From Robiginitalea aestuariiviva (GTDB lineage Bacteria > Bacteroidota > Bacteroidia > Flavobacteriales > Flavobacteriaceae), in contig NZ_JARPUQ010000002.1 in assembly GCF_029537735.1 (NCBI RefSeq), positions 260,608-324,607 on the forward strand: a stretch of 64,000 nucleotides of DNA, given 5' to 3'. Under the pieces are notes generated by a model. That model was not told the DNA's origin. It was given only the letters and a program-made list of their open reading frames with translations, and searched no databases. The position numbers and the translations under genes are program-made. Shown here in pieces: positions 1 through 64,000 of this stretch. Positions within the stretch are counted from its first letter, which is position 1, and the number at the start of each line of letters is the position of its first letter.

Positions 1-62
1 TCTAGGGGTTAGGACGCCAGGTTTTCATCCTGGTAGCAGGGGTTCGAATCCCCTACGGGCTA
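1..62 (+). tRNA. tRNA-Glu(UUC), 5'-truncated by window edge
   Basis: These 62 bases are identical to bases 11-72 of the complete tRNA-Glu gene that follows at 109-180. The first ten bases of the acceptor stem and its junction lie outside the window. The anticodon loop TTTTCAT, with TTC at positions 34-36, and the complete T arm are visible. It is the upstream member of a tandem pair separated by 46 bases, and no CCA is encoded. Confidence 0.93.
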
Positions 63-108
63 CAAGAATAACGGAGGATGCCAAACGGGCATCCGGAATT
101 GAAATAAC

Positions 109-180
109 GGCCCGTTCGTCTAGGGGTTAGGACGCCAGGTTTTCATCCTGGTAGCAGGGGTTCGAATCCCCTACGGGCTA
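109..180 (+). tRNA. tRNA-Glu(UUC)
   Basis: A full cloverleaf can be drawn. The acceptor stem is GGCCCGT/ACGGGCT with a G-U first pair, the anticodon stem is CCAGG/CCTGG around a loop reading TTTTCAT (anticodon TTC), and the T arm carries GGTTCGAATCC. The discriminator base is A180 and CCA is not encoded. It is a near-certain duplicate of the truncated copy at 1-62 and probably shares its transcript. rpsT follows 66 bases downstream. Confidence 0.97.
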
Positions 181-203
181 CTAAGAATTGATTATACAGG
201 AAT

Positions 204-229
204 CCGGGATTAATTGAGGAATCACCCGG
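204..229 (+). promoter_or_regulatory. hairpin in the rpsT leader
   Basis: CCGGGATT at 204-211 can pair with AATC (220-223) and CCCGG (225-229), leaving a single bulged A. It lies 17 bases before the rpsT start. S20 synthesis is autoregulated in some bacteria, so a leader structure would be plausible. The assignment rests only on the visible complementarity. Confidence 0.3.
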
Positions 230-246
230 TCTTTAAGTAAACAAAT

Positions 247-498
247 ATGGCAAATCACAAGTCCGCACTGAAGAGAATCCGCAGAAACGAAGCCGTACGC
301 CTGCGCAACCGTTACCAGCATAAAACCACGCGTAATGCTATCAAAAAGCTGCGTAATGAGACCGACAAGAAAAAGGCCGAAGCACTGCTGCCTTCCGTTG
401 TGGGAATGATCGATAAGCTGGCCAAGCGCAATATCATCCACAGCAACAAGGCTTCCAACCTGAAGAGCAAGTTGATGAAACAGGTGGCCCACCTGTAA
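247..498 (+). CDS. rpsT: 30S ribosomal protein S20
   Basis: This 83-residue, very basic protein begins [21 protein letters not shown], the hallmark S20 start, and is rich in Lys, Arg and Ala along its length, as expected for the three-helix bundle that binds the 5' and 3' minor domains of 16S rRNA. Its length matches the family (about 80-90 residues). The gene stands alone between the tRNA-Glu pair and a strong rho-independent terminator that begins about 20 bases after its stop, so it is probably monocistronic or co-transcribed with the tRNAs. The ATG at 247 is the only start giving a full-length S20. Nothing unusual is seen. Confidence 0.97.
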
Positions 499-518
499 GC
501 GCATTATTTGATATATAG

Positions 519-548
519 AAAACCCGGCAGGTCATGCCGGGTTTTTTT
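519..548 (+). terminator. rho-independent terminator of rpsT
   Basis: The inverted repeat AACCCGGCA (521-529) and TGCCGGGTT (535-543) has a five-base loop and runs into seven T residues at 542-548. It sits between rpsT and the convergent membrane-protein gene. Confidence 0.9.
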
Positions 549-564
549 ATGTCCGATTCCCGGG

Positions 565-1269
565 TTACAGCCCGGGATTTTTCATGCGGTGTAACCTTAA
601 CAGTCCGATCAGGAAACAGCCGTACATAAAAAGGATCAATCCCAGATGCAGGGGCCGGATCAGTTCCGGCATACTAAACATCTCCAGATTGGCTACCGAA
701 GCGCGAATGTATTTGATCGGGAGGTACCCTATATAAAAGACCAGGATCCCCAGGCTAATCCACACCAGCAGGTTGCCATGCAGCGGGATGCGTTGCCGCA
801 ACCGGAATTGCTGACGCAGGTAGGCCCAGGCCAAAACGATCATCAGAATTCCCCCTACGGTATAGGCATACAACTGGCTAAAGACCCGGAAATCTTCCAG
901 AAAGGCATTCACCACGCTGCTTGCCAGAAAGAGCACCAGCCCTGCGCGGGCTGCTTTCTTCCACCCCGGAGCCGAGAGATACAGGCTGTAGACGTATCCG
1001 AAATACACGAAAAAGATCAGGTTATAGATGTTGAAAATCAACCAGTTGTTGTTGTAATAGAATTCGGAGAGGTTGATGCTGAAATTATTATCGTCCCGGA
1101 TAATGGTCCCCATAACTTCAGTGAGCAGGGTATACATGAGCAGGATGGGCAGGTACCTCAAGGGGGTGTCGTAATACCTGGGATACTTCCACAGGGACGC
1201 TACCACCACCAGGAGGTACAGGAGCAGGAAAGGCTCCTGCCAGATGACTGCTAGGGACCCGCTTGGCAT
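565..1269 (-). CDS. Integral membrane protein of unknown function
   Basis: The 234-residue product has about seven hydrophobic segments, near residues 13-30, 40-57, 73-95, 107-125, 132-150, 168-185 and 208-226, separated by short charged loops. No enzymatic motif is visible. Similar seven-helix proteins of 210-240 residues occur in Flavobacteriaceae, sometimes beside signalling genes, but I cannot name the family. The gene begins 6 bases after the stop of the upstream lipoprotein gene on the same strand (1276), so the two are likely co-transcribed. It converges on rpsT. It could be a sensor or transport membrane subunit; the sequence does not decide. Confidence 0.7.
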   Translation of the reverse strand: MPSGSLAVIWQEPFLLLYLLVVVASLWKYPRYYDTPLRYLPILLMYTLLTEVMGTIIRDDNNFSINLSEFYYNNNWLIFNIYNLIFFVYFGYVYSLYLSAPGWKKAARAGLVLFLASSVVNAFLEDFRVFSQLYAYTVGGILMIVLAWAYLRQQFRLRQRIPLHGNLLVWISLGILVFYIGYLPIKYIRASVANLEMFSMPELIRPLHLGLILFMYGCFLIGLLRLHRMKNPGL

Positions 1270-1275
1270 GAGCGC

Positions 1276-1926
1276 TTAATTATAAGGAGGTGGGGCGGAA
1301 GAGCCTTCGTTCAGGATCAGGCTGCCATCACCCTGCATCAGGAGGTTGAAGGCCGGGAGAAAACCGGCTTCTTCCCGTTGCTGGGTTTGTTGTTCTTTAG
1401 GATTGGTAGGTCTGAGATCCATACTCAGGTATCCCACCTGCCCGTTGTTGATATACAGGCCCCATTGTTCATTGCTCTGGGGGTCTGCCTTCACTGCGGG
1501 TACCAGCATCACGGTATTCTGGCGGGGGTGCATAGGCCCGGGGTTGGCTGCATTGTTGCCAAAATAGACCCGCAGGCTGGTGATATCTGCATTCACCTTG
1601 CCGGCTTCCTGTTCAATGTAGGCGATATAGTCCTTCAGGGTCTTATAGTCGAAGGCCACATAGCGGGCTGCGGTAAAGGGTTTTTCGGCTTCCATGGCCA
1701 GGTTTACGGAATCTTCGTATTTCCGGATGATGGGAACCCGGCGGGCGCTGTAGCGCCGGTAGGACTGCTGTGCCTGGTTCAGGGGAATAATGGTAGAAGG
1801 ACGGGTTGCTTCCGTTTGTGCGGTTTGGGATTCCTGCTCCCCGTTTTTTCCGCCTTGTTGCCCGCAGCCGGACAACAAAAGGCTGCCGCTAAGCAGGGCA
1901 GCGCTAAGGATTACACTACGTTTCAT
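1276..1926 (-). CDS. Putative lipoprotein, function unknown
   Basis: A 216-residue protein starts MKRSVILSAALLSGSLLLSGCG, a clean type II signal peptide with lipobox LSGC (Cys about residue 21), followed by a Gln/Glu/Thr-rich linker and a globular domain. No characterised family was recognised. An in-frame ATG 42 codons upstream (2052) was rejected because it would lie inside the rho terminator hairpin and hide the signal peptide. The mature protein has an RRYSARRVPIIRKYEDS segment and a C-terminal APPPYN tail. It probably forms an operon with the downstream membrane protein at 565-1269. Confidence 0.75.
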   Translation of the reverse strand: MKRSVILSAALLSGSLLLSGCGQQGGKNGEQESQTAQTEATRPSTIIPLNQAQQSYRRYSARRVPIIRKYEDSVNLAMEAEKPFTAARYVAFDYKTLKDYIAYIEQEAGKVNADITSLRVYFGNNAANPGPMHPRQNTVMLVPAVKADPQSNEQWGLYINNGQVGYLSMDLRPTNPKEQQTQQREEAGFLPAFNLLMQGDGSLILNEGSSAPPPYN

Positions 1927-2030
1927 AGGTGTAGATTTAAGGTTTAGAAGGTTATTGAACCGGGGAACGTACGTTAAAAGTAACATATTAATCCGTTTCC
2001 TTTCCCGCCAGGGGTGCATAAGGGGTGTCT

Positions 2031-2065
2031 GGAAAATAAAAAACCCGGCCACAGGGGCCGGGTTT
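2031..2065 (-). terminator. rho-independent terminator of rho
   Basis: AAACCCGGCC (2041-2050) and GGCCGGGTTT (2056-2065) form a ten-pair stem with loop ACAGG. Read on the minus strand the stem is followed by TTTTTTATTTT, so it ends the rho transcript, whose stop codon is 22 bases upstream. Confidence 0.85.
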
Positions 2066-2086
2066 ATATTGCCTTAAGGAGGCGTT

Positions 2087-3766
2087 TTAATCGTTCATGG
2101 TCATGAGGAATTCCTCGTTGGAACGCGTCTGTTTGATGCGCTGCTCCAGGAATTCCATGGCTTCGATGGGGTTCATGTCCGCCAGGTATTTCCTCAAGAT
2201 CCACATGCGCTGCAGGGTTTGCTCGTCCAGCAGCAGGTCGTCCCGGCGGGTACTGGAGGCCACCAGGTCGATGGCCGGGAAAATCCGGCGGTTTGCAATG
2301 CGTCGATCCAGTTGGAGTTCCATGTTGCCTGTACCTTTAAATTCCTCGAAGATCACCTCGTCCATTTTGGATCCGGTTTCGGTCAGGGCCGTGGCGATAA
2401 TGGTCAGGGAACCACCGTTTTCGATGTTACGGGCCGCCCCGAAGAACCGTTTGGGTTTATGCAGGGCATTGGCATCCACACCCCCGCTCAAGACCTTCCC
2501 GGAGGCAGGCTGTACGGTGTTGTAGGCCCGTGCCAGACGGGTAATACTATCCAGCAGAATCACTACGTCGTGCCCGCATTCGGTCAGGCGCTTGGCCTTG
2601 TCGATCACAATATTGGCCACCCGTACGTGTTCGGAAGCTTCCTTGTCGAAGGTGGAGGCCACCACTTCCCCGCGTACGTTCCGCTGCATGTCGGTTACCT
2701 CTTCCGGGCGTTCGTCAATCAGCAAGATAATCTGGTATACCTCGGGGTGGTTGGCAGCAATGCCATTGGCAATGTCTTTCAGCAACATGGTTTTACCCGT
2801 TTTGGGCTGGGCCACGATCATCCCGCGCTGTCCTTTTCCGATGGGGGAGAACAGGTCGATAATGCGCGTGGAAATGTTACTGGATTTATCTGCCAGCTTG
2901 AATTTTTCCTTGGGAAACAAGGGGGTGAGGTGCTCAAAGGCCACGCGGTCCCGCACCACGGCCGGGTCCAGGCCATTAATCTTGTTCACCTTGATCAGCG
3001 GGAAATACTTTTCCCCTTCCTTCGGGGGGCGTACATTCCCCAAAACGGTGTCTCCGGATTTCAGGCCAAAAAGGCGAATCTGGGACTGGGAAACGTAAAT
3101 ATCGTCCGGGGAAGAGAGGTAATTGTAGTCCGAGGAACGCAGGAAGCCGTAGCCGTCGGACATGATGTCCAGTACGCCTTCACTCGCAATAATACTGTCG
3201 AATTCGTACTCCGGCTGCTTGTACTTGTTCTTCTGGTTGGAATCGAAATTGCCGTTCTTTTTATCGGCGTGTTGTTCTTTCTTGTGCGGTTTGCGCTTCT
3301 GGTGATCGGTACTTCCGGAATCCTTGCGCTGATGGGAACGGTCGTCTTTTTTCGGGCCGCGGTCGTCCTTGCGGGTGTTGCGGTCGTCTCGTTTCTGACT
3401 CCGGTCGTCCTCTTTTTTCGGGCTGCGGTTGCCTTCCTTGTTCTGGGAAGCCCCGGCCTCTTCGCGGGTATCCTTGTTGTCTTCGCCGTTTTGCTTGTGC
3501 CGCTGTTGTGTGTTGCGGTTGCTCGGGCGGCCCCGGCCGCGCTGGGGTTTGTTGTCTTTGCTGTCCTGCTCGAGCTTTTGCGGCTCGGACTCGCCGCTCT
3601 CCTTGATTTGTTCGCGTACTGCAGCAGGGTTGCTGGCCTGCAGGTCCAGGATTTGGTACACCAGGTCCAGTTTTTTCAGGGTGCGGTATTTCGGGACATT
3701 CAATTCTTTAGCAATGTCCTGAAGTTCAGGCAATTTCTTTGCCTTTAATTCGGAAATCTCAAACAT
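2087..3766 (-). CDS. rho: Transcription termination factor Rho
   Basis: Rho is a hexameric RNA-dependent ATPase that releases untranslated transcripts. In this 559-residue protein, residues 1-45 are the helical Rho-N domain. Residues about 50-185 form a low-complexity insertion dominated by Arg, Asp, Lys, Asn and Gln, with reiterated KKDDR/QKRDDR patterns. Residues 190-265 are the OB-fold RNA-binding domain, and the RecA-like ATPase follows. The Walker A segment PKTGKT spans about 321-326, then come [12 protein letters not shown] and the Walker B run [16 protein letters not shown]. It is longer than E. coli Rho (419) because of the insertion, a feature seen in several Bacteroidota and Actinobacteria. 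The adjacent divergent DUF4293 gene is the usual Bacteroidota neighbour. A terminator follows the stop. Confidence 0.97.
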
Positions 3767-4072
3767 GAAATGTTAGATAATACGTGTTAGAAGTAAGGCT
3801 GTGTGTTTCAGGGTCGGTCTTTAAACCAGTAAACTTGAAGAAATGTTATCGGGATAGCGCGTGGGAACGGAAACGCCCGTTTTTGGCAAGTGCTGCAACT
3901 AATAACGGTACAAGTATACGAATAAATTTCGAATTTGCTTTCGGGCACATGCTTAATTTTGGGGTGCAATCCTTTTGAAACCACCCGGTTGCGGCTGCCG
4001 GGACTAAAATGCGCGTAAGGGGTTGGGCGGTCCGCCTTTTTCTCATTATTTTTGCTTTCCGATTTTGGATAA
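3767..4072. other. Intergenic region between divergent rho and DUF4293 gene
   Basis: These 306 bases hold no convincing gene. A short open frame (3784-3978) lacks any recognisable product and has no coding character. The region must carry the rho leader and promoter on the minus strand, but no clear TAnnTTTG box was found there. The only promoter-like element seen is the plus-strand one at 4023-4054. Confidence 0.6.
4023..4054 (+). promoter_or_regulatory. Bacteroidota-type promoter for DUF4293 gene
   Basis: TATTTTTG at 4047-4054 fits the -7 consensus TAnnTTTG, and a TTG at 4023-4025 lies 21 bases upstream as a -33 element. The start codon is at 4073, giving a very short leader. This is assigned by consensus only. 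Confidence 0.45.
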
Positions 4073-4483
4073 ATGATTCAGCGCATTCAAACCGTATACC
4101 TCCTGTTGGTGGCCCTGGCTGCCGGGGTCCTGCCGTTCTGGCTGGCCCTCTGGACCGACGCTTCCGGCGCCCCGGTTTACGCCAAACAAGAGCTGCTTAT
4201 CTCTGCCGGCTTTTATGCCTCGGCCCTGTTGGCAGTACTTGCGGTGTTGCGCTATAAAGACCGTAAACAACAGTTCGTATTGAATCGCTTCAATATGCTG
4301 CTGCACCTTTTTATACTAGGATTTTTCGTGTATCGCTCCCTAAGTTTATCCGGAGAGGCGGGTGCCTCAGAGAAGGGTATTGGGATGCTCATTCCTGTTT
4401 TTTCTATCGTGTTTTTAGTGCTGGCCAATAAGGCCATTAAAAAGGATGAGGACCTCGTAAAATCTGTGGACCGATTGCGATAA
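4073..4483 (+). CDS. DUF4293 family membrane protein
   Basis: This 136-residue protein starts MIQRIQTVYLLLVALAAG and has four transmembrane segments (about residues 6-26, 44-62, 74-92, 102-118). It ends in a charged tail, KKDEDLVKSVDRLR. The MIQRIQTVYL opening and the position next to rho are the signature of DUF4293, a Bacteroidota membrane family of unknown function. The start is supported by the promoter-like box about 20 bases upstream. A GC-rich hairpin follows the gene. No biochemical role can be deduced; the recurrent linkage to rho is the only functional hint. Confidence 0.85.
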   Translation: MIQRIQTVYLLLVALAAGVLPFWLALWTDASGAPVYAKQELLISAGFYASALLAVLAVLRYKDRKQQFVLNRFNMLLHLFILGFFVYRSLSLSGEAGASEKGIGMLIPVFSIVFLVLANKAIKKDEDLVKSVDRLR

Positions 4484-4512
4484 GCCTTATATCTTAGTAG
4501 TATTAGTGCGAT

Positions 4513-4536
4513 GAACCCCGGCCCAGGCCGGGGTTC
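4513..4536 (+). terminator. Hairpin, probable terminator with weak U tract
   Basis: GAACCCCGG (4513-4521) pairs with CCGGGGTTC (4528-4536) around CCCAGG. Only short T-containing sequence follows, so termination may be weak. Confidence 0.5.
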
Positions 4537-4660
4537 TTGCATGAAAGGAATCTGCTTTTTCTTGTGCGTATATACAGAAATGTAAGAATGGATTTCAGTT
4601 GGGGACTGGTTTACACTGTAGTTGCCCCTCCAGAGCAACACAGGGAAATCTGAAGCCTTT

Positions 4661-4668
4661 TATCTTTG
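4661..4668 (+). promoter_or_regulatory. -7 box of the metallophosphoesterase gene
   Basis: TATCTTTG matches TAnnTTTG and ends 18 bases before the preferred start at 4687. No TTG sits at the expected -33 distance. Its position favours the ATG at 4687 over an in-frame codon at 4666 that would fall within the box. Confidence 0.5.
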
Positions 4669-4686
4669 TGCAAATATAGAATTGGT

Positions 4687-5184
4687 ATGACCCGCATCCT
4701 CCTGCTCTCCGATACCCATGGCCATATAGACGATCGTATCCTGGAATACGCCAGGCAGGCCGACGAGGTCTGGCATGCGGGGGATATCGGCACCCTGGAG
4801 GTGGCTGATGCCCTTGCAGCGATTAAGCCGCTGCGGGCGGTTTACGGGAATATTGACGGGCACCGGATCCGGCAGGAGTATCCGCTGGACCTGCGCTTTC
4901 GCTGCGAGAATGTGAGCGTTTGGATCACCCACATTGGGGGGTATCCCGGGCGATATGAAAAACGGGTGCGGGAGGCCTTTGAACAGTCGCGCCCGCGCCT
5001 GTTTATCTGCGGGCACTCCCACATCCTGAAGGTGATGTTCGACAAAAAGCACAACCTCCTGCACATGAACCCGGGTGCCGCCGGGAAACAGGGATTCCAT
5101 AAGGTACGAACCATGCTGCGGTTTGCCGTAGACGGCTCGGATATCCAGGACCTGGAAGTAGTGGAATTAGGGCAAAGAGGATGA
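4687..5184 (+). CDS. YfcE/MJ0936-type metallophosphoesterase
   Basis: The 165-residue protein carries all the motifs of a calcineurin-like phosphodiesterase of the small YfcE/MJ0936 group: LLSDTHGH (Asp and His metal ligands, residues 6-13), WHAGDIGT (second Asp), YGNIDGH (Asn in the GNxD motif) and ICGHSH near the C-terminus. Such enzymes hydrolyse phosphodiesters in a two-metal site in the cytoplasm; the natural substrate is unknown. The length is typical. I chose ATG 4687 (MTRILLLSD) because the earlier codon overlaps the -7 box and would add seven non-conserved residues. It is followed by a 409-base gap with repeats. Confidence 0.9.
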   Translation: MTRILLLSDTHGHIDDRILEYARQADEVWHAGDIGTLEVADALAAIKPLRAVYGNIDGHRIRQEYPLDLRFRCENVSVWITHIGGYPGRYEKRVREAFEQSRPRLFICGHSHILKVMFDKKHNLLHMNPGAAGKQGFHKVRTMLRFAVDGSDIQDLEVVELGQRG

Positions 5185-5219
5185 AGAAAAGGGTCTGCCG
5201 GCCTGTAGGGCTCGTTTTT

Positions 5220-5530
5220 ACATTATGGGGAAACACCCCCCGGCTACCCCCGCGGTGAATACAGGCGTTGAATCGGCAAGGCATTTTCAGGATTTTCAGT
5301 CCCGGATTTTTTTATTCGCTACCATAAAGGGGAACCACCCCCTGCTACCCCAGTAGCCAAGATAGTCCTGCAACCTGCAATTCCTTTTCAGGCCAAACCT
5401 GGGGTAAAAAGCAAATTAGGGTCGGCTCCATAAAGGGGAACCACCCCCTGCTACCCCCACGGTCAAAATACCCCGCCAGCCCGCAACGGCATTTCAGGCA
5501 TTCCCATCTCCCAAAACTCCGGATTCAGGA
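5220..5530. repeat. Three tandem, degenerate intergenic repeats of about 104 nt
   Basis: A core reading GGGGAACCACCCCCTGCTAC, followed by CCC, occurs at 5329 and 5435 and in a diverged form at 5227, preceded by CATAAA or CATTAT. The spacings are 102 and 106 bases. Each core contains a GGGG-aacca-CCCC hairpin. About 50-60 bases after each core comes a second shared element, GGCATTTTCAGG, GCAATTCCTTTTCAGG or GGCATTTCAGG. No reading frame explains the block. It fills the 409-base gap between the phosphoesterase gene and truA; which strand is functional is unknown. Confidence 0.7.
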
Positions 5531-5568
5531 CCTCCCGAAGGGCATACCCCTGGGGCCGCCGAACTTCT

Positions 5569-5576
5569 TATCTTTG
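5569..5576 (+). promoter_or_regulatory. -7 box of truA
   Basis: TATCTTTG, identical to the box before the phosphoesterase gene, ends 17 bases before the truA start. No clear -33 TTG is seen. Confidence 0.5.
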
Positions 5577-5593
5577 CGGTTCAAAGTTCCGGC

Positions 5594-6358
5594 ATGCGCT
5601 ATTTTATTGAATTTTCCTACCTGGGAACCGCCTATCACGGGTGGCAGCGCCAACCCAATGCCCTGGGGATCCAACAGCTTATGGAGGAGCGCCTGGCCAC
5701 CCTGCTGGGGGCGGATCACCTAGACCTGGTGGCTGCAGGGCGCACGGATGCCGGGGTGCATGCCCGCCAGATGTTTGCCCATTTTGACTGGGATGCGCCC
5801 CTGGCCGTAGACCTGGTGCACCGTCTGAACAGCTTCCTGCCGGACGATATTGGCATCCACAGCCTGCAGCAGGTTACAGCTTCCGCCCATGCCCGCTTCG
5901 ATGCCCTGGGCCGGACCTATGAGTACCTGCTGATTCAGCAAAAGGACCCTTTTTGGCTGGAGCGGGCGCACTGGGTGCAGGCGCCCCTGGATTTTGAGGC
6001 GATGAATCAGGCGGCAGCCCTGATGCTGGACTTTGAGGATTTTAAATGCTTTTCCCGCTCCAAGACGGATGTAAAGACCTACACCTGCGACTTGAGGGAA
6101 GCCCGGTGGGATTACATGGATGGGCGTTGGGTATTTACCATAACCGCCAACCGCTTCCTCCGGAATATGGTGCGTGCGGTGGTGGGGACCCTCCTGCTGG
6201 TAGGTCGCGGGCAGCTGGACCCGGAGGATGTTAAGACTATTATAAAAAGCCGGGATCGGCGGCGTGCCGGGGCCTCTGTACCTGCAAAAGGGCTATATTT
6301 GACCCGGATTGAATACCCCCCTGGGATTTATGTCAATGGAGAAGGAAAACAGCGGTAA
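5594..6358 (+). CDS. truA: tRNA pseudouridine(38-40) synthase TruA
   Basis: TruA isomerises uridines 38, 39 and 40 in the anticodon arm of many tRNAs. The 254-residue protein begins MRYFIEFSYLGTAYHGWQRQ, typical of the family, and contains the catalytic motif AAGRTDAGVHA with Asp52. A C-terminal segment FLRNMVRAVVGTLLLVGRG matches the RxMVR region common to TruA. Length agrees with bacterial homologues (about 245-270). The gene overlaps the following ABC transporter gene by about 29 bases, so translation is probably coupled. Confidence 0.96.
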   Translation: MRYFIEFSYLGTAYHGWQRQPNALGIQQLMEERLATLLGADHLDLVAAGRTDAGVHARQMFAHFDWDAPLAVDLVHRLNSFLPDDIGIHSLQQVTASAHARFDALGRTYEYLLIQQKDPFWLERAHWVQAPLDFEAMNQAAALMLDFEDFKCFSRSKTDVKTYTCDLREARWDYMDGRWVFTITANRFLRNMVRAVVGTLLLVGRGQLDPEDVKTIIKSRDRRRAGASVPAKGLYLTRIEYPPGIYVNGEGKQR

Positions 6359-8108
6359 AGCATTCGACCTCTTTTTATTCCGACGGGTGATGGCCCATAC
6401 CCGCCCGTACCGGATTACCTTTTACGGGACGGCCCTGGCGGCCATCCTGCTCACGGTTTTTGCGGTGCTCACCCCCGTGATTCTGCGGGAAACCATTGAC
6501 AAGGCGATTACCCTTAAGGATGAGGCCTACCTGCTGGACCTTTCCCTGGCCATGCTGGGGGTGCTTATCGGGCAGGTGGTGTGCCAGCTCCTTTTTACCT
6601 ATTACGCCAACTGGCTGGGCGAATCCGTGATCCGGGACCTGCGGACCAATTTGTTCCGCCGTATGATCGGGTTTCGGATGCAGTACTACAACAAATCCAG
6701 CATAGGGGTGCTGGTTACCCGTGCGGTTGCGGACCTGCAACGCATTGGGGAAATTTTTTCCCAGGGTTTCTTTACCATTGTAGCGGATCTGCTCAAAATG
6801 CTGGCGGCTTCGGCCATCATGCTGATCTGGAACTGGCGCCTGGCCCTGATTGTCTTTGCGATCCTTCCCCTGATCCTGTATGCCACCCGGGTATTCCAGC
6901 AGAAAATGAAAGTGGCCTTTACCGAGGTTCGCGCCCAGGTGGCCCAATTGAATTCCTTTGTACAGGAGCGGCTTACCGGGATGAAGATCGTGCAGTTGTT
7001 TACCCGCGAAGCTACTGAAAGCCGCAAATTCCGGGACATTAACGAAAAACACCAGAACGCCTGGCTTAAAACGGTCTGGTACAACTCCTTTTTCTTTCCC
7101 ATTGCCGAAATCGTGACCTCCATTGCCATTGGCCTGGTGGTCTGGTACGGGGGGCTGCAGGATATTACCAGTTTGGGAACGGACAACAAAGGGGTAATCT
7201 TCGGATTTATCCTTTTGATCGAGATGTTGTTCCGCCCCCTGCGGCAGATCGCAGATAAGTTCAACACCCTGCAGATGGGGATGGTGGCTGCAGGCCGGGT
7301 CTTCCGGATCCTGGATACGGAAAGCCGCATTGAGGACGCAGGCAGCCTGGAAGTGCCCCATATGAATGGGGCTATTGCCTTCCGGGACGTACATTTCAGC
7401 TATACCCCGGAAGAGGAAGTCCTGCACGGGATCTCCTTTGCGGTGGAACCCGGGCAGAAAATTGCCATTGTGGGGGCCACCGGGGCCGGGAAGTCCACCA
7501 TCATTAACCTGCTGAACCGTTTTTACGATATCGATTCCGGGCAGATTTTGCTGGACCAGACCGATATCCGGGAGTACCGCCTGGCCTCCCTGAGGCGTAA
7601 TATTGCCGTTGTGCTGCAGGATGTTTTCCTGTTTGCGGACACCATTGCAGCCAACATTACCCTGCACGATCCCGAAATCCGGCAGGAAGATATAGAGGCT
7701 GCAGCCCGGGCCATTGGCGTACACGAATTTATCAGCAGCCTGCCCGGAGGGTATCAGTACAACGTTAAGGAACGGGGCACGATGCTCTCCAGCGGGCAGC
7801 GGCAGCTGATCGCTTTCCTGAGGGCCTATATGCGCAACCCCAGTATCCTGGTACTGGACGAAGCCACTTCCTCTGTGGACACCTATACCGAACAGCTGAT
7901 TCAGGAGGCGACCGAGAAGGTTACTGAAGGCCGTACCTCCATCATCATTGCCCACCGCCTGGCCACGGTCAAAAAGGTGAATACCATCCTGGTGATGGAC
8001 AAGGGCCATATCGTGGAAACCGGATCTCACCAGGAATTACTTCGCAAAAAAGGGTATTACCACAAACTGTACGAAGCCCAGTTTATGGCGGAGGAAGAAC
8101 TCGCCTAG
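6330..8108 (+). CDS. MsbA-like ABC exporter, fused permease and ATPase
   Basis: This half-transporter of about 592 residues has an N-terminal six-helix ABC transmembrane domain (roughly residues 15-325) and a C-terminal nucleotide-binding domain. The ATPase shows Walker A GATGAGKST, the signature LSSGQRQ and Walker B ILVLDEATSSVD followed by the switch His in IIIAHRL. The family exports lipids, lipid A precursors or hydrophobic compounds as a homodimer in the inner membrane; the substrate here is unknown. Three in-frame starts exist (6309, 6330, 6336), all inside truA. 6330 or 6336 gives the shortest non-conserved leader. It overlaps the convergent DUF3667 gene by four bases. Confidence 0.92.
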   Translation: MSMEKENSGKAFDLFLFRRVMAHTRPYRITFYGTALAAILLTVFAVLTPVILRETIDKAITLKDEAYLLDLSLAMLGVLIGQVVCQLLFTYYANWLGESVIRDLRTNLFRRMIGFRMQYYNKSSIGVLVTRAVADLQRIGEIFSQGFFTIVADLLKMLAASAIMLIWNWRLALIVFAILPLILYATRVFQQKMKVAFTEVRAQVAQLNSFVQERLTGMKIVQLFTREATESRKFRDINEKHQNAWLKTVWYNSFFFPIAEIVTSIAIGLVVWYGGLQDITSLGTDNKGVIFGFILLIEMLFRPLRQIADKFNTLQMGMVAAGRVFRILDTESRIEDAGSLEVPHMNGAIAFRDVHFSYTPEEEVLHGISFAVEPGQKIAIVGATGAGKSTIINLLNRFYDIDSGQILLDQTDIREYRLASLRRNIAVVLQDVFLFADTIAANITLHDPEIRQEDIEAAARAIGVHEFISSLPGGYQYNVKERGTMLSSGQRQLIAFLRAYMRNPSILVLDEATSSVDTYTEQLIQEATEKVTEGRTSIIIAHRLATVKKVNTILVMDKGHIVETGSHQELLRKKGYYHKLYEAQFMAEEELA

Positions 8109-8884
8109 GCCTGGGGTCTGAAATCTTCCAGGTTAAAATATCCCAATGCCAACAGCAGTAGCATCAGCCCGATAATCAGCAGGAAGAAGCCCATTACCAC
8201 CAGGATCAGATACACGGCAGACCGCCACGTAAAAGCCCATTTCCCGAAGCCGTTAATGCGGTACAGCACATAGAGCACATACACCAGGGTTACCGCCAGC
8301 AGGGGCTGGCTGTAGCTTACATACGCTTCCGGATACCCGAGAATGACGATCAGGCTGATCGGGAAGGTCACCAGGCTTACCTGGGCCATGGCGTAGAAGA
8401 GCGCTACAAAATACTCCGCCAGGTTATACCGGACCTTGTTGAGCAACAGAAAGGCGGGTACCACCAGCACGGGGAGGTACAGGAAAAAGAAAAAGGCGTT
8501 GTAATCAAAGACGAACTCGGACCACTTCCGGTTGAATTCGGGATTGACCGACTGGGAGGCCTGGGTAAAATCCACCGCCTCGCTCTGAAATTTCTGGATG
8601 ATAAACATGATGATCCCGGACAGGGTCAGGGCAATTCCCAGGTAACTGATGGGGTTGAGATAGCGTTTGCGCAATCCTTTGATATACCCGTCAATAACGG
8701 CTTCGGGCCTGATCAGCAGGCCGGTAAAGGTCCGAACCACGGAATTGTCCAGGTTAAAGAGCCGGTCTACAAAATCCTTAAGCAGGGCCCTGAAGGTAAT
8801 CCGGCGTACCTGGGTCTTGGCCCCGCAGGTGGGGCAGAACCGGTAATCTAGCCGGAGGGAGGTATCGCAGTTGGGGCACTTCAC
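8105..8884 (-). CDS. DUF3667 family zinc-ribbon membrane protein
   Basis: The 259-residue protein opens with a zinc ribbon (MKCPNCDTSLRLDYRFCPTCGAK, with two CxxC pairs at residues 3-6 and 17-20). It then has a conserved segment with a DFVDRLFNLDNSVVRTFTGL core and five to six transmembrane helices from about residue 80 on. This arrangement is DUF3667, common in Bacteroidota and functionally uncharacterised. It overlaps the upstream cdaA by four bases (ATGA-type), so it is the last gene of a folP-cdaA-DUF3667 transcript and may share c-di-AMP- or membrane-linked biology by association only. Confidence 0.82.
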   Translation of the reverse strand: MKCPNCDTSLRLDYRFCPTCGAKTQVRRITFRALLKDFVDRLFNLDNSVVRTFTGLLIRPEAVIDGYIKGLRKRYLNPISYLGIALTLSGIIMFIIQKFQSEAVDFTQASQSVNPEFNRKWSEFVFDYNAFFFFLYLPVLVVPAFLLLNKVRYNLAEYFVALFYAMAQVSLVTFPISLIVILGYPEAYVSYSQPLLAVTLVYVLYVLYRINGFGKWAFTWRSAVYLILVVMGFFLLIIGLMLLLLALGYFNLEDFRPQA

Positions 8885-9669
8885 TGGCTCAGGTCCTTGC
8901 GGATCATCCGACCCAGTTCCTCCGCGTCTTTAAAGAGCACGAATTCCCCGTTTTTGATATAGGAAATCAGCCCGGTTTCCTCGCTGACCACCAGGGCCAG
9001 GGCGTCGCTACGCTCCGTAATGCCCACGGCTGCACGGTGCCGCAGCCCGAACCGCTGGGGGATGGAACGCTCCCGGGATACCGGCAGGATCACCCGGGTG
9101 GCTACAATATGGTTGCCTTTTATGATGGCCGCCCCGTCGTGCAGCGGGCTGTTCTTGAAAAATATACTTTCCAGGATGGGCTGGTTGACCTCAATCTGCA
9201 TGCGGTCCCCGGATGATTTAATAAAGTCGAGGGAAGTATCCCGCTCAATAACCAGGATAGCGCCCGTACCGCTCTTGCCCATGTTCTGGCAGGCGCCCAG
9301 CAGGGCGTCAATATCCAGGGCCAGGCTAATACCTTCCTGCCGCAGGAATTTGAAGTGTTTGATAAACCGCCTTTTGTTGGCGATGTTGGTAGAGCCGATC
9401 ACCAACAGGAATTTCCGGATCTCCTGCTGGAAAACGATGATCAGGGCAATCAGGCCCACCTGCATAAAGCCGCCCAGCATACTGCTGGTCATCCGCATGT
9501 CCAGCAACTGGGTCAGTTTCCAGAAGGCCCAGACAAAGACAATACCCAGGAAGATGTTAATAGCCACCGTGCCGCGTATCAGGCGGTAGAAATAAAACAG
9601 CAGGATGGCCACTAATAGGATGTCGATCAGGTCGGTTACGCCAAAATCCAGAAAATCGAGAAAGTCCAA
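8881..9669 (-). CDS. cdaA: Diadenylate cyclase CdaA (c-di-AMP synthase)
   Basis: CdaA condenses two ATP into the second messenger c-di-AMP at the inner membrane. The 262-residue protein has three N-terminal transmembrane segments (about residues 12-30, 37-53, 66-82) and a DisA_N catalytic domain. That domain carries both signature motifs, SPLHDGAAIIKGN and FGLRHRAAVG. Length matches the family. It lies 30 bases downstream of folP on the same strand. In Firmicutes cdaA sits with glmM and cdaR; here neither is present and the folP linkage is instead the pattern I associate with flavobacteria. No c-di-AMP phosphodiesterase is seen in the window. Confidence 0.95.
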   Translation of the reverse strand: MDFLDFLDFGVTDLIDILLVAILLFYFYRLIRGTVAINIFLGIVFVWAFWKLTQLLDMRMTSSMLGGFMQVGLIALIIVFQQEIRKFLLVIGSTNIANKRRFIKHFKFLRQEGISLALDIDALLGACQNMGKSGTGAILVIERDTSLDFIKSSGDRMQIEVNQPILESIFFKNSPLHDGAAIIKGNHIVATRVILPVSRERSIPQRFGLRHRAAVGITERSDALALVVSEETGLISYIKNGEFVLFKDAEELGRMIRKDLSQ

Positions 9670-9699
9670 TCTGATCCGCTTTCTGTAAAAGTAGAAAAA

Positions 9700-10545
9700 T
9701 TAACAGAATCCCGCCGGGTCCGTACCGGGAAACGCTTCCCAGAGCCGGATGCATTCCACGGCCTCACGCACATCGTGTACCCGGAGGATGTTGGCGCCCC
9801 GTTCCAGGGCCAGCATATGCAGGGCCGTAGTCCCGTTCAGGGCCTCCTGGGGGCGGATGTTCAGGGTTTTCCAGATCATGGATTTACGGCTCAGGCCAAC
9901 GAGCAAAGGTGCTTCCAGCTCCCGAAATGCCGCCAGCCCGGCCAGGAGTTCAAAATTCTGTTCCCGGGTCTTTGCAAATCCGAAGCCGGGGTCGGCAATG
10001 CAATCGGCAATCCCGAGGTCCCGGGCTGCGGCCAGGCGTTCGGAAAAATATTTCAGGAGGTCTACCAGCAGGTTGTCGTACGCAGTCCGGGAGGTCATGT
10101 CCTGGGGGGTGCCCCGCATGTGCATCAGGACATAAGGCACACGCGCCTCAGCCACCAGGGGCAGCATTTTTGGGTCCAGCTGGCCGCCGCTGATATCGTT
10201 TACCAGGGCTGCCCCGGCCTTGAGGGCCGCCTCGGCCACCCCGGAGCGGAAGGTGTCTATTGAAATCCGGATTTCAGGGAATTCCTTTACCAGGTCTGCG
10301 ATCAGGGGTACTACCCGCTGGTGTTCCTCGGCTTCGGGGATGTCGCTGGCCCCCGGTCGGGAGCTGTACCCGCCCACATCTATAAAATCGGCCCCGGCCC
10401 CCAGCATGCGGCGCACCTGCTCCACGGCTATCTCGCGGGCGTTGTACCGGCCGCCGTCGTAAAAGGAATCCGGCGTCACGTTCAGGATGCCCATCACCCT
10501 GGGGGTTGAGAGATCCACCAATTCGCCTTTGCAACAAATGGTCAT
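9700..10545 (-). CDS. folP: Dihydropteroate synthase
   Basis: FolP joins p-aminobenzoate to 6-hydroxymethyl-dihydropterin diphosphate in folate synthesis and is the sulfonamide target. The 281-residue protein shows the pterin-binding TIM-barrel motifs: GILNVTPDSFYDGG (residues 19-32), IDVGGYSSRPGA, LVNDISGG, and a C-terminal RVHDVREA. The length is normal. It is the first gene of the minus-strand folP-cdaA-DUF3667 series and is divergent from the DUF1599 gene. The start ATG at 10545 leaves about 100 bases of shared upstream region. Confidence 0.96.
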   Translation of the reverse strand: MTICCKGELVDLSTPRVMGILNVTPDSFYDGGRYNAREIAVEQVRRMLGAGADFIDVGGYSSRPGASDIPEAEEHQRVVPLIADLVKEFPEIRISIDTFRSGVAEAALKAGAALVNDISGGQLDPKMLPLVAEARVPYVLMHMRGTPQDMTSRTAYDNLLVDLLKYFSERLAAARDLGIADCIADPGFGFAKTREQNFELLAGLAAFRELEAPLLVGLSRKSMIWKTLNIRPQEALNGTTALHMLALERGANILRVHDVREAVECIRLWEAFPGTDPAGFC

Positions 10546-10594
10546 AGGCTTGTGCTTTTTTGCAGGCCCCCCGGTAAAAATCCGTTTAAAACCC

Positions 10595-10602
10595 TACTTT
10601 TG
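10595..10602 (+). promoter_or_regulatory. -7 box of the DUF1599 operon
   Basis: TACTTTTG matches TAnnTTTG, 42 bases before the preferred ATG at 10645. An upstream in-frame codon at 10552 would precede this box, which argues against it. Confidence 0.45.
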
Positions 10603-10644
10603 ACAGGGGAAATCCCGCGGGAAAATACGCAAATTCCACCACTC

Positions 10645-11202
10645 ATGACGGACACTTCCAAAGCTTACGACGGCGTGATCGGCGAATGCCGGGAACTTTT
10701 CCGGCGCAAGATGAACGACTATGGGGCAGCCTGGCGCATCCTGAGGTTGCCGTCCCTGACGGACCAGATTTACATCAAGGCCCAGCGCATCCGCAGCCTG
10801 CAGCAAACCGGGCAGCGAAAAGTAGCGGAGGGGGAGCGCCCTGAGTTTGTCGGCATCATCAATTACGCCCTGATGGCCCTGATACAACTGGAACTGGGGG
10901 TGGCCGAAATGCCGGACCTGGATGCCGAGCGCGCCCTGGAGCACTACGACCGGGAAGTGGCGCAGACCAAGGCCCTGATGGAAGCCAAAAACCACGATTA
11001 CGGGGAGGCCTGGCGCGATATGCGCATCAGTTCCCTGACGGACCTGATCCTGCAGAAACTGCTGCGGGTAAAGCAGATCGAAGACAACCAGGGCCGCACC
11101 GAAGTCAGTGAAGGGGTGGATGCCAATTACCGGGATATGATCAACTACGCCATCTTTGCCCTGATCCATATGGGGGAAGAGGTTAATTCGCAAGCCTCAT
11201 GA
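10645..11202 (+). CDS. DUF1599 family protein
   Basis: The 185-residue protein consists of two similar halves. A segment reading KMNDYGAAWRILRLPSLTDQI recurs as KNHDYGEAWRDMRISSLTDLI, each followed by a KAQRI/KLLRVKQIE helix and an EFVGIINYALMAL / NYRDMINYAIFAL helix. This is the duplicated DUF1599 fold, which also appears as a nucleotide-modification-associated domain in phages. In Bacteroidota it sits between folP and a DoxX-type gene, as here. The biochemical role is unknown. The start MTDTSKAYD (10645) is preferred over an upstream codon because it follows the promoter box. The gene overlaps the next by four bases. Confidence 0.85.
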   Translation: MTDTSKAYDGVIGECRELFRRKMNDYGAAWRILRLPSLTDQIYIKAQRIRSLQQTGQRKVAEGERPEFVGIINYALMALIQLELGVAEMPDLDAERALEHYDREVAQTKALMEAKNHDYGEAWRDMRISSLTDLILQKLLRVKQIEDNQGRTEVSEGVDANYRDMINYAIFALIHMGEEVNSQAS

Positions 11203-12872
11203 AAATAGCCGTCCAACTCGCCCGTATCCTGGTAGGGGTACTCTTTATCATTTCAGGGTTCATAAAGCTGAACGATCCGGTAGGCTTTTCCTTTAAGTTG
11301 GAGGAGTACTTCAGCAGTACGGTGCTGAACCTCCCCCTGCTGGAACCCTATGCCCTGGCCATCGCCCTTTTTGTGGTGATCCTGGAGGTGATCCTGGGGG
11401 TAACCCTCCTGCTGGGCTACCGCATTCGGCTCACGCTCTGGACCCTGCTGGGTATGATTGTATTTTTCACCTTCCTGACCCTTTACTCCGCCGTAACCGG
11501 CAAGGTTACGGATTGCGGGTGTTTCGGGGATGCCCTGAAACTTACGCCCTGGCAATCCTTCTATAAAGATGTGGCCCTTTTGGTGCTGATCCTGGTATTG
11601 CTCTGGGGACAACGCCATTTAAACCCTCTGGGGCGTGCAGGCTTGCGCCTGGGTGCCACCCTGGCCAGTTTGCTGGCGTGCGTTTTGTTTGCACGCTATG
11701 TGCTGAACCATCTGCCCTGGATCGATTTCCGGCCCTACCATGTGGGGGCCAGTATTCCGGATGGGATGACCATCCCGGATGACGCCCCGGGCCCCATTAT
11801 GGAATACGACTGGAAATTCCTCATAAACGGGGAAGAACGCATCCTTACCACGGACGGGGCCTACCCGGAGGTGGACGGAGAATTTATCGAAGTGGCCGAA
11901 ATCCGCGAAATCCGGGCGGGGTATGAGCCGCCCATCCACGATTTCACCCTGGAGCGGGAAGGGCAGGATTACGCCAGCGCGATCCTGGAGCGCAAGCAAT
12001 TGCTGATGGTGATCGCCTACGACCTGGGGCGCAGCTACCGGGAAGCCTTTGCCGCCATCAAACCCCTGACCGATACGGCCATGGCCCGCGGGTATTCCGT
12101 GATCGGCATGTCCGCTTCCTCCCCGGAGGAGGTGGCCCGCCTGAAGGCGGATTACGACCTGAATTTCCCGTTTTACTTCAGCGACCAGACCACCCTGAAG
12201 ACCATTGTGCGGTCTAACCCCGGGGTGTTGCGCCTGGAAGCCGGCACTATTGCCCAGAAACTGCATTACAACGACCTGGACCAGCTGGACCTGCGGGAGC
12301 TGGCCCCTGAAGAACGGTATAACATGCCCCTGAAACAGGCCCTGGACAGCATCCTGGTCCTGGACCAGAAGTATCGGGGCCCGGATATGGACTGGAGCCA
12401 GTGGGGACTGCAGATGGAGTTGGACAGCGCCAACATTCGCTTTGTGGATTCCCTGGTGGCCCGCCACGGATACCCGGGTAAAAGCCTGGTGGGCGAGCCT
12501 GCCAATAAGGCTGCCTGGTATGTGATCCAGCATTCCAACCGGATTGACGACTTCCTTCCGGCTATTCGCGTTGCGGCCGAAACCGGGGAACTCCCGTACC
12601 GCCTGTACGCCATGATGCTGGACCGCTCCCTGATGCAACAGGGCAAGCCCCAGCTTTACGGCACCCAGGGCCAGTCCTTCTTTATGGGGAGTCCGGAGGA
12701 GGTTCACCTGATCTGGCCCATTGAGAACCCGGAAGCGGTGGATGCCCGCCGTAAGGCCGCCGGGTTTGCAGACAACCTGGAAACCTATGGCAAAGACCTG
12801 TTTGGCCCCGACTTTGAATATCGAACCTATACCCTGGAAGAGGTGAATGCCCTCCGGGATCAAATGAACTAA
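11199..12872 (+). CDS. DoxX/BT_3928-like membrane protein fused to thioredoxin-like and DUF6624-like domains
   Basis: The 557-residue protein has three parts. Residues 1-165 form a four-helix DoxX/MauE-type membrane domain, starting MKIAVQLARILVGVLFIISG, as in the BT_3928 family. Residues about 180-370 look thioredoxin-like, with an extracytoplasmic YASAILERKQLLMVIAYDLG strand and FPFYFSDQTTLKTIVRSNPG, but no CxxC. Residues 375-557 contain HGYPGKSLVG, KAAWYVIQHS and PQLYGTQGQSF, which match my memory of DUF6624. BT_3928 relatives generally end after the second part, so the C-terminal domain is an addition. ATGA overlap with the DUF1599 gene and a 15-base gap to tpiA place it in one operon. 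Function is unknown. Confidence 0.75.
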   Translation: MKIAVQLARILVGVLFIISGFIKLNDPVGFSFKLEEYFSSTVLNLPLLEPYALAIALFVVILEVILGVTLLLGYRIRLTLWTLLGMIVFFTFLTLYSAVTGKVTDCGCFGDALKLTPWQSFYKDVALLVLILVLLWGQRHLNPLGRAGLRLGATLASLLACVLFARYVLNHLPWIDFRPYHVGASIPDGMTIPDDAPGPIMEYDWKFLINGEERILTTDGAYPEVDGEFIEVAEIREIRAGYEPPIHDFTLEREGQDYASAILERKQLLMVIAYDLGRSYREAFAAIKPLTDTAMARGYSVIGMSASSPEEVARLKADYDLNFPFYFSDQTTLKTIVRSNPGVLRLEAGTIAQKLHYNDLDQLDLRELAPEERYNMPLKQALDSILVLDQKYRGPDMDWSQWGLQMELDSANIRFVDSLVARHGYPGKSLVGEPANKAAWYVIQHSNRIDDFLPAIRVAAETGELPYRLYAMMLDRSLMQQGKPQLYGTQGQSFFMGSPEEVHLIWPIENPEAVDARRKAAGFADNLETYGKDLFGPDFEYRTYTLEEVNALRDQMN

Positions 12873-12887
12873 AGTAATCCTATCCTT

Positions 12888-13637
12888 ATGAGAAAGCAGA
12901 TAGTAGCTGGAAACTGGAAAATGAATAAAACGGCATCCGAGACGGAAAGCCTCCTTACTGAATTACAGGGTATGCTGCCGGATACCCATGCGGAAGTCCT
13001 GGTGGCCCCCACCTTTGTAAACCTGGCCCTGGCCTCGCGCCAGCTGGAGGGTTCTGCCATTGGGGTGTCTGCCCAGAACATGCACTTTGCGGACAGCGGC
13101 GCCTTTACGGGCGAGATTTCCGCCGATATGCTGCTGGCTATTGGGGTGGAAACCGTGATCCTGGGGCACTCCGAGCGCCGGGAGCATTTTGGGGAAGACG
13201 ATGCCCTGCTGGCCAAAAAAGTACAGCAGGCCGTAAGCAAAGGCATGCGGATCATCTTTTGTTTTGGCGAATTGCTGGACCAGCGCAAAGCCGGAACCCA
13301 TTTTGAAGTGGTGGCTTCCCAGCTGAAGCAGGCCTTGTTTGACCTGCCGGAGGCGGCCTGGAAACAACTGGTGCTGGCGTATGAACCTGTGTGGGCCATT
13401 GGGACAGGCGAAACCGCCACCCCCGAACAGGCCCAGGAGATGCACGCCCATATCCGTAATCTGGTGGCCAACGCCTATACCCCGGCCGTAGCCGATGCCG
13501 TGACCATCCTTTACGGGGGCAGCGTAAAGCCCGGAAATGCAGGCGATATCTTTTCTAAGCCGGATGTTGACGGCGGGCTTATTGGAGGTGCTTCCCTGAA
13601 TGCCGCAGACTTTACGGCCATTGTAGCCGCTATCTGA
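12888..13637 (+). CDS. tpiA: Triosephosphate isomerase
   Basis: TpiA interconverts dihydroxyacetone phosphate and glyceraldehyde 3-phosphate in glycolysis. The 249-residue TIM barrel has Asn9-Trp-Lys11 in GNWKMNK, the electrophile His94 in ILGHSERR, the catalytic base Glu166 in AYEPVWAIGTG, and the phosphate-binding YGGSVKPGNA and GGLIGGASL loops. All active-site residues are present and the length is standard. It follows the DoxX fusion by 15 bases and precedes prmA by 4 bases, so it is within the operon. Confidence 0.97.
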   Translation: MRKQIVAGNWKMNKTASETESLLTELQGMLPDTHAEVLVAPTFVNLALASRQLEGSAIGVSAQNMHFADSGAFTGEISADMLLAIGVETVILGHSERREHFGEDDALLAKKVQQAVSKGMRIIFCFGELLDQRKAGTHFEVVASQLKQALFDLPEAAWKQLVLAYEPVWAIGTGETATPEQAQEMHAHIRNLVANAYTPAVADAVTILYGGSVKPGNAGDIFSKPDVDGGLIGGASLNAADFTAIVAAI

Positions 13638-13641
13638 GGCC

Positions 13642-14472
13642 ATGTACCTTTGTTGTACCCTGGAGTTGCAACCCCTGCAGCCGGCCTCGGAAATCTTTAT
13701 CGCGGCCCTGGGCGAGCTCGGTTTCGAGAGTTTTGAGGAAACCGAAACCGGCCTGAAAGCCTATATCCGCAAGGCCGAATTCAATCCCGAAGCGCTGGAG
13801 GCCCTGCCGTACCTGCAATCCGACCTTTGGGAGGCGCAGTACACGATGGAAGAACTGCCCCAGGAAAACTGGAATGCCCGCTGGGAATCGGACTATCACC
13901 CCATTCGGGTGGGAGATGCCTGTGTGGTGCGCGCCCCCTTCCACCCGGAACCGGACCCGCCTGTAGCGCACGTTCTGGTGATCGCCCCCAAAATGAGTTT
14001 TGGCACCGGGCACCACCAGACCACCTGGCTGATGCTTAACCGGATGCTGGACATGGATTTTGATGGCCGGGCGGTGCTGGACATGGGTTCAGGCACGGGG
14101 GTGCTGGCCATCCTGGCGGCCCGCAAGGGTGCCCGACCGGTCTGCGCCATAGACATTGACCCCTGGTGCTTCGAGAACTGTGAGGAGAATGCGGCCCGCA
14201 ACCAGGTGCAGCTTCGGGCCGTGCTGGGTGACGCTGCCGCCATTGGCGAGGCCCGGTACGATGTGATCCTGGCCAACATCAATAAAAACATTTTGCTGCA
14301 GGACCTCCCTGCCTATGCCCGGGCCCTGAATCCTGGCGGTACCCTCTTGCTGAGCGGGTTTTATGAAGCAGACCTGGAAGACCTGAAAGCGGCAGCAGCC
14401 CGCGTTAACCTGGCTTATCAGGACCACCAGGTGCGGGACCAATGGGTGGCTGCTGCCTTTGTGCCTGCCTGA
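13642..14472 (+). CDS. prmA: Ribosomal protein L11 methyltransferase
   Basis: PrmA trimethylates the N-terminus and lysines of ribosomal protein L11 using S-adenosylmethionine. The 276-residue protein has an N-terminal L11-recognition domain (residues 1-60, acidic), the MSFGTGHHQTTWLML motif typical of PrmA, the SAM-binding LDMGSGTGVLAILAARKGA (about residues 146-164) and the catalytic-region IDPWCFENCEENAARN and LANINKNIL. Length is slightly under E. coli PrmA (293), as in other Bacteroidota. Four bases separate it from tpiA. Confidence 0.95.
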   Translation: MYLCCTLELQPLQPASEIFIAALGELGFESFEETETGLKAYIRKAEFNPEALEALPYLQSDLWEAQYTMEELPQENWNARWESDYHPIRVGDACVVRAPFHPEPDPPVAHVLVIAPKMSFGTGHHQTTWLMLNRMLDMDFDGRAVLDMGSGTGVLAILAARKGARPVCAIDIDPWCFENCEENAARNQVQLRAVLGDAAAIGEARYDVILANINKNILLQDLPAYARALNPGGTLLLSGFYEADLEDLKAAAARVNLAYQDHQVRDQWVAAAFVPA

Positions 14473-14606
14473 ATTCACAAACCCAGACCCCATTGGCCCG
14501 GGGCATTCCCATTGGCACCCTGCCATTTTTGCAGCTTCCGCAATTGTAGGGGCTGCCGTGGGCGCTGCGTCAAAATTTTATTATATTCGTAACAAACCCT
14601 TTGACT

Positions 14607-14882
14607 ATGAGTGGGAAGGAACGCTTACAGGAAGAGCTGCTGGTGGGGGAAGACCTCAAGGACCTGAGTGAGATTGTCCTGTTTAATGACGAGGTCAACA
14701 CCTTTGACCATGTGATCCAAACCCTGATCGATGTGTGCGAGCACACCCCGGAACAGGCCCACCAATGTTCCCTGATTGTACACCACAACGGCAAGTGCAC
14801 GGTAAAAACCGGGGAATACCACGACCTGAAGCCGCGCTGCACCCGCCTGTTACAGGCCGGGCTGAGCGCAGAGATTGTCTAG
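14607..14882 (+). CDS. clpS: ATP-dependent Clp protease adaptor ClpS
   Basis: ClpS delivers N-degron substrates to ClpA/ClpC-ClpP. The 91-residue protein contains the binding-pocket motif VLFNDEVNTFDHVIQTLIDVC (Asn and Asp that hold the N-terminal residue) and SLIVHHNGKCTVKTG with the pocket His. Length fits. The ATG at 14607 is chosen over an in-frame TTG two codons upstream. A TATATTCG box (about 14582-14589) resembles a variant -7 element, so clpS may have its own promoter inside the operon. Its stop overlaps the possible promoter of the next gene. Confidence 0.95.
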   Translation: MSGKERLQEELLVGEDLKDLSEIVLFNDEVNTFDHVIQTLIDVCEHTPEQAHQCSLIVHHNGKCTVKTGEYHDLKPRCTRLLQAGLSAEIV

Positions 14883-14934
14883 TTTCGGCCCTACAATCGC
14901 AATGGAACGGCCTTTCCAGGACCGGATCAAACCC

Positions 14935-17760
14935 ATGCACCGCACCCACCGCATACTCCTATTTTTCTTTTGGCTTGGCATGCTGCTGTCTTCCCCCGCG
15001 CAGTACGGCCAGACCCTGCCTCCCATCCGAAATTTTGAGCCGGCCGCCTATGGGGCGGACAACCAGAACTGGGGCGTGGCCCAAACGGACCGCGGCTGGA
15101 TGTACCTGGCCAACAACGGGGGGTTGCTGGAGTTTAACGGGGTAGACTGGAGGCGGTACCCGTCCCCAAACGGTTCCGAGATGCGTGCTGTTTTTGCCAG
15201 CGGGAACCGGGTGTATTCCGGTTGCTACATGGAATTTGGCTACTGGGAACCGGACGGCCTGGGCGGCCTGATTTACACTTCCCTGAGCCGGGAGCTGGAA
15301 GCCCCGCTCCTGCAGGATGAACAATTCTGGCGCATCCGGGCCCTTGGGGGCTGGGTGCTGTTTCAGTCGCTGCAGCGTATCTATGCCTACCGCCCGGAAA
15401 GTGGCCGCCTAACCGTGATTCCCTCCGAGGCCAGCCGGGCCCAGCTCTTTGAATTTGACGGCGCCCTGTATTTCCGAAAGGAAGCCGAAGGTTTGCTGCG
15501 GATGGAAAACGGCCAGGCCAGGGTGTTGCTGCCCCGATCGGATATCGGGACCCAGGTCTTTGTGGGGATGGTACGGGTGGGGCAGGAGCCTGCCCTGATT
15601 GGCGAGAACGGGGAATTTCTGGTTTTGGAGGCCTCAGGGGTTCGCCGGTGGGTGCCGCCCGGGCTTCAGGGCCAGCCGGGCGTAACCCTGTACAGCGCTT
15701 CCCAGCTCGCCGACGGCAGCCTGGCCCTGGGCACCATTTCGGAGGGGGTTATGCTCCTGCGGCCCGATGGTTCCCTGCTGGAGAAGATCGGGAAAGCCGA
15801 AGGCCTGAACAACAATACGGTGCTCTCCGTTTTTGAAGACCGGGACCAGAACCTGTGGCTTGCCCTGGACAATGGCATAAGCGTGGTTAACCGGGGGGCA
15901 GCGTTTAGCGAATATGTAGACCGGGCCGGTACCCTGGGTGTGGTTTACGCAGCCCGGGAACACCAGGGCCGCCGCTACCTGGGCACCAACCAGGGCCTTT
16001 TCCAGGCGCCGCTGGAGTCCGACGGCCCCTATACCCTGGTACCCGGAACCGAAGGCCAGGTCTGGTGTATACGGGAATACGACGGGGTGCTGCTTTGCGG
16101 CCACAACCAGGGAACCTTTCAGGTAGACGGAACCCGGGCCCGCCTGGTGGGCGATGCGCCCGGCACCTGGGACATCAAACCCGTTCCGGGCCAAAACAAC
16201 CTTTTGCTACAAGGGGGGTACCAGGGCCTGAGCGTGCTGGAGCGCGGTCCTGAAGGATGGGCCTTGCGCAATACCCTGGAAGGCTTTGGCATCTCTTCCC
16301 GATTCTTTGAGTTCACCGCAGACGAGAAACTCCTGGTCAACCACGAGTACAAGGGGGTATACACCCTGCAAACCGACCCGGATTACCAGCGGGTTACGGA
16401 CAGCCTGCACACCCCGGCTTTTGGTTTTGGGGCCAGCCTGTTCCGGTTCCGGAATGCCGTTTATTACGCTAACAGCAGCGGAGTTTTCCAGTACGAGCCC
16501 GGGCAGGGCTTTGTGGCCGATTCCACCCTGAATGCCCTCCTGTATTCCGGGGAGGACGACCCAGTAGGGTTGTTACTACCGGATGAACAGTCGGACCGGC
16601 TCTGGGGCCTTGGCAACCGGACCCTCTATAACGTAAAACCGGATCCGCTGGGGGCCGAACTCCGATTGCAGACCATCCATGTGCCGGAAGGGTTTCGGCG
16701 CAGCCTGGGCGTGGTGGGCTTTGAGTGCATTGCGCCCCTTTCGCCATCGCGGTACCTGTTCGGACGCTCGGACGGATACCTGCTGCTGGACCTGGATAAG
16801 TTGGAGGAAAAACGGCCGGCGGTTTACCTGCGGCAGGTACAGCAACAATTCTACAACAGGGATTCTACGGTAACCTTGCCACTAGACAACCCCGAAACCG
16901 CTTTACCCTATCGCCTGAACAACCTGCAGTTTACCTTTGGGGTGCCCCTCTATGACAAGTACCGGGAGGTGGAATACCAGTATTGGCTGGAAGGATACCA
17001 GGAGGCCTGGAGCAACTGGAGTACCCAGGCCGCAGTGCGCTTCGACAACCTGCCTTACGGTACTTATACATTCCACGTCCGTGCCCGGGTAGGGGATGCC
17101 CGCTCCGAGAATACCGTGCGGTACCCCTTTGAGATTGCCCGCCCCTGGTACTTCACCTACTGGGCCCTGGCCCTTTTTGCCCTGGCCCTGGCGGGCATGG
17201 CCTACCTGGTACACCACCGGTACCGGAGCCATTACCGAAGGCAGCAGGCCCTACTCCAGTTGAAGGCCCAGCGTAAACTCCGCCAGAAAAAGCGCAAGAC
17301 GCGCCGCAAGATGATGGAGATGCGCAATGCCCACCTGCAACGGGAAATTGAAAGCAAAAACCGGGAACTGGCTGTTTCCACTATGAGCCTGATCAAGAAG
17401 AATGAATTCCTTAACGCCCTGAAGGAACAACTGCGCAAAGCAGAGACGCCCGGGCAGGTGAAGTCGGTCATTCGCACCATAGATCGCAATATCAACAACC
17501 AGGAAGACTGGGAGTTTTTTGAAACAGCTTTCAACAATGCAGATCAGGACTTTTTACACACCGTAAAGAAGCGCCACCCGGACCTCACCCCGAATGACCT
17601 GAAACTCTGCGCGTATTTACGGCTTAACCTGTCTTCGAAGGAGATTGCCCCCCTGTTGAATATTTCCGTGCGAAGCGTGGAAGTGAAACGTTACAGGTTG
17701 CGCAAAAAAATGAACCTGGAACACGATCAGAGCCTTACCAACTATATTTTGGAATTATAG
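14935..17760 (+). CDS. Triple-tyrosine-motif sensor with LuxR-type HTH, PUL regulator
   Basis: This membrane-spanning regulator of about 941 residues has a signal sequence (MHRTHRILLFFFWLGMLLSS) and a large periplasmic region of two-component-propeller type repeats (LAQDRGW-like and NNNTVLSVFEDRDQNLWLALDNGIS strands). A Y_Y_Y domain follows, with PYRLNNLQFTFGVPLYD and YEYWLEGYQ/W-type elements. There is one transmembrane helix (about 750-770), a basic coiled coil, and a C-terminal helix-turn-helix (NDLKLCAYLRLNLSSKEIAPLLNISVRSVEVKRYRLRKK). No kinase or receiver is present, so it should sense a ligand outside and bind DNA directly. It lies just upstream of susC, as regulators of glycan loci do. 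An alternative start at 14902 is possible. Confidence 0.85.
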   Translation: MHRTHRILLFFFWLGMLLSSPAQYGQTLPPIRNFEPAAYGADNQNWGVAQTDRGWMYLANNGGLLEFNGVDWRRYPSPNGSEMRAVFASGNRVYSGCYMEFGYWEPDGLGGLIYTSLSRELEAPLLQDEQFWRIRALGGWVLFQSLQRIYAYRPESGRLTVIPSEASRAQLFEFDGALYFRKEAEGLLRMENGQARVLLPRSDIGTQVFVGMVRVGQEPALIGENGEFLVLEASGVRRWVPPGLQGQPGVTLYSASQLADGSLALGTISEGVMLLRPDGSLLEKIGKAEGLNNNTVLSVFEDRDQNLWLALDNGISVVNRGAAFSEYVDRAGTLGVVYAAREHQGRRYLGTNQGLFQAPLESDGPYTLVPGTEGQVWCIREYDGVLLCGHNQGTFQVDGTRARLVGDAPGTWDIKPVPGQNNLLLQGGYQGLSVLERGPEGWALRNTLEGFGISSRFFEFTADEKLLVNHEYKGVYTLQTDPDYQRVTDSLHTPAFGFGASLFRFRNAVYYANSSGVFQYEPGQGFVADSTLNALLYSGEDDPVGLLLPDEQSDRLWGLGNRTLYNVKPDPLGAELRLQTIHVPEGFRRSLGVVGFECIAPLSPSRYLFGRSDGYLLLDLDKLEEKRPAVYLRQVQQQFYNRDSTVTLPLDNPETALPYRLNNLQFTFGVPLYDKYREVEYQYWLEGYQEAWSNWSTQAAVRFDNLPYGTYTFHVRARVGDARSENTVRYPFEIARPWYFTYWALALFALALAGMAYLVHHRYRSHYRRQQALLQLKAQRKLRQKKRKTRRKMMEMRNAHLQREIESKNRELAVSTMSLIKKNEFLNALKEQLRKAETPGQVKSVIRTIDRNINNQEDWEFFETAFNNADQDFLHTVKKRHPDLTPNDLKLCAYLRLNLSSKEIAPLLNISVRSVEVKRYRLRKKMNLEHDQSLTNYILEL

Positions 17761-17792
17761 GCGCTTCTACGCTGCCAAAATAATTTGAATAA

Positions 17793-17814
17793 TACCACAA
17801 CATTACCACAACAT
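17793..17814 (+). repeat. Two tandem 11-bp repeats upstream of susC
   Basis: TACCACAACAT occurs twice without a gap (17793-17803, 17804-17814), about 190 bases before the susC start and 32 bases after the regulator stop codon. The spacing of one helical turn makes it a candidate binding site for the upstream HTH regulator. No experimental basis. Confidence 0.5.
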
Positions 17815-17867
17815 CAGCATTTTTCGCCATGGCTTCAAATGTTAAAATTGTATAGATTAACATGTTG

Positions 17868-17901
17868 AAATGGCAATATAGCAGCAGTTTTTCTGCCATT
17901 T
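17868..17901. promoter_or_regulatory. Inverted repeat upstream of susC
   Basis: AAATGGCA (17868-17875) and TGCCATTT (17894-17901) flank an 18-base spacer that itself contains GCAG/CTGC. It lies about 105-140 bases before the susC start in an AT-rich region. It may be an operator or a leader RNA hairpin; the data do not separate these. Confidence 0.4.
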
Positions 17902-18005
17902 GGGTAAAATAGCATCGATATATTGAGAGGTGTATATATTTTGTTGGGGTAAAAAATTCCCGATCTACCTATACATCTTCTATTTTGCTTCCTCCATCAA
18001 ACGCC

Positions 18006-21000
18006 ATGGAAATGAAGCAGACGCTATTTCTAATTTTCGCCTTTTTGACCTTCGGGTTACAGGCTCAGGAGATCCAGATCCAGGGAGTGGTTCTGGATGC
18101 CATTTCTTCCGAACCCCTGCCTGGGGTTAATGTTATTGTGAAAGGTACCACCCGCGGTACGGCCACGGATTTTGACGGGAATTTTTCCCTTTCCGGTTTG
18201 GCCCAGGGGGAGGTTGTGGTATTTACCTATCTGGGTTATCTGGAGCAGGAGTATACCGTATCCCGTTCCCAGGAGGTGACCATCCGCCTCTCCGAGGATG
18301 TAAGCGCCCTGGACGAAGTGGTCGTGATCGGGTATGGGACCCAGACCAAAAAGGAAATTACGGGGGCGGTTTCCGTGGTGGATGCGGAGTCCATTGAAGA
18401 GCTTAACCCCACCCGGATTGAACAGGCGCTGCAAGGGCAGGTAGCCGGGGTGCAGATTACCTCGGAATCCGGCTCCCCGGGTAGCGGGTCCAATATCCGC
18501 ATCCGCGGGATTTCCACCAACGGGGATAACCGCCCCTTAATCCTGGTGGACGGCAACGTCATTGAGGACCTGAGTGTGATCAACCCCAGCGACATTGCCA
18601 GCATCAACATCCTTAAGGATGCCACTGCCGGTATTTACGGGGTACGCGCTGCCAACGGGGTCATCCTGATTACCACCAAAACCGGCCGCCGCAATACCGA
18701 GCTGAAATTCAGCTACGACGCCTGGGGCGGGCTGCAGCAGACCTCCCGCAAGATTCCCGTACTTAACGCCACAGAGTATGCGGTTATCGTCAATGAGGCT
18801 TTTGCTGCCGGCGGCAGCCCCAACCCCTATCCCAATCTGGCAGGGCTGGGCACCGGGACCGATTGGCAGGATGAAGTGTTTACCAATGCCCCGATCTTCA
18901 ACCACAATTTCAGCGCCAATGGCGGGAGTGAAAAGTCTACCTATTCCTTCGGGGCTTCCTACCTGACCCAGGATGGGATCGTGGGCGGGCCCAAGGCCAA
19001 CTTTAACCGGTCTACCGTACGCTTTAATTTCAATACGGAGCCCATTGAAAACCTGAAGTTGGTAGCCAACGCCCTCTACACCCGCACCAACCGGAAAACC
19101 CTTCCCGAAGGGACACTGGGATCCGTGTTGTTCAATGCCCTGAACAATGCCCCCACCTTTGCCGTGCGGGATGCCTCCGGGGCTTTTACCCTGGCCGAGG
19201 GCCTGGGGAACGAGGTGATCAACCCCCTGGCGCAGGTCGAAAACACTTTTAACAAGACGAAGGTAGACCGCATTTCCGGGAAAGTGGGCGCAGCCTACAC
19301 CTTGCTGGAAGGCCTGTCTGCCGAATCGAATTTCCAGTTCAACTATGCGGAGGTAGCCGGCATCTTTTTTGCCCCTACCGTCTTCTACGGCTCCGGGAAG
19401 GTTTTTAATGTAGACCGCAATTTTGTCGTGGAGAGCAAGAACCTCTTTCGCGACTATACCTGGGACACTTTCCTGAAATACGACAAGGAATTGGGAGACC
19501 ATACCTTGAATGGTACCCTGGGGATGTCCGTGTTCCGTACCAGCGGGCAATTTTCCGGCAGCACCGGCTTCGACATTCCGGGGAATTCCTTTACCAACGC
19601 CCGCATTGAGAACGCCTCGGACGTAATCGACAATTTTATCAACACGGTCGGGAAGTTCGATTCCCGCCTGCTGTCTTACTTCCTGCGGCTGCAGTACAAC
19701 TACAAGGATCGCTACCTGCTCTCCGGCGTCCTGCGCCGGGATGGATCCACCGCCTTCGGGCCGCGGAACAAATTCGGCTACTTCCCCTCCGGATCCCTGG
19801 GGTGGATCGTAAGCGAGGAGGATTTCCTTGCCGAAAGCTCCTGGCTGAACTTTATGAAACTCCGCGCCTCTTACGGGATTGTGGGGAACGACCGGATCGC
19901 AGCCAATGCCTTCCGCTCCGTCCTCTCCGGCGAGGGTGCCTATGTATTTGACGATGAATTGCGCTTTGGTCAGGCGGTAGGGGCCCTGTCCAACCCTGAA
20001 ATCCAGTGGGAAGAACAAAAAACCCTCGATATCGGGATTGACCTGCGTTTGTTTGACGACCACATCAGCCTTACCGCGGATTACTTCCAGAAGCGTACGG
20101 AAGACCTGCTGGTATCTCCTCCGGTTTCCGGGATTCTGGGTGCGGCGGCACCCGGCTCCGGTTCCCCGGTGGTCAATGCCGGTACCGTGGAGAACAAGGG
20201 GGTAGAATTAGCAGTGGGTTATCAAACCGCCCCTACCGCAGCCTTCAGCGCCAGCATTAATTATAATGTGACCCTTCTGCAGAACGAGGTCCTCTCCGTC
20301 AACAACGGGGTAGGCTTTATTCCCGGAGGCTCCTTCGGGGTAGGGCAGGACCCGCCCGCACGCATGGAGGACGGTAAACCCCTGGGATACTTCTATGGCC
20401 TGGAGACCGACGGGGTCTTCCAGACGCAGGCGGAAGTGGATGCCCACGCCACCCAGGCCAATGCCGCCCCCGGCGACCTCCGCTTCGTGGACCAGAACGG
20501 CGATGGCATTATCGACTCCAACGACCGGACCGATATCGGCAACCCCATCCCGGACGCCACCATGGGGCTGAATATTAGCCTGGGGTACCGCCAATGGGAT
20601 TTCACAGCTTACGCCTTTGCCTCCCTGGGCAATGAGATTGTACGGAACTACGAGCGGAACCAGCCCCTGGTGAACCGTTCTGTCTATACCCTAGACCGCT
20701 GGACGGGCCCGGGTACCACCACTGAAGACCCGAGGGTAACTATCGGGGCCACCTCCAATACCCTGTTCTCGGATTACTTTGTGGAAGACGGTTCCTTCGT
20801 GCGGCTGCAAAATGCCCAGTTGGGGTACACCTTTACCGATGCCTTTAACGAAAACCTGGGGATTGACAAACTGCGGTTTTACCTGTCGGTTAACAACCTC
20901 TTTACCCTGACCAAGTATCGGGGATATGATCCGGCGGCTTCTTCGGGAGCCCCCATCGGCGCGGGGATAGACCCCGGCTTCTATCCGGTGGCCCGCACCT

Positions 21001-21029
21001 ACCTCTTAGGGGTTAATTTCAAATTCTAA
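18006..21029 (+). CDS. SusC/RagA-type TonB-dependent outer-membrane transporter
   Basis: The 1007-residue protein has a signal peptide (MKQTLFLIFAFLTFGLQAQ), a carboxypeptidase-like regulatory domain (IQGVVLDAISSEPLPGVNVIVKG, residues about 25-100) and the SusC linker LDEVVVIGYGTQTKKEITGAVS. A TonB plug follows (IRIRGISTNGDNRPLILVDG, INILKDATAGIYGVRAANGVILITTK), then a 22-strand barrel ending in Phe. It imports oligosaccharides across the outer membrane in complex with the SusD lid encoded next. ATGs at 18006 and 18012 are both possible. The stop overlaps the susD start (TAATG). Context with GH16 indicates beta-1,3-glucan oligomers as substrate; that is inference. Confidence 0.95.
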   Translation: MEMKQTLFLIFAFLTFGLQAQEIQIQGVVLDAISSEPLPGVNVIVKGTTRGTATDFDGNFSLSGLAQGEVVVFTYLGYLEQEYTVSRSQEVTIRLSEDVSALDEVVVIGYGTQTKKEITGAVSVVDAESIEELNPTRIEQALQGQVAGVQITSESGSPGSGSNIRIRGISTNGDNRPLILVDGNVIEDLSVINPSDIASINILKDATAGIYGVRAANGVILITTKTGRRNTELKFSYDAWGGLQQTSRKIPVLNATEYAVIVNEAFAAGGSPNPYPNLAGLGTGTDWQDEVFTNAPIFNHNFSANGGSEKSTYSFGASYLTQDGIVGGPKANFNRSTVRFNFNTEPIENLKLVANALYTRTNRKTLPEGTLGSVLFNALNNAPTFAVRDASGAFTLAEGLGNEVINPLAQVENTFNKTKVDRISGKVGAAYTLLEGLSAESNFQFNYAEVAGIFFAPTVFYGSGKVFNVDRNFVVESKNLFRDYTWDTFLKYDKELGDHTLNGTLGMSVFRTSGQFSGSTGFDIPGNSFTNARIENASDVIDNFINTVGKFDSRLLSYFLRLQYNYKDRYLLSGVLRRDGSTAFGPRNKFGYFPSGSLGWIVSEEDFLAESSWLNFMKLRASYGIVGNDRIAANAFRSVLSGEGAYVFDDELRFGQAVGALSNPEIQWEEQKTLDIGIDLRLFDDHISLTADYFQKRTEDLLVSPPVSGILGAAAPGSGSPVVNAGTVENKGVELAVGYQTAPTAAFSASINYNVTLLQNEVLSVNNGVGFIPGGSFGVGQDPPARMEDGKPLGYFYGLETDGVFQTQAEVDAHATQANAAPGDLRFVDQNGDGIIDSNDRTDIGNPIPDATMGLNISLGYRQWDFTAYAFASLGNEIVRNYERNQPLVNRSVYTLDRWTGPGTTTEDPRVTIGATSNTLFSDYFVEDGSFVRLQNAQLGYTFTDAFNENLGIDKLRFYLSVNNLFTLTKYRGYDPAASSGAPIGAGIDPGFYPVARTYLLGVNFKF

Positions 21030-22501
21030 TGCAAATGGTACTGAAAAATCACATCAAAGCCATCCTGGGAATGTTGCTGTTGCCCCTGTGGATTTCCTGC
21101 AGCGACGATTTTGTGGACGTGGATTCCTTCGACGAGGATTCGGAGAATTACTTCAACTCCGAGGAGGATTACGAACTGGCGCTGATTGCAGCCTACGACA
21201 TGCTGCAGTCCACCTACCTGAATGCGATGCTGGGGGAAATTGCCTCGGACAACACCCTGGCCGGGGGCGAAAGCGCCACGGACGTGCCGGGCATTCAGGA
21301 AATAGACGACATGGTCCACACGCCGGTAAACCAGCAGCTCCGGGACATCTGGAGCTGGATGTACGCCGGGGTAAACCGGGCCAACTACATCCTGGAATTC
21401 CGCGACAAGACGGACTTTCCGGGTAAGGAACGCATCCTGGCCGAGGCCACTTTCCTGCGTGCCTACTACTACTTTGAACTCGTAAAATGGTTTGGGGATG
21501 TGCCCCTGGCCGTAGATCAGCGCCTGCTCTTTGGCGACCAGGACGTGGTACCCCGTACCTCGGCCAGTGAAGTCTACGATCAGATTGAGGCGGACCTGAC
21601 CTACGCTGCGGCCAACCTGCCCTACACGGCTTTTGAAACGGGCCGGGTTACCAAGGGGGCGGCACAGGCCCTGCTGGGCAAGGTGCTGATCTACCGCGAG
21701 AAATTCCAGCCGGCTGCCCAGGTGCTGGAGGATCTGATCAACAATGGGCCCTATGAGCTGGTGGCAGACTACAGCACCCTGTTTGAGAACGACAATGAAA
21801 ATAACGTTGAATCGGTTTTTGAGGTGCAGTACACGGATGTGGAAGGCGCCGGCTTTGGCTGCCTGCAATGCAGCGAGGGCAATGTAGCTGTCGGGTTTAA
21901 CGGCATCCGGAATTACTCCGGGCCCTTATTCGAATCCGGGTTCAGTTTTAACGTGCCCACTGCAGAGGCCTATGCGGCCTTCGAGGACGGGGACCTGCGC
22001 CGGGATGTAGCCATCCTGGACATCGAAGCCTGGGCTGCCGCCAATGAAGGCGTTTCCTATGTGGAGGGCTATGAGCATACCGGGTATTACAACCGCAAGT
22101 ATATCGCCCGCCAGGGCGACCTGAACACGGGCGACGCCAACCTGACCAACCCGAATAACTACCGGGCCATTCGCTATGCGGAGGTGCTGCTGCTGGCAGC
22201 CGAGGCCCTGAACCGGGGCGGGATTAACGACGGGCGTGCCCTGGGCTACCTGAACCAGGTGCGCAACCGGGCCGGCCTGGCCGATTTAAGCCTGGGGGGC
22301 GGCGCCCTTACCGAGGCCATCTACCAGGAGCGCCGGGTAGAACTCATGGGGGAAGGCCACCGCTTCTTCGACCTGGTCCGCACCGGGCGCGCGGCAGCAG
22401 CCATTCCCGGGTTCCAGGCCCCTAAAAACGAATTATTTCCTATTCCATCCATAGAAATTGAATTAGCCGGGAACCGCTGGGAGCAGAATCCGGGGTATTA
22501 A
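21029..22501 (+). CDS. SusD/RagB-type glycan-binding lipoprotein
   Basis: This 490-residue surface lipoprotein forms the lid over the SusC barrel and binds the glycan. The signal peptide ends in lipobox WISC (Cys about residue 24), followed by an acidic stretch of the surface-export type (SDDFVDVDSFDEDSE). TPR-like segments follow (YELALIAAYDMLQS; RILAEATFLRAYYYFELVKWFGDVPLA), then the C-terminal SusD hallmarks RYAEVLLLAAEALNRGG, ALGYLNQVRNRAGL and YQERRVELMGEGHRFFDLVRTG. Its ATG overlaps the susC stop, so expression is translationally coupled. Confidence 0.95.
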   Translation: MQMVLKNHIKAILGMLLLPLWISCSDDFVDVDSFDEDSENYFNSEEDYELALIAAYDMLQSTYLNAMLGEIASDNTLAGGESATDVPGIQEIDDMVHTPVNQQLRDIWSWMYAGVNRANYILEFRDKTDFPGKERILAEATFLRAYYYFELVKWFGDVPLAVDQRLLFGDQDVVPRTSASEVYDQIEADLTYAAANLPYTAFETGRVTKGAAQALLGKVLIYREKFQPAAQVLEDLINNGPYELVADYSTLFENDNENNVESVFEVQYTDVEGAGFGCLQCSEGNVAVGFNGIRNYSGPLFESGFSFNVPTAEAYAAFEDGDLRRDVAILDIEAWAAANEGVSYVEGYEHTGYYNRKYIARQGDLNTGDANLTNPNNYRAIRYAEVLLLAAEALNRGGINDGRALGYLNQVRNRAGLADLSLGGGALTEAIYQERRVELMGEGHRFFDLVRTGRAAAAIPGFQAPKNELFPIPSIEIELAGNRWEQNPGY

Positions 22502-22517
22502 ATCAAAATTGGCAACC

Positions 22518-25190
22518 ATGAAACAGATCAGATTTATCGCAACAGTATGTATCGCTTTCCTGGCATTCTCCGGCTGTACGGAGGATGAGCAGATTTCCTA
22601 CGTGCTGCAGAATATTTCGGCCCCCACCAATGTACAGGCGGTCTTCGACATTTCCCAGGACGACACGGGCACCGTATCGGTTACCCCTACTGCCGTTGGG
22701 GCAAGCGCTTTTGACATTTACTTCGGGGATTCCGACAATGAGACCCCTACCCAGGTGGGCCCGGGGGAAACCGTGACCCACGTGTACGGGGAAGGGACCT
22801 ACAACCTGCGTATTGTAGCAGTTGGCCCCACCGGCCTCACCAGCGAACTGGTGCGGGTGGTAAACATATCCTTTACGCCTCCTTCCAACCTGGCGGTGGA
22901 TATCTCCCTGTCCGCCTCCAATCCCTTTGAGGTAATTGTGGCGCCTACGGCCGATAACGTAACGGTATTCGATATTTACTACGGCGATGTAACCGACGAG
23001 GTGCCCCAGACTATCATGGCCGGGGAAACCGGGTCCCACATCTATGCGGAAACCGGCGATTACACCGTAAGGGTTGTGGCCCGCGGGGCCGGCGCAGCTA
23101 CCGTGGAGTATTCCGAAGTGGTAACCATCAGCGGGGCCTCAGACCCCATCAGCCTGCCGATCACCTTCGATGCCCCCACCGTAAATTACGCCTTTGGCAC
23201 CTTTAACGGGGCCAGCTACGAGGTGGTGGACAATCCGGACGCCTCCGGCGCGAACCCCGTAGCCTCCAAGGTAGGGGCCATCACCAACGCCGGCGTAAAC
23301 TGGGAAGGCGGCGCTTTTACCCTGGGCACCCCGGTGGATTTCAGCGGCTCTGACAAAACCATTACCATGAAGTTCTGGTCTAACGTGGCCGTACCCCTGC
23401 TGCTGAAGTTTGAAGGCGGTGTCAATGGCGAGCGCGAGAATGAAGTGGTAGCCAACCACGGCGGTACCGGATGGGAAGAAATCAGTTTCGACTTTGCCAC
23501 CAGCGCTGTAAAAAGCTATATCGATGGTACCCAGGGCGTGGGCGAAGCCTTTGTGCCCACCGGGCAGTACGCTACCCTGGTACTCTTTGTAGACGGCCCG
23601 GGCACCACAGCCGGCACCTTCTACATGGACGACATTGAACAAAGCGGCGGTACTGTAACTCCGCTGGAGCTGCCCATCAGCTTTGATGCTGCCGGCGTGG
23701 ATTACGCCTTCGGCACCTTTAACGGGGCTTCCTTCAACATTGTGGACAACCCGGACCCCAGCGGGGCCAACGCCTCCGTTTCCAAGGTCGGGGCCATCAC
23801 CAACTCCGGCAACAACTGGGAAGGCGGGGCCTTTAACCTGGATACCCCGGTGGATTTCAGCGGCAGTAACAAGACCATCCGCCTGAAGCTCTGGTCTACT
23901 GTTTCTGTTCCTGTCCTCCTGAAATTTGAAGGCGGGGTGAATGGGGAACGCCAGAACGAGGTAGTGGCCACCCACGGCGGTACGGGCTGGGAAGAACTCA
24001 GTTTCGATTTTGCCACCAGTGCCACGAAGAGTTATATTGACGGTACCCAGGGGGTAGGGGAACCCTTTGTCCCCACCGGGCAGTACGCCACCCTGGTTCT
24101 CTTTATTGATGGGCCCGGCAACACGGCCGGTACCTTTTACATGGACGACATCGCACAGGATGGTGCCACCCAACCCCTGGCGCTCCCGATGAGTTTTGAC
24201 AACCCCGCGGTTGCCTACGATATGGGCACCTTTAACGGGGCCAGCTACGCGGTAGTAACCAACCCGGACCTCTCCGGCGTGAATACTTCCGCCAGTAACG
24301 TGGGCGCCCTGACCAATTCCGGCGTGAACTGGGAAGGAGGTGCCTTTTCCATGGGCACCCCGGTAGATTTCAGCGGCAATGATAAAATCATCCGCATGAA
24401 GTTCTGGTCCAACGCGGCCGTACCCGTATTGCTGAAGTTTGAAGGGGGCGTAAGCGGCGAACGTCAGAATGAGGTAGTGGCCAACCACGGGGGCACCGGG
24501 TGGGAAGAACTCACCTTCGATTTTGCGACCGATGCCACCAAGAGTTATATTGACGGTACCCAGGGGGTTGGGGAACCCTTTGTCCCCACCGGGCAATACG
24601 CGACCCTGGTGATCTTTGTGGATGGTCCCGGCACCACAGCCGGTACCTTCTACATGGACGATATAGAACAGGTAGCGCCCAGCACCGACCTGAAACTGCC
24701 TATCTCTTTTGACCAGGCGGGGGTAGCCTACGACATGACCACCTTTAACGGCGCCAGCTATGCCGTGGTGACCAACCCGGACCTTTCCGGCGCCAACACC
24801 GTAGCCAGCAACGTAGGGGCCGTGACCAATTCCGGTGTGAACTGGGAAGGCGGATACTTTGTCCTGGATGTACCGGTGGATTTTGCAGGCTCCAACAAGA
24901 CCATTGCCATGAAATTCTGGTCCAACGCGGCCGTACCCGTCCTGCTGAAGTTTGAAGGCGGAGTAAGCGGGGAACGCCAATGCGAGGTGGTGGCCAACCA
25001 TGGCGGCACCGGATGGGAGGTCCTGACTTTCGACTTCTCCACGGATGCTGTGAAGAGTTACATTGACGGTACCCAGGGGGTAGGAGAGGCCTTTGTACCT
25101 ACCGGGCAATATGCCCAGATCACTTTCTTTGTGGACGGCCCCGGCACTGCTGCCGGTACCTTCTACATGGATGACATCGTACAACAATAA
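22518..25190 (+). CDS. PKD-domain surface glycan-binding lipoprotein with four tandem beta-sandwich repeats
   Basis: The 890-residue lipoprotein (MKQIRFIATVCIAFLAFSGC) contains two PKD-like domains (about residues 30-115 and 120-210). Four near-identical units of about 171 residues follow, each opening with an LPISFD-type strand, then GTFNGASY and NWEGG motifs, a KFWSN..VPVLLKFEGG core and ending GTFYMDDI. No catalytic signature is visible. The jelly-roll-like pattern and the position after susD indicate a surface glycan-binding protein of a PUL; PKD-containing binding proteins are known in marine laminarin loci. The ATG at 22518 is preferred to an in-frame TTG. Multivalent repeats would raise avidity for long glucan chains. 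Confidence 0.8.
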   Translation: MKQIRFIATVCIAFLAFSGCTEDEQISYVLQNISAPTNVQAVFDISQDDTGTVSVTPTAVGASAFDIYFGDSDNETPTQVGPGETVTHVYGEGTYNLRIVAVGPTGLTSELVRVVNISFTPPSNLAVDISLSASNPFEVIVAPTADNVTVFDIYYGDVTDEVPQTIMAGETGSHIYAETGDYTVRVVARGAGAATVEYSEVVTISGASDPISLPITFDAPTVNYAFGTFNGASYEVVDNPDASGANPVASKVGAITNAGVNWEGGAFTLGTPVDFSGSDKTITMKFWSNVAVPLLLKFEGGVNGERENEVVANHGGTGWEEISFDFATSAVKSYIDGTQGVGEAFVPTGQYATLVLFVDGPGTTAGTFYMDDIEQSGGTVTPLELPISFDAAGVDYAFGTFNGASFNIVDNPDPSGANASVSKVGAITNSGNNWEGGAFNLDTPVDFSGSNKTIRLKLWSTVSVPVLLKFEGGVNGERQNEVVATHGGTGWEELSFDFATSATKSYIDGTQGVGEPFVPTGQYATLVLFIDGPGNTAGTFYMDDIAQDGATQPLALPMSFDNPAVAYDMGTFNGASYAVVTNPDLSGVNTSASNVGALTNSGVNWEGGAFSMGTPVDFSGNDKIIRMKFWSNAAVPVLLKFEGGVSGERQNEVVANHGGTGWEELTFDFATDATKSYIDGTQGVGEPFVPTGQYATLVIFVDGPGTTAGTFYMDDIEQVAPSTDLKLPISFDQAGVAYDMTTFNGASYAVVTNPDLSGANTVASNVGAVTNSGVNWEGGYFVLDVPVDFAGSNKTIAMKFWSNAAVPVLLKFEGGVSGERQCEVVANHGGTGWEVLTFDFSTDAVKSYIDGTQGVGEAFVPTGQYAQITFFVDGPGTAAGTFYMDDIVQQ
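23154..25190 (+). repeat. Four in-frame tandem repeats of about 513 bp
   Basis: Units begin at 23154, 23670, 24183 and 24696, spaced 516, 513 and 513 bases. Long stretches are conserved at the DNA level, for example GGTACCCAGGG and GTGCCCACCGGGCAGTACGC-type segments. The third and fourth units share more residues with each other (e.g. AVVTNPDLSG) than with the first two. This points to stepwise duplication and leaves scope for recombination between units. Confidence 0.85.
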
Positions 25191-25195
25191 AGCAG

Positions 25196-26809
25196 ATGCA
25201 CATGTTTCGATTCCAAATAGCACTGATAGGGATTTTGGCCTTCCTGGCGGGTTGCCAGGAAGAACAACCCGAATTGCAGGAACTGGCCATCCCGGCCAAC
25301 CTCACGGTAAACGTATCGGTGGCCCCGGACCAGTCCGGGAATGTAACGGTGACCCCCCAGGCAGACAACAGCCTGTACTACCACGTGGTCTTCCAGCCGG
25401 GGCAGGACCCGGTGGTGATCAGCCCCGGGCAGTCCGCCCAGTTCCGGTTTACGCGTTCCGGCCAGTACAGCGCCCCGGTAACGGTGGTGGCCTACAGCGC
25501 CGGGGGGCTTTCTTCCAGCACCACCGTGATGGTAGATCTGGATGTACGCCTCTTTATTGACCCGGCCACCCTGCAGGATATTGCCGGGGATGGGGAGAAA
25601 CGCTGGGTGTGGAACCGCACCGAAGCCGGGCATTTTGGGGTGGGCCCCCTCACCAACGATTTCCCGGAATTCTTCAGCGCTGGCCCGGACCAGTTGAACC
25701 CCTGCCTGTATGACGATGTATTGGTTTTCAGTTACGATGCCAATGACAACTACAGCTTCCGGCTGGAGCCGGGCACGGATAACCAGGTCTTTATCAACTG
25801 GACGGAAGTAAACCGCTTCTTCCCGGATGCGACTCCCGGGCAGTTTGTGGACGAATGCCGGGACATTACGGACCAGGCTTCCTTCAGCAGCAATTTCGTA
25901 ATTATCGACAATGCGGACGGTACCCGTACCCTGGATGTGGGCAGCAGCTTTCTGAGCTACTGGGCTATCATTTCAGGGCAGTACCAAATCGTGGAGCTTA
26001 CGGCAGACCGCCTTACCGTAAGGGGCATCAGCCAGCCGTTTAACGGGGACGCCCCCCTGGCCTGGTATTATACCTTTGTTCCGGAAGGCGGCTCCGATGC
26101 CAAGAACGACATCTTCAATACCCTGGTCTTTGAAGAGGATTTCAATACAGATGGGGCCCCGGACCCTGCTGTCTGGAACTACGACCTGGGTACGGGCAGC
26201 AATGGCTGGGGCAACGGGGAATCCCAGTATTACACCGATCGCCCGGAGAACGTGATTGTCGAAGGCGGGATGCTTAAAATCACTGCCCGGACTGAAGCCT
26301 TCCAGGGGAGCGCCTATACCTCGGCCCGCCTGCAGAGTTACCAGAAATTTGATTTTCAGTACGGCAGGGTAGAGGTGCGCGCCAAACTGCCCACCGGGGG
26401 GGGGACCTGGCCGGCTATCTGGATGCTGGGCTCCGATTTTGAAACCAATACCTGGCCTGCGGCCGGGGAGATCGACATCATGGAACATGTGGGCAACCAG
26501 CAGGACCGAATCTTCGGTTCCACACACGACCCGAATAATTTTGCGGGGAATGCCCGTACGGGCTCTACGGTGGTTAGCGGGGTATCCGATGCCTTTCATA
26601 CCTATGCCCTGGAGTGGACGGATACCGAAATTCGGTTCTATGTGGACGACCAGCAGTACCACGCCGTTTCTAACAATGCGGGCCTGCCGTTTAACAAGGA
26701 CTTTTTCCTGATCCTGAACGTGGCTATGGGCGGCACCTTTGGGGGCGCTATAGACCCGGGCTTTACGGCATCCACTATGGAGGTGGATTACATTCGTATA
26801 TATCAATAA
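25196..26809 (+). CDS. GH16 laminarinase (endo-beta-1,3-glucanase) lipoprotein
   Basis: This 537-residue lipoprotein has lipobox FLAGC (Cys near residue 20), a PKD-like N-terminal domain (about 30-115) and a middle domain with KRWVWNRTEAGHFGVGP that recurs in marine glycan-binding proteins. The GH16 domain spans about 305-537. The catalytic stretch GEIDIMEHVG places the nucleophile at Glu425, the assisting Asp at 427 and the acid/base at Glu430, the beta-bulge ExDxxE pattern of bacterial laminarinases. Substrate-cleft residues WPAIWMLG precede it. It should cut beta-1,3-glucans at the surface to fragments for SusCD. An ATG two codons later (25202) is an alternative start. Confidence 0.93.
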   Translation: MHMFRFQIALIGILAFLAGCQEEQPELQELAIPANLTVNVSVAPDQSGNVTVTPQADNSLYYHVVFQPGQDPVVISPGQSAQFRFTRSGQYSAPVTVVAYSAGGLSSSTTVMVDLDVRLFIDPATLQDIAGDGEKRWVWNRTEAGHFGVGPLTNDFPEFFSAGPDQLNPCLYDDVLVFSYDANDNYSFRLEPGTDNQVFINWTEVNRFFPDATPGQFVDECRDITDQASFSSNFVIIDNADGTRTLDVGSSFLSYWAIISGQYQIVELTADRLTVRGISQPFNGDAPLAWYYTFVPEGGSDAKNDIFNTLVFEEDFNTDGAPDPAVWNYDLGTGSNGWGNGESQYYTDRPENVIVEGGMLKITARTEAFQGSAYTSARLQSYQKFDFQYGRVEVRAKLPTGGGTWPAIWMLGSDFETNTWPAAGEIDIMEHVGNQQDRIFGSTHDPNNFAGNARTGSTVVSGVSDAFHTYALEWTDTEIRFYVDDQQYHAVSNNAGLPFNKDFFLILNVAMGGTFGGAIDPGFTASTMEVDYIRIYQ

Positions 26810-26835
26810 TTGTGTACTTTAAGGGCTGCATCGCG

Positions 26836-26860
26836 GGGCCCCGGCTAACCTCCGGGGCCC
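26836..26860 (+). other. Hairpin between GH16 gene and sugar porter gene
   Basis: GGGCCCCGG (26836-26844) pairs perfectly with CCGGGGCCC (26852-26860) around a seven-base loop. There is no T run, so it is more likely an RNA-stability or partial-termination element within the PUL transcript than a full terminator. Confidence 0.5.
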
Positions 26861-26897
26861 TCTGCATGCGCTAACAACCAACCTAAACCTTTTCAAT

Positions 26898-28439
26898 ATG
26901 CAAACCGATACAGCCATTAAAATGAACAAGTCCTACACCGTCCTGATCAGCCTGATTGTGGCCCTGGGCGGGTTTTTGCTGGGCTTTGACAGCGCCGTGA
27001 TTTCCGGTGCCGTCCGCGGGATTACCGTGTATTTTGAAATGACCGATGCAATGCTCGGGTTTGCCGTGGGCTGCGTGATTTTCGGCGCCATGGCAGGCAA
27101 CCTGGTTGCCGGCCCATTAAGCGATCGCTTCGGGCGCAAGAACGTGCTGCTGGTGGTAGCAGCCCTGTTTACCATCTCGGCTACCTGGTCTGCCCTGGCC
27201 ACCGGGTACACCGAGTTTATCATTGCCCGTATCATTGGCGGGATAGGGATTGGCGGCGCCATCCTGATTGCCCCGGTCTACATCGCCGAAATTGCACCAC
27301 CCAAATTGCGGGGCAGCCTGGTTTCCTTTAACCAGCTCAACATTGTGATCGGTATTTCCGTAGCTTATTTCTCCAATTATTTTCTGGTGAATTACGGGGA
27401 GGAAAGCTGGCGGTGGATGCTGGGGGTGGAGGCCATTCCGGCCTTTATCTATTTCCTGGCCCTGTTTACGGTACCCAAGAGCCCCCGCTGGCTGATCCAG
27501 AAGCTCAACAAGGTAGCCCTGGCCCGCAAAATCCTGGAGCGTATAGGCGGCGAGGCCTATGCCGAGGCCACCATTGTGGAGATCCAGCGCGGCCTGGCCA
27601 AAAAAGAATCCAAAGGCACCCTGTCCGACCTGCTGAGCAGCAAGTATGCCACCATTATGATCATTGCCATGGGGATTGCGTTTTTCCAGCAGATTACCGG
27701 GATCAATGCTATTTTCTACTATGCGCCCACCATTTTTGAACAGGCGGGCGGCAGCACGGATTCCTCCTTCCTGCAGGCCATTGTAGTGGGGCTTACCAAC
27801 CTGGTGTTTACCCTGGTGGCCATCTGGCTGATCGACCGACTGGGGCGCAAGCCCCTGTTGCTTATTGGCACGACCAGTATGACCGTTGCGCTGCTGCTGG
27901 CTACCCTGGCCTTCAACAATGCCACCTACGACTTCAATGAAGCTACCCTGGCCAAGGTGAGTGACGTGCAAACCCGGGAGGTTTTGACGCAGCTTTCCGG
28001 CAACTCCTATGACGGGCAGGCCGCATTGTTCCAGGCCGTGCAGCCCATGATGGGCGAAGACCAGTTTTTGGATTTTAAACGCAACCAGATTACCAACTTC
28101 ATCCAGATCAATGCCACCCTGGTACTGGTGGCCATCCTGCTTTATGTAGCGGCCTTTGCCATCTCCCTGGGGCCGGTAATGTGGGCCCTGATCTCGGAGA
28201 TTTTCCCAAGCAAGATCAAGGGGATTGCTATTTCGGTCGTGGGCTTTTTCAACAGCCTGGTGAGTTTTTCCGTAACCCAGGTTTTTCCCTGGGAGCTCTC
28301 CAACCTGGGCCCCACTGCCACTTTTGCCATTTATGCCCTGCTCTCCTTCCTGGCCATCCTGTTCGTGAAACGCTTTGTGATCGAAACCAAGGGCCGCAGT
28401 CTGGAAGAGGTAGAGGAACTCCTGATACGAAACGATTAA
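26898..28439 (+). CDS. MFS sugar porter (SP family)
   Basis: The 513-residue inner-membrane protein has twelve predicted helices and sugar-porter signatures: GPLSDRFGRKN between helices 2 and 3, PKSPRWLI before the central loop, FFQQITGINAIFYYAP in helix 7, and RLGRKPLLLIG in the second half. The family imports mono- or short oligosaccharides by proton symport. A longer loop between helices 9 and 10 (about residues 340-395) is seen in other Bacteroidota members. Placed between the glucanase and intracellular phosphorylase genes, it is the likely route for glucose or short beta-glucans into the cytoplasm. It is 88 bases after the GH16 gene and 4 before the next. Confidence 0.9.
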   Translation: MQTDTAIKMNKSYTVLISLIVALGGFLLGFDSAVISGAVRGITVYFEMTDAMLGFAVGCVIFGAMAGNLVAGPLSDRFGRKNVLLVVAALFTISATWSALATGYTEFIIARIIGGIGIGGAILIAPVYIAEIAPPKLRGSLVSFNQLNIVIGISVAYFSNYFLVNYGEESWRWMLGVEAIPAFIYFLALFTVPKSPRWLIQKLNKVALARKILERIGGEAYAEATIVEIQRGLAKKESKGTLSDLLSSKYATIMIIAMGIAFFQQITGINAIFYYAPTIFEQAGGSTDSSFLQAIVVGLTNLVFTLVAIWLIDRLGRKPLLLIGTTSMTVALLLATLAFNNATYDFNEATLAKVSDVQTREVLTQLSGNSYDGQAALFQAVQPMMGEDQFLDFKRNQITNFIQINATLVLVAILLYVAAFAISLGPVMWALISEIFPSKIKGIAISVVGFFNSLVSFSVTQVFPWELSNLGPTATFAIYALLSFLAILFVKRFVIETKGRSLEEVEELLIRND

Positions 28440-28443
28440 ACCC

Positions 28444-29760
28444 ATGAAGCGTATACCCCTTTTTGTATTGAGCCTGGCCCTGTTGGCCGGCTGTAAAGAA
28501 CAACCCAAAGCCGAACCAGCAGCAACCGCAGATGCAGACGGCCCCGCCAAGGTGACCGTACAGGAAACCGATGGTAAATTCACCTTGCAGGTGAATGGAG
28601 AGCCCTTCTATATCCGGGGTGCCGGCCTGGAATTCGGAAACGTACCTGCCCTGGCAGCCCACAACGGGAATTCCTTCCGTACCTGGCGCACCGAGAATGG
28701 CCAACGCACGGCTCAGGAAGTGCTTGATGAAGCCCATGCCAATGGCCTGATGGTTACCATGGGGATCGAGGTAGCCCGCGAGCGCCACGGTTTTGACTAC
28801 GACGATTCCACGGCAGTAAAGGCTCAACTGGAGGATATCCGCCGGCAGGTGGTGGCCCTGAAGGATCACCCGGCCCTGCTGATCTGGGGTATCGGCAACG
28901 AGCTGAACCTGCATTACACCAACCCCAAGGTCTGGGATGCGGTCAATGAGATCTCCGAAATGATCCACGAAGAAGACCCCAACCACCTGACCACAACCAG
29001 CCTGGCCGGGATTTCCGAGCGTGAAATCGACTTTATCAAAACCCGATGTCCGGATTTGGACATCCTTGCCGTTCAGATGTACGGAGACCTGCCGGACCTG
29101 CCCCGTTTGGTGCGCGAATTTGGATGGGAAGGCCCGTATATGGTTACCGAATGGGGGGCTACCGGCCACTGGGAGGTGCCCAAGACGTCCTGGGGCGCCC
29201 CCATTGAAGAACACAGCTCCGTAAAGGCAGCCAACTACCTGAAACGCTACCAGGGCGGGATCGAGTCGGATTCCCTCCAATGCCTGGGGTCTTATGTCTT
29301 TTTATGGGGCAATAAACAGGAACGCACCCCTACCTGGTATGGGATTTTCCTGGAAGACGGGCAGGAGACCGAATCCGTGGATGTGATGCACTACATTTGG
29401 AACGGGGCATGGCCCGAAAACCGCACCCCCCAGATTGGTGCCTATACCCTGGACGGGAAAACCGCCTATGAAAGCGTAACCCTCAAAAGCGGGGTAGTGT
29501 ACACGGCCTCTGCCGTGGTTACCGACCCTGAGGGCGATGGCCTTACCTACCGCTGGGAAGTGCTTCCCGAAAGCACAGACCTGGGCGAAGGCGGGGATTA
29601 TGAGGAACGGCCCCATGCCGTTACCGGCCTGTTCCGCAAGGAGGCAGCGGGACAGCTGGAACTGGAAGCCCCCTCGCCCGGGGCCTACCGCCTGTTTGTA
29701 TATGCTACGGACGGGAATAACCATTCGGCCACGGCCAATATCCCTTTCCTGGTGGAATAA
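28444..29760 (+). CDS. Clan GH-A glycosidase lipoprotein, GH158-like
   Basis: The 438-residue lipoprotein (lipobox LLAGC, Cys 17) has a TIM-barrel catalytic domain (about 40-330) and a C-terminal Ig-like domain (about 345-438, VVTDPEGDGLTYRWEV). The acid/base candidate is Glu153 in GIGNELN and the nucleophile candidate Glu236 in VTEWGATGHWEV, on strands 4 and 7 as expected for clan GH-A. Their 83-residue separation and two-domain layout agree with what I remember of GH158 endo-beta-1,3-glucanases from gut bacteria. A GH2-core-like enzyme is the alternative. It would trim beta-1,3-glucans in periplasm or at the surface. Four bases separate it from the porter gene. Confidence 0.7.
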   Translation: MKRIPLFVLSLALLAGCKEQPKAEPAATADADGPAKVTVQETDGKFTLQVNGEPFYIRGAGLEFGNVPALAAHNGNSFRTWRTENGQRTAQEVLDEAHANGLMVTMGIEVARERHGFDYDDSTAVKAQLEDIRRQVVALKDHPALLIWGIGNELNLHYTNPKVWDAVNEISEMIHEEDPNHLTTTSLAGISEREIDFIKTRCPDLDILAVQMYGDLPDLPRLVREFGWEGPYMVTEWGATGHWEVPKTSWGAPIEEHSSVKAANYLKRYQGGIESDSLQCLGSYVFLWGNKQERTPTWYGIFLEDGQETESVDVMHYIWNGAWPENRTPQIGAYTLDGKTAYESVTLKSGVVYTASAVVTDPEGDGLTYRWEVLPESTDLGEGGDYEERPHAVTGLFRKEAAGQLELEAPSPGAYRLFVYATDGNNHSATANIPFLVE

Positions 29761-29839
29761 CCCGGATGGACCGAAGCGTTAGAACACATGCCTCTTTGGA
29801 TTTCCGGAGAGGCTTGTCCATTTCATAAAAAACACAAAA

Positions 29840-32800
29840 ATGCAGACCTATATCGGCACCAATCCCATTCAAGACGAACCCCTGAAAATCAGTGGGGAAA
29901 TGGTAGACCTGTTGGGAGACCGTTACTATCGGATTTCGCATGTGGACCGCATGCGGCCTTTTTTCATGAGTCTGGTGAGCGATGCCAACCACTGGATGTT
30001 TATCTCCAGCAATGGGGGGCTGACTGCCGGCCGTAAAAACAGTGAGTATGCGCTTTTTCCGTACTATACGGACGACAAGATTACCGAAGCTGCCGGTACC
30101 ACCGGATGCAAAACCATTTTCCGCGTCACAGACGGGGAGCAGCAACGCCTGTGGGAGCCGCTTAGCGAGCGCTATGCCGGGGTGTATCGCATCCGCCGGA
30201 ACCTCTACAAAAACCAATTGGGAAATGCCCTGGTATTCGAGGAAGAGAATCTGGACCTGGGGCTCTGTTTCCGCTACCAGTGGCAAACCAGCAACCAGTA
30301 CGGGTTTGTACGGAAGGCTTTTTTGCTGAATCGTTCCGGGAAGGCGGCCCGCGTGGCGGTACTGGACGGGTTCCTGAACCTGTTGCCCTACGGGGTAACC
30401 ACGGACCTGCAGCAAACCCGAAGTAACCTGGTGGACGCCTACAAACGCAGCGAAATGCGCCCCGAAAGTGGCCTGGGTATCTATGCCCTGAGTGCGATTA
30501 TCGTAGACCGGGCAGAACCCAGCGAAGCCCTGCGGGCCAATGTGGTCTGGTCCCATGGCCTGCCCAACCCCGTCCATGTCCTGGATGGCGGGCAGGTAGA
30601 GGCTTTCCGCCTGGGGCACCCGGTTACCGGGCAGGCAGAACACAAGGGCGAAAAGGGGGCTTACCTGCTGGCCTCCCACCTGGAACTCGAGCCCGGGCAG
30701 GAGCAATCCTGGACCCTGGTGGCCAACGTAAACCAGGGGCCGGCAGCGGTGGCCAACCTGGACCTGGCCCTGGCAAAACCCGAATCCCTGCTGGAAGAGG
30801 TAGAGGCCGACATCCGCGAGGGTACCCGCCGCCTGCAGGGGCTGGCCGCTGCCGCAGACGGCATGCAACTCACCCGGGACGAACTTCGGGGTACCCGGCA
30901 TTTTGCCAACGTGATGTACAACATTATGCGGGGCGGAATCATGGACCACAACTACCAGCTGGAACGGTCGGACTTTACCGCCTATGTCCAAAGGGCCAGC
31001 CGCGCGGTATACGAACGGCAACGGGAAGCCCTGGCCCAATGGCCGGAAACTTTTACGATTTTCGACCTGACCCGGAGGGCCGCCCAGGCCGCAGACCCCG
31101 CCCTGCAGCGCCTGTGCTACGAATACCTGCCACTGAAATTCAGCCGTCGCCACGGAGACCCCAGCCGGCCATGGAACAAGTTTTCCATCAATACCCAGCG
31201 GGAATCGGATGGGGCCAAGATCCTGGATTACCAGGGTAACTGGAGGGACATTTTCCAGAATTGGGAAGCCCTGGCCCATTCCTATCCGGAGTTTATGGAT
31301 GGCATGATCTGCAAATTCCTGAACGCCTCCACTGCGGATGGCTACAACCCCTACCGCATCACCAAACACGGAGTGGACTGGGAAGTTATCGAGCCGGACG
31401 ATCCCTGGTCCTATATTGGGTACTGGGGCGACCACCAGGTGATCTACCTGTTGAAATTCCTGGAATTCTCCCGGGATTACTTTCCGGGCCGCCTGGGCGG
31501 ATACTGGTCCCGGGACCTGTTTGTCTATGTGGATGTGCCCTACCGCATCAAGCCCTTCGACGACATTTTGAATAACCCCAAGGATACCATCGATTTCGAT
31601 GCTGCCCAAGACAAGGTCTTGAGGCGGCGCATGGGTGAAATGGGGTCGGACGGGGTGTTGCTGCAGGATGCCAACGGGGCGCCCTACCGGGTAAACCTGC
31701 TGGAGAAACTCCTGGCCATGTTGCTGGCCAAGGTTTCCAATTTCATCCCGGAAGCGGGCATCTGGTTAAATACCCAGCGCCCGGAATGGAATGACGCCAA
31801 CAATGCCCTGGTGGGTAATGGCGTATCTATGGTTACCCTGTATTACCTCCATCGGTTTTTGGAGTATTTCAGGGAAATGCTGGAGTCGGATGCCCCGGGG
31901 GAAGCCCCGGTATCCGAGGAGTTGGTTAATCTCCTGGACACGGTGGAAGCTGCCCTGGCGGCAGAGGAGGAAGGGCTTGCCGGCCCCTTTGGGGATGTGC
32001 GCCGCAGAACCCTGGCCGAAGCCCTGGGCCGTGCATCCGCTTCCTACCGGGAAGGTTTGTATGCGAAGGGGTTCAGCGGCCGGAAGAAACCAGTAGGCGC
32101 AGACCGGTTGCTGGCCTTCACCAGGCTCATGCTGCGGTACACTGCCCACTCTATTGAAGCGAACAGGCGCGAAGACCATTTATTCCACGCCTATAACCTG
32201 ATAGACCTGGACCGTCCGGATGCCATAGGGGTTTCTTACCTGAGCCCGATGTTGGAAGGGCAGGTGGCCGTGCTGAGTTCCGGCTTCCTGGATGCCAAAG
32301 CCGCCCTTCGGCTGCTGGATGCCCTTCGGCAGAGCCCGCTTTACCGGGCAGACCAGAACAGTTATATCCTCTACCCGGACCGTGACCTACCGCCTTTTAT
32401 GGAGAAAAACCTGGTTCCGCAGGCCGCTGTAGAAGGCTCGCAGTTAGTGCAGCGCCTGCTGGCAGACGGCAACCGACAGGTTGTCGTGCAGGACCGGGCC
32501 GGGCAAGTCCATTTTAGCGGGGACTTTAACAACGCCTCCCGCCTGGCCGAGGCCCTGGATGCCTTACCTGAGGCCTACCAGGGGCTGGTGGCCCGGGAGC
32601 GAAAGGCCCTTCTGGCGGCCTATGAAGCCGTATTCAACCACCGTTCGTTTACCGGGCGCAGCGGGACCTTTTTCGGCTATGAAGGCCTGGGGTCCATTTA
32701 CTGGCATATGGTATCCAAACTGGCCCTGGCGGTACTGGAATGCGCCGCACAGGCAGAAGACGGGGGAGGGGAGCCCGGGGATGTCCGCCGCCTGGTGGCG

Positions 32801-33289
32801 CATTACCACCAGATCAATGATGGCATTGGGGTACACAAATCCCCTGAAGTTTACGGTGCTTTCCCCACCGATCCCTATTCCCATACCCCGGCCCACAGGG
32901 GCGCCCAGCAACCCGGGATGACCGGGCAGGTCAAGGAGGATGTCCTTACCCGCCGGATTGAACTGGGGGTTGGGGTAACCGGTGGTGTATTATCCTTTGG
33001 CCCTTTCTGGTTGGATGAAGCGGAATTCCTGGAGCAGCCAGGACAGTTTAGCTACCTGGATGTGAAAGGAACCCTGCAAAGCCTGAAGGTGCCGGCAGGT
33101 GGCCTCGCCTTTACCTGCTGCCAGGTGCCCGTGGTGTACCGCCGCCATGAAGCGGCCGGTGTGGCAGTGGAATTTGCAGACGGGGAAACCCGCACTTTTT
33201 CGGGGCATCGCCTGGATGAAGACGTCAGCCGGGAAATTTTCCACAGGACCGGGGCCGTACGCGCCCTTACGGTGGGGTTGGGCTTATAA
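29840..33289 (+). CDS. Large inverting glycoside phosphorylase of the GH94/GH149/GH161 type
   Basis: The 1149-residue protein has no signal peptide, so it acts in the cytoplasm. A GH94-like N-terminal beta-sandwich contains SSNGGLTAGRKNSEYALFPY. The (alpha/alpha)6 domain holds the catalytic-acid motif WNDANNALVGNGVSMVT, with Asp652 as proposed general acid. Conserved phosphate-side segments SYLSPMLEGQVAVLSSG and NDGIGVHKSPEVYGAFPTDPYSHTP follow. It is much longer than classical GH94 cellobiose or laminaribiose phosphorylases (about 800), and matches the about 1100-residue beta-1,3-oligoglucan phosphorylases of GH149/GH161. It should release glucose-1-phosphate from beta-1,3-oligoglucans. The family choice cannot be settled by eye. 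Its stop overlaps the convergent gene by six bases. Confidence 0.8.
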   Translation: MQTYIGTNPIQDEPLKISGEMVDLLGDRYYRISHVDRMRPFFMSLVSDANHWMFISSNGGLTAGRKNSEYALFPYYTDDKITEAAGTTGCKTIFRVTDGEQQRLWEPLSERYAGVYRIRRNLYKNQLGNALVFEEENLDLGLCFRYQWQTSNQYGFVRKAFLLNRSGKAARVAVLDGFLNLLPYGVTTDLQQTRSNLVDAYKRSEMRPESGLGIYALSAIIVDRAEPSEALRANVVWSHGLPNPVHVLDGGQVEAFRLGHPVTGQAEHKGEKGAYLLASHLELEPGQEQSWTLVANVNQGPAAVANLDLALAKPESLLEEVEADIREGTRRLQGLAAAADGMQLTRDELRGTRHFANVMYNIMRGGIMDHNYQLERSDFTAYVQRASRAVYERQREALAQWPETFTIFDLTRRAAQAADPALQRLCYEYLPLKFSRRHGDPSRPWNKFSINTQRESDGAKILDYQGNWRDIFQNWEALAHSYPEFMDGMICKFLNASTADGYNPYRITKHGVDWEVIEPDDPWSYIGYWGDHQVIYLLKFLEFSRDYFPGRLGGYWSRDLFVYVDVPYRIKPFDDILNNPKDTIDFDAAQDKVLRRRMGEMGSDGVLLQDANGAPYRVNLLEKLLAMLLAKVSNFIPEAGIWLNTQRPEWNDANNALVGNGVSMVTLYYLHRFLEYFREMLESDAPGEAPVSEELVNLLDTVEAALAAEEEGLAGPFGDVRRRTLAEALGRASASYREGLYAKGFSGRKKPVGADRLLAFTRLMLRYTAHSIEANRREDHLFHAYNLIDLDRPDAIGVSYLSPMLEGQVAVLSSGFLDAKAALRLLDALRQSPLYRADQNSYILYPDRDLPPFMEKNLVPQAAVEGSQLVQRLLADGNRQVVVQDRAGQVHFSGDFNNASRLAEALDALPEAYQGLVARERKALLAAYEAVFNHRSFTGRSGTFFGYEGLGSIYWHMVSKLALAVLECAAQAEDGGGEPGDVRRLVAHYHQINDGIGVHKSPEVYGAFPTDPYSHTPAHRGAQQPGMTGQVKEDVLTRRIELGVGVTGGVLSFGPFWLDEAEFLEQPGQFSYLDVKGTLQSLKVPAGGLAFTCCQVPVVYRRHEAAGVAVEFADGETRTFSGHRLDEDVSREIFHRTGAVRALTVGLGL

Positions 33290-33754
33290 TTGGGTATACA
33301 CCTCGGCCTGCAGGCCCGGTAATACTTCCCCGATCAGGTTGGTCAGGGTAGCGGCACTGCTGTCGAAGGTGAAGGTGGTGACCACGCCGGCCCCGTCGGC
33401 CAGGCGGACGGTATTGCCCTGGATGTCCCAGTTGCCGCCGCTGTTGCGGTTGTCTTCGGAGCAGAAGAACTTGAAGAGCCCGCCGGTGATGGTGGTGACC
33501 ACCAGGTCATTCCCGTTAAAGGTCCAGGTATTGTCCGACCTCAGGGTAATCTGGGCGGCAATGCAATCCAGTTCATCCAGCACATTCGTAGTGGTGTTGC
33601 CGTCTTCGTTCACATCCTGAGGGGGGCTGATGCGCAGCTCGGTGAGGTTCCAGGTGCCCAGCACCAGGTCGGCATTGGGGTTGGGGGCCGGCCCCTCATC
33701 TTTGGAGCAGGACCACAGGGACAGGGCCACTAAGGCGATTACTAACTTTTTCAT
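33284..33754 (-). CDS. Lipocalin-like domain lipoprotein
   Basis: The 156-residue product starts MKKLVIALVALSLWSCSKDEG (lipobox SLWSC). Its domain begins with LVLGTWNLTELRISPP and ends with strands such as WDIQGNTVRLADGAG, the pattern of the small lipocalin-like lipoproteins abundant in flavobacteria. Function is unknown. The start at 33754 was chosen because the 60 residues upstream in the same frame lack coding character and would bury the signal peptide. It converges on the phosphorylase gene, so it is probably not part of the PUL transcript. Confidence 0.75.
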   Translation of the reverse strand: MKKLVIALVALSLWSCSKDEGPAPNPNADLVLGTWNLTELRISPPQDVNEDGNTTTNVLDELDCIAAQITLRSDNTWTFNGNDLVVTTITGGLFKFFCSEDNRNSGGNWDIQGNTVRLADGAGVVTTFTFDSSAATLTNLIGEVLPGLQAEVYTQL

Positions 33755-33914
33755 AGGCAATAGTAAGGCCGCTTGCGCGGGCCTCCCCAAGATAGTTTTT
33801 TTTTGGGAGTTGCCATATTGGTAAAAATGGGCTAGTCCATAACGCGATACGCTATCATCACTACCTTCCCGCCTTTTTCGCATCCTTTTCCCGATCTTTG
33901 TAAAAAAAGACCGC

Positions 33915-34433
33915 ATGACCTTATTTGTGGACATGGACGAGGTAATTGCCGATACCTACGGGGCCCATATTGAACGTTTTAACCAGCGTCACGGGGCTTC
34001 CCTCACCCGTGAGCAGTGCATGGGGGGCGAAGTCTGGCAGCAGGTACCGGAACACCGGCAGACCCTCTGGAACCACTATCACGAGCCGGGGTTTTTCCGT
34101 GAGCTCAGGCCTATTGCCCACAGCCGTGAAGTGCTGGAACAGCTGGCCGGGAAATATCAGGTATACATCGCCTCGGCGGCGATGCAATTCCCGAATTCCC
34201 TGAAAGAGAAACACGAATGGCTGGATGAACATTTTCCGTTTATCCATTGGCGGAACCGCATCCTCTGCGGCGATAAACACATATTGCGCGGGGATATCCT
34301 CATTGACGACCGCAGCCATAACCTGGAGTATTTCCAGGGTAGGAGCATCCTTTTTACCTCCCCCCACAACATCCATACCCAGGGATACGAAAGGGTAAAC
34401 GACTGGCTGGAGGCGGCAGATCTCCTGCTTTAA
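33915..34433 (+). CDS. 5'(3')-deoxyribonucleotidase-like HAD hydrolase
   Basis: The 172-residue protein opens with MTLFVDMDEVIADTYGAH, where Asp6 and Asp8 form the HAD nucleophile pair in the DMDEV version typical of NT5C-type nucleotidases. It also has IASAAMQFPNSLKEKHEWL (motif II Ser and motif III Lys region) and ILIDDRSHNLEYF (acidic motif IV). These enzymes dephosphorylate deoxynucleoside monophosphates in the cytoplasm and help balance dNTP pools. Length fits the bacterial family (about 170-180). It is divergent from the lipocalin lipoprotein gene. Confidence 0.88.
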   Translation: MTLFVDMDEVIADTYGAHIERFNQRHGASLTREQCMGGEVWQQVPEHRQTLWNHYHEPGFFRELRPIAHSREVLEQLAGKYQVYIASAAMQFPNSLKEKHEWLDEHFPFIHWRNRILCGDKHILRGDILIDDRSHNLEYFQGRSILFTSPHNIHTQGYERVNDWLEAADLLL

Positions 34434-34501
34434 GTGCAGCAGCGCCGGCGGCAGGTCTTTTTTTTATACATTTAGGAAACCGCCAGACCTTCCTCCCGCT
34501 T

Positions 34502-35920
34502 ATGAAAAACCCGATTCCGTTCCTGTTGCTGCTGGTCGCGGCATTTACCGGAAGCCCAGCCGTGCAGGGACAAAAAGTACGCTCGTTTCAGCCGGAATGG
34601 CTTCCCGAAACCGGCTCATTTCGATCGGGCATGCTTCAGGTGCCGGAAAACCACGAGCAGTCCGGGGGCAGCACCATCGATATTGCCTATGTGGTCGTTC
34701 CCGCCCAGGATACCCTGGCTGGCAAAACCAACCCCCCGCTTATCTTTTTTTCCGGGGGCCCCGGGGGCAACACCCTGGGCCCGGGCATGTTTCAATTCAT
34801 ACTGAAACACCCGTTCCGGGAGCAAAGGGACATCATCCTTTTTGACCAACGCGGCATTGGCTATTCCTCGCCCATGCCGGATATGTCCTTTGACTCCTGG
34901 GACATCCTGGCGCGGCACGCCGATGCAGACACCGAGCTGGCGCTAACGCGCCAGATGCTAAACGACTATCGCCAGCGCTGTGCCCGCCAGGGCATCCACC
35001 CGGAATACTACAATACGCAGCAGAACGCCCGGGATGTGGGGATGCTCTTTGACCATTTGGGCTACCCCACCTATGTGCTCTTTGGAGGTTCCTATGGCAC
35101 CCGCCTGGCCCGGGTGGTACAGGACCTGTTCCCGGAGCGCATCCATTGTTCGGTCCTGGATTCCCCGGCCCCTATGAGCGGAGACTTCCTGTTGAGCCGC
35201 CTGGAGAGTTTCGATCTGGCGCTGAACCGGATTTTTGAGGCCACCCGCGATACCCTGCCCGGCCTGGAAGAAGACTATATGCATGCCATTTACGGCCTGG
35301 AGGCCGAGCCCATGCGAGTAGTCCTGGACGATTCCATTCCCTTTGTGGTCAATTCCCAGGACGGGGTGTACCTGATCCGGCGTGTACTCTACCAGGACAA
35401 TGCCCGTCAAAAGGCACCGGCTCTGATCCGGGCTTTCCTGATCGGGGACCCCGGGCCGGTTCAGGACGTTCTGGCCTACGAATATGCCCTAACCGGGGGC
35501 TTGAACCTGACCATGCTACTCTCCGTGGAGAAATATGAGAATTATGATCCGGGTACCACGGGAGAAGCCATAAACCGGTACTATAGCCGTTATTCCCTCT
35601 TTCCTGTGCGCCTGGGCTTCTTTGATGCCTTTTACCGGGCCGGCATGGATTGGCACCCGGCCAGCCTTCCCATTGCCGAGCGGCACTTTGAGCCTTCGGC
35701 CGTGCCTACCCTGATCTTTGTAAACCGCTTTGACCCGGTAACTCCACCGGAAAACGGAGAGCTATTCATGAAGGACCTTAGCCGGGGCAGGTTGCTGATC
35801 CTGGACGAGGATGGTCATGGCGGGGGAAATTATGACTGTAAGGTAAATACGATTTTGTCCTTTATGGAAAACCCGCTGCAAGCCCCGGACACCTCCTGCT
35901 TGCGGCTCTACCAGCCCTAG
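34502..35920 (+). CDS. Secreted alpha/beta hydrolase (peptidase S33 type)
   Basis: The 472-residue protein has an N-terminal signal peptide (MKNPIPFLLLLVAAFTGSPA), an alpha/beta-hydrolase fold with oxyanion segment FFSGGPGGN, the nucleophile elbow GGSYGTRLARV with Ser197, and a C-terminal TAP-like region. In that region FVNRFDPVTPPENG supplies the Asp and LDEDGHGGG the His. Homologues are tripeptidyl- or prolyl-aminopeptidases exported to the periplasm or beyond. It is 68 bases after the nucleotidase gene and 32 before the carrier gene, so a small operon is possible. Confidence 0.85.
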   Translation: MKNPIPFLLLLVAAFTGSPAVQGQKVRSFQPEWLPETGSFRSGMLQVPENHEQSGGSTIDIAYVVVPAQDTLAGKTNPPLIFFSGGPGGNTLGPGMFQFILKHPFREQRDIILFDQRGIGYSSPMPDMSFDSWDILARHADADTELALTRQMLNDYRQRCARQGIHPEYYNTQQNARDVGMLFDHLGYPTYVLFGGSYGTRLARVVQDLFPERIHCSVLDSPAPMSGDFLLSRLESFDLALNRIFEATRDTLPGLEEDYMHAIYGLEAEPMRVVLDDSIPFVVNSQDGVYLIRRVLYQDNARQKAPALIRAFLIGDPGPVQDVLAYEYALTGGLNLTMLLSVEKYENYDPGTTGEAINRYYSRYSLFPVRLGFFDAFYRAGMDWHPASLPIAERHFEPSAVPTLIFVNRFDPVTPPENGELFMKDLSRGRLLILDEDGHGGGNYDCKVNTILSFMENPLQAPDTSCLRLYQP

Positions 35921-35952
35921 ACGGGTTTCTGAAATAACCAACCCAACCACCG

Positions 35953-37287
35953 ATGAAAAAATTTCCGAATGCTTTTACCATCATGCTCGGGGTGATCCTT
36001 TTGGCATGGCTTTCTACTTTTTTGATCCCGGCCGGGGCCTATGTGCGCGAGCCGGATCCGGAAACCGGGCGCATGTCTGTGGTACCGGATTCATATACTG
36101 CACAATCGGCCGATTCCCTGGGGGTAATCGATTTGTTGCGGGCTATCCCGGAAGGCCTGGCCAGCCGGGCAGACCTCATTGCCCTGATCCTGCTGATCGG
36201 GGGGTGTTTTTATATCATTGAAAAGTCCGGGGTGCTGGGGCAGGGCCTGCAGCGGATTGTGGATCTGCTTCGGGGGCGGGAGGCCCTTGCCATTGTGGTA
36301 GTTTCCCTCCTTTTCGCCACAGCAGGCGCCACAATAGGGTTGCAGGAGGAGGTTATTGCCATGGCCCCGGTACTGGTCATGTTCAGCCGGTCCATGGGAT
36401 ATAACGCCCTGTTGGCCCTGGCCATGAGTTTCGGTTCCGCCATCCTGGGGGCAGCATTTTCGCCCATGAACCCCTTTGCCGTTTTGATGGCCCAGCAGGA
36501 AGCAGGCCTCCCCCTGATGTCCGGGGCGCTATTCCGGGTTGGGGTGCTGGCGGTGGCCCTTGCAGTATGGATTGCCTACCTCCTCAGATATGCCCGCCGC
36601 AATCCCGTGGAAAAGGTGCCTATGGATGGCAGTCACGCCACCCTGGGCCCGCGGGGTTTGCTCATATTCGGGCTGCTGGTGGCTACCTTCGGCCTGGTTA
36701 CCTACGGCCTCCTGCAATGGGATTGGGGTTTTAACGAGCTTTCCGGCTGTTTCTTTGCCCTGGGAATCACGGCAGGCCTCCTTTCCGGGATGGGGATGGA
36801 GCGCACGGGGATGACCTATGCTGCGGGCTTTCGGGAAATGATATTTGCCGGGGTGATTATTGGCCTGGCGGGCAGTATTTCCCTCCTGCTGAAAAAAGGG
36901 GTAGTAATCGATACCCTGGTCTACGCCCTGTTCACCCCCATGGAATCCCTGCCCAATAGTCTTTCAGCCCTGGGGATGATGCTGGGGCAGTCCCTGCTCC
37001 ATATCCCGGTGCCCAGCTATTCCGGCCAGGCCATCCTGACAATGCCTATCCTGACCCCGCTATCCGACCTGGCCGGAATCCCGCGACAGGTGTGCGTGCT
37101 GGCCTATCAGTACGGGTCGGTAAATATGGATTTACTGGCCCCCACCAATGGGGCGCTTATGGCCATCCTGGCCGTTTGCAACATCCCCTATAACGAGTGG
37201 CTGCGGTTTATCTGGAAACCGGCCCTGCTGCTGTTTGCTGTGGCCAGTGGGGCCATCCTCCTGGCCCTGCAGATAGGCCTGGCCTGA
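35953..37287 (+). CDS. YfcC/DcuC-superfamily carrier
   Basis: The 444-residue membrane protein has about 11-12 helices and starts MKKFPNAFTIMLGVILLAWLSTFLIPAGAY, the usual YfcC opening. Internal motifs are GGCFYIIEKSGVLGQG, TIGLQEEVIAMAPVLV, MSFGSAILGAAFSPMNPF and HIPVPSYSGQAILTMPILTPLSDL, matching the ion-transporter superfamily that includes C4-dicarboxylate and basic amino acid/arginine carriers. The substrate is unknown. It follows a peptidase-like gene, and peptide-derived amino acids are one possibility. A minus-strand lipoprotein gene ends three bases after its stop. Confidence 0.85.
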   Translation: MKKFPNAFTIMLGVILLAWLSTFLIPAGAYVREPDPETGRMSVVPDSYTAQSADSLGVIDLLRAIPEGLASRADLIALILLIGGCFYIIEKSGVLGQGLQRIVDLLRGREALAIVVVSLLFATAGATIGLQEEVIAMAPVLVMFSRSMGYNALLALAMSFGSAILGAAFSPMNPFAVLMAQQEAGLPLMSGALFRVGVLAVALAVWIAYLLRYARRNPVEKVPMDGSHATLGPRGLLIFGLLVATFGLVTYGLLQWDWGFNELSGCFFALGITAGLLSGMGMERTGMTYAAGFREMIFAGVIIGLAGSISLLLKKGVVIDTLVYALFTPMESLPNSLSALGMMLGQSLLHIPVPSYSGQAILTMPILTPLSDLAGIPRQVCVLAYQYGSVNMDLLAPTNGALMAILAVCNIPYNEWLRFIWKPALLLFAVASGAILLALQIGLA

Positions 37288-37289
37288 GG

Positions 37290-37715
37290 TTATCGGAAGC
37301 GCACCAGGCGGAGAAGGGTTTGTCCGGGGTTTTCCATATTGGTCCAGAGGGTATCTACCCGGGTGCTGTCCGGGCCGCCCCCACGGATTATGGTTCGGAG
37401 GTAGGTTTCCTCCCGCGATCCCTGCGGGGTTTCCAGGGTAATGACCAGGCTGCTGTCCATGGCATGCCACCGCCCCCTCAGGATTTCATCCAGGTGGTAT
37501 TCCGAATAACGCCCGGCCCGGTTCAGAGTATGGCGCTCTGCCCGCCCGCCTGCGGCCAGGATGTAGCGTTCGGTACGGTTGGGAACGGCAGGGCCTTCCC
37601 CCCGCAAGAGGTATTGCCCGGCCAGCCCCGCCGTATCGGTTTTATCCCGTTTATAGGTTTCGGCCTCCTTGCAGCCCATGGCAAGGAATAGGAATAGAAT
37701 TATTAAATACCGCAT
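37290..37715 (-). CDS. Small lipoprotein of unknown function
   Basis: The 141-residue product has a lipobox in MRYLIILFLFLAMGCKEAE (Cys15) and a beta-rich body. In the body, GQYLLRGEGPAVPNRTERYILAAGG, RYSEYHLDEILRGRWHAMDS and a C-terminal RVDTLWTNMENPGQTLLRLVRF segment suggest strands of a small barrel. It resembles, loosely, NlpE-like or lipocalin-like envelope proteins, but no family could be assigned. It converges with the carrier gene and is divergent from the AraC gene 50 bases away. Confidence 0.65.
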   Translation of the reverse strand: MRYLIILFLFLAMGCKEAETYKRDKTDTAGLAGQYLLRGEGPAVPNRTERYILAAGGRAERHTLNRAGRYSEYHLDEILRGRWHAMDSSLVITLETPQGSREETYLRTIIRGGGPDSTRVDTLWTNMENPGQTLLRLVRFR

Positions 37716-37765
37716 AGGATTTGGAATGATCCTCTAAAATACAATACTTGCACCGGATTTAGCCA

Positions 37766-38587
37766 ATGTCGAATAAAGCTTCAATAGGCGCAGCGATGAG
37801 CATTGAAAGCAGGCAACCCAAAGGACGGTTACGCGAATGGGTTCGAGAAATGTATTTTTGTAGCCTGGGGCCGGAAGAGGCGATGGGCCGTCTCCCGGTA
37901 CTGGACGATTGCTGCTATGATCTGATCTTCTATGAGGGGCCGGGTGCGTCTCTCATATACGGCCCACAGGGCAGGTCCATAGGCCTGCCCCCTATTTTCA
38001 CCATACACCAGCTAAAGCCGCCGTACCGGTTGCATTTCGAAGGGGAATTGCGTTTTTTCACTATCAAGTTCCAGCCCTGGGCCAACCGGAGTTTCTTTGG
38101 GGAACTGCCGCACCCTGGGGTAATAGACCTGAGGTCGAAACACCCCGAATGGAACGGAAGGTATAGGGATTTCCTGGCGCATGATACGCTGGAATCCAAA
38201 TGTTATGCGGTCGAAAAATGGCTGTTGGGAGAACAAGAACTTGGGGCGGACGCCCTCTGGATTCGGCAAGTGTGTGCACTGATCTATAAACGCCGGGCAG
38301 GGATTTCGGTGACGCAATTAAGCGAACAGTTTTCGGTTTCCCGCCAGCATTTAGGCAAGGTATTCCGGAAAGAGGTGCGATATAGCCTGAAGCATTTCAT
38401 ATTGACCCTGCGCATGCTGGAACTCGTTAAATACCGCATGAAGCATCCGCAATGCACCCTTACGGAAACAGCCCTGCAATTCGGGTATTTTGACCAGGCC
38501 CATTTCATTCGGGATTTCCGGAAGTTCAGTGGGATGACGCCGTCGGCATTTTTCCGTAACCCTCCTGCATTCCTCTTGCGCCACTAA
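37766..38587 (+). CDS. AraC-family transcriptional regulator
   Basis: The 273-residue protein combines an N-terminal DUF6597-like sensing domain (DCCYDLIFYEGPGASLIYGPQ ... RFFTIKFQPWANRSFFG) with a C-terminal AraC DNA-binding domain of two HTH motifs: ISVTQLSEQFSVSRQHLGKVFRK and LTETALQFGYFDQAHFIRDFRKFSGMTPSAFF. An in-frame ATG ten codons later (37796) is an alternative start. It lies 60 bases before a serine hydrolase gene on the same strand and likely controls it or its own locus. Codon usage is less GC-biased than in the neighbouring housekeeping genes, which may mean recent acquisition. Confidence 0.9.
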   Translation: MSNKASIGAAMSIESRQPKGRLREWVREMYFCSLGPEEAMGRLPVLDDCCYDLIFYEGPGASLIYGPQGRSIGLPPIFTIHQLKPPYRLHFEGELRFFTIKFQPWANRSFFGELPHPGVIDLRSKHPEWNGRYRDFLAHDTLESKCYAVEKWLLGEQELGADALWIRQVCALIYKRRAGISVTQLSEQFSVSRQHLGKVFRKEVRYSLKHFILTLRMLELVKYRMKHPQCTLTETALQFGYFDQAHFIRDFRKFSGMTPSAFFRNPPAFLLRH

Positions 38588-38647
38588 GGTGTTTCCATTT
38601 GTACAATTTTATTGGCTGCGCCTTCCATTTCTTTGTCAAAAAAAAAG

Positions 38648-39958
38648 ATGAAGACAGCCTTGTACTCCTTAATCCTGTTTGCCCTGTTGGGGTGTGCCCG
38701 CAACATAGGACAAAATAGCACCCAGGTATCGGGGCAGGCCGGGTCCCGGCTGGATCAGTACCTAAACGCCCTGACCGGTCTGGGGCAATTCAATGGGGTG
38801 GTACTGGCTCGCAGCCAAGGGAATTTAGTGCTTCACAAGGCTTATAACATGCAGGAAGATGCCCCGGCCACCTTACGCGTAGTACTGGGCAGTCAATTTG
38901 ATCTGCGTTCCGTTTCAAAGCTCCTGGCCGGAATTTCCATGCTGCGTTTGGAATCTGAGGGTAAAATACGGTTGGACGCCCCCCTTTCAGCCTATCTCCC
39001 CGATTTTCCAAGGGGCTCAGAAATCCGGGTCAGCCACTTGCTGGAGCATCGTTCAGGGCTGCCACGTGATTTTGCCACAGACAGTGTCCTTTCCCTGGGG
39101 CCGGAACAGATTTACGATTTGGTCCGGAAGGAGCCCCTGGAATTCCAACCGGGGAAAGAAACGCGTTATTCCAATGTGGGCTACCAGCTAATCTATTACC
39201 TGATAGGTAAGGTAAGCGGTACCTCCTACCGGGGATACCTTCAAAAGGAGTTCTTTGGTCCTCTTAAAATGAAAGGGGCGGGGAGTAATTTCAATCCGGA
39301 GCAACAGCTTCCCCCGGGTTATGCTTACGGGCATTACCGCGACGCTGCCGAGGGTCTGGTATCCATTCCAGGGTTTTTGCCTGATGAAGCCCGTATGGGA
39401 AACCTCCATGCCACCGCTTCAGATATGGATATTTTTCTCCAGGCTCTGGAAAAAATGGAAGTACAGTCTTTTCTGGAGGACGGTCAATTAGCACATGCCG
39501 GCGGTACGCGCGGGAAAAGGGCCTATGTTTTTCGCGATTTCAATACAGGGACATCCTTCGTTTTTCTTGCCAATTATGACGGTCTCCCTTTTGAAAGGAT
39601 GGTGAAGGACCTTCGCAATATCCTTGAAGGTGAAACGGTAGCCCTTCCGCGGGCAGTTCACCGGAAGGCGATTCGTTTGGACCCTGCCCGGTTGGCGCGC
39701 TACCAGGGTCGGTATGATTTTGTGGATGCAGGCCACCTGATACTCGACATCCGCCTGGAGCGGGATACCCTTTGGGTTTATCAAAAGGGAAAGAATAACG
39801 GCCCGATAATACCGGAATCTGAACGGGTATTTTTTGGAGATCCCACCTCTGAGGAATCCCTGGAGTTTCAGGAAGCATCCGATGGTGCCTACACCTTGTG
39901 GATGGATTTTCAGGGAGTCCGATGGAAGGGGCTTCCCCTTGACGTTTCCGGGGAATAA
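38648..39958 (+). CDS. Beta-lactamase-family serine hydrolase lipoprotein
   Basis: The 436-residue lipoprotein (MKTALYSLILFALLGC, Cys16) has the serine beta-lactamase/DD-peptidase fold. SxxK is Ser88-Val-Ser-Lys91, the YxN element is Tyr174-Ser-Asn176, and an HAGGTRG segment near residue 325 takes the place of the third motif. A C-terminal domain of about 90 residues (RYQGRYDFVDAGHLILDIRLERDTLWVY) resembles the lipocalin-like tail seen in related esterases/peptidases. Such enzymes are usually esterases or D-peptidases rather than true beta-lactamases. An upstream TTG start was rejected since it lies before the signal peptide. Base composition is visibly more AT-rich than in neighbours. Confidence 0.85.
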   Translation: MKTALYSLILFALLGCARNIGQNSTQVSGQAGSRLDQYLNALTGLGQFNGVVLARSQGNLVLHKAYNMQEDAPATLRVVLGSQFDLRSVSKLLAGISMLRLESEGKIRLDAPLSAYLPDFPRGSEIRVSHLLEHRSGLPRDFATDSVLSLGPEQIYDLVRKEPLEFQPGKETRYSNVGYQLIYYLIGKVSGTSYRGYLQKEFFGPLKMKGAGSNFNPEQQLPPGYAYGHYRDAAEGLVSIPGFLPDEARMGNLHATASDMDIFLQALEKMEVQSFLEDGQLAHAGGTRGKRAYVFRDFNTGTSFVFLANYDGLPFERMVKDLRNILEGETVALPRAVHRKAIRLDPARLARYQGRYDFVDAGHLILDIRLERDTLWVYQKGKNNGPIIPESERVFFGDPTSEESLEFQEASDGAYTLWMDFQGVRWKGLPLDVSGE

Positions 39959-39978
39959 CCGGAATTCCAGAAATTTTA

Positions 39979-40572
39979 CTACCGCCTGGGCGGCTTGCAG
40001 GCTTTGCAGTAATCCGCCAGGGCCTGCAGTTGCTCCCGGACCCGTGCGTGCTCTTCTTCCAGGCGGGCGGTATCCTGTCCTAAACGGGTAGCGCTCGAGA
40101 CCCGGCTGCTTTCGGCATTGAGTTCGGCCTGGAGTTTCTGGAAAAAGGGTTGGAAGAAGGATACGTCCGAGAAGGTTTTCTTGTTCTCAAACAGGGCCTT
40201 CCGGAATTTACGGGCATAGAGTTCGGTCAGGTCAAATTCAAACCGCGCCAGGTTCACCAGGGCGGCCGCCGTGGTGCTGTCCGGCGCGGTCAGAAAGGCG
40301 GCAGACGGCTGCAGGGTGCAGCTTACCTTAGGGTTGAAATTCCGCGTGAACAGGAAGGCAGCCGCATTCATTTTAAGTAAAAACCCCATGCGGATGCCGG
40401 ATTGCATACTGCTGCCGGGCAGGTCCGGGTGGATGCGGGTAGCCGGGGAGCGAAAATCCTCCAGGGTAATACGGTATTCGGGGGACCAGTCTACCAAATC
40501 CTCGGAGTCCTGGGCTAAAGCCCCCTGCAAAGAGGGCCACAACAACAAAAGGGAAAACAGCAGGTTTCTCAT
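39979..40572 (-). CDS. Secreted protein, possible degenerate DUF922-type
   Basis: The 197-residue protein has a signal peptide (MRNLLFSLLLLWPSLQGALA) and a C-terminal helical half. WSPEYRITLEDFRSP near the N-terminus and ARFEFDLTELYARKFRKALFE in the middle resemble DUF922-like predicted metallopeptidases of Bacteroidota. The HExxH-type zinc motif expected just before FDLTELYAR is absent (NLARFEFD). If related, it has lost catalysis. This is a weak resemblance from memory. It lies four bases downstream of the DUF1080 gene on the same strand. Confidence 0.55.
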   Translation of the reverse strand: MRNLLFSLLLLWPSLQGALAQDSEDLVDWSPEYRITLEDFRSPATRIHPDLPGSSMQSGIRMGFLLKMNAAAFLFTRNFNPKVSCTLQPSAAFLTAPDSTTAAALVNLARFEFDLTELYARKFRKALFENKKTFSDVSFFQPFFQKLQAELNAESSRVSSATRLGQDTARLEEEHARVREQLQALADYCKACKPPRR

Positions 40573-40576
40573 GGTA

Positions 40577-41155
40577 TCAGTCGGGCATAATGGGATACAG
40601 GTGTACGTTGCGGAAACGGATGGTGCCCGTACCCGAAGCCTGCAGGCCTATGCGGCCAGCATGCAGTTCAGGCCTGGGGATCACAGCCGTCAGGGTGTCA
40701 TTCACCCAGACCTTCAGGGAATCGGGGCCCGCGGCTACCCGGTAGGCATTCCAGCGGTTCAGGGTGTGTACCTGTGCCAGCGGGGTTACCCGGGTTACAA
40801 TGGCCCCTGTGCGGTATTCCTGGCGGGGGTGCCGGTCCCAGATGTTGATTTCGTAGCAATCCGTGGCACTGAGCTCGGCCTGCGGGCAATGGATAAAAAT
40901 CCCGCTGTTGATGGTAGCGTCCGGCAGGAATTCGAGTTCCAGCCGGTAATTCCCATAGGGCGCATTGGTCATCACAAAACCCGCGGTGGAGTCCGCCCGG
41001 CCCACCAGGGTCTGGCCTTCAAAGGCCCATTGGGCTTCCCCGTAGGCCTCCCAGTTCTGCAAGGCCGGGTCAAAAAGGGTTTCCGCCTTGCCGGAGCAGC
41101 CCGTCGCCAGGGTACTAATCCATCCCAGCAGGAACAAGGGGAGTAGTTTTCTCAT
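40577..41155 (-). CDS. DUF1080 (3-keto-disaccharide hydrolase-like) lipoprotein
   Basis: The 192-residue lipoprotein (MRKLLPLFLLGWISTLATGC) consists of one concanavalin-like beta-sandwich typical of DUF1080/3-keto-disaccharide hydrolase: LFDPALQNWEAYGEAQWAFEGQTLVG, LELEFLPDATINSGIFI, YEINIWDRHP and a terminal GRIGLQASGTGTIRFRNVHLYP. Some members hydrolyse 3-keto-glycosides, others only bind sugar. The expected Glu/Asp-rich cleft cannot be judged here. It is encoded just upstream of the DUF922-like gene, four bases apart, suggesting one transcript. Confidence 0.85.
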   Translation of the reverse strand: MRKLLPLFLLGWISTLATGCSGKAETLFDPALQNWEAYGEAQWAFEGQTLVGRADSTAGFVMTNAPYGNYRLELEFLPDATINSGIFIHCPQAELSATDCYEINIWDRHPRQEYRTGAIVTRVTPLAQVHTLNRWNAYRVAAGPDSLKVWVNDTLTAVIPRPELHAGRIGLQASGTGTIRFRNVHLYPIMPD

Positions 41156-41205
41156 GGCGGGAAATTACAAAAGGGGCGGGAATTGTAGGTCCGCAATTCG
41201 CACAT

Positions 41206-41706
41206 TTAATCCTGCCGCTCGAAGATGCCCGTAACTTGTAGTGTCTGTTCTACAGGGCCATAGGGAAAAGCAACGTCGAGGGTCACTTCCCACCGGGACT
41301 CCGAAAGGCGTTTGCCGGAAATCACCCCTGAGGTTACGGGGTAACTGTCGTTGCTGGCGCAATAGCAAATTTGGCGGTAATAGGGTTTCAGCGAAGCCAG
41401 GGCCAGACCTCCCGCAGTAAAGGAAGTCAGTTCTGGGTCTATTTCAAAAAGCAGGATTTCCGTAAATCCGGTATCCGCAATATTCGGCTTCGCGGGAATG
41501 CTGTATTCATATCGGAATACGCGCCGGTCTCCAGAGCCCCGGGTGGCGATATACCTGGTGGCAGTATACGGGTCTGCCTGCGGGTCCGGGGGGATCACTA
41601 TGGCATTCTCAAAATACTCCAACGTTGTGGTGGCCCGGGGTTCTTCTTCCGGGGAGGAACAGCTCAGCAGCAGGCATATACCAAGGGAAATCCAGCAGGT
41701 TTTCAT
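41206..41706 (-). CDS. Lipoprotein of unknown function
   Basis: The 166-residue product begins MKTCWISLGICLLLSCSSPEEE (lipobox LLLSC) with an acidic post-Cys stretch. The body contains YIATRGSGDRRVFRYEYSIP and a CYCASNDSYP dicysteine segment. No family was recognised. The start at 41706 is preferred to one 40 codons upstream because it exposes the signal peptide. It is about 50 bases upstream of the DUF1080 gene on the same strand and is divergent from katG. Confidence 0.65.
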   Translation of the reverse strand: MKTCWISLGICLLLSCSSPEEEPRATTTLEYFENAIVIPPDPQADPYTATRYIATRGSGDRRVFRYEYSIPAKPNIADTGFTEILLFEIDPELTSFTAGGLALASLKPYYRQICYCASNDSYPVTSGVISGKRLSESRWEVTLDVAFPYGPVEQTLQVTGIFERQD

Positions 41707-41856
41707 AACGGCTTTTGGTTTAAGATACAAAAGCGCCGTGCCGGTGGCGTGCGGATCCCTGGAAATTCGTTGAACGGTAATGGGGTGCTGATGGGGGTAA
41801 CCCATTGGAGCGGAGGTGATTTTCACGGAAAAACGCTTTTAAATCGCGGCGGTTAT

Positions 41857-41870
41857 CCTTAAATTTAAGG
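41857..41870. promoter_or_regulatory. 14-bp perfect palindrome upstream of katG
   Basis: CCTTAAATTTAAGG is its own reverse complement. It lies between the divergent lipoprotein and katG genes, about 130 bases before the katG start. It could be an operator for either gene; no cognate regulator is known. Confidence 0.4.
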
Positions 41871-41916
41871 TCCTTTCAAAACCGGGGGAAGACCTACCGG
41901 GATTCACTATTTCAGC

Positions 41917-41931
41917 ATAGGTTTTTCCTAT
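41917..41931 (+). promoter_or_regulatory. OxyR-like half site ATAG-N7-CTAT upstream of katG
   Basis: The sequence is ATAG GTTTTTC CTAT, the spacing of an OxyR half site. It is centred about 40 bases upstream of the TATTTTTG box at 41964, next to the -33 position. A second half site at the canonical distance is not well matched. OxyR activates catalase genes in Bacteroides, so the assignment is plausible. Confidence 0.45.
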
Positions 41932-41963
41932 GGAAAATCCATTATCATAAGAAAGTGTAATGT

Positions 41964-41971
41964 TATTTTTG
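41964..41971 (+). promoter_or_regulatory. -7 box of katG
   Basis: TATTTTTG fits TAnnTTTG and lies 31 bases before the katG ATG. No TTG is present at the -33 distance, consistent with an activator-dependent promoter. Confidence 0.5.
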
Positions 41972-41990
41972 GACATCCGAAAACCTGTAA

Positions 41991-44240
<2,250 letters not shown>

Positions 44241-44267
44241 ACCACCCGCTTACCTATAGCTTATGCG

Positions 44268-44298
44268 AAAGCGGCCCGGAAACGGGCCGCTTTTTTTT
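44268..44298 (+). terminator. rho-independent terminator of katG
   Basis: AAAGCGGCCCG (44268-44278) pairs with CGGGCCGCTTT (44283-44293) around a GAAA tetraloop, followed by an eight-T run. Confidence 0.93.
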
Positions 44299-44337
44299 GG
44301 TCCGTACCCTGGTCCAATACCATTGAAGGCATAGAGA

Positions 44338-44353
44338 AAGGGAGTACTCCCTT
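44338..44353. promoter_or_regulatory. 16-bp perfect palindrome upstream of the SPFH gene
   Basis: AAGGGAGTACTCCCTT is self-complementary and centred about 58 bases before the SPFH start. The two-gene unit downstream encodes a ribbon-helix-helix protein, so an autoregulatory operator is a reasonable guess. Confidence 0.4.
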
Positions 44354-44403
44354 GGTCATATCCCGAGAATATCTTATTATTATGATATCAAAATAGTATT
44401 ATT

Positions 44404-45258
44404 ATGAAAAAAGAAATCGACATGAAGCCGCGCAGCGGGTATACCATGCTGCTGGTGCTGTTAGCTGTCATTGCCGGTACGCTGGCTGGGTTGGTAATGC
44501 TGGAGAACCCCTGGTTTCTGCTCGGGGTCATCCTCATAGTGCTCCTGTTGCGGGGCTTCTTTGTGGTGAACCCCAACGGCTCCCGGGTACTGGTGCTCTT
44601 TGGGGCCTATAAGGGCACGGTAAAAGAAAATGGTTTTTTCTGGGCCAACCCCTTCTTCGCACGCCAGGGCATTTCCCTGCGGGCCCGGAATTTTGACAGT
44701 GAACGGGTCAAGGTGAACGACAAGATTGGCAACCCCATCATGATTAACGTGATCCTGGTCTGGCAGGTGGCAGACACCTATAAATCTGCCTTTGAGGTAG
44801 ATAATTATGTGGAATTTGTCCGGGTGCAGACCGATGCGGCGGTCCGTAAACTTGCGGGTTCCTATCCCTACGATAATTTTGAGGACGAAGAATCCGAGCT
44901 CACGCTCCGTTCCGGGATGGACGAGGTGAACGAGGCCCTGGAGGTGGAAATCACCGAGCGCCTGGCCATTGCAGGGATCCGCGTAATCGAGGCCCGGATC
45001 GGGTACCTGGCCTATGCCCCGGAGATTGCCAATGCCATGCTGAAGCGGCAGCAGGCCGTAGCCATTGTGGCCGCCCGCAAAAAGATTGTGGAGGGTGCCG
45101 TGGGGATGGTGGAAGACGCCCTGGAGCAGCTCAGCCGGGACCAGATCATCGAATTTGACGAAGATAAAAAGGCCTCTATGGTCAGTAACCTTATGGTGGT
45201 CCTCTGCGGGGACAAAGAAGCCGTACCTGTGGTGAACGCCGGGACGCTTAACGCCTGA
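44404..45258 (+). CDS. SPFH/band-7 domain membrane protein
   Basis: The 284-residue protein has two N-terminal transmembrane segments (about residues 13-30 and 36-52). An SPFH domain follows (FFVVNPNGSRVLVLFGAYKGTV ... ISLRARNFDSERVKVNDKIGNPIMINVILVWQVAD), and then an alpha-helical segment with KRQQAVAIVAARKKIVEGAVG. This is the flotillin/QmcA-like scaffold family found in membrane microdomains. It is followed after three bases by a 56-residue ribbon-helix-helix gene, a pairing I recall from other Bacteroidota. The region before it contains TATTATTATGA repeated at the start. Confidence 0.88.
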   Translation: MKKEIDMKPRSGYTMLLVLLAVIAGTLAGLVMLENPWFLLGVILIVLLLRGFFVVNPNGSRVLVLFGAYKGTVKENGFFWANPFFARQGISLRARNFDSERVKVNDKIGNPIMINVILVWQVADTYKSAFEVDNYVEFVRVQTDAAVRKLAGSYPYDNFEDEESELTLRSGMDEVNEALEVEITERLAIAGIRVIEARIGYLAYAPEIANAMLKRQQAVAIVAARKKIVEGAVGMVEDALEQLSRDQIIEFDEDKKASMVSNLMVVLCGDKEAVPVVNAGTLNA

Positions 45259-45261
45259 TTT

Positions 45262-45432
45262 GTGAGCAAGCGAAAGTCATTTGTATTGCGGCTGGACCCG
45301 GAACTCTACAAGGCCGTCCAGAAATGGGCGGATGACGAGTTCCGCAGCGTTAACGGGCAACTGGAGTGGATGATCCATAAAGGCCTTAAAGATGCCCGTC
45401 GGTTGCCCAAAAAAGGGAAGGACCGGGAATAA
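45262..45432 (+). CDS. Arc-like ribbon-helix-helix protein (56 aa)
   Basis: A GTG start three bases after the SPFH stop opens a 56-codon frame: VSKRKSFVLRLDPELYKAV, then QKWADDEFRSVNGQLEWMI and HKGLKDARRLPKKGKDRE. The KSFVLRLDPELYKAV strand-helix and the SVNGQLEWMIHKGL second helix match Arc-family ribbon-helix-helix DNA-binding proteins. The position is typical of an Arc-like gene following an SPFH gene. It may repress its own operon or have a non-DNA partner role with the SPFH protein. The GTG is the only start that gives the complete first strand. Confidence 0.85.
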   Translation: MSKRKSFVLRLDPELYKAVQKWADDEFRSVNGQLEWMIHKGLKDARRLPKKGKDRE

Positions 45433-45443
45433 GTTCCCGGTCC
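45420..45443 (-). terminator. Bidirectional hairpin between convergent genes
   Basis: GGACCGGGAA (45420-45429) pairs with TTCCCGGTCC (45434-45443) around TAAG, which includes the RHH stop codon. On the minus strand it is followed by TTCCCTTTTTT, a passable U tract for the GNAT-nitrilase transcript. On the plus strand there is no T run. Confidence 0.55.
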
Positions 45444-45465
45444 AACGTCTATATGGCGGTACGCA

Positions 45466-46995
45466 TTAGCTTTTGCGCCGGAGTTCAAACACATCGGTGC
45501 GCCGGTCCTTGAGGTTGCGCACAGCTCCGAATTCGTGTAATTCCCGCAACAGGTCAATGTCCAGGTCGGCAATCAGGATCATTTCGGTATTGGGGGTGGC
45601 TTCGGCTTTGATCCCGTTTAAGGGGAAGGAAAAATCGCAGGGGGTAAAAACAGCCGACTGGGCAAACTGAATGTCCATATTGTGCACCTTGGGCAGGTTG
45701 CCCACACTGCCCGTGATGGCCACGTAGCACTCGTTTTCGATGGCACGCGCCCGGGCGCAGTTGCGTACCCGGGAATACCCATTCTGGGTATCCGTCAGGA
45801 AGGGGACAAACAGGATGTCCATCCCCTGGTCCGCCAGCAGGCGGCTCAGCTCCGGGAATTCGCTGTCGTAGCATACCAGCACGCCTATCTTCCCGCAGTC
45901 GGTGTCAAAAACTTTTAATTCGGAACCGCCCTGCATCCCCCAGACCTTGGCTTCATCCGGGGTCACATGTAGTTTCTCGTACCGTTCTACGGTGCCGTCC
46001 CGTTTACAGAGGTACCCTACATTGAAGAGGATGCCGTCCCGCACCTCCGGCATGCTACCGGTAATGATATTGATGTTGTAGGAAATGGCCAGCCCGGAAA
46101 ACCGGGTCACGATTTCCGCTGTATGTCCGGCCAGTTCCCGGATGGCCTCGGGTTCGGAGAGGTGGTTGTTCTTGGCCATAAGGGGGGCATTGAAGAACTC
46201 CGGGAAAACGGCAAAGTCAGAACGGTAACCGGAAACCGCATCCACAAAATATTCCGCCTGCTGCATCAGGTCTTCCACCTGGTCGTAGGGGCGCATCTGC
46301 CACTGGATCAGCCCCAGGCGGATCACCTTCTTGCGCGTGGCGGCCTTCGTGACGGGTTTTTCGTAATAAATGTTGTTCCACTCCATTAGCACAGCGTATT
46401 CGTTCGAGGCCGTGTCGCCTTCCAGGTATCCTTTTAAGATCCGCATGGGGTGAAAATCGTTGGAGAGCTGAAAGTTCAGGACGGGGTCGTGGATGGCCTT
46501 CTGCCGCACCTTCCCGATGTATTCTTTGGGGCTCATCTGATCCGCATATTTGTGGTAGTTGGGGATGCGCCCCCCAAAGACGATGCCTTTCAGGTTCTGT
46601 TTTTCGCAGAGTTCCTTCCTGTAGTCGTACAGGCGGCGCCCCAGGCGCAGGCCGCGGAAATCGGGTTTAATAAAGACATCAATACCATAGAGGATGTCCC
46701 CCTGGTCGGTATGGGTGTTGAAGGTATAGTCGCCGGTAATGTCCCGGTAGGTATGCCTTTCCTCGATGAGGTCTTCGGGTACCAGGATGGACAGGGCACA
46801 ACCCGCCAGTTCCCCGTTAATGCGGATCACCACCTGCCCCTCCGGATACTTCTCGATCAGCGCCCGCACATGGGGTTCCCTCCAGTAGGCATCCGGCATG
46901 GACGGATAGGCCGAAACCATGGCAGCTTGCAAATCCTGGTAGTCTTCCAGGGAGAGGTAGGTGAGTTCTATCTTGTCTATATCGCGTAATTCCAT
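45466..46995 (-). CDS. GNAT acetyltransferase-carbon-nitrogen hydrolase fusion
   Basis: The 509-residue protein joins an N-terminal GNAT domain (about residues 1-200; VVIRINGELAGCALSI, PDFRGLRLGRRLYDYRKELCE acetyl-CoA loop) to a nitrilase-superfamily amidase (about 225-495). The catalytic triad is Glu266 (AVFPEFFNAP), Lys341 (YEKLHVTPDE) and Cys375 (VLVCYDSEFPE). Fused GNAT-CN hydrolases are a known Bacteroidota family of unproven substrate. The start at 46995 (MELRDIDKIEL) is preferred to one ten codons upstream that adds unrelated residues. It stands alone between convergent and divergent genes. Confidence 0.92.
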   Translation of the reverse strand: MELRDIDKIELTYLSLEDYQDLQAAMVSAYPSMPDAYWREPHVRALIEKYPEGQVVIRINGELAGCALSILVPEDLIEERHTYRDITGDYTFNTHTDQGDILYGIDVFIKPDFRGLRLGRRLYDYRKELCEKQNLKGIVFGGRIPNYHKYADQMSPKEYIGKVRQKAIHDPVLNFQLSNDFHPMRILKGYLEGDTASNEYAVLMEWNNIYYEKPVTKAATRKKVIRLGLIQWQMRPYDQVEDLMQQAEYFVDAVSGYRSDFAVFPEFFNAPLMAKNNHLSEPEAIRELAGHTAEIVTRFSGLAISYNINIITGSMPEVRDGILFNVGYLCKRDGTVERYEKLHVTPDEAKVWGMQGGSELKVFDTDCGKIGVLVCYDSEFPELSRLLADQGMDILFVPFLTDTQNGYSRVRNCARARAIENECYVAITGSVGNLPKVHNMDIQFAQSAVFTPCDFSFPLNGIKAEATPNTEMILIADLDIDLLRELHEFGAVRNLKDRRTDVFELRRKS

Positions 46996-47151
46996 ACCTG
47001 GTATATTCTGGCCTTTGCAGGCCATTTCCCCAAAGGTAAGGCCTAAAACGGGTTGGCTCCAAGTATGGGAAATGCTGCTATCCCTTTCGCCTTCGGAGGC
47101 ATCAGATCCGCCATTTTACGTACCTTTTCCCAAATCCTTATCCCTTCAGAC

Positions 47152-47682
47152 ATGAAAACGTATTTCGCTATCCTGCTCCTGCTACTAATAGCGCCCGGGG
47201 TATTCGCCCAGGAAGAACCCAAAACAGACTTTACCCGCATGTACCTCCCGGTCTGGGAGGAAGCGCGCGAACACTGCCTGGCTGTGGCCCGTGCCATGCC
47301 GGAAGACTTATACAGTTATAAACCCACCGAGGTGAGCAAGACCTTTGGGGAACAGATGGTGCACATTGCCCATACCGTGGTGCTGCTCACCCAGCGCTAT
47401 GTGCAGGGCATGGAAGTGGTGCCCAACACCCCGGACGCCTCCACCATGACCAAGGCGGAAATCCTTGCGCTCCTGGAGGAAGGATTCGACTATGTAACCG
47501 GGGTGATCCACACGGTAGAACAGGACCAACTGGACCAGACCTGCGTCATGTACCACAGCGGGAATACCGTAAGCCGGGCCTTTGCGTTTTTCTACGTGCA
47601 GGACCATATGGCCAACCACCGCTCCAAGGCCAATTTGTACGTCCGGATGAACGGAATAGACCCACCGGAGTATACCTGGTAG
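47152..47682 (+). CDS. Secreted DinB-superfamily protein
   Basis: The 176-residue product has a signal peptide (MKTYFAILLLLLIAPGVFAQ) and a DinB four-helix bundle. His residues expected for a metal site occur in GEQMVHIAHTVVLL and in the C-terminal QDHMANHRSKANLYVRMNGIDPP, the strongest DinB signature. DinB/YfiT-like proteins include metal-dependent thiol transferases; the export signal suggests a periplasmic role. The start was placed at the signal peptide rather than at an upstream ATG (47053). Confidence 0.85.
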   Translation: MKTYFAILLLLLIAPGVFAQEEPKTDFTRMYLPVWEEAREHCLAVARAMPEDLYSYKPTEVSKTFGEQMVHIAHTVVLLTQRYVQGMEVVPNTPDASTMTKAEILALLEEGFDYVTGVIHTVEQDQLDQTCVMYHSGNTVSRAFAFFYVQDHMANHRSKANLYVRMNGIDPPEYTW

Positions 47683-47718
47683 GGTCGGTGGTTGAAATGT
47701 ACGGCCTCCGGGAGCTGC

Positions 47719-48165
47719 TTACCCTTTCGCCTGACCTTCTGCGTAGGCCTTTAGGCGCTGGTTCAGAAAGTACTCCCACCCGCCCCGGCAGCTTTCAGGT
47801 TTGAATTCCGGGATGTCCTGCGGAAAGGATTCCAGCCCTGAATTCCGCACCACAACCCGCGTATGTGTGCCTGCGGGCAAGAGTTCAAAAGTCACCTCCC
47901 CCCATCCGGGAATGTCTTTGTAAGTCCACTCCACAGATATCTGTTGCCCCGGCACCACCGTCCTTACCCGCCAAAAGGCATGGAAGTCCCGGCTTGAAGC
48001 GGGCATGACAAAATTTGTTTCAAATCCGACTTCCGCTTTGAAGTCGGGCATTTGTTCAAAAAACCACTGTTTCATGTGGATGGGATCTGTGAGCATGTCC
48101 CACACCTGTTGGGGTGGGCATGGTAGGACTTGGGAGACTTCAATGGGCGGGACATAGGACATCAT
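47719..48165 (-). CDS. SRPBCC (AHSA1-like) domain protein
   Basis: The 148-residue protein is a single START-like hydrophobic-pocket domain: VSQVLPCPPQQVWDMLTDPIHMKQWFF at the N-terminus, ISVEWTYKDIPGWGEVTFELLP and THTRVVVRNSGLESF in the middle, and GGWEYFLNQRLKAYAEG at the C-terminus. This is the AHSA1/SRPBCC arrangement of polyketide-cyclase-like proteins. No specific ligand can be predicted. MM start codons at 48165/48162 are equivalent. Confidence 0.88.
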   Translation of the reverse strand: MMSYVPPIEVSQVLPCPPQQVWDMLTDPIHMKQWFFEQMPDFKAEVGFETNFVMPASSRDFHAFWRVRTVVPGQQISVEWTYKDIPGWGEVTFELLPAGTHTRVVVRNSGLESFPQDIPEFKPESCRGGWEYFLNQRLKAYAEGQAKG

Positions 48166-48331
48166 TTACACGTTTTGGGGTTCCTTGCCAGGCTTGGGTA
48201 ATCACAACTGCATGGGGTAGGTGCATCTTTGCATCCTTAAGGTAAGTGTTTTTGGGAAGGAAGGTGCAAAAATCGGTATTTGTATCCCGGGCCTTTGATA
48301 GTCTTGTGATGGTTTTAGGCCATCGCTACGA

Positions 48332-49120
48332 CTAGTCCGTCCAGAAATGACCCACCGCGTAAGTGCGGGCCTGTCCGCGTAACAAGACCCGTTTACCCAG
48401 GTTCTGGCAGTGCAAGGTACCCCCGCGGGCCGAGACTTGCCGGGCCAGCAGAAAATCTTTTCCCAATTCCCGGGCCCAGAAGGGTACCAGGGAACAATGG
48501 GCGGATCCGGTTACCGGGTCCTCCAGGATGCTGGCCTGGGGGGTAAAAAACCGGGATACAAAATCGCAGGAATCGCCCGGGGCGGTTACGGCCACGCCCC
48601 CGGGATCCAGATTAATCCGGTCCAGGATACTCCGGTCTACGGCAAGGTCCCGGACGTGTTGCTCATTCGGGTAGACCAGTACGTAATCCCGGGCTTTAAA
48701 GGTGCGCAGGGGTGGGAGGCTCAGGGCTGCGGCAATGGGCTGCGGCAAATTGGCGGGTACAGGCATACGGGAAGGGAAATCCAGGGTATATCCGTCCGGG
48801 CCTGTGGTTACCTGTAATTCTCCGCTGGCCGTATAGAAGGTCAGCACCTCCCGGGGGTCATGCAGGATGGTTTTCAGGGCATGGGCCGCTGCCAGGGTGG
48901 CGTGGCCACATAAATCCATTTCGATCTCCGGGGTGAACCACCGCAGGCGGTAGCCATCTCTTTCCATAACCAGGAAGGCCGTTTCCGCCACCGCGTTTTC
49001 CCGGGCCAGTTGCAACAGGAGTGCATCCGGCAGCCACGTTTCCAGCGGGACCACACAGGCGGGGTTCCCTGCAAAAAGCCGGTCCGTAAAGGCATCGATC
49101 TGGTAAACGGGCAGTTTCAT
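48332..49120 (-). CDS. PhzF-family isomerase
   Basis: The 262-residue protein matches the PhzF/YddE family, with a diaminopimelate-epimerase-like fold of two halves: MKLPVYQIDAFTDRLFAGNPACVV, catalytic Glu46 in NAVAETAFLV, and EIDLCGHATLAAAH, here EMDLCGHATLAAAH. Further downstream are DSCDFVSRFFTPQASILEDPVTGSAHCSL and ARGGTLHCQNLG. Members isomerise small metabolites, and nothing else of phenazine synthesis is nearby. The start at 49120 matches the family; the track-length start adds seven residues. Confidence 0.92.
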   Translation of the reverse strand: MKLPVYQIDAFTDRLFAGNPACVVPLETWLPDALLLQLARENAVAETAFLVMERDGYRLRWFTPEIEMDLCGHATLAAAHALKTILHDPREVLTFYTASGELQVTTGPDGYTLDFPSRMPVPANLPQPIAAALSLPPLRTFKARDYVLVYPNEQHVRDLAVDRSILDRINLDPGGVAVTAPGDSCDFVSRFFTPQASILEDPVTGSAHCSLVPFWARELGKDFLLARQVSARGGTLHCQNLGKRVLLRGQARTYAVGHFWTD

Positions 49121-49221
49121 GCAGTTTTGGATGGCAGCCATTTGAGGCCTGGCATGTTAAAGGTAGCCATTCCGGGGGTGGCTGCAAGGCTTTTGCAGCG
49201 GTTGCGGGTATCTTGGTGACT

Positions 49222-49252
49222 GGGGGTGGGGGGGAGCCCCCCCAAAAAAAAA
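49222..49252. other. Homopolymer block G5-T-G7-AG-C7-A9
   Basis: On the plus strand GGGGG T GGGGGGG AG CCCCCCC AAAAAAAAA occurs in the gap between the transaminase and phzF-like genes. The G7/C7 arms are complementary with a two-base centre. It is not a canonical terminator on either strand. Such runs are prone to slippage and to assembly error. Confidence 0.7.
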
Positions 49253-49326
49253 GCGAAGACATGCACTTAAAGGCAGGCCGTGCAAACAGCTAAAACCCGG
49301 GAGCCCGTGGTTAAAATGCCTTGTCT

Positions 49327-50175
49327 TTACCCTTGCTTCAGGCCCAGAAAGGCCTCCTGCAAGCGTTGGGTTACCGGCCCGGCGGCCGCTGTATTGAAAA
49401 CATGCTTGTCCAGGCGGCCAATGGCCGTTACCTGCGTACTGGTCCCGGTCAGGAAGGCTTCGTCCATATGAGGGATGTCCGCAGCGGCAATGCCTTCCAG
49501 GCGTACGGGGATCTGAAGTTTTTCGCAGCACTCCAGCACCACCTGCCGGGTAATCCCGTCCAGGATGTACCGGTCTGCCGGATGGGTGTAAACCACCCCA
49601 TCCTTCACAAAGAAGACATTGCAATGGGAGGCTTCCGTAACTACCCCTTCCCGCACCAGGACGGTTTCGTAACACCCGTTTTCCACGGCGTTCTGGTTGG
49701 CCATCACATTACCCAGCAAGGAAGTCATTTTAATGTCGCAGCGCGTCCAGCGAAAGTCTTCCATGGTAACGGCCTCCACGGGTTTGCCGGGGATGTCCGG
49801 CAGGGTTTTGGCCCAGGCGTACATCAGGACGGTGGGTTCCAACCCTCCCGGGAAGGCGTGTTGTCTGGGGGCTACCCCCCGGGTTACCTGTATGTACAAC
49901 ATGCTGTCTTTGTCCTCCAGGCCGGAGGCCTGTAACAGGGCAGGGACTTGTTGCTCCAGGGCCTCTACGTCCAGGCGGATCCCGATTTTCTTCAGGCAGG
50001 TGCGCAGCCGGTCCCAGTGAGCCGGCCCGTAAAAGAACTTCCCGCCAATGCGGGCCATCACCTCATAGATGCCGTCCCCGAAGATAAAACCGCGGTCAAA
50101 GACTGAAATGCGGGCCTTTTCGGCTTCCAGGATTTCTCCATTCAGGAATACGACTTTGGGATAGGTGGCTGCCAT
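49327..50175 (-). CDS. Class IV aminotransferase, D-amino-acid transaminase-like
   Basis: The 282-residue PLP enzyme has RGFIFGDGIYEVM near residue 28, the YIQVTRGVAPRQHAFP motif characteristic of D-amino-acid transaminases rather than branched-chain enzymes, the Schiff-base Lys149 (CDIKMTSLLGNVMANQ) and Glu in VTEASHCNVFFV. D-alanine/D-glutamate interconversion for peptidoglycan is the usual role; some homologues act as aminodeoxychorismate lyases. The start MAATYPKVV (50175) is preferred over one four codons upstream. Confidence 0.88.
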   Translation of the reverse strand: MAATYPKVVFLNGEILEAEKARISVFDRGFIFGDGIYEVMARIGGKFFYGPAHWDRLRTCLKKIGIRLDVEALEQQVPALLQASGLEDKDSMLYIQVTRGVAPRQHAFPGGLEPTVLMYAWAKTLPDIPGKPVEAVTMEDFRWTRCDIKMTSLLGNVMANQNAVENGCYETVLVREGVVTEASHCNVFFVKDGVVYTHPADRYILDGITRQVVLECCEKLQIPVRLEGIAAADIPHMDEAFLTGTSTQVTAIGRLDKHVFNTAAAGPVTQRLQEAFLGLKQG

Positions 50176-50270
50176 GGGAGGGATCATTTAACGGCCCTGA
50201 AGATACGCCGGAAATCTTAGAATACAGGCCTCAATTGGGGGCGCAGGCGTTAGGTTACCTTGAGAAAATT

Positions 50271-51557
50271 TCAAGCTCCGTCTGCTGGGTTATCCCTGGT
50301 TTTGCGGCCATACTTCCGGAAATACGCCCAGGCACACAGGCCCCCCACCAGGGAAAAGGCTGCCAGCATCCAGAACACATGGCGGTGTCCTTCAGGCCCT
50401 GGGGTGGCTTCCAGTAAATACCCGTAGGCCGGGCCGGCAAAGATGTCCGGGGTATAGCCCACCAGGGAAATCAGCCCTACCGCCGTACCGGTTAGCAGGA
50501 GCGGGATGCGGCCCGCCTTCATCACTGCAAAATACAGGGAACGCGCCGCATAGACTCCGGTGGCCACAATAAGCAGGGAGAGGAAAAACAACCAGGCCGC
50601 CGAAGGGGTAATCCAGCCAGAGGCAAAGAGTAGGGCACCCATAAAGGCAAGCCCAAAACTCAGCAACAGCCAGAGCGTAGTGTCCGACCGGTCGGCCAGA
50701 AAGCCAATCCCCACCCCAATTATGGGGCGGATAAAGAGCAACAGGGTGCCCACCTGGGCAGAGCCCACGGCGCCGTATCCCATCACCTCCGAGGCGTAAA
50801 GGGAATACACGTCTGTGATTTTATAACCCACATAGGCGCAGAGGATCATGAGCATCAGCAACCAGACGGAACGCAGGCGCAATACTTCCCGTACCTGCTG
50901 CAGGCTGATCCTTTCGAGTACCAGTTCGGCCTCCGCCTTGGGATCCATCCGCATAAAGGCCCAGACCAGGATGCCCACCAGGGCCACCAGGGTGGCAGAG
51001 ACCAGCACTACGGAACGAAAGGCCCGCTGACTGTCCTCCACGCTTAGTTCCAGTCCCGAAGCCGGGATCAGCAGGGCCAGGATCCAGACGCCCAGGGCTC
51101 CGAACAGGGCGCCTACCAGCCCCCGGCCGCCATCCAGCAGGCCAAATGCCTTCCCCTGGGAGGAGGGGCCGCCCCAAACGCGCGTGGCTTTAATCATGGG
51201 CGCCCAGAACAGGAAGATGGTGGTAAAGCCCCAGTACCCGTACAAAACCTGCAGCGTCCCAAATGAAGGGAAGGTGGCGTAGACCAGCCCGCCCAGGGCG
51301 GTAAGCCAGAGGGCTGTGGCAATGAGCTTGCGCGGGGGGAATTTGTCGGCCAGGGGCCCGCCAAAAATATAGGAGACCAGGGCCACAATCCCGTAAACTG
51401 AGAAGCAGAGCCCAAGTTCAATATTATCCAACCCATAGGCCTGCAGTACCGTCGGGCGAAACACCCGGGCCAGCACAAAGGGGAGGATAAACACGGATTC
51501 CCCTGCCAAAATCAGCAAAGGGAGGTACCACCAGGAAAGGTTGGGTTTACCCATCAT
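50271..51557 (-). CDS. MFS transporter
   Basis: The 428-residue protein has twelve predicted helices, GGPLADKFPPRKLIATALWL between helices 2 and 3, and GGRGLVGALFGALGVWILAL in helix 5. It resembles the NarK/UhpC-like branch of MFS carriers, but the substrate cannot be read. It begins six bases after the stop of the S9 peptidase-FGE fusion on the same strand, so both are likely expressed together; a link to peptide or amino acid uptake is conceivable. The aminotransferase gene follows 95 bases downstream. Confidence 0.85.
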   Translation of the reverse strand: MMGKPNLSWWYLPLLILAGESVFILPFVLARVFRPTVLQAYGLDNIELGLCFSVYGIVALVSYIFGGPLADKFPPRKLIATALWLTALGGLVYATFPSFGTLQVLYGYWGFTTIFLFWAPMIKATRVWGGPSSQGKAFGLLDGGRGLVGALFGALGVWILALLIPASGLELSVEDSQRAFRSVVLVSATLVALVGILVWAFMRMDPKAEAELVLERISLQQVREVLRLRSVWLLMLMILCAYVGYKITDVYSLYASEVMGYGAVGSAQVGTLLLFIRPIIGVGIGFLADRSDTTLWLLLSFGLAFMGALLFASGWITPSAAWLFFLSLLIVATGVYAARSLYFAVMKAGRIPLLLTGTAVGLISLVGYTPDIFAGPAYGYLLEATPGPEGHRHVFWMLAAFSLVGGLCAWAYFRKYGRKTRDNPADGA

Positions 51558-51563
51558 GCGCGG

Positions 51564-54257
51564 CTATTGTTCCCGCACAACCCGAAAGCCGGTATGCCCG
51601 GCCTCGGGGTGGGTTTCCGGGTCCATGGGATCTACAAAATCGTAGGCGCTGTAGTCGTATGCCTTCAGGGCCTCCCCGTCCATATAGTATTCCGCCACAT
51701 TCCCGCCCAGGTCAAAGACTTCGGCCCCTTCCGCAAGTTTTACCATGGGGTGGCTGCCCCCATCATGGATCAGGGAGGCTTTCAGGCCTTCCATTTTTTG
51801 ACGGAGCCCCGGCACATCCAAGGCGGTAAGGGCATAGCCGGCCCATTGGTTCAGGTTATTCTGGTTTTTATAGGCACTCCGGGCCTTCTTGTGCAGGCGC
51901 TCGGCCTCTTTGGCGTTGGGTAGGCGGTAGGTATCGCCGGTTTGGGTGCTCAGCCATAGGAGATAACCCGATATTTTTTCTGCGGAGAGGCCGGTTACCG
52001 GTCGGTTGGCCTGCAGGCGGTCAAAGGATTCCCCTGTATAGGCATGGTATTGGGCCAGGGTCACCTCATGCGCTCCTATGGCAATACTGTCCTTGCCCAG
52101 GGATACCATGGCGGGGTAAAGTTCTCCGTCCACTGATGTTCCAAGCAAGCCGTCTGCAGCCATCTGTTCCTGCAGTTTAAGTAGGCTGGCCAGGGGGCTG
52201 TCTTTTTTGAACGCCTCGTTCTCTGCCTTGGCTGTGCCAAAGAGGTAGGTGTCAATCCATGCGATCTCTTCCTTCATCTTGCGCAGTTGGTGGGTAATTT
52301 TCTGCAACCCGTGTGGCTGGCCGGGGAACCAGAGGAATTTCACCGGGGCCTGGCCTACCTGCTGCAGCCCGCGGTAGTATTCCCACCCCTGGTCCCGGGG
52401 AACCGCCCGGTCTTCACTGCCATGGAAGATAATGGTGGGCGTTTTGATCTTTTCGATTTCGAAGATGGGGGAGTATTTGATGTACCACTCGTTGTAATGC
52501 TTCCCGTTGGTGTCGTCCCAGGGCGCCCCCCCAAAATAGCTCTGGTCGAAGGTGACGCCAAAGCGGCAGGTGCCGTAGTCCGAGGTCCAGTTGATGTCGC
52601 CGGCCCCCGGGGCGGCCACCTTAAACATATCCGGGTATTTCAGGGTCATCCAGGTGGTCAGGATGGCCCCGTTGGACCAGCCCATGGTGCCCAGCTTGTC
52701 CATGTCGATCAGCCCCAGGCTGTTCAGGTGCATGATCCCATTGTAGATGTCAATCTGCTCCAGGGAATAATAATTCCCGTTTTTGATGGATTCGATAAAG
52801 GCCTGGCTGTGGTTTCCTGACCCGTGGTAGTTGGGCTTCAGCACAAAGGCCCCTTTATCCGTTAGGATCTGCGGGTAGGTAGACCAGCGCTCGGACCACT
52901 GGTCCTGGTCTACCCCGGTAGGCCCGCCGTGGATGCTCAGCACCAGGGGGTACTGCTTCCCGGCCTCATAGCCTTTGGGGTAGTAGAGGATGCCGTTTAC
53001 CTCCTCGTCATTGGCCCCTTTCCAGTAGATGATTTCGGATTTGGCAATGGGTTTTTTCTTCAGTTTGTCGTTCAGGGAGGTAAGCGTTTGGGTACCTTCC
53101 AGCGTCACCCCCTTGCGACCAATGCGCACGGTGGCCAGGTAGTATTCCGGGAGTTGGGAGGCGGTGGAATGCCGGTAGAGGATGCGGCCCGACGCCTCGC
53201 TGAAAGCCAGGACGGCGCTGTGCTCCTTCCGGTTGCCCCATTCAAAATCCATACCGGCCCAGGCTGTTCCCCTTTTCTGGTAATAGCGCACTTTGCGCAA
53301 AGGGCCGTTGGCCAGTTGTGCAATCACATCATCCCCGTTGAGGTAGTAGGCCCCGCCCAGGCCATTTTCCCATCCCAGGGGGACTTTGGTATAGGTCCCG
53401 GCCGCCAGGTCGTAAAAGTAAAGTTCCCGGATGCCGGCCCCGTTCCACTGTGGGTCCGAGGAGGAGGTGGCCGAAAAGTAGAAGCCGCTGCCGCTGCGGG
53501 TAAACACAAACCCGCCGGGTTCCTGCAGTTCCCGGAACAGGGTCTGGCTGCTTCCCGTTTGCAGGTCCAGCAGCACATAATTGGGTTTGGGGTTGCCGTC
53601 CGTGCCGTAATCCGGGGAGGTAATTTCCGTATAGACCAGGTAGTTCCCATTTTCGGATACGGCATAACCCCCAATACGGTATCGGTTTTCGGTGATGCGG
53701 CGGATTTTCTTGTCCTTCAGGTTAAAGGCATAGAGCCTGCGCGGGTTCCAGTGCAGGGTGTCTTCCACGATATTGGTATTGTCCTTTTCGTGGGTAATGT
53801 CGTAAAGGGTTTTGCCTTCCCCGGCCACAAAGAGGAGTTCGGTGCTGCCCAGACGCTGCAGGCTGCCAATCCCATTTTCAAATTTGTGGACCTCTTCGGG
53901 TTCGCCCCCGCCCAGATTCAGTTTCCAGAGGGATTTCCCTTTTTCGCGGGTGGAGAGGAAATACAAGCTCTGGCCATCCGCAGCAAATACTGCATTGGAT
54001 TCGCTGGATTTCCCCCGGGTGAGTTGCACGGGCTTAGGGGAGTCTTCGCCCAGGCGGGCCAGGTAGAGCTGGCTTACAAATTTATCCTCCTCCTTCAGGC
54101 CTTTGCGCTGGCTCCAGACCAGCTCGCTGCCGTCTTTGGAGAATTCGGCGTTGTCCACATACACGGTGTGGATGATGTCTTCAGGGGTCCATGGGTTTTG
54201 CTGGCCCCAGGCCAGGCAGGGAAGGGATGCCAGTAGCATCCAGGCAAATTTTCTCAT
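51564..54257 (-). CDS. S9 family peptidase fused to a formylglycine-generating-enzyme-like domain
   Basis: The 897-residue secreted protein has a signal peptide (MRKFAWMLLASLPCLAWGQ), a beta-propeller of WD/PD40-type strands (about 25-420) and an S9 alpha/beta-hydrolase domain (about 430-690). The nucleophile is Ser528 in GTMGWSNGAILTTWM, the Asp lies in FHGSEDRAVP and the His in PGQPHGLQ. After a helical linker, residues about 735-897 resemble FGE/sulfatase-modifying factor: IAIGAHEVTLAQYHAYTG, NRPVTGLSAEKISGYLLWLS, FDLGGNVAEYYMDG and GHTGFRVVREQ. The peptidase should cleave oligopeptides in the periplasm. The appended domain lacks an evident Cys pair and is probably non-catalytic. It heads an operon with the MFS gene. 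Confidence 0.88.
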   Translation of the reverse strand: MRKFAWMLLASLPCLAWGQQNPWTPEDIIHTVYVDNAEFSKDGSELVWSQRKGLKEEDKFVSQLYLARLGEDSPKPVQLTRGKSSESNAVFAADGQSLYFLSTREKGKSLWKLNLGGGEPEEVHKFENGIGSLQRLGSTELLFVAGEGKTLYDITHEKDNTNIVEDTLHWNPRRLYAFNLKDKKIRRITENRYRIGGYAVSENGNYLVYTEITSPDYGTDGNPKPNYVLLDLQTGSSQTLFRELQEPGGFVFTRSGSGFYFSATSSSDPQWNGAGIRELYFYDLAAGTYTKVPLGWENGLGGAYYLNGDDVIAQLANGPLRKVRYYQKRGTAWAGMDFEWGNRKEHSAVLAFSEASGRILYRHSTASQLPEYYLATVRIGRKGVTLEGTQTLTSLNDKLKKKPIAKSEIIYWKGANDEEVNGILYYPKGYEAGKQYPLVLSIHGGPTGVDQDQWSERWSTYPQILTDKGAFVLKPNYHGSGNHSQAFIESIKNGNYYSLEQIDIYNGIMHLNSLGLIDMDKLGTMGWSNGAILTTWMTLKYPDMFKVAAPGAGDINWTSDYGTCRFGVTFDQSYFGGAPWDDTNGKHYNEWYIKYSPIFEIEKIKTPTIIFHGSEDRAVPRDQGWEYYRGLQQVGQAPVKFLWFPGQPHGLQKITHQLRKMKEEIAWIDTYLFGTAKAENEAFKKDSPLASLLKLQEQMAADGLLGTSVDGELYPAMVSLGKDSIAIGAHEVTLAQYHAYTGESFDRLQANRPVTGLSAEKISGYLLWLSTQTGDTYRLPNAKEAERLHKKARSAYKNQNNLNQWAGYALTALDVPGLRQKMEGLKASLIHDGGSHPMVKLAEGAEVFDLGGNVAEYYMDGEALKAYDYSAYDFVDPMDPETHPEAGHTGFRVVREQ

Positions 54258-54325
54258 CAGGGTTCTCGGTTGCGTTAAGCAGCCCCAAGATAGCGGATTT
54301 GGGGGAATGGGGGCGCTGCATCCAT

Positions 54326-54967
54326 TTAAATAATCCCCCAGTCCATCGCTTTTTTGATCATGCCCACGGAGTTTTTAACCTCCATTTTTACAAAGAGGTT
54401 CCTTTTATGGGTGGCCACGGTATTGGTGCTTACGAACAGCTGGTCCGCAATTTCCTGGGTGGTGAGTTCCTGGGCGATCAGTTTCACCACCTCAATTTCC
54501 CGCTTGGTGATCATGGGGATGGCCCCTTCTTTGGCTTTGGGATGATCCGTCAGGCTTTCGATCATTTTTTCGGTCAGGTGGCTGCTGATGACCTTTTTCC
54601 CTTCATGGGCGTCCTTTATCCCCTGGATCAGGTAATCCTTGGACGCATTCTTTAGCAAGTACCCGGTAGCCCCGGCTTTAAACAAAGAGGTGATTATACT
54701 GCCTTCGTCATTGGTGGTCAGCATGATGATTTTCAAGTCCGGAAATGCCTTTCTGGCGTGCATGGTGGTTTCCAGCCCGTCCATAACCGGCATTTGAAGG
54801 TCCAGCAGCAAGACGTCTACCGGTTCTTTTTTAAGGAACTCCAGGGCTTCCAGGCCATTGCCTGCCGTGCCTACTATGTCCAGTGACCTGTCTTTGGCCA
54901 GGATGGCCTTTAATCCATCCACCATAATCTGGTGGTCGTCCGCGATAAGTACCTTGATCTTTTCCAT
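54326..54967 (-). CDS. NarL/LuxR-type response regulator
   Basis: The 213-residue protein has a receiver domain (phospho-acceptor Asp56 in VLLLDLQMPVMDG, with Asp10/11 in IADDHQ, Thr in IIMLTTND and Lys in GYLLKNAS) and a C-terminal LuxR HTH (ITKREIEVVKLIAQELTTQEIADQLFVSTNTVATHKRNLFVKM). All phosphorylation residues are intact. It is encoded six bases downstream of its partner kinase. It ends in front of the S9 peptidase gene, and its targets are unknown. Confidence 0.95.
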   Translation of the reverse strand: MEKIKVLIADDHQIMVDGLKAILAKDRSLDIVGTAGNGLEALEFLKKEPVDVLLLDLQMPVMDGLETTMHARKAFPDLKIIMLTTNDEGSIITSLFKAGATGYLLKNASKDYLIQGIKDAHEGKKVISSHLTEKMIESLTDHPKAKEGAIPMITKREIEVVKLIAQELTTQEIADQLFVSTNTVATHKRNLFVKMEVKNSVGMIKKAMDWGII

Positions 54968-54973
54968 ACGCTA

Positions 54974-56857
54974 TTATTGATTTAGCCGGGCCTGGTCCGT
55001 ATCGGTTAGGGGGATATTGATCGTCACCAGCGTACCCACCCCCGGCCGGCTGTTGAGGTCCAGCGTGCCTCCTATAAATTCGGTCCGGAAGGCCATGCTC
55101 TTCAGGCCCATGCCTTTCTCTTTTTCCGCCGCATGCAGGTCAAACCCTATCCCATCGTCTTCTATGGTGAGGTCAAACCAGTCTTCGCTATAGGTAATCT
55201 GCACCAAAACCTCCGTGGCCTGGGCATACTTTACAATGTTATTCATGGCTTCCTGCACAATCCGATAAAGCATCACGTTGGTGGTATCGTCAAAAATCCT
55301 TTCGGTACCGTGTACCTGGAAATCTGCCTGGAACCCGTGAATGGCGTCCATTTTCAGGACCATATCCTCCAGGGCCCGGCGAAGCCCCAGTTTCTTAAGG
55401 GATTGCGGCATCATTTCGTGGGCAATCTTCCGCACCTCGGTACACGCTTCATCGATCATCTGGCTGGCGGTGCCATAGATCCTTTTGGAATTCTGGTCGT
55501 CGAAATTGATTTGTAAACTGCCAATGTTCACTTTCAGGCTCGACAGGAGGTTGCCCAACCCGTCGTGCAGGTCACGGGCAATGCGGGTGCGCTCGTTTTC
55601 CTGCCCCTCCAGCATGGAGCGCATGGAGATGATCTGCTGTTCCCGATGCACCTCATGGAGTTTTAACTTTTCGGACTTGATGCGATTCTTAAAATAGAGA
55701 AATCCGGATAAAGAGACCAGGAGCAACCCTATCAAAGAAAATAACAGCAGATTCACCCGCTGCTGGGATTTTTGATTGGTTACCTCTTCTTCAAGCAACT
55801 GTATCCTTAACTGGTCCGTTTCGAACCGAACCTTCATATCCGCAAAGGCTTCCAGGCTGCTTTCACTTAGTTTGGACGCTTCCTGCATACGGGTTTGCCG
55901 TTCCAGGATGTCATAGGCGGCCTTATAGTCCTGGTACAAAAGGTGTTTCTGGCGCCGCACATCCTGGATGTAATTCTGCAACCCCATCCGCTCCGCAAGT
56001 CCCGGGGCTTGTTCGGCCGTTAAAATCAGGTCTGTGGAATGCGCAAAGCCATGCGCCTGGATCGAATCAAACAGGGCGGTGGTATCCAGGCCTTTCCCGG
56101 CAGCCTCATACATCATCGACGCCACGCTTATCATCGATTCAACCACCCCGATATTCTGTGCCTGCTTCCGGTGTTTATAGCCTTCAAAGTAGTTGGAGAT
56201 GGCTGCCCCCAGATCCCCGTTTAACCGGTGGCATTCCCCCATACCCTGGTAGAGCCGGGCAATATCGATATGGGCTATGGGGTCCTCACTTAACCGGTAC
56301 TTCAGGGCCTGGCGATACTTTTTCAGGGCCTCCCCCGGGTTGCCCCCGGTGTATTCGGCTACAGCCCAATTATTCAGGATGCCTGCCTTGCGTTCTTCGT
56401 CCGGGATACGGGAAAAAAAATCATACGCGTTCTGAAAGGCGCGCATCGACTCCTCTATAGCACCGTATTCCAGTAGGATTACACCCCGGGTGTCGGCCAC
56501 GTTTCCCAGGCCATACAGGTCATCGATGCGTGTGAAATAGGATGCGGCACTATCGAGGTAGGCCGTTTTCCGGTCCATGGCCTCCAGCTTCAGGCACCAG
56601 GCCAAGCGGTGGAAAGACTTGCCGATCAGTACCGGGCTGTTCAGTTTCCGGGCCAATTCCAACCCCCGGGAAGCATAGTCTTCTGCGGCATCCCCGGCAT
56701 ACAACAGATAGGCAATCCTGAGATAGGTCTCGCATTTCAGGGAGTCTTCCGGCATCGAAACAACCACGGAGCGCAAGCTGTCCAATTCACTGGACTGACC
56801 GCGCATCAGGACAATACTGAAGAGCATTAAAAAAATACATAGCCTTTTTGCGCCCAT
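54974..56857 (-). CDS. HisKA_3 sensor histidine kinase with TPR sensor region
   Basis: The 627-residue kinase has a signal sequence (MGAKRLCIFLMLFSIVLMRGQ) and a periplasmic TPR array (about 30-330, including AGILNNWAVAEYTGGNPGEALKKYRQAL). One transmembrane helix lies near 365-385, a coiled coil follows, then a HisKA_3 dimerisation domain with phosphorylated His431 in RIARDLHDGLGNLLSSLKVN. The HATPase_c domain has VQEAMNNIVKYAQATEV (N box) and IEDDGIGFD (G1). It feeds the adjacent NarL-type regulator. The start at 56857 is supported by a promoter-like element at 56948-56977; an upstream ATG at 56950 would overlap that box. Confidence 0.92.
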   Translation of the reverse strand: MGAKRLCIFLMLFSIVLMRGQSSELDSLRSVVVSMPEDSLKCETYLRIAYLLYAGDAAEDYASRGLELARKLNSPVLIGKSFHRLAWCLKLEAMDRKTAYLDSAASYFTRIDDLYGLGNVADTRGVILLEYGAIEESMRAFQNAYDFFSRIPDEERKAGILNNWAVAEYTGGNPGEALKKYRQALKYRLSEDPIAHIDIARLYQGMGECHRLNGDLGAAISNYFEGYKHRKQAQNIGVVESMISVASMMYEAAGKGLDTTALFDSIQAHGFAHSTDLILTAEQAPGLAERMGLQNYIQDVRRQKHLLYQDYKAAYDILERQTRMQEASKLSESSLEAFADMKVRFETDQLRIQLLEEEVTNQKSQQRVNLLLFSLIGLLLVSLSGFLYFKNRIKSEKLKLHEVHREQQIISMRSMLEGQENERTRIARDLHDGLGNLLSSLKVNIGSLQINFDDQNSKRIYGTASQMIDEACTEVRKIAHEMMPQSLKKLGLRRALEDMVLKMDAIHGFQADFQVHGTERIFDDTTNVMLYRIVQEAMNNIVKYAQATEVLVQITYSEDWFDLTIEDDGIGFDLHAAEKEKGMGLKSMAFRTEFIGGTLDLNSRPGVGTLVTINIPLTDTDQARLNQ

Positions 56858-56947
56858 GCCGGTTTTTGTTTCGGTAAAAATCAGTGCCCCACATGCCCGT
56901 TTGGCAAGCACGTTCACCAGGGCCCTAATAAGGGGTTCGAATAAAGT

Positions 56948-56977
56948 CAAAGGTATTTAATTCCAAATTTCCGGCAA
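56948..56977 (-). promoter_or_regulatory. Promoter of the histidine kinase-regulator operon
   Basis: Read on the minus strand, TTG at 56977-56975 is followed after 19 bases by TACCTTTG (56955-56948), a full -33/-7 match to the Bacteroidota consensus. The leader to the start at 56857 is about 85 bases. Confidence 0.5.
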
Positions 56978-57001
56978 TCCCTAAAGCAATGATTATCAGA
57001 C

Positions 57002-57017
57002 TCACACAATTGTGTGA
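57002..57017. promoter_or_regulatory. 16-bp perfect palindrome of TGTGA/TCACA type
   Basis: TCACACAATTGTGTGA is self-complementary and lies between the divergent kinase and cyclase genes. The half-site TGTGA is that of Crp/Fnr-superfamily sites, though the arrangement (TCACA outwards) is reversed relative to the E. coli Crp consensus. Confidence 0.5.
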
Positions 57018-57034
57018 TGCGGCCTCTGAGGGTT

Positions 57035-57056
57035 CTGTGATTTTTAAGAATCACAG
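57035..57056. promoter_or_regulatory. Inverted repeat CTGTGATT-N6-AATCACAG
   Basis: Eight-base arms at 57035-57042 and 57049-57056 flank TTTAAG. TGTGA and TCACA are in the Crp orientation but separated by ten rather than six bases. The centre is about 57 bases upstream of the start site implied by the -7 box at 57089. Confidence 0.5.
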
Positions 57057-57088
57057 TATAGGGTGTAAAATATCCCAGAGATCAAATC

Positions 57089-57096
57089 TAAATTTG
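57089..57096 (+). promoter_or_regulatory. -7 box of the cyclase-globin gene
   Basis: TAAATTTG matches TAnnTTTG, 47 bases upstream of the start at 57144. No TTG sits at the -33 distance, which would fit a promoter needing an activator bound at the dyads just upstream. Confidence 0.4.
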
Positions 57097-57143
57097 AACT
57101 ATTGGAAATCAACGAGTTAAAGCTCTTTTTAATGCTGTAACCC

Positions 57144-58469
57144 ATGGCGAACCAAATTACTTATGCCGCGATTAACCGACAGGTCCCCTTCGAGGGGGCA
57201 CCGGGGACCCTTCTGGATATCTCCATCAGGAATAAAATCCCACACCTGCACGAATGCGGCGGCAATGGCATCTGCACTACCTGCAGGATCCGGATTCTGG
57301 AAGGTTCCCAGAATTTAAGCCCCAAGACGGAGTTTGAAAAAACCAGTTCGCATGTTCGGAAGTGGGACCCTTCCATTCGCCTGGCCTGCCAGGCCAGGCC
57401 TCGGGGAGACGTCACCATCCAACGCCTGATCTGGTCCAGCGGGGAAGTCAACAACCTGCAAAAGGAACTGGTGCCCACCGGCAGGGCCGAGGAACGGCCC
57501 ATCGCCATCATTTTCTGCGACATCCGGAATTTCACCAACCTCTCTTCCCACAACCTGAACTTCGATATCGCTTATATGCTGAACAAGTTCTACACCGCCC
57601 TGGGCGAGCCTATCCTGATGAACAACGGGGTTATTTACCAGTATGTAGGGGATGAAATTATTGGCGTTTTCGGGACCACGGGCGGCACGGCCCGAAAAAA
57701 CTGCGAGGATGCCATCCGGGCGGCCCTGGGCATGCAATACGCCCTGGATGCCCTGAACCGCTCAGATTTAAAGGACATCGACATCAAACTCAAATCCGGG
57801 ATCGGCATCAACTTTGGCACCGCATTTATCGGCCACCTGGGCCACCCCACGCACAAACAATTCTCCGTGATTGGCGATCCGGTCAATGTGGCCAGTAGGA
57901 TACAGAATGAAACCAAGGTTACCGGCACCAACATCCTGATCTCCGATACCGTGCTGGCCAATGTGGACAAGGATATGATCGTAACCGGGCGAGACTTCCT
58001 GAACCAGGTGGCCGGCAAGGACGACCCGGTAAAACTGTATGAGCTGCTGGGCTTCCGGGAGATGGATCTGCAGCTGGAGTTGCAGGCATCCATGAACCTG
58101 ATGCTGGAAGACGAGGAAGCGTTTGCTAAAATCTTCTATGAAAAAGTCTTTACCCTGGCACCCCATGTGCGGAACCTGTTTCGGAATAATATGACCGACC
58201 AGGGGAGGCTGCTTACCCATATGCTGGGGGGCATTGTGTATTCCCTGTCCAGGCCGGAACACCTGAAAAGGGGCCTGTCCAAACTGGGCCAGAGCCATGT
58301 ACATTACGGGGTGAAGGATGAATACTATCCCGTGGTAAAGCAGGCCATGCTCGAAACCATAGACCAGGTACTGGGGGAGGCACAATCCCCCCAGGCCCTG
58401 ACCGCCTGGGGCACCGCCCTGGATTTTGTGATTGAAGCCATGAGATCCGGTGCTCATGTACATGCTTGA
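57144..58469 (+). CDS. Ferredoxin-class III nucleotide cyclase-globin fusion
   Basis: The 441-residue soluble protein has three modules. Residues 1-95 form a [2Fe-2S] ferredoxin with Cys38, Cys44, Cys47 and Cys82 (C-x5-C-x2-C-x34-C, adrenodoxin-type spacing). Residues about 115-300 form a class III cyclase with metal-binding Asp126 (FCDIRNF) and Asp170 (YVGDE) and transition-state residues Asn248/Arg252 (DPVNVASR). The purine-selecting positions are Gln166 and Ser241 rather than Lys and Asp/Thr, so ATP versus GTP use is uncertain. Residues about 310-436 form a globin with proximal His385 (SHVHYGVKDEYYP) and possible distal Gln353. It probably makes a cyclic nucleotide in response to O2, NO or redox state. 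The oxidase gene follows 43 bases downstream. Confidence 0.88.
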   Translation: MANQITYAAINRQVPFEGAPGTLLDISIRNKIPHLHECGGNGICTTCRIRILEGSQNLSPKTEFEKTSSHVRKWDPSIRLACQARPRGDVTIQRLIWSSGEVNNLQKELVPTGRAEERPIAIIFCDIRNFTNLSSHNLNFDIAYMLNKFYTALGEPILMNNGVIYQYVGDEIIGVFGTTGGTARKNCEDAIRAALGMQYALDALNRSDLKDIDIKLKSGIGINFGTAFIGHLGHPTHKQFSVIGDPVNVASRIQNETKVTGTNILISDTVLANVDKDMIVTGRDFLNQVAGKDDPVKLYELLGFREMDLQLELQASMNLMLEDEEAFAKIFYEKVFTLAPHVRNLFRNNMTDQGRLLTHMLGGIVYSLSRPEHLKRGLSKLGQSHVHYGVKDEYYPVVKQAMLETIDQVLGEAQSPQALTAWGTALDFVIEAMRSGAHVHA

Positions 58470-58512
58470 TTCATTGCAACCTATCAACCTCTTATAATTT
58501 AAAACTGAAAAC

Positions 58513-59910
58513 ATGTCAACAAAAACCAAGGTAAAGGAGCTTTCCAAATCGGATTTGGAAGCTTTTGCCAGCCAGATCAGAGGGGATGTCATATTCCCTG
58601 AGGATGAGAAGTACAACCAGACCCGGAAGGTCTACAATGCCATGATAGACAAGCGTCCAGGTCTGTTTGTAATGTGCGTGGACGTAGCCGACGTGATCTA
58701 TGCCGTCAATTTTGGCCGGGAACACAACCTGCTGGTCGCTGTGCGCGGCGGGGGCCACAACGGCGGGGGCCTGGGGTTGTGTAACGACGGGATGGTCATA
58801 GACCTCTCCGGCATCAAATTCGTGCATGTAGATACGGACCAGCGCACCGTGAGGGTGGGCGGGGGCAATGTATGGGGCGAGGTAGACCACGCCACCCATC
58901 CGTTTGGCCTAGCGGTACCCGCCGGGATTATTTCCAGCACCGGCGTTGGGGGGCTTACTCTGGGCGGCGGGGTAGGATACCTGTCGCGAAAATACGGCCT
59001 CACCATAGACAACCTGCTTGAGGCAGACATGGTGCTGGCCGACGGCTCCTTTGTTACGGTGAATGCCAACCAAAATGCCGATTTGTTCTGGGCCATCCGG
59101 GGCGGGGGCGGCAATTATGGCATTGTAACTTCTTTTAAATTCCAGGCCCACCCGGTGAAAACGGTGGTGGGAGGCCCTACCCTGTGGCCTATTGAGCGGA
59201 TAGATGAGGTGATGGCATGGTACCACGATTTTATCCATAAAGCCCCGGACGAGTTGAACGGCTTTATCGCAACCCTGGTGATCCCGGGCCCGCCCTTCCC
59301 GGAATCCCTGCACAACAGGATGTTCTGCGGTATTGTCTGGGCGTATCTGGGCGACCCTGCCCGGCAAGAGAAGGTGTTCAAACCCGTCATGGCGATGGAG
59401 CCGGAGTTCCACCATGTGGGCGAAATGCCCTATCCCTCCCTGCAAACCCTCTTTGACGGTATGCTGCCTCCGGGCCTGCAGTGGTACTGGCGTGCCGATT
59501 ACTTCCAGGAACTGGGGCCGGAAGTGCGGGCCCAGCACCTGGAATTCGGTTCCAGGATCCCCACGCCCCTTTCGCAGATGCATCTCTACCCGATTAGCGG
59601 GGCCGCCGGCCGGGTGGGGAAGGAAGATACGCCCTGGGCCAACCGGGATGCCTTATACGCCGGGGTGATTGTGGGGGTAGACCCGGACCCCGCCAATGCC
59701 TCCAAAATCACGGACTGGTGCAAGGACTACTGGGAAGCCCTGCACCCGTATTCCACCGGCGGGGCCTACCTGAACTTTATTATGGACGAAGGGCAGGAAC
59801 GGATCAAGGCCAGCTACAAAGGCAATTATGAAAGGCTTGCAAGAATCAAAAAGAAGTACGATCCCGGGAATTTCTTCCGGGTAAACCAGAATATCGTTCC
59901 CGCGGAATGA
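58513..59910 (+). CDS. FAD-linked oxidase, berberine-bridge-enzyme type
   Basis: The 465-residue protein has a PCMH-type FAD domain (CVDVADVIYAVNFGREHNLLVAVRGGGHNGGGLG) with His82 as the probable 8-alpha-histidyl FAD attachment. It then has GGGNVWGEVDHATHPFGLAVPAG and STGVGGLTLGGGVGYLSRKYG, and a C-terminal BBE segment (YERLARIKKKYDPGNFFRVNQNI). The second, cysteinyl FAD link of bicovalent members is missing (Leu-Ser-Arg at that place), so monocovalent flavin is expected. No signal peptide is visible. Such enzymes oxidise sugars, alcohols or alkaloids using O2. It lies 43 bases after the cyclase-globin gene and is probably co-transcribed, ending at a strong terminator. Confidence 0.92.
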   Translation: MSTKTKVKELSKSDLEAFASQIRGDVIFPEDEKYNQTRKVYNAMIDKRPGLFVMCVDVADVIYAVNFGREHNLLVAVRGGGHNGGGLGLCNDGMVIDLSGIKFVHVDTDQRTVRVGGGNVWGEVDHATHPFGLAVPAGIISSTGVGGLTLGGGVGYLSRKYGLTIDNLLEADMVLADGSFVTVNANQNADLFWAIRGGGGNYGIVTSFKFQAHPVKTVVGGPTLWPIERIDEVMAWYHDFIHKAPDELNGFIATLVIPGPPFPESLHNRMFCGIVWAYLGDPARQEKVFKPVMAMEPEFHHVGEMPYPSLQTLFDGMLPPGLQWYWRADYFQELGPEVRAQHLEFGSRIPTPLSQMHLYPISGAAGRVGKEDTPWANRDALYAGVIVGVDPDPANASKITDWCKDYWEALHPYSTGGAYLNFIMDEGQERIKASYKGNYERLARIKKKYDPGNFFRVNQNIVPAE

Positions 59911-59915
59911 GAGCG

Positions 59916-59947
59916 AAATCCCCTGCTTGGCAGGGGATTTTGTTTTT
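59916..59947 (+). terminator. rho-independent terminator after the FAD oxidase gene
   Basis: AAATCCCCTGC (59916-59926) pairs with GCAGGGGATTT (59930-59940) around TTG and is followed by TGTTTTT. Confidence 0.92.
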
Positions 59948-59974
59948 CTGATTTCGGATAGATTAGACTAGGGG

Positions 59975-60497
59975 CAGGATTACCTACGGTGATCCTGAGT
60001 GTGCTCCCGCCTGAAAATGCAAACCCAGCACGGCCGCAGGCCGTGCGGGTTTGTTTTCCGTCCCCACTTTCAGACGCAAGCGCCTGACGCGGGTCCGAAA
60101 AACAAAACCCCGCAACGAGAGTTGCGGGGTTTGCGCTTTAAGTGACCACGCCAGATTACGCCGCTTCGCGTCGTTTTCCTGACGATCCCGTAGTCTAAAT
60201 GAAAAGCTCGCCAAACTATCGTTTGGCTTCTTTTTTCGCCCTCCCTTCGGCAATCAAGCAAGTTTGTTGCCGCGCTCAGACGAAAAAAGCCCGCCTTGCG
60301 GGCGAGCTTTTCATTCTTAAGTGACCACGCCAGGATTAGTTCCTGATCCATGTCTAAGACCCTTCTGCAAATAGGAAACCTTGCAAAGCCATTAGGCTTT
60401 GCGGTTCTTTTTTCGTCCCCGCCTTACAAAAGCGAACTTTTGACGCCGGGTCCAAAAAAATAACCCCGCTCCAAGGAGCGGGGTTTCCTGCTTGATG
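59975..60497 (-). repeat. Three structured tandem units of about 178 nt carrying copies of the tRNA-Arg 3' end
   Basis: The tRNA 3' portion TGACCACGCCAGGATT (plus-strand sense) recurs at 60322, as TGACCACGCCAGATT at 60143 and as CAGGATTA at 59975, with steps of 176, 179 and 177 bases from the tRNA. Each unit shows the same folding plan. It has a terminator-like hairpin (arms 60462-60472/60475-60485; 60289-60294/60298-60303; 60106-60116/60121-60131), a central hairpin (60427-60432/60437-60442; 60248-60253/60267-60272; 60071-60076/60081-60086) and a third hairpin (60383-60390/60395-60402; 60210-60216/60221-60227; 60028-60035/60039-60046). An outer stem closes it (60373-60380/60482-60489; 60198-60212/60301-60315; 60019-60026/60127-60134). 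Stem sequences differ while pairing is kept. No protein frame explains this. Confidence 0.8.
60454..60485 (-). terminator. Terminator-like hairpin of tRNA-Arg
   Basis: On the minus strand AACCCCGCTCC-TT-GGAGCGGGGTT is followed by TTATTTTTTT, 13 bases after the tRNA 3' end. It is the first hairpin of the repeat units described for 59975-60497. Confidence 0.8.
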
Positions 60498-60571
60498 TGA
60501 CCACGCCAGGATTCAAACCTGGAACCTTCTGAGCCGTAATCAGATGCGCTATTCAGTTGCGCCACGTGGCC
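60498..60571 (-). tRNA. tRNA-Arg(ACG)
   Basis: On the minus strand a 74-base cloverleaf runs from 60571 to 60498. The acceptor stem is GGCCACG/CGTGGTC with discriminator A, the D arm contains GCGCAACTGAATAGCGC, the anticodon stem is TCTGA/TCAGA around TTACGGC (anticodon ACG), and the T arm is CCAGG TTTGAAT CCTGG. The first anticodon base would be edited to inosine. No CCA is encoded. Its 3' end is duplicated downstream. Confidence 0.96.
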
Positions 60572-60647
60572 GATGGGTTTCCCTTAAAAAGGGATGCAAA
60601 TATATTTCTTTTTACTTTTAAGGCAAAATATCAACCGCGGGTTTTAC

Positions 60648-61160
60648 ATGAATTTTAAAGCGCATATCCGGGACGTGCCGGATTTTCCTGCTCCGGGCAT
60701 TGTTTTTAAGGATATTACCACCCTGCTGGAGCACCCGGAGGCATTCCGGGCGGCGGCGGATGCGCTGCTGGCCTTTGCCGATGGGCTGGAAGTAGACAAG
60801 GTGGTGGGCATTGAAAGCCGCGGGTTTTTCTTTGCGCCCTTGCTGGCCCGCGAACTGGGGGCGGGGTTTATCCCGGCCCGCAAGCCGGGCAAGCTCCCCA
60901 GGCGCACCCAGCGGCAGGATTACGAACTGGAGTACGGGACGGATGCCCTGGAGCTTCATGCGGAGAGCATTTCCCCGGGAGATAAGGTTTTGGTGCACGA
61001 CGACGTACTGGCCACCGGGGGTACGGCCCGGGCCCTGTGCGACCTGGTAACCGCCCTGGGCGGGCAGGTGGTGCAATGTAATTTCCTGATAGAACTTACC
61101 TTCCTGGGCGGGCGGCAGAAGCTGGAAGGCCTCCCCCTGAAGGCCTTGGTGCGCTACTGA
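60648..61160 (+). CDS. apt: Adenine phosphoribosyltransferase
   Basis: Apt converts adenine and PRPP to AMP. The 170-residue protein begins MNFKAHIRDVPDFPAPGIVFKDITTLL, contains VVGIESRGFFFAPLLARELGAGFIPARKPGKLP and the PRPP-binding loop VLVHDDVLATGGTARALCDLV. The length is right for the family. The start at 60648 replaces an earlier frame opening (60594) that adds unrelated residues. Its 3' end overlaps by seven bases the convergent 51-residue gene on the minus strand. Confidence 0.96.
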   Translation: MNFKAHIRDVPDFPAPGIVFKDITTLLEHPEAFRAAADALLAFADGLEVDKVVGIESRGFFFAPLLARELGAGFIPARKPGKLPRRTQRQDYELEYGTDALELHAESISPGDKVLVHDDVLATGGTARALCDLVTALGGQVVQCNFLIELTFLGGRQKLEGLPLKALVRY

Positions 61161-61309
61161 CCCAGGGCATTACGCGTTACGTAATACCGCCAGCCAATCA
61201 GGGCCAGTTGCCATTTGCGGGCTTTGGCCAGGTCCAGCTGCCTTTTACTCAGGGAAGGCAGGAGCCATTTGTTGAGGCGGGCCAGGAGGCGGAAGAGGGT
61301 TTGCTTCAT
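61154..61309 (-). CDS. Small basic protein, 51 aa, conserved in Bacteroidota
   Basis: Reading the minus strand from 61309 gives MKQTLFRLLARLNKWLLPSL, then SKRQLDLAKARKWQLALIGW and RYYVTRNALGQ. The composition is basic and amphipathic, with the core LPSLSKRQLDLAKARKWQLA and the WRYYVTRNAL end. I recall similar 45-55-residue proteins in flavobacteria, sometimes mislabelled SsrA-binding protein, with no known role. A TATCTTTG box on the minus strand (61321-61314) lies only four bases before the ATG, so the message could be nearly leaderless. It overlaps the 3' end of apt. Confidence 0.7.
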   Translation of the reverse strand: MKQTLFRLLARLNKWLLPSLSKRQLDLAKARKWQLALIGWRYYVTRNALGQ

Positions 61310-61325
61310 ACCCCCAAAGATACTC

Positions 61326-61359
61326 GGTAAAAAAGAAAGGCTGCCCGCGGGCAGCCTTT
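61326..61359 (-). terminator. Terminator hairpin on the minus strand
   Basis: A 24-base perfect palindrome (61336-61359) with arms AAAGGCTGCCCG and CGGGCAGCCTTT is followed on the minus strand by TTTCTTTTTT. It lies 27 bases after the 20-codon frame and before the 51-codon gene, so it should end the short transcript from 61500. Confidence 0.8.
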
Positions 61360-61385
61360 CCTCGTGTTGGGGTTTGGCGCGGCGC

Positions 61386-61448
61386 TCAGAACAGGACCGA
61401 AATCAGGGCGATAACGAATTGCAGTACATATTTGGCGAGGGCGATCAT
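61386..61448 (-). CDS. Putative 20-residue hydrophobic peptide
   Basis: From ATG at 61448 the minus strand encodes MIALAKYVLQ FVIALISVLF and a TGA stop. The peptide is a single membrane-spanning segment with one Lys near its start. A promoter-like element (61532-61500) is upstream and a perfect terminator hairpin is downstream, so the unit looks like an independent small transcript of about 150 bases. No recognisable Shine-Dalgarno precedes the ATG, which is usual in Bacteroidota. It could be a small membrane peptide or a type I toxin-like peptide, or the RNA may be the functional product. Confidence 0.45.
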   Translation of the reverse strand: MIALAKYVLQFVIALISVLF

Positions 61449-61499
61449 AAGGCGGGAGTTTTTTGGAATTAGTGCTGTTATTGATTGTTCGTTGAGGGC

Positions 61500-61532
61500 C
61501 GAATATATGAGGAGGCGCAAATGGCCTCCAAA
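61500..61532 (-). promoter_or_regulatory. Promoter-like element for the 20-codon frame
   Basis: On the minus strand TTTG (61532-61529) is followed after 21 bases by TATATTCG (61507-61500), a close variant of the -33/-7 consensus. Transcription from here would reach the ATG at 61448 after about 45 bases. Confidence 0.45.
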
Positions 61533-61763
61533 TATTTTCTCTTAAAATAATGGAATTAAATACATTATTGTAAGTAATAAAATCCTTTAAACAACAATAT
61601 GTAACCTTTTTCTCTACGATTGGGTTACATATATTAATTGTTCAGTTCCTTTGAGGTTATAAAGTATCGGTTTTCAAGGGCCTTTTTGCGGGTATTTTGG
61701 ATTTTCTAGGCGAAAAACGGGTCAAAAAAGGCCGTTTTAATGGGGTTGCATTTTTTCCCATTA
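61533..61763. other. AT-rich intergenic region with inverted repeat
   Basis: No gene is seen in these 230 bases. ATATGTAACC (61597-61606) and GGTTACATAT (61623-61632) form a ten-base inverted repeat with a 16-base spacer in a markedly AT-rich stretch. It could be an operator or a transcript hairpin. A plus-strand open frame at 61697-61924 has no coding character and lies opposite the M56 gene end. Confidence 0.5.
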
Positions 61764-61792
61764 AAAAAGCCGGGCACGGTGCCCGGCTTTTT
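61764..61792 (-). terminator. Terminator of the M56/BlaI operon
   Basis: AAAAAGCCGGGCA (61764-61776) pairs with TGCCCGGCTTTTT (61780-61792) around CGG. On the minus strand TTTTTTAATGGG follows, 25 bases after the M56 stop. Confidence 0.9.
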
Positions 61793-61816
61793 CATGCGCA
61801 ACGGGATGGGTGGCAT

Positions 61817-63733
61817 TTACTTTTTGGTGGTAATCAGGATCACCCCGTCTTTGGCTTTTTTGCCATAGGCCTCAATGGCTTTTTCGCCTTTAAGGACTTC
61901 GATGTGGTCAATGTTGTCCGGTGAAAGTGCCTTCATTTTTTTCTCGCTGGCCTTTTTGCCGTCAATATAGATCAGGGGTTGGCCGCCGTCCCCGGCTTCC
62001 ACAAAGAAAAAGCTGCCGGTTTTAGGGGAAATCACCTCCAGGTCCGCCTCGTTATCGGATTCCTTCATGATCATCACTTCGGTTTGCACATTGTCCTTGT
62101 TGGCTTCCCGGATCCGGATTTTCTGAACCTTGCCTTCCTCCAGGCCTTCCTGCATCTGTTCGAATTCCGCCTCGCTGATCTGTTTCCCATCCATGATAAT
62201 GACCTGTTCCCCGTCCTCTTCGCGGATTTCCACGGTATGGGTAATGGCCCTTCCATGTGGGATTTCCTCAATCTCCTGGCTTTCGCCGTCCCGCTTTACA
62301 TGAATCTTGTGGATCTGTATATCCGCATCGGAATCTGCGTCGATTTCCTTGAGCTTCACCAGGATTTTTTTGGCGGTGCCCCCGGCTTTCAGGGTTTCGG
62401 CGTCCACTTCCTCCTCATTGATGAAGTAGACATTTTTACCGGATACCTCGTGCACCTTAATCGTTTCCTCTTCCGCTCCGTCTCCGGTTTTATATACCCA
62501 AACATGGGTGTTTTTATCCCCTTCCGGGCTGCTCAGGTGAAGGGTATGCCCTTTTTTGGATACCTGGCTGGCCTCGCCAATAAAGATGCCCCCTTCGGTA
62601 TTGATCCGGATTACAATGTTTCGGATGGGTTCTTCCTCGCTAATGGCATAGGTGCCGCTAAAGCTGTCCCCCTTCTCGGATTTGCCCTTGATATCTAAAT
62701 CGATGCCGGTGATTTCACCCTTTGCATTGCGAACGGTGGTATAGCTGAAATCCGCCCCTTCCGCAGCCATTTTTGCTTTGATCTCCAGCAGCTGCTCGTC
62801 CGAGGTGTCTTTGCCAATCACGAATTCCAGGACTTTTTCTGCCGTTGCAGCCTGAGGCGGGGTGCCTTCCAGCACATAGACGGTACGAACGTTAAAGGCC
62901 ATCAGGAAGATGCCCAGTACGGGCAGGATAATCAGGTGTTTCAGGCGCCGGGCGCTTTTGGATTGGTTTTGTTGTAACATAAGGATTCGTTTTTTGATGA
63001 ATGAACTATAAAAGGTGTTAACCAGGGGAGGCGAAAGCCTGTTCCCCGCTGAGACCCGGAGCAGGGCGTACTGGTACGCCTTTACCGATCTGGTGCGGGC
63101 CACGGTATGGGCGTCCGCCAGGAACTCCAGGTTTTGTTGGATGCTTTTCAGGTACCACCAGCTTATGGGGTTGGCCCAGAGGACTACGGCGGCCAGGCGC
63201 CCCAGCAGGATATCCAGGGAATGGTAAGCTGCAGCATGGGCCCGTTCGTGTTCCAGGATCAGTTCCAGTTCCCGTTCCTGATGCCGGTCCGGGTTGTAAA
63301 AGATGTACCGGAAGAAGGAGAAGGGGGCGTCTACCTGCCGGCTGGGCAGGTACCGGAATTTCCCCCGGGGTTCCGCCCGGTGGCGGTGCACCAGGCGCAG
63401 GATGCTCCAAAGCTGCCAAAGCAGGAGGGTTAACCCCAGGCCGGCCCCGGCCAGGTACCCCCACCCCAGGTAGGTACCCCAGGACAGGGCCGGTGCCGCT
63501 TCCGCTGCCTGCAGGGCGCCGGAAGCAGTGGATTGGGATCCTGCCGTGGCGGTCAGGGTTACCGTACGGGTAAATTCTACCAGGGGCAGCACCAGGGCTG
63601 CGGCCAGGCCTGCCAGCAGGTAAGCGCGGTTCAGGCCAAAGTGCGTTTCCCGTTTCAGGTAGGTCTGGTAGGAGAGGTAGAAGAGCCCCAGAATGGCGGA
63701 GGCCTTCAACAGGTACATGCCAAGCGCTTCCAT
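61817..63733 (-). CDS. M56-family (BlaR1/MecR1-type) membrane metallopeptidase
   Basis: The 638-residue protein has four N-terminal membrane helices (about 7-24, 37-55, 88-110 and 272-288). A zinc peptidase site lies between the third and fourth: His162-Glu163-Arg-Ala-His166 (LEHERAHAAAYH), with EFLADAH downstream as the third-ligand region. The large remainder (about 295-638) is acidic and Lys-rich, and ends in PDNIDHIEVLKGEKAIEAYGKKAKDGVILITTKK, which copies the TonB-receptor plug motif. These proteins sense an envelope signal and inactivate a BlaI-type repressor. Its ATG overlaps the stop of the BlaI gene (ATGA), so the two are coupled. Confidence 0.9.
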   Translation of the reverse strand: MEALGMYLLKASAILGLFYLSYQTYLKRETHFGLNRAYLLAGLAAALVLPLVEFTRTVTLTATAGSQSTASGALQAAEAAPALSWGTYLGWGYLAGAGLGLTLLLWQLWSILRLVHRHRAEPRGKFRYLPSRQVDAPFSFFRYIFYNPDRHQERELELILEHERAHAAAYHSLDILLGRLAAVVLWANPISWWYLKSIQQNLEFLADAHTVARTRSVKAYQYALLRVSAGNRLSPPLVNTFYSSFIKKRILMLQQNQSKSARRLKHLIILPVLGIFLMAFNVRTVYVLEGTPPQAATAEKVLEFVIGKDTSDEQLLEIKAKMAAEGADFSYTTVRNAKGEITGIDLDIKGKSEKGDSFSGTYAISEEEPIRNIVIRINTEGGIFIGEASQVSKKGHTLHLSSPEGDKNTHVWVYKTGDGAEEETIKVHEVSGKNVYFINEEEVDAETLKAGGTAKKILVKLKEIDADSDADIQIHKIHVKRDGESQEIEEIPHGRAITHTVEIREEDGEQVIIMDGKQISEAEFEQMQEGLEEGKVQKIRIREANKDNVQTEVMIMKESDNEADLEVISPKTGSFFFVEAGDGGQPLIYIDGKKASEKKMKALSPDNIDHIEVLKGEKAIEAYGKKAKDGVILITTKK

Positions 63734-64000
63734 CAGTCTTTTTGTTTTTCGATGTGTTGGATAATTTCCCGCAATTCGTCTGCGGAAATTTTTTCTTCCC
63801 GTGCAAAAAAGGAAACCAGGCCTTTATAACTGTGGTCGAAGAAATCCGCCAGGGTTTCGCCTATGAACTCCTTTCGATAGGCCTCTTTGGTTACCGTTGG
63901 GAAATACCGGTGGGTGTTCCCAAAGGCCTCATGGCCTACATATCCTTTTTCCTCCAGGTTGCGCACCATGGTAGACAGGGTATTGTAGTGGGGCTTGGGT
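63733..64000 (-). CDS. BlaI/MecI/CopY-type repressor, 5' end beyond window
   Basis: The visible C-terminal 88 residues read KPHYNTLSTMVRNLEEKGYV and on to DFFDHSYKGLVSFFAREEKISADELREIIQHIEKQKD. The first part is helix 3 and the wing of the BlaI winged helix (usual motif NTVSTMVRNLEKKGYV) and the second the dimerisation domain. The start codon is off the right edge. It overlaps the downstream M56 gene by four bases. The partner proteins form the usual repressor/antirepressor pair. Confidence 0.92.
   Translation of the reverse strand, partial: PKPHYNTLSTMVRNLEEKGYVGHEAFGNTHRYFPTVTKEAYRKEFIGETLADFFDHSYKGLVSFFAREEKISADELREIIQHIEKQKD

What the first reader, a model, noticed from the sequence alone, without database searches (positions are those of the whole stretch)
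57144..58469. Ferredoxin-nucleotide cyclase-globin triple fusion
One soluble protein joins a [2Fe-2S] ferredoxin (Cys38/44/47/82), a class III cyclase (Asp126, Asp170, Asn248, Arg252 present) and a globin (His385). Ferredoxin-cyclase and globin-cyclase pairs exist separately in bacteria, and globin-coupled sensors normally have the globin at the N-terminus. Having both a redox cofactor and a C-terminal haem domain around a cyclase suggests an O2/NO and redox integrator. The purine-selecting residues are Gln166 and Ser241, so the product is not obvious.
Basis: partly seen in the sequence, partly recalled or inferred. Interest (0 to 1): 0.87.

Follow-up and report, generated by a model that had tools for sequence, protein, structure and literature searches.

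The report
Ferredoxin-cyclase-globin signalling enzyme
A bacterium carries one soluble protein that joins an iron-sulphur domain, a signal-making cyclase and a haem globin, and relatives keep the same three-part build, which suggests a switch that turns oxygen or redox state into a cyclic-nucleotide signal.

Summary
Window 57144-58469 (+) encodes 441 aa with Fer2, class III cyclase and Globin domains in that order, all above Pfam cut-offs. I found 23 distinct full-length fusions, all in Bacteroidota, the only phylum searched in depth. Cluster cysteines, catalytic residues, Gln166 and globin pocket residues are invariant in the 21 aligned. All three domains are under purifying selection; the fusions form one clade. 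In 13 of 23 loci a histidine kinase gene diverges from the fusion; those 13 share a palindrome found once in the window's genome. The Fer2-cyclase core is shared with rhizobial proteins that resemble Sinorhizobium CyaC, a redox-regulated cyclase with two haems and a [2Fe-2S] cluster. Best reading: a soluble CyaC analogue in which a C-terminal globin replaces the membrane haem anchor. Unexpectedly, 5 of 23 loci carry a PycTM (Pycsar effector) gene downstream, and short PycTM genes sit beside class III cyclases far above chance. Product and ligand are unproven. No listing of ten paper searches showed this architecture.

The parts
57144..58469 (+). Fer2-class III cyclase-globin fusion gene, 441 aa
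   Evidence: with this one, 23 distinct full-length loci
57189..57404 (+). Fer2 [2Fe-2S] domain (residues 16-87), cluster ligands Cys38, 44, 47, 82
   Evidence: cysteines invariant in 21 of 21
57438..57485 (+). linker helix between Fer2 and cyclase (about residues 99-114)
   Evidence: helix 99-112 in AF2 model; linker about as conserved as the domains, 0.638 mean pairwise identity
57495..57995 (+). class III cyclase domain (residues 118-284): metal Asp126/Asp170, Asn248/Arg252, base-selecting Gln166/Ser241
58134..58442 (+). flavohaemoglobin-type globin domain (residues 331-433): Tyr332 (B10), Phe346 (CD1), Gln353 (E7), His385 (F8); position names recalled
58513..59910 (+). downstream FAD-linked oxidase (FAD_binding_4 + BBE), 43 bases after the fusion; co-transcription inferred
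   Evidence: same neighbour in 10 of 23 loci
54974..56950 (-). divergent TPR histidine kinase (623-aa orthologues suggest a start near 56857, judged by eye)
   Evidence: orthologue in 13 of 23 loci
54326..54967 (-). NarL-type response regulator beside the kinase gene
   Evidence: seen in 12 of those 13 loci (L009 ends inside the kinase)
57002..57017 (.). perfect palindrome TCACACAATTGTGTGA, likely operator for the divergent genes
   Evidence: 0-2 mismatches in 13 of 13 loci with the kinase, 5-7 in the other 10 of 10; one place in the genome at up to 2 mismatches
57035..57056 (.). second dyad CTGTGATTTTTAAGAATCACAG, same TGTGAT half-site in the opposite orientation
   Evidence: a related dyad is conserved in part of the Flavobacteriaceae loci

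Best explanation
It is a soluble, homodimeric class III nucleotide cyclase gated by redox state and a haem ligand: a cytosolic counterpart of CyaC of Sinorhizobium. Shown: the three domains, their invariant functional residues, one clade of fusions, purifying selection, and a Fer2-cyclase core shared with rhizobial membrane proteins. Inferred: the [2Fe-2S] cluster exchanges electrons with the cell's redox pool and with the globin haem. O2 (or NO) binds the ferrous haem through the Tyr B10/Gln E7 pocket. The state of cluster and haem is passed through the short helix before the cyclase (residues 99-112), and from the helix after it, to the dimer interface where the active sites form. The product is a cyclic mononucleotide (cAMP is my first guess; Gln166 departs from the Lys of adenylate and the Glu of guanylate cyclases). 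In some relatives that nucleotide probably acts on a membrane PycTM protein encoded nearby. Supply is controlled by the divergent two-component system through the palindrome.
For: Domains above cut-off. Cys38/44/47/82, Asp126, Gln166, Asp170, Asn248, Arg252, Tyr332, Phe346, Gln353, His385, Tyr395 invariant in 21 of 21. dN/dS 0.00-0.16 in the pair-and-domain comparisons with measurable dS, apart from the nearly identical pair L004/L005 at 0.06-0.26. Triple fusions are one clade in both the core tree (23 fusions, 8 others) and the globin tree (23 fusions, 14 other globins), SH-aLRT 98 each. The core aligns with rhizobial proteins that have a hydrophobic N-terminus, Fer2 and cyclase and keep all four cysteines and the catalytic residues. 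CyaC of S. meliloti binds two haem B, is drawn with a [2Fe-2S] cluster and is redox-sensitive, with activation after oxidation by quinones (PMC10463352, passages); class IIIb cyclases with a ferredoxin behind a cytochrome-b-like 6TM anchor are described (PMC4821796, passages). L050 (R. etli) has a Fer2-cyclase core with a C-terminal stretch that I read by eye as Rieske-like (no profile run), so the core seems to accept different redox partners. Both linkers nearly as conserved as the domains (0.638 and 0.608).
Against: No cofactor, ligand or product has been measured. Gln166 is not the Lys of the rhizobial membrane forms, so the substrate cannot be transferred from CyaC. I did not align S. meliloti CyaC itself. 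The AF2 model is only moderate (mean pLDDT 79.2, pTM 0.64) and poor at residues 157-168 and 234-236, near the active site; cluster-haem distance in a dimer was not modelled. Core-tree relations outside the triple clade rest on long branches, which the program flags as possibly false.
Confidence: 0.55

Rival explanations
1. A gas and redox gated cyclase of Pycsar logic: its cyclic nucleotide opens a PycTM-type membrane effector, as defence or as a general membrane output.
For: PycTM genes lie directly downstream (L007, L008, L016) or after the oxidase gene (L001, L002), 5 of 23 loci; Pfam PycTM in the three scanned, PADLOC PycTM E 2e-30 and 1e-28 in the two scanned. In 50 family genomes 9 of 18 short PycTM genes lie within 3 kb of a class III cyclase against about 0.09 expected, but 0 of 36 long ones.
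Against: 18 of 23 loci, the window's included, show no PycTM in the flank held, by a profile made from the nearby copies that does find the distant HD-PycTM control (flanks of L009, L012 and L014 are short). The 5 loci group together in the globin tree (SH-aLRT 85), though not as one fork in the core tree. PADLOC PycC models also match the six other class III cyclases that I scanned, at 50-114 bits against 60 for this protein, so that match is not specific. The CTP-selecting Arg142 and Gln144 of EaPycC (PMC11224242, passages) correspond by spacing to Gln166 and Val168 here. A PDB chain named cytidylate cyclase matches only weakly (E 0.022). The neighbours that I identified are metabolic or regulatory; no full defence scan was run.
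Confidence: 0.2
2. Mainly an NO or O2 chemistry enzyme: Fer2 re-reduces the globin haem for NO dioxygenation, with the cyclase as a reporter.
For: Globin of flavohaemoglobin type, best NCBIfam match NO-inducible flavohemoprotein 53.8 bits, with Tyr B10, Gln E7 and His F8; Fer2 resembles, among others, those of oxygenase reductases.
Against: Far below the flavohemoprotein cut-off of 432 bits; no FAD/NAD reductase domain. Cyclase residues are invariant and the cyclase is the most conserved part.
Confidence: 0.15
3. A chance fusion with a dead or redundant domain.
For: Only 7 of 149 family genomes and 3 of 395 phylum genomes searched have it.
Against: Functional residues of all three domains invariant in 21 of 21; dN/dS far below 1 in each.
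Confidence: 0.03

Closest known systems
CyaC of Sinorhizobium meliloti and 6TM-ferredoxin-class IIIb cyclases (PMC10463352, PMC4821796; passages)
   Same: Haem plus [2Fe-2S] plus class III cyclase in one chain; rhizobial relatives L048, L049, L051 have Fer2 before the cyclase with all cluster cysteines and catalytic residues
   Different: Haem in an N-terminal six-helix membrane anchor, not a C-terminal globin; base-selecting Lys/Thr in L048, L049 and L051 instead of Gln/Ser
Rhizobium etli Fer2-cyclase with Rieske-like C-terminus (L050)
   Same: Fer2-cyclase core with an extra C-terminal part that looks like a redox domain
   Different: Rieske-like stretch (read by eye) instead of a globin; 28.6% identity over the match
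Globin-coupled sensors
   Same: Haem globin joined to a signalling output
   Different: Those have an N-terminal protoglobin-type sensor (recalled); here a PF00042 globin at the C-terminus and a Fer2 domain
HemAC-Lm, globin-adenylate cyclase of Leishmania (recalled, no call)
   Same: Globin and class III cyclase in one protein
   Different: Globin N-terminal, no ferredoxin, eukaryote
Pycsar (PycC + PycTM)
   Same: Class III cyclase with a PycTM gene downstream in 5 of 23 loci
   Different: No effector near the other 18 in the flank held; no PycC-specific feature found

Membership tests
Class III nucleotide cyclase | Catalytic domain with two metal Asp and Asn/Arg transition-state pair | tested here: met
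Class III nucleotide cyclase | Cyclase activity | not testable with these tools
   needs an enzyme assay
CyaC-type redox cyclase | Fer2 fused before the cyclase with four cluster cysteines | tested here: met
CyaC-type redox cyclase | N-terminal diheme six-helix membrane anchor | tested here: not met
   Fer2 begins at residue 16, no TM stretch by crude scan
Globin-coupled sensor | N-terminal protoglobin-type domain | tested here: not met
   the only globin match is PF00042, at 331-433
Flavohaemoglobin | Globin with Tyr B10, Gln E7, His F8 | tested here: met
   position names recalled
Flavohaemoglobin | C-terminal FAD/NAD reductase | tested here: not met
   protein ends after the globin
Pycsar | Cyclase gene with PycTM or PycTIR effector gene | tested here: inconclusive
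   PycTM in 5 of 23 loci, not beside the window gene; PycTIR not searched
Pycsar | Pyrimidine-selecting residues as in EaPycC | tested here: not met
   Gln166/Val168 where EaPycC has Arg142/Gln144, mapped by spacing to the metal Asp; the third residue, Phe, is present (Phe124); UTP type not mapped
Pycsar | Makes cCMP or cUMP on phage infection | not testable with these tools
   needs LC-MS and plaque assays

The most novel reading that the evidence does not exclude
A new sensor type: a cytosolic cyclase reading haem ligand and [2Fe-2S] redox state at once, with a non-standard base selector (Gln), whose cyclic nucleotide, possibly not cAMP, drives a PycTM-type membrane effector, so that a defence-type pair is wired to oxygen, NO or redox.
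Probability: 0.15. Interest if true: 0.85.

Novelty: new variant of a known kind. Interest (0 to 1): 0.62.

Why it matters
It suggests that the Fer2-cyclase core is a module that has taken different redox partners (membrane haem anchor, Rieske-like domain, globin), and gives a soluble system in which to ask how an iron-sulphur cluster and a haem jointly control a cyclase. The PycTM link raises the question of whether these effectors have non-defence cyclic-nucleotide inputs in Bacteroidota.

Tried and rejected
PADLOC PycC match as evidence for a pyrimidine cyclase: rejected, since six other class III cyclases match too. Separate globin genes beside Fer2-cyclase doubles: none in L024 (short flank), L044, L045, L070. 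Wider palindrome regulon: one place at up to 2 mismatches. Fusion on plasmids or phages: 0 records with 80% coverage in one place. The small membrane protein downstream in L013 and the 351-aa protein in L011 gave no Pfam match at 0.001 and no PADLOC match at 0.1. The Foldseek search showed only cyclase structures in the 50 rows listed of 1309, adding little. Second structure job not used.

Full report
WHAT IS THERE. The ORF at 57144-58469 (+) encodes 441 aa. Pfam places Fer2 at 16-87, Guanylate_cyc at 118-284 and Globin at 331-433, all above the curated cut-offs. NCBIfam gives six families, all far below cut-off (flavohemoprotein, nqrF, AcsV, ISC ferredoxin and others). PDB sequence matches are Cya2, CyaC and CyaB for the cyclase, single-domain, flavo- and non-symbiotic haemoglobins for the globin, and PnsB3, ISC-type ferredoxin and oxygenase-reductase Fer2 domains for the N-terminus.

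HOW WIDESPREAD. A genome-contig scan gave 25 pattern matches, 16 confirmed, and all 16 span residues 5 to 434 of the query or more. Most of the 120 genomes with any match have only a cyclase, Fer2 or globin stretch. In 395 genomes across the phylum 3 are full length (G000, G262, G482) and 2 are Fer2-cyclase doubles at E up to 1e-30; at most 4 candidates per genome were scored. This makes 23 distinct loci: window, L001-L016, L020-L023, L025, L026. The one in G482 is only 36-37% identical. Whole genomes of other phyla could not be sampled. On plasmids (556 records matched) none covers 80% of the query in one place; the best are rhizobial Fer2-cyclases. Phages: 7 records matched; the 5 listed match only the cyclase region. 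That the window's genome is a member of Flavobacteriaceae is inferred from its relatives.

CONSERVATION. Alignment A1 holds 21 of the 23 (L005 and L009 left out). Invariant: Cys38, 44, 47, 82; Asp126, Gln166, Asp170, Asn248, Arg252; Tyr332, Phe346, Gln353, His385, Tyr395. Position 241 varies (Ser or Ala). Over all 23, mean pairwise identity is 0.632 (Fer2), 0.638 (linker 1), 0.666 (cyclase), 0.608 (linker 2), 0.612 (globin). In nine pairs tested, dN/dS is 0.00-0.16 where dS could be estimated, except the nearly identical pair L004/L005 (0.06-0.26, few changes); dS was saturated in 6 of 27 pair-and-domain comparisons and large in others. Quick trees put the 23 fusions in one clade for the globin (against 14 other globins, all from the same family) and for the core (against 8 others), SH-aLRT 98 each; several rows outside have long branches, so the exact sister is unknown.

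THE CORE AND ITS RELATIVES. L048, L049 and L051 are proteins of Rhizobium and Phyllobacterium plasmids with a hydrophobic N-terminal part (by eye), then Fer2, then cyclase; L050 has Fer2-cyclase and then a stretch that looks Rieske-like by eye. All four keep the cysteines, metal Asp and Asn/Arg. Base-selecting pairs differ: Lys+Thr in L048, L049 and L051, Asn+Thr in L050, Asp+Ala or Glu+Thr in Bacteroidota doubles, Gln+Ser/Ala here; Gln+Thr and Gln+Ala also occur in two unrelated-architecture cyclases of the set, so Gln alone is not unique. PMC10463352 (passages) states that CyaC of S. meliloti binds two haem B in a 6TM domain and is redox-sensitive through quinones, and its figure legend names a [2Fe-2S] cluster. 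PMC4821796 (passages) describes a cluster of 30 class IIIb cyclases with a ferredoxin between anchor and catalytic domain. I therefore read the window protein as a soluble analogue in which the globin supplies the haem. The CyaC sequence itself was not compared.

NEIGHBOURHOOD. In 13 of 23 loci the kinase gene lies divergent to the fusion; the response regulator is beside it in 12 of these (L016 found by translation; L009 ends in the kinase). The FAD-linked oxidase follows in 10 of 23. PycTM lies downstream in 5 of 23 (L001, L002, L007, L008, L016), with Pfam E 9e-16 to 3e-13 in the three scanned; a profile from six copies finds no other in the flanks held of the remaining 18, while it does find the HD-PycTM control. 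Six further loci (L020-L023, L025, L026; flanks L036-L041) have other neighbours, partly identified.

THE PALINDROME. TCACACAATTGTGTGA at 57002-57017 has 0 mismatches in 11, 1 in L002 and 2 in L003 among the 13 loci with the kinase, always beginning 138-145 bases before the start codon. The other 10 have 5-7 mismatches, like 500 random window stretches (5-9). It occurs at one place in the own genome at up to 2 mismatches. I infer a local operator, perhaps for the neighbouring response regulator; binding is untested.

THE PYCTM LINK. In 50 family genomes I found 54 PycTM matches: 36 long frames (390 aa or more; HD-fused in the one scanned, L053) and 18 short. Of the short ones 9 lie within 3 kb of a class III cyclase match, about 0.09 expected from genome size and cyclase number; of the long ones 0 of 36. 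The own genome has one such cluster (TPR-cyclase, HD protein, PycTM; L052). So short PycTM genes are probably cyclic-nucleotide effectors in this family. This is not evidence that this cyclase makes pyrimidine products: six other class III cyclases match PycC models at 50-114 bits against 60 here, and two of the three EaPycC CTP residues are not present.

STRUCTURE. AF2 with A1: mean pLDDT 79.2, pTM 0.64, helix 99-112 before the cyclase, weak at 157-168. Foldseek top matches are CyaC and Cya2 catalytic domains.

LITERATURE. Ten searches. Four of the five that combined globin, cyclase and iron-sulphur terms returned no paper; the fifth listed one paper on placozoan NO signalling, not opened. 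I saw three papers in passages (PMC11224242, also its outline; PMC10463352; PMC4821796), the rest as search listings only. Subscription papers are mostly not held, so earlier mention of the architecture cannot be excluded.

VERDICT. Real, conserved and, as far as these searches show, undescribed; a new variant of the Fer2-class III cyclase kind. The mechanism is well framed by CyaC but untested.

Noticed in passing
window 51564-54257 (-): Prolyl oligopeptidase (Peptidase_S9) whose C-terminus shows a weak FGE-sulfatase match (19.5 bits, below the 23.3 cut-off), a possible unusual fusion.
   Followed up: partly
L050 2998-4392 (+), Rhizobium etli plasmid pRsp8C3c: Fer2-cyclase protein with a C-terminal stretch that looks like a Rieske [2Fe-2S] domain by eye; no profile run.
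   Followed up: partly
L052 3032-6282 (own genome C2): TPR-class III cyclase, HD-domain protein and convergent short PycTM gene side by side: a Pycsar-like cluster in the same genome.
   Followed up: partly
L012 3751-4527, L013 7351-8118: Small protein with 4-5 hydrophobic stretches (crude scan) directly downstream of the fusion in two loci, no Pfam or PADLOC match for the L013 copy; could be another membrane effector.
   Followed up: partly
L003 9077-10762 (-): A second class III cyclase-like ORF (561 aa) lies convergent, just after the oxidase gene in Robiginitalea sp. SC105.
   Followed up: no
50 family genomes: Short PycTM genes within 3 kb of class III cyclases in 9 of 18 cases, long (390 aa or more) PycTM proteins in 0 of 36.
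   Followed up: yes
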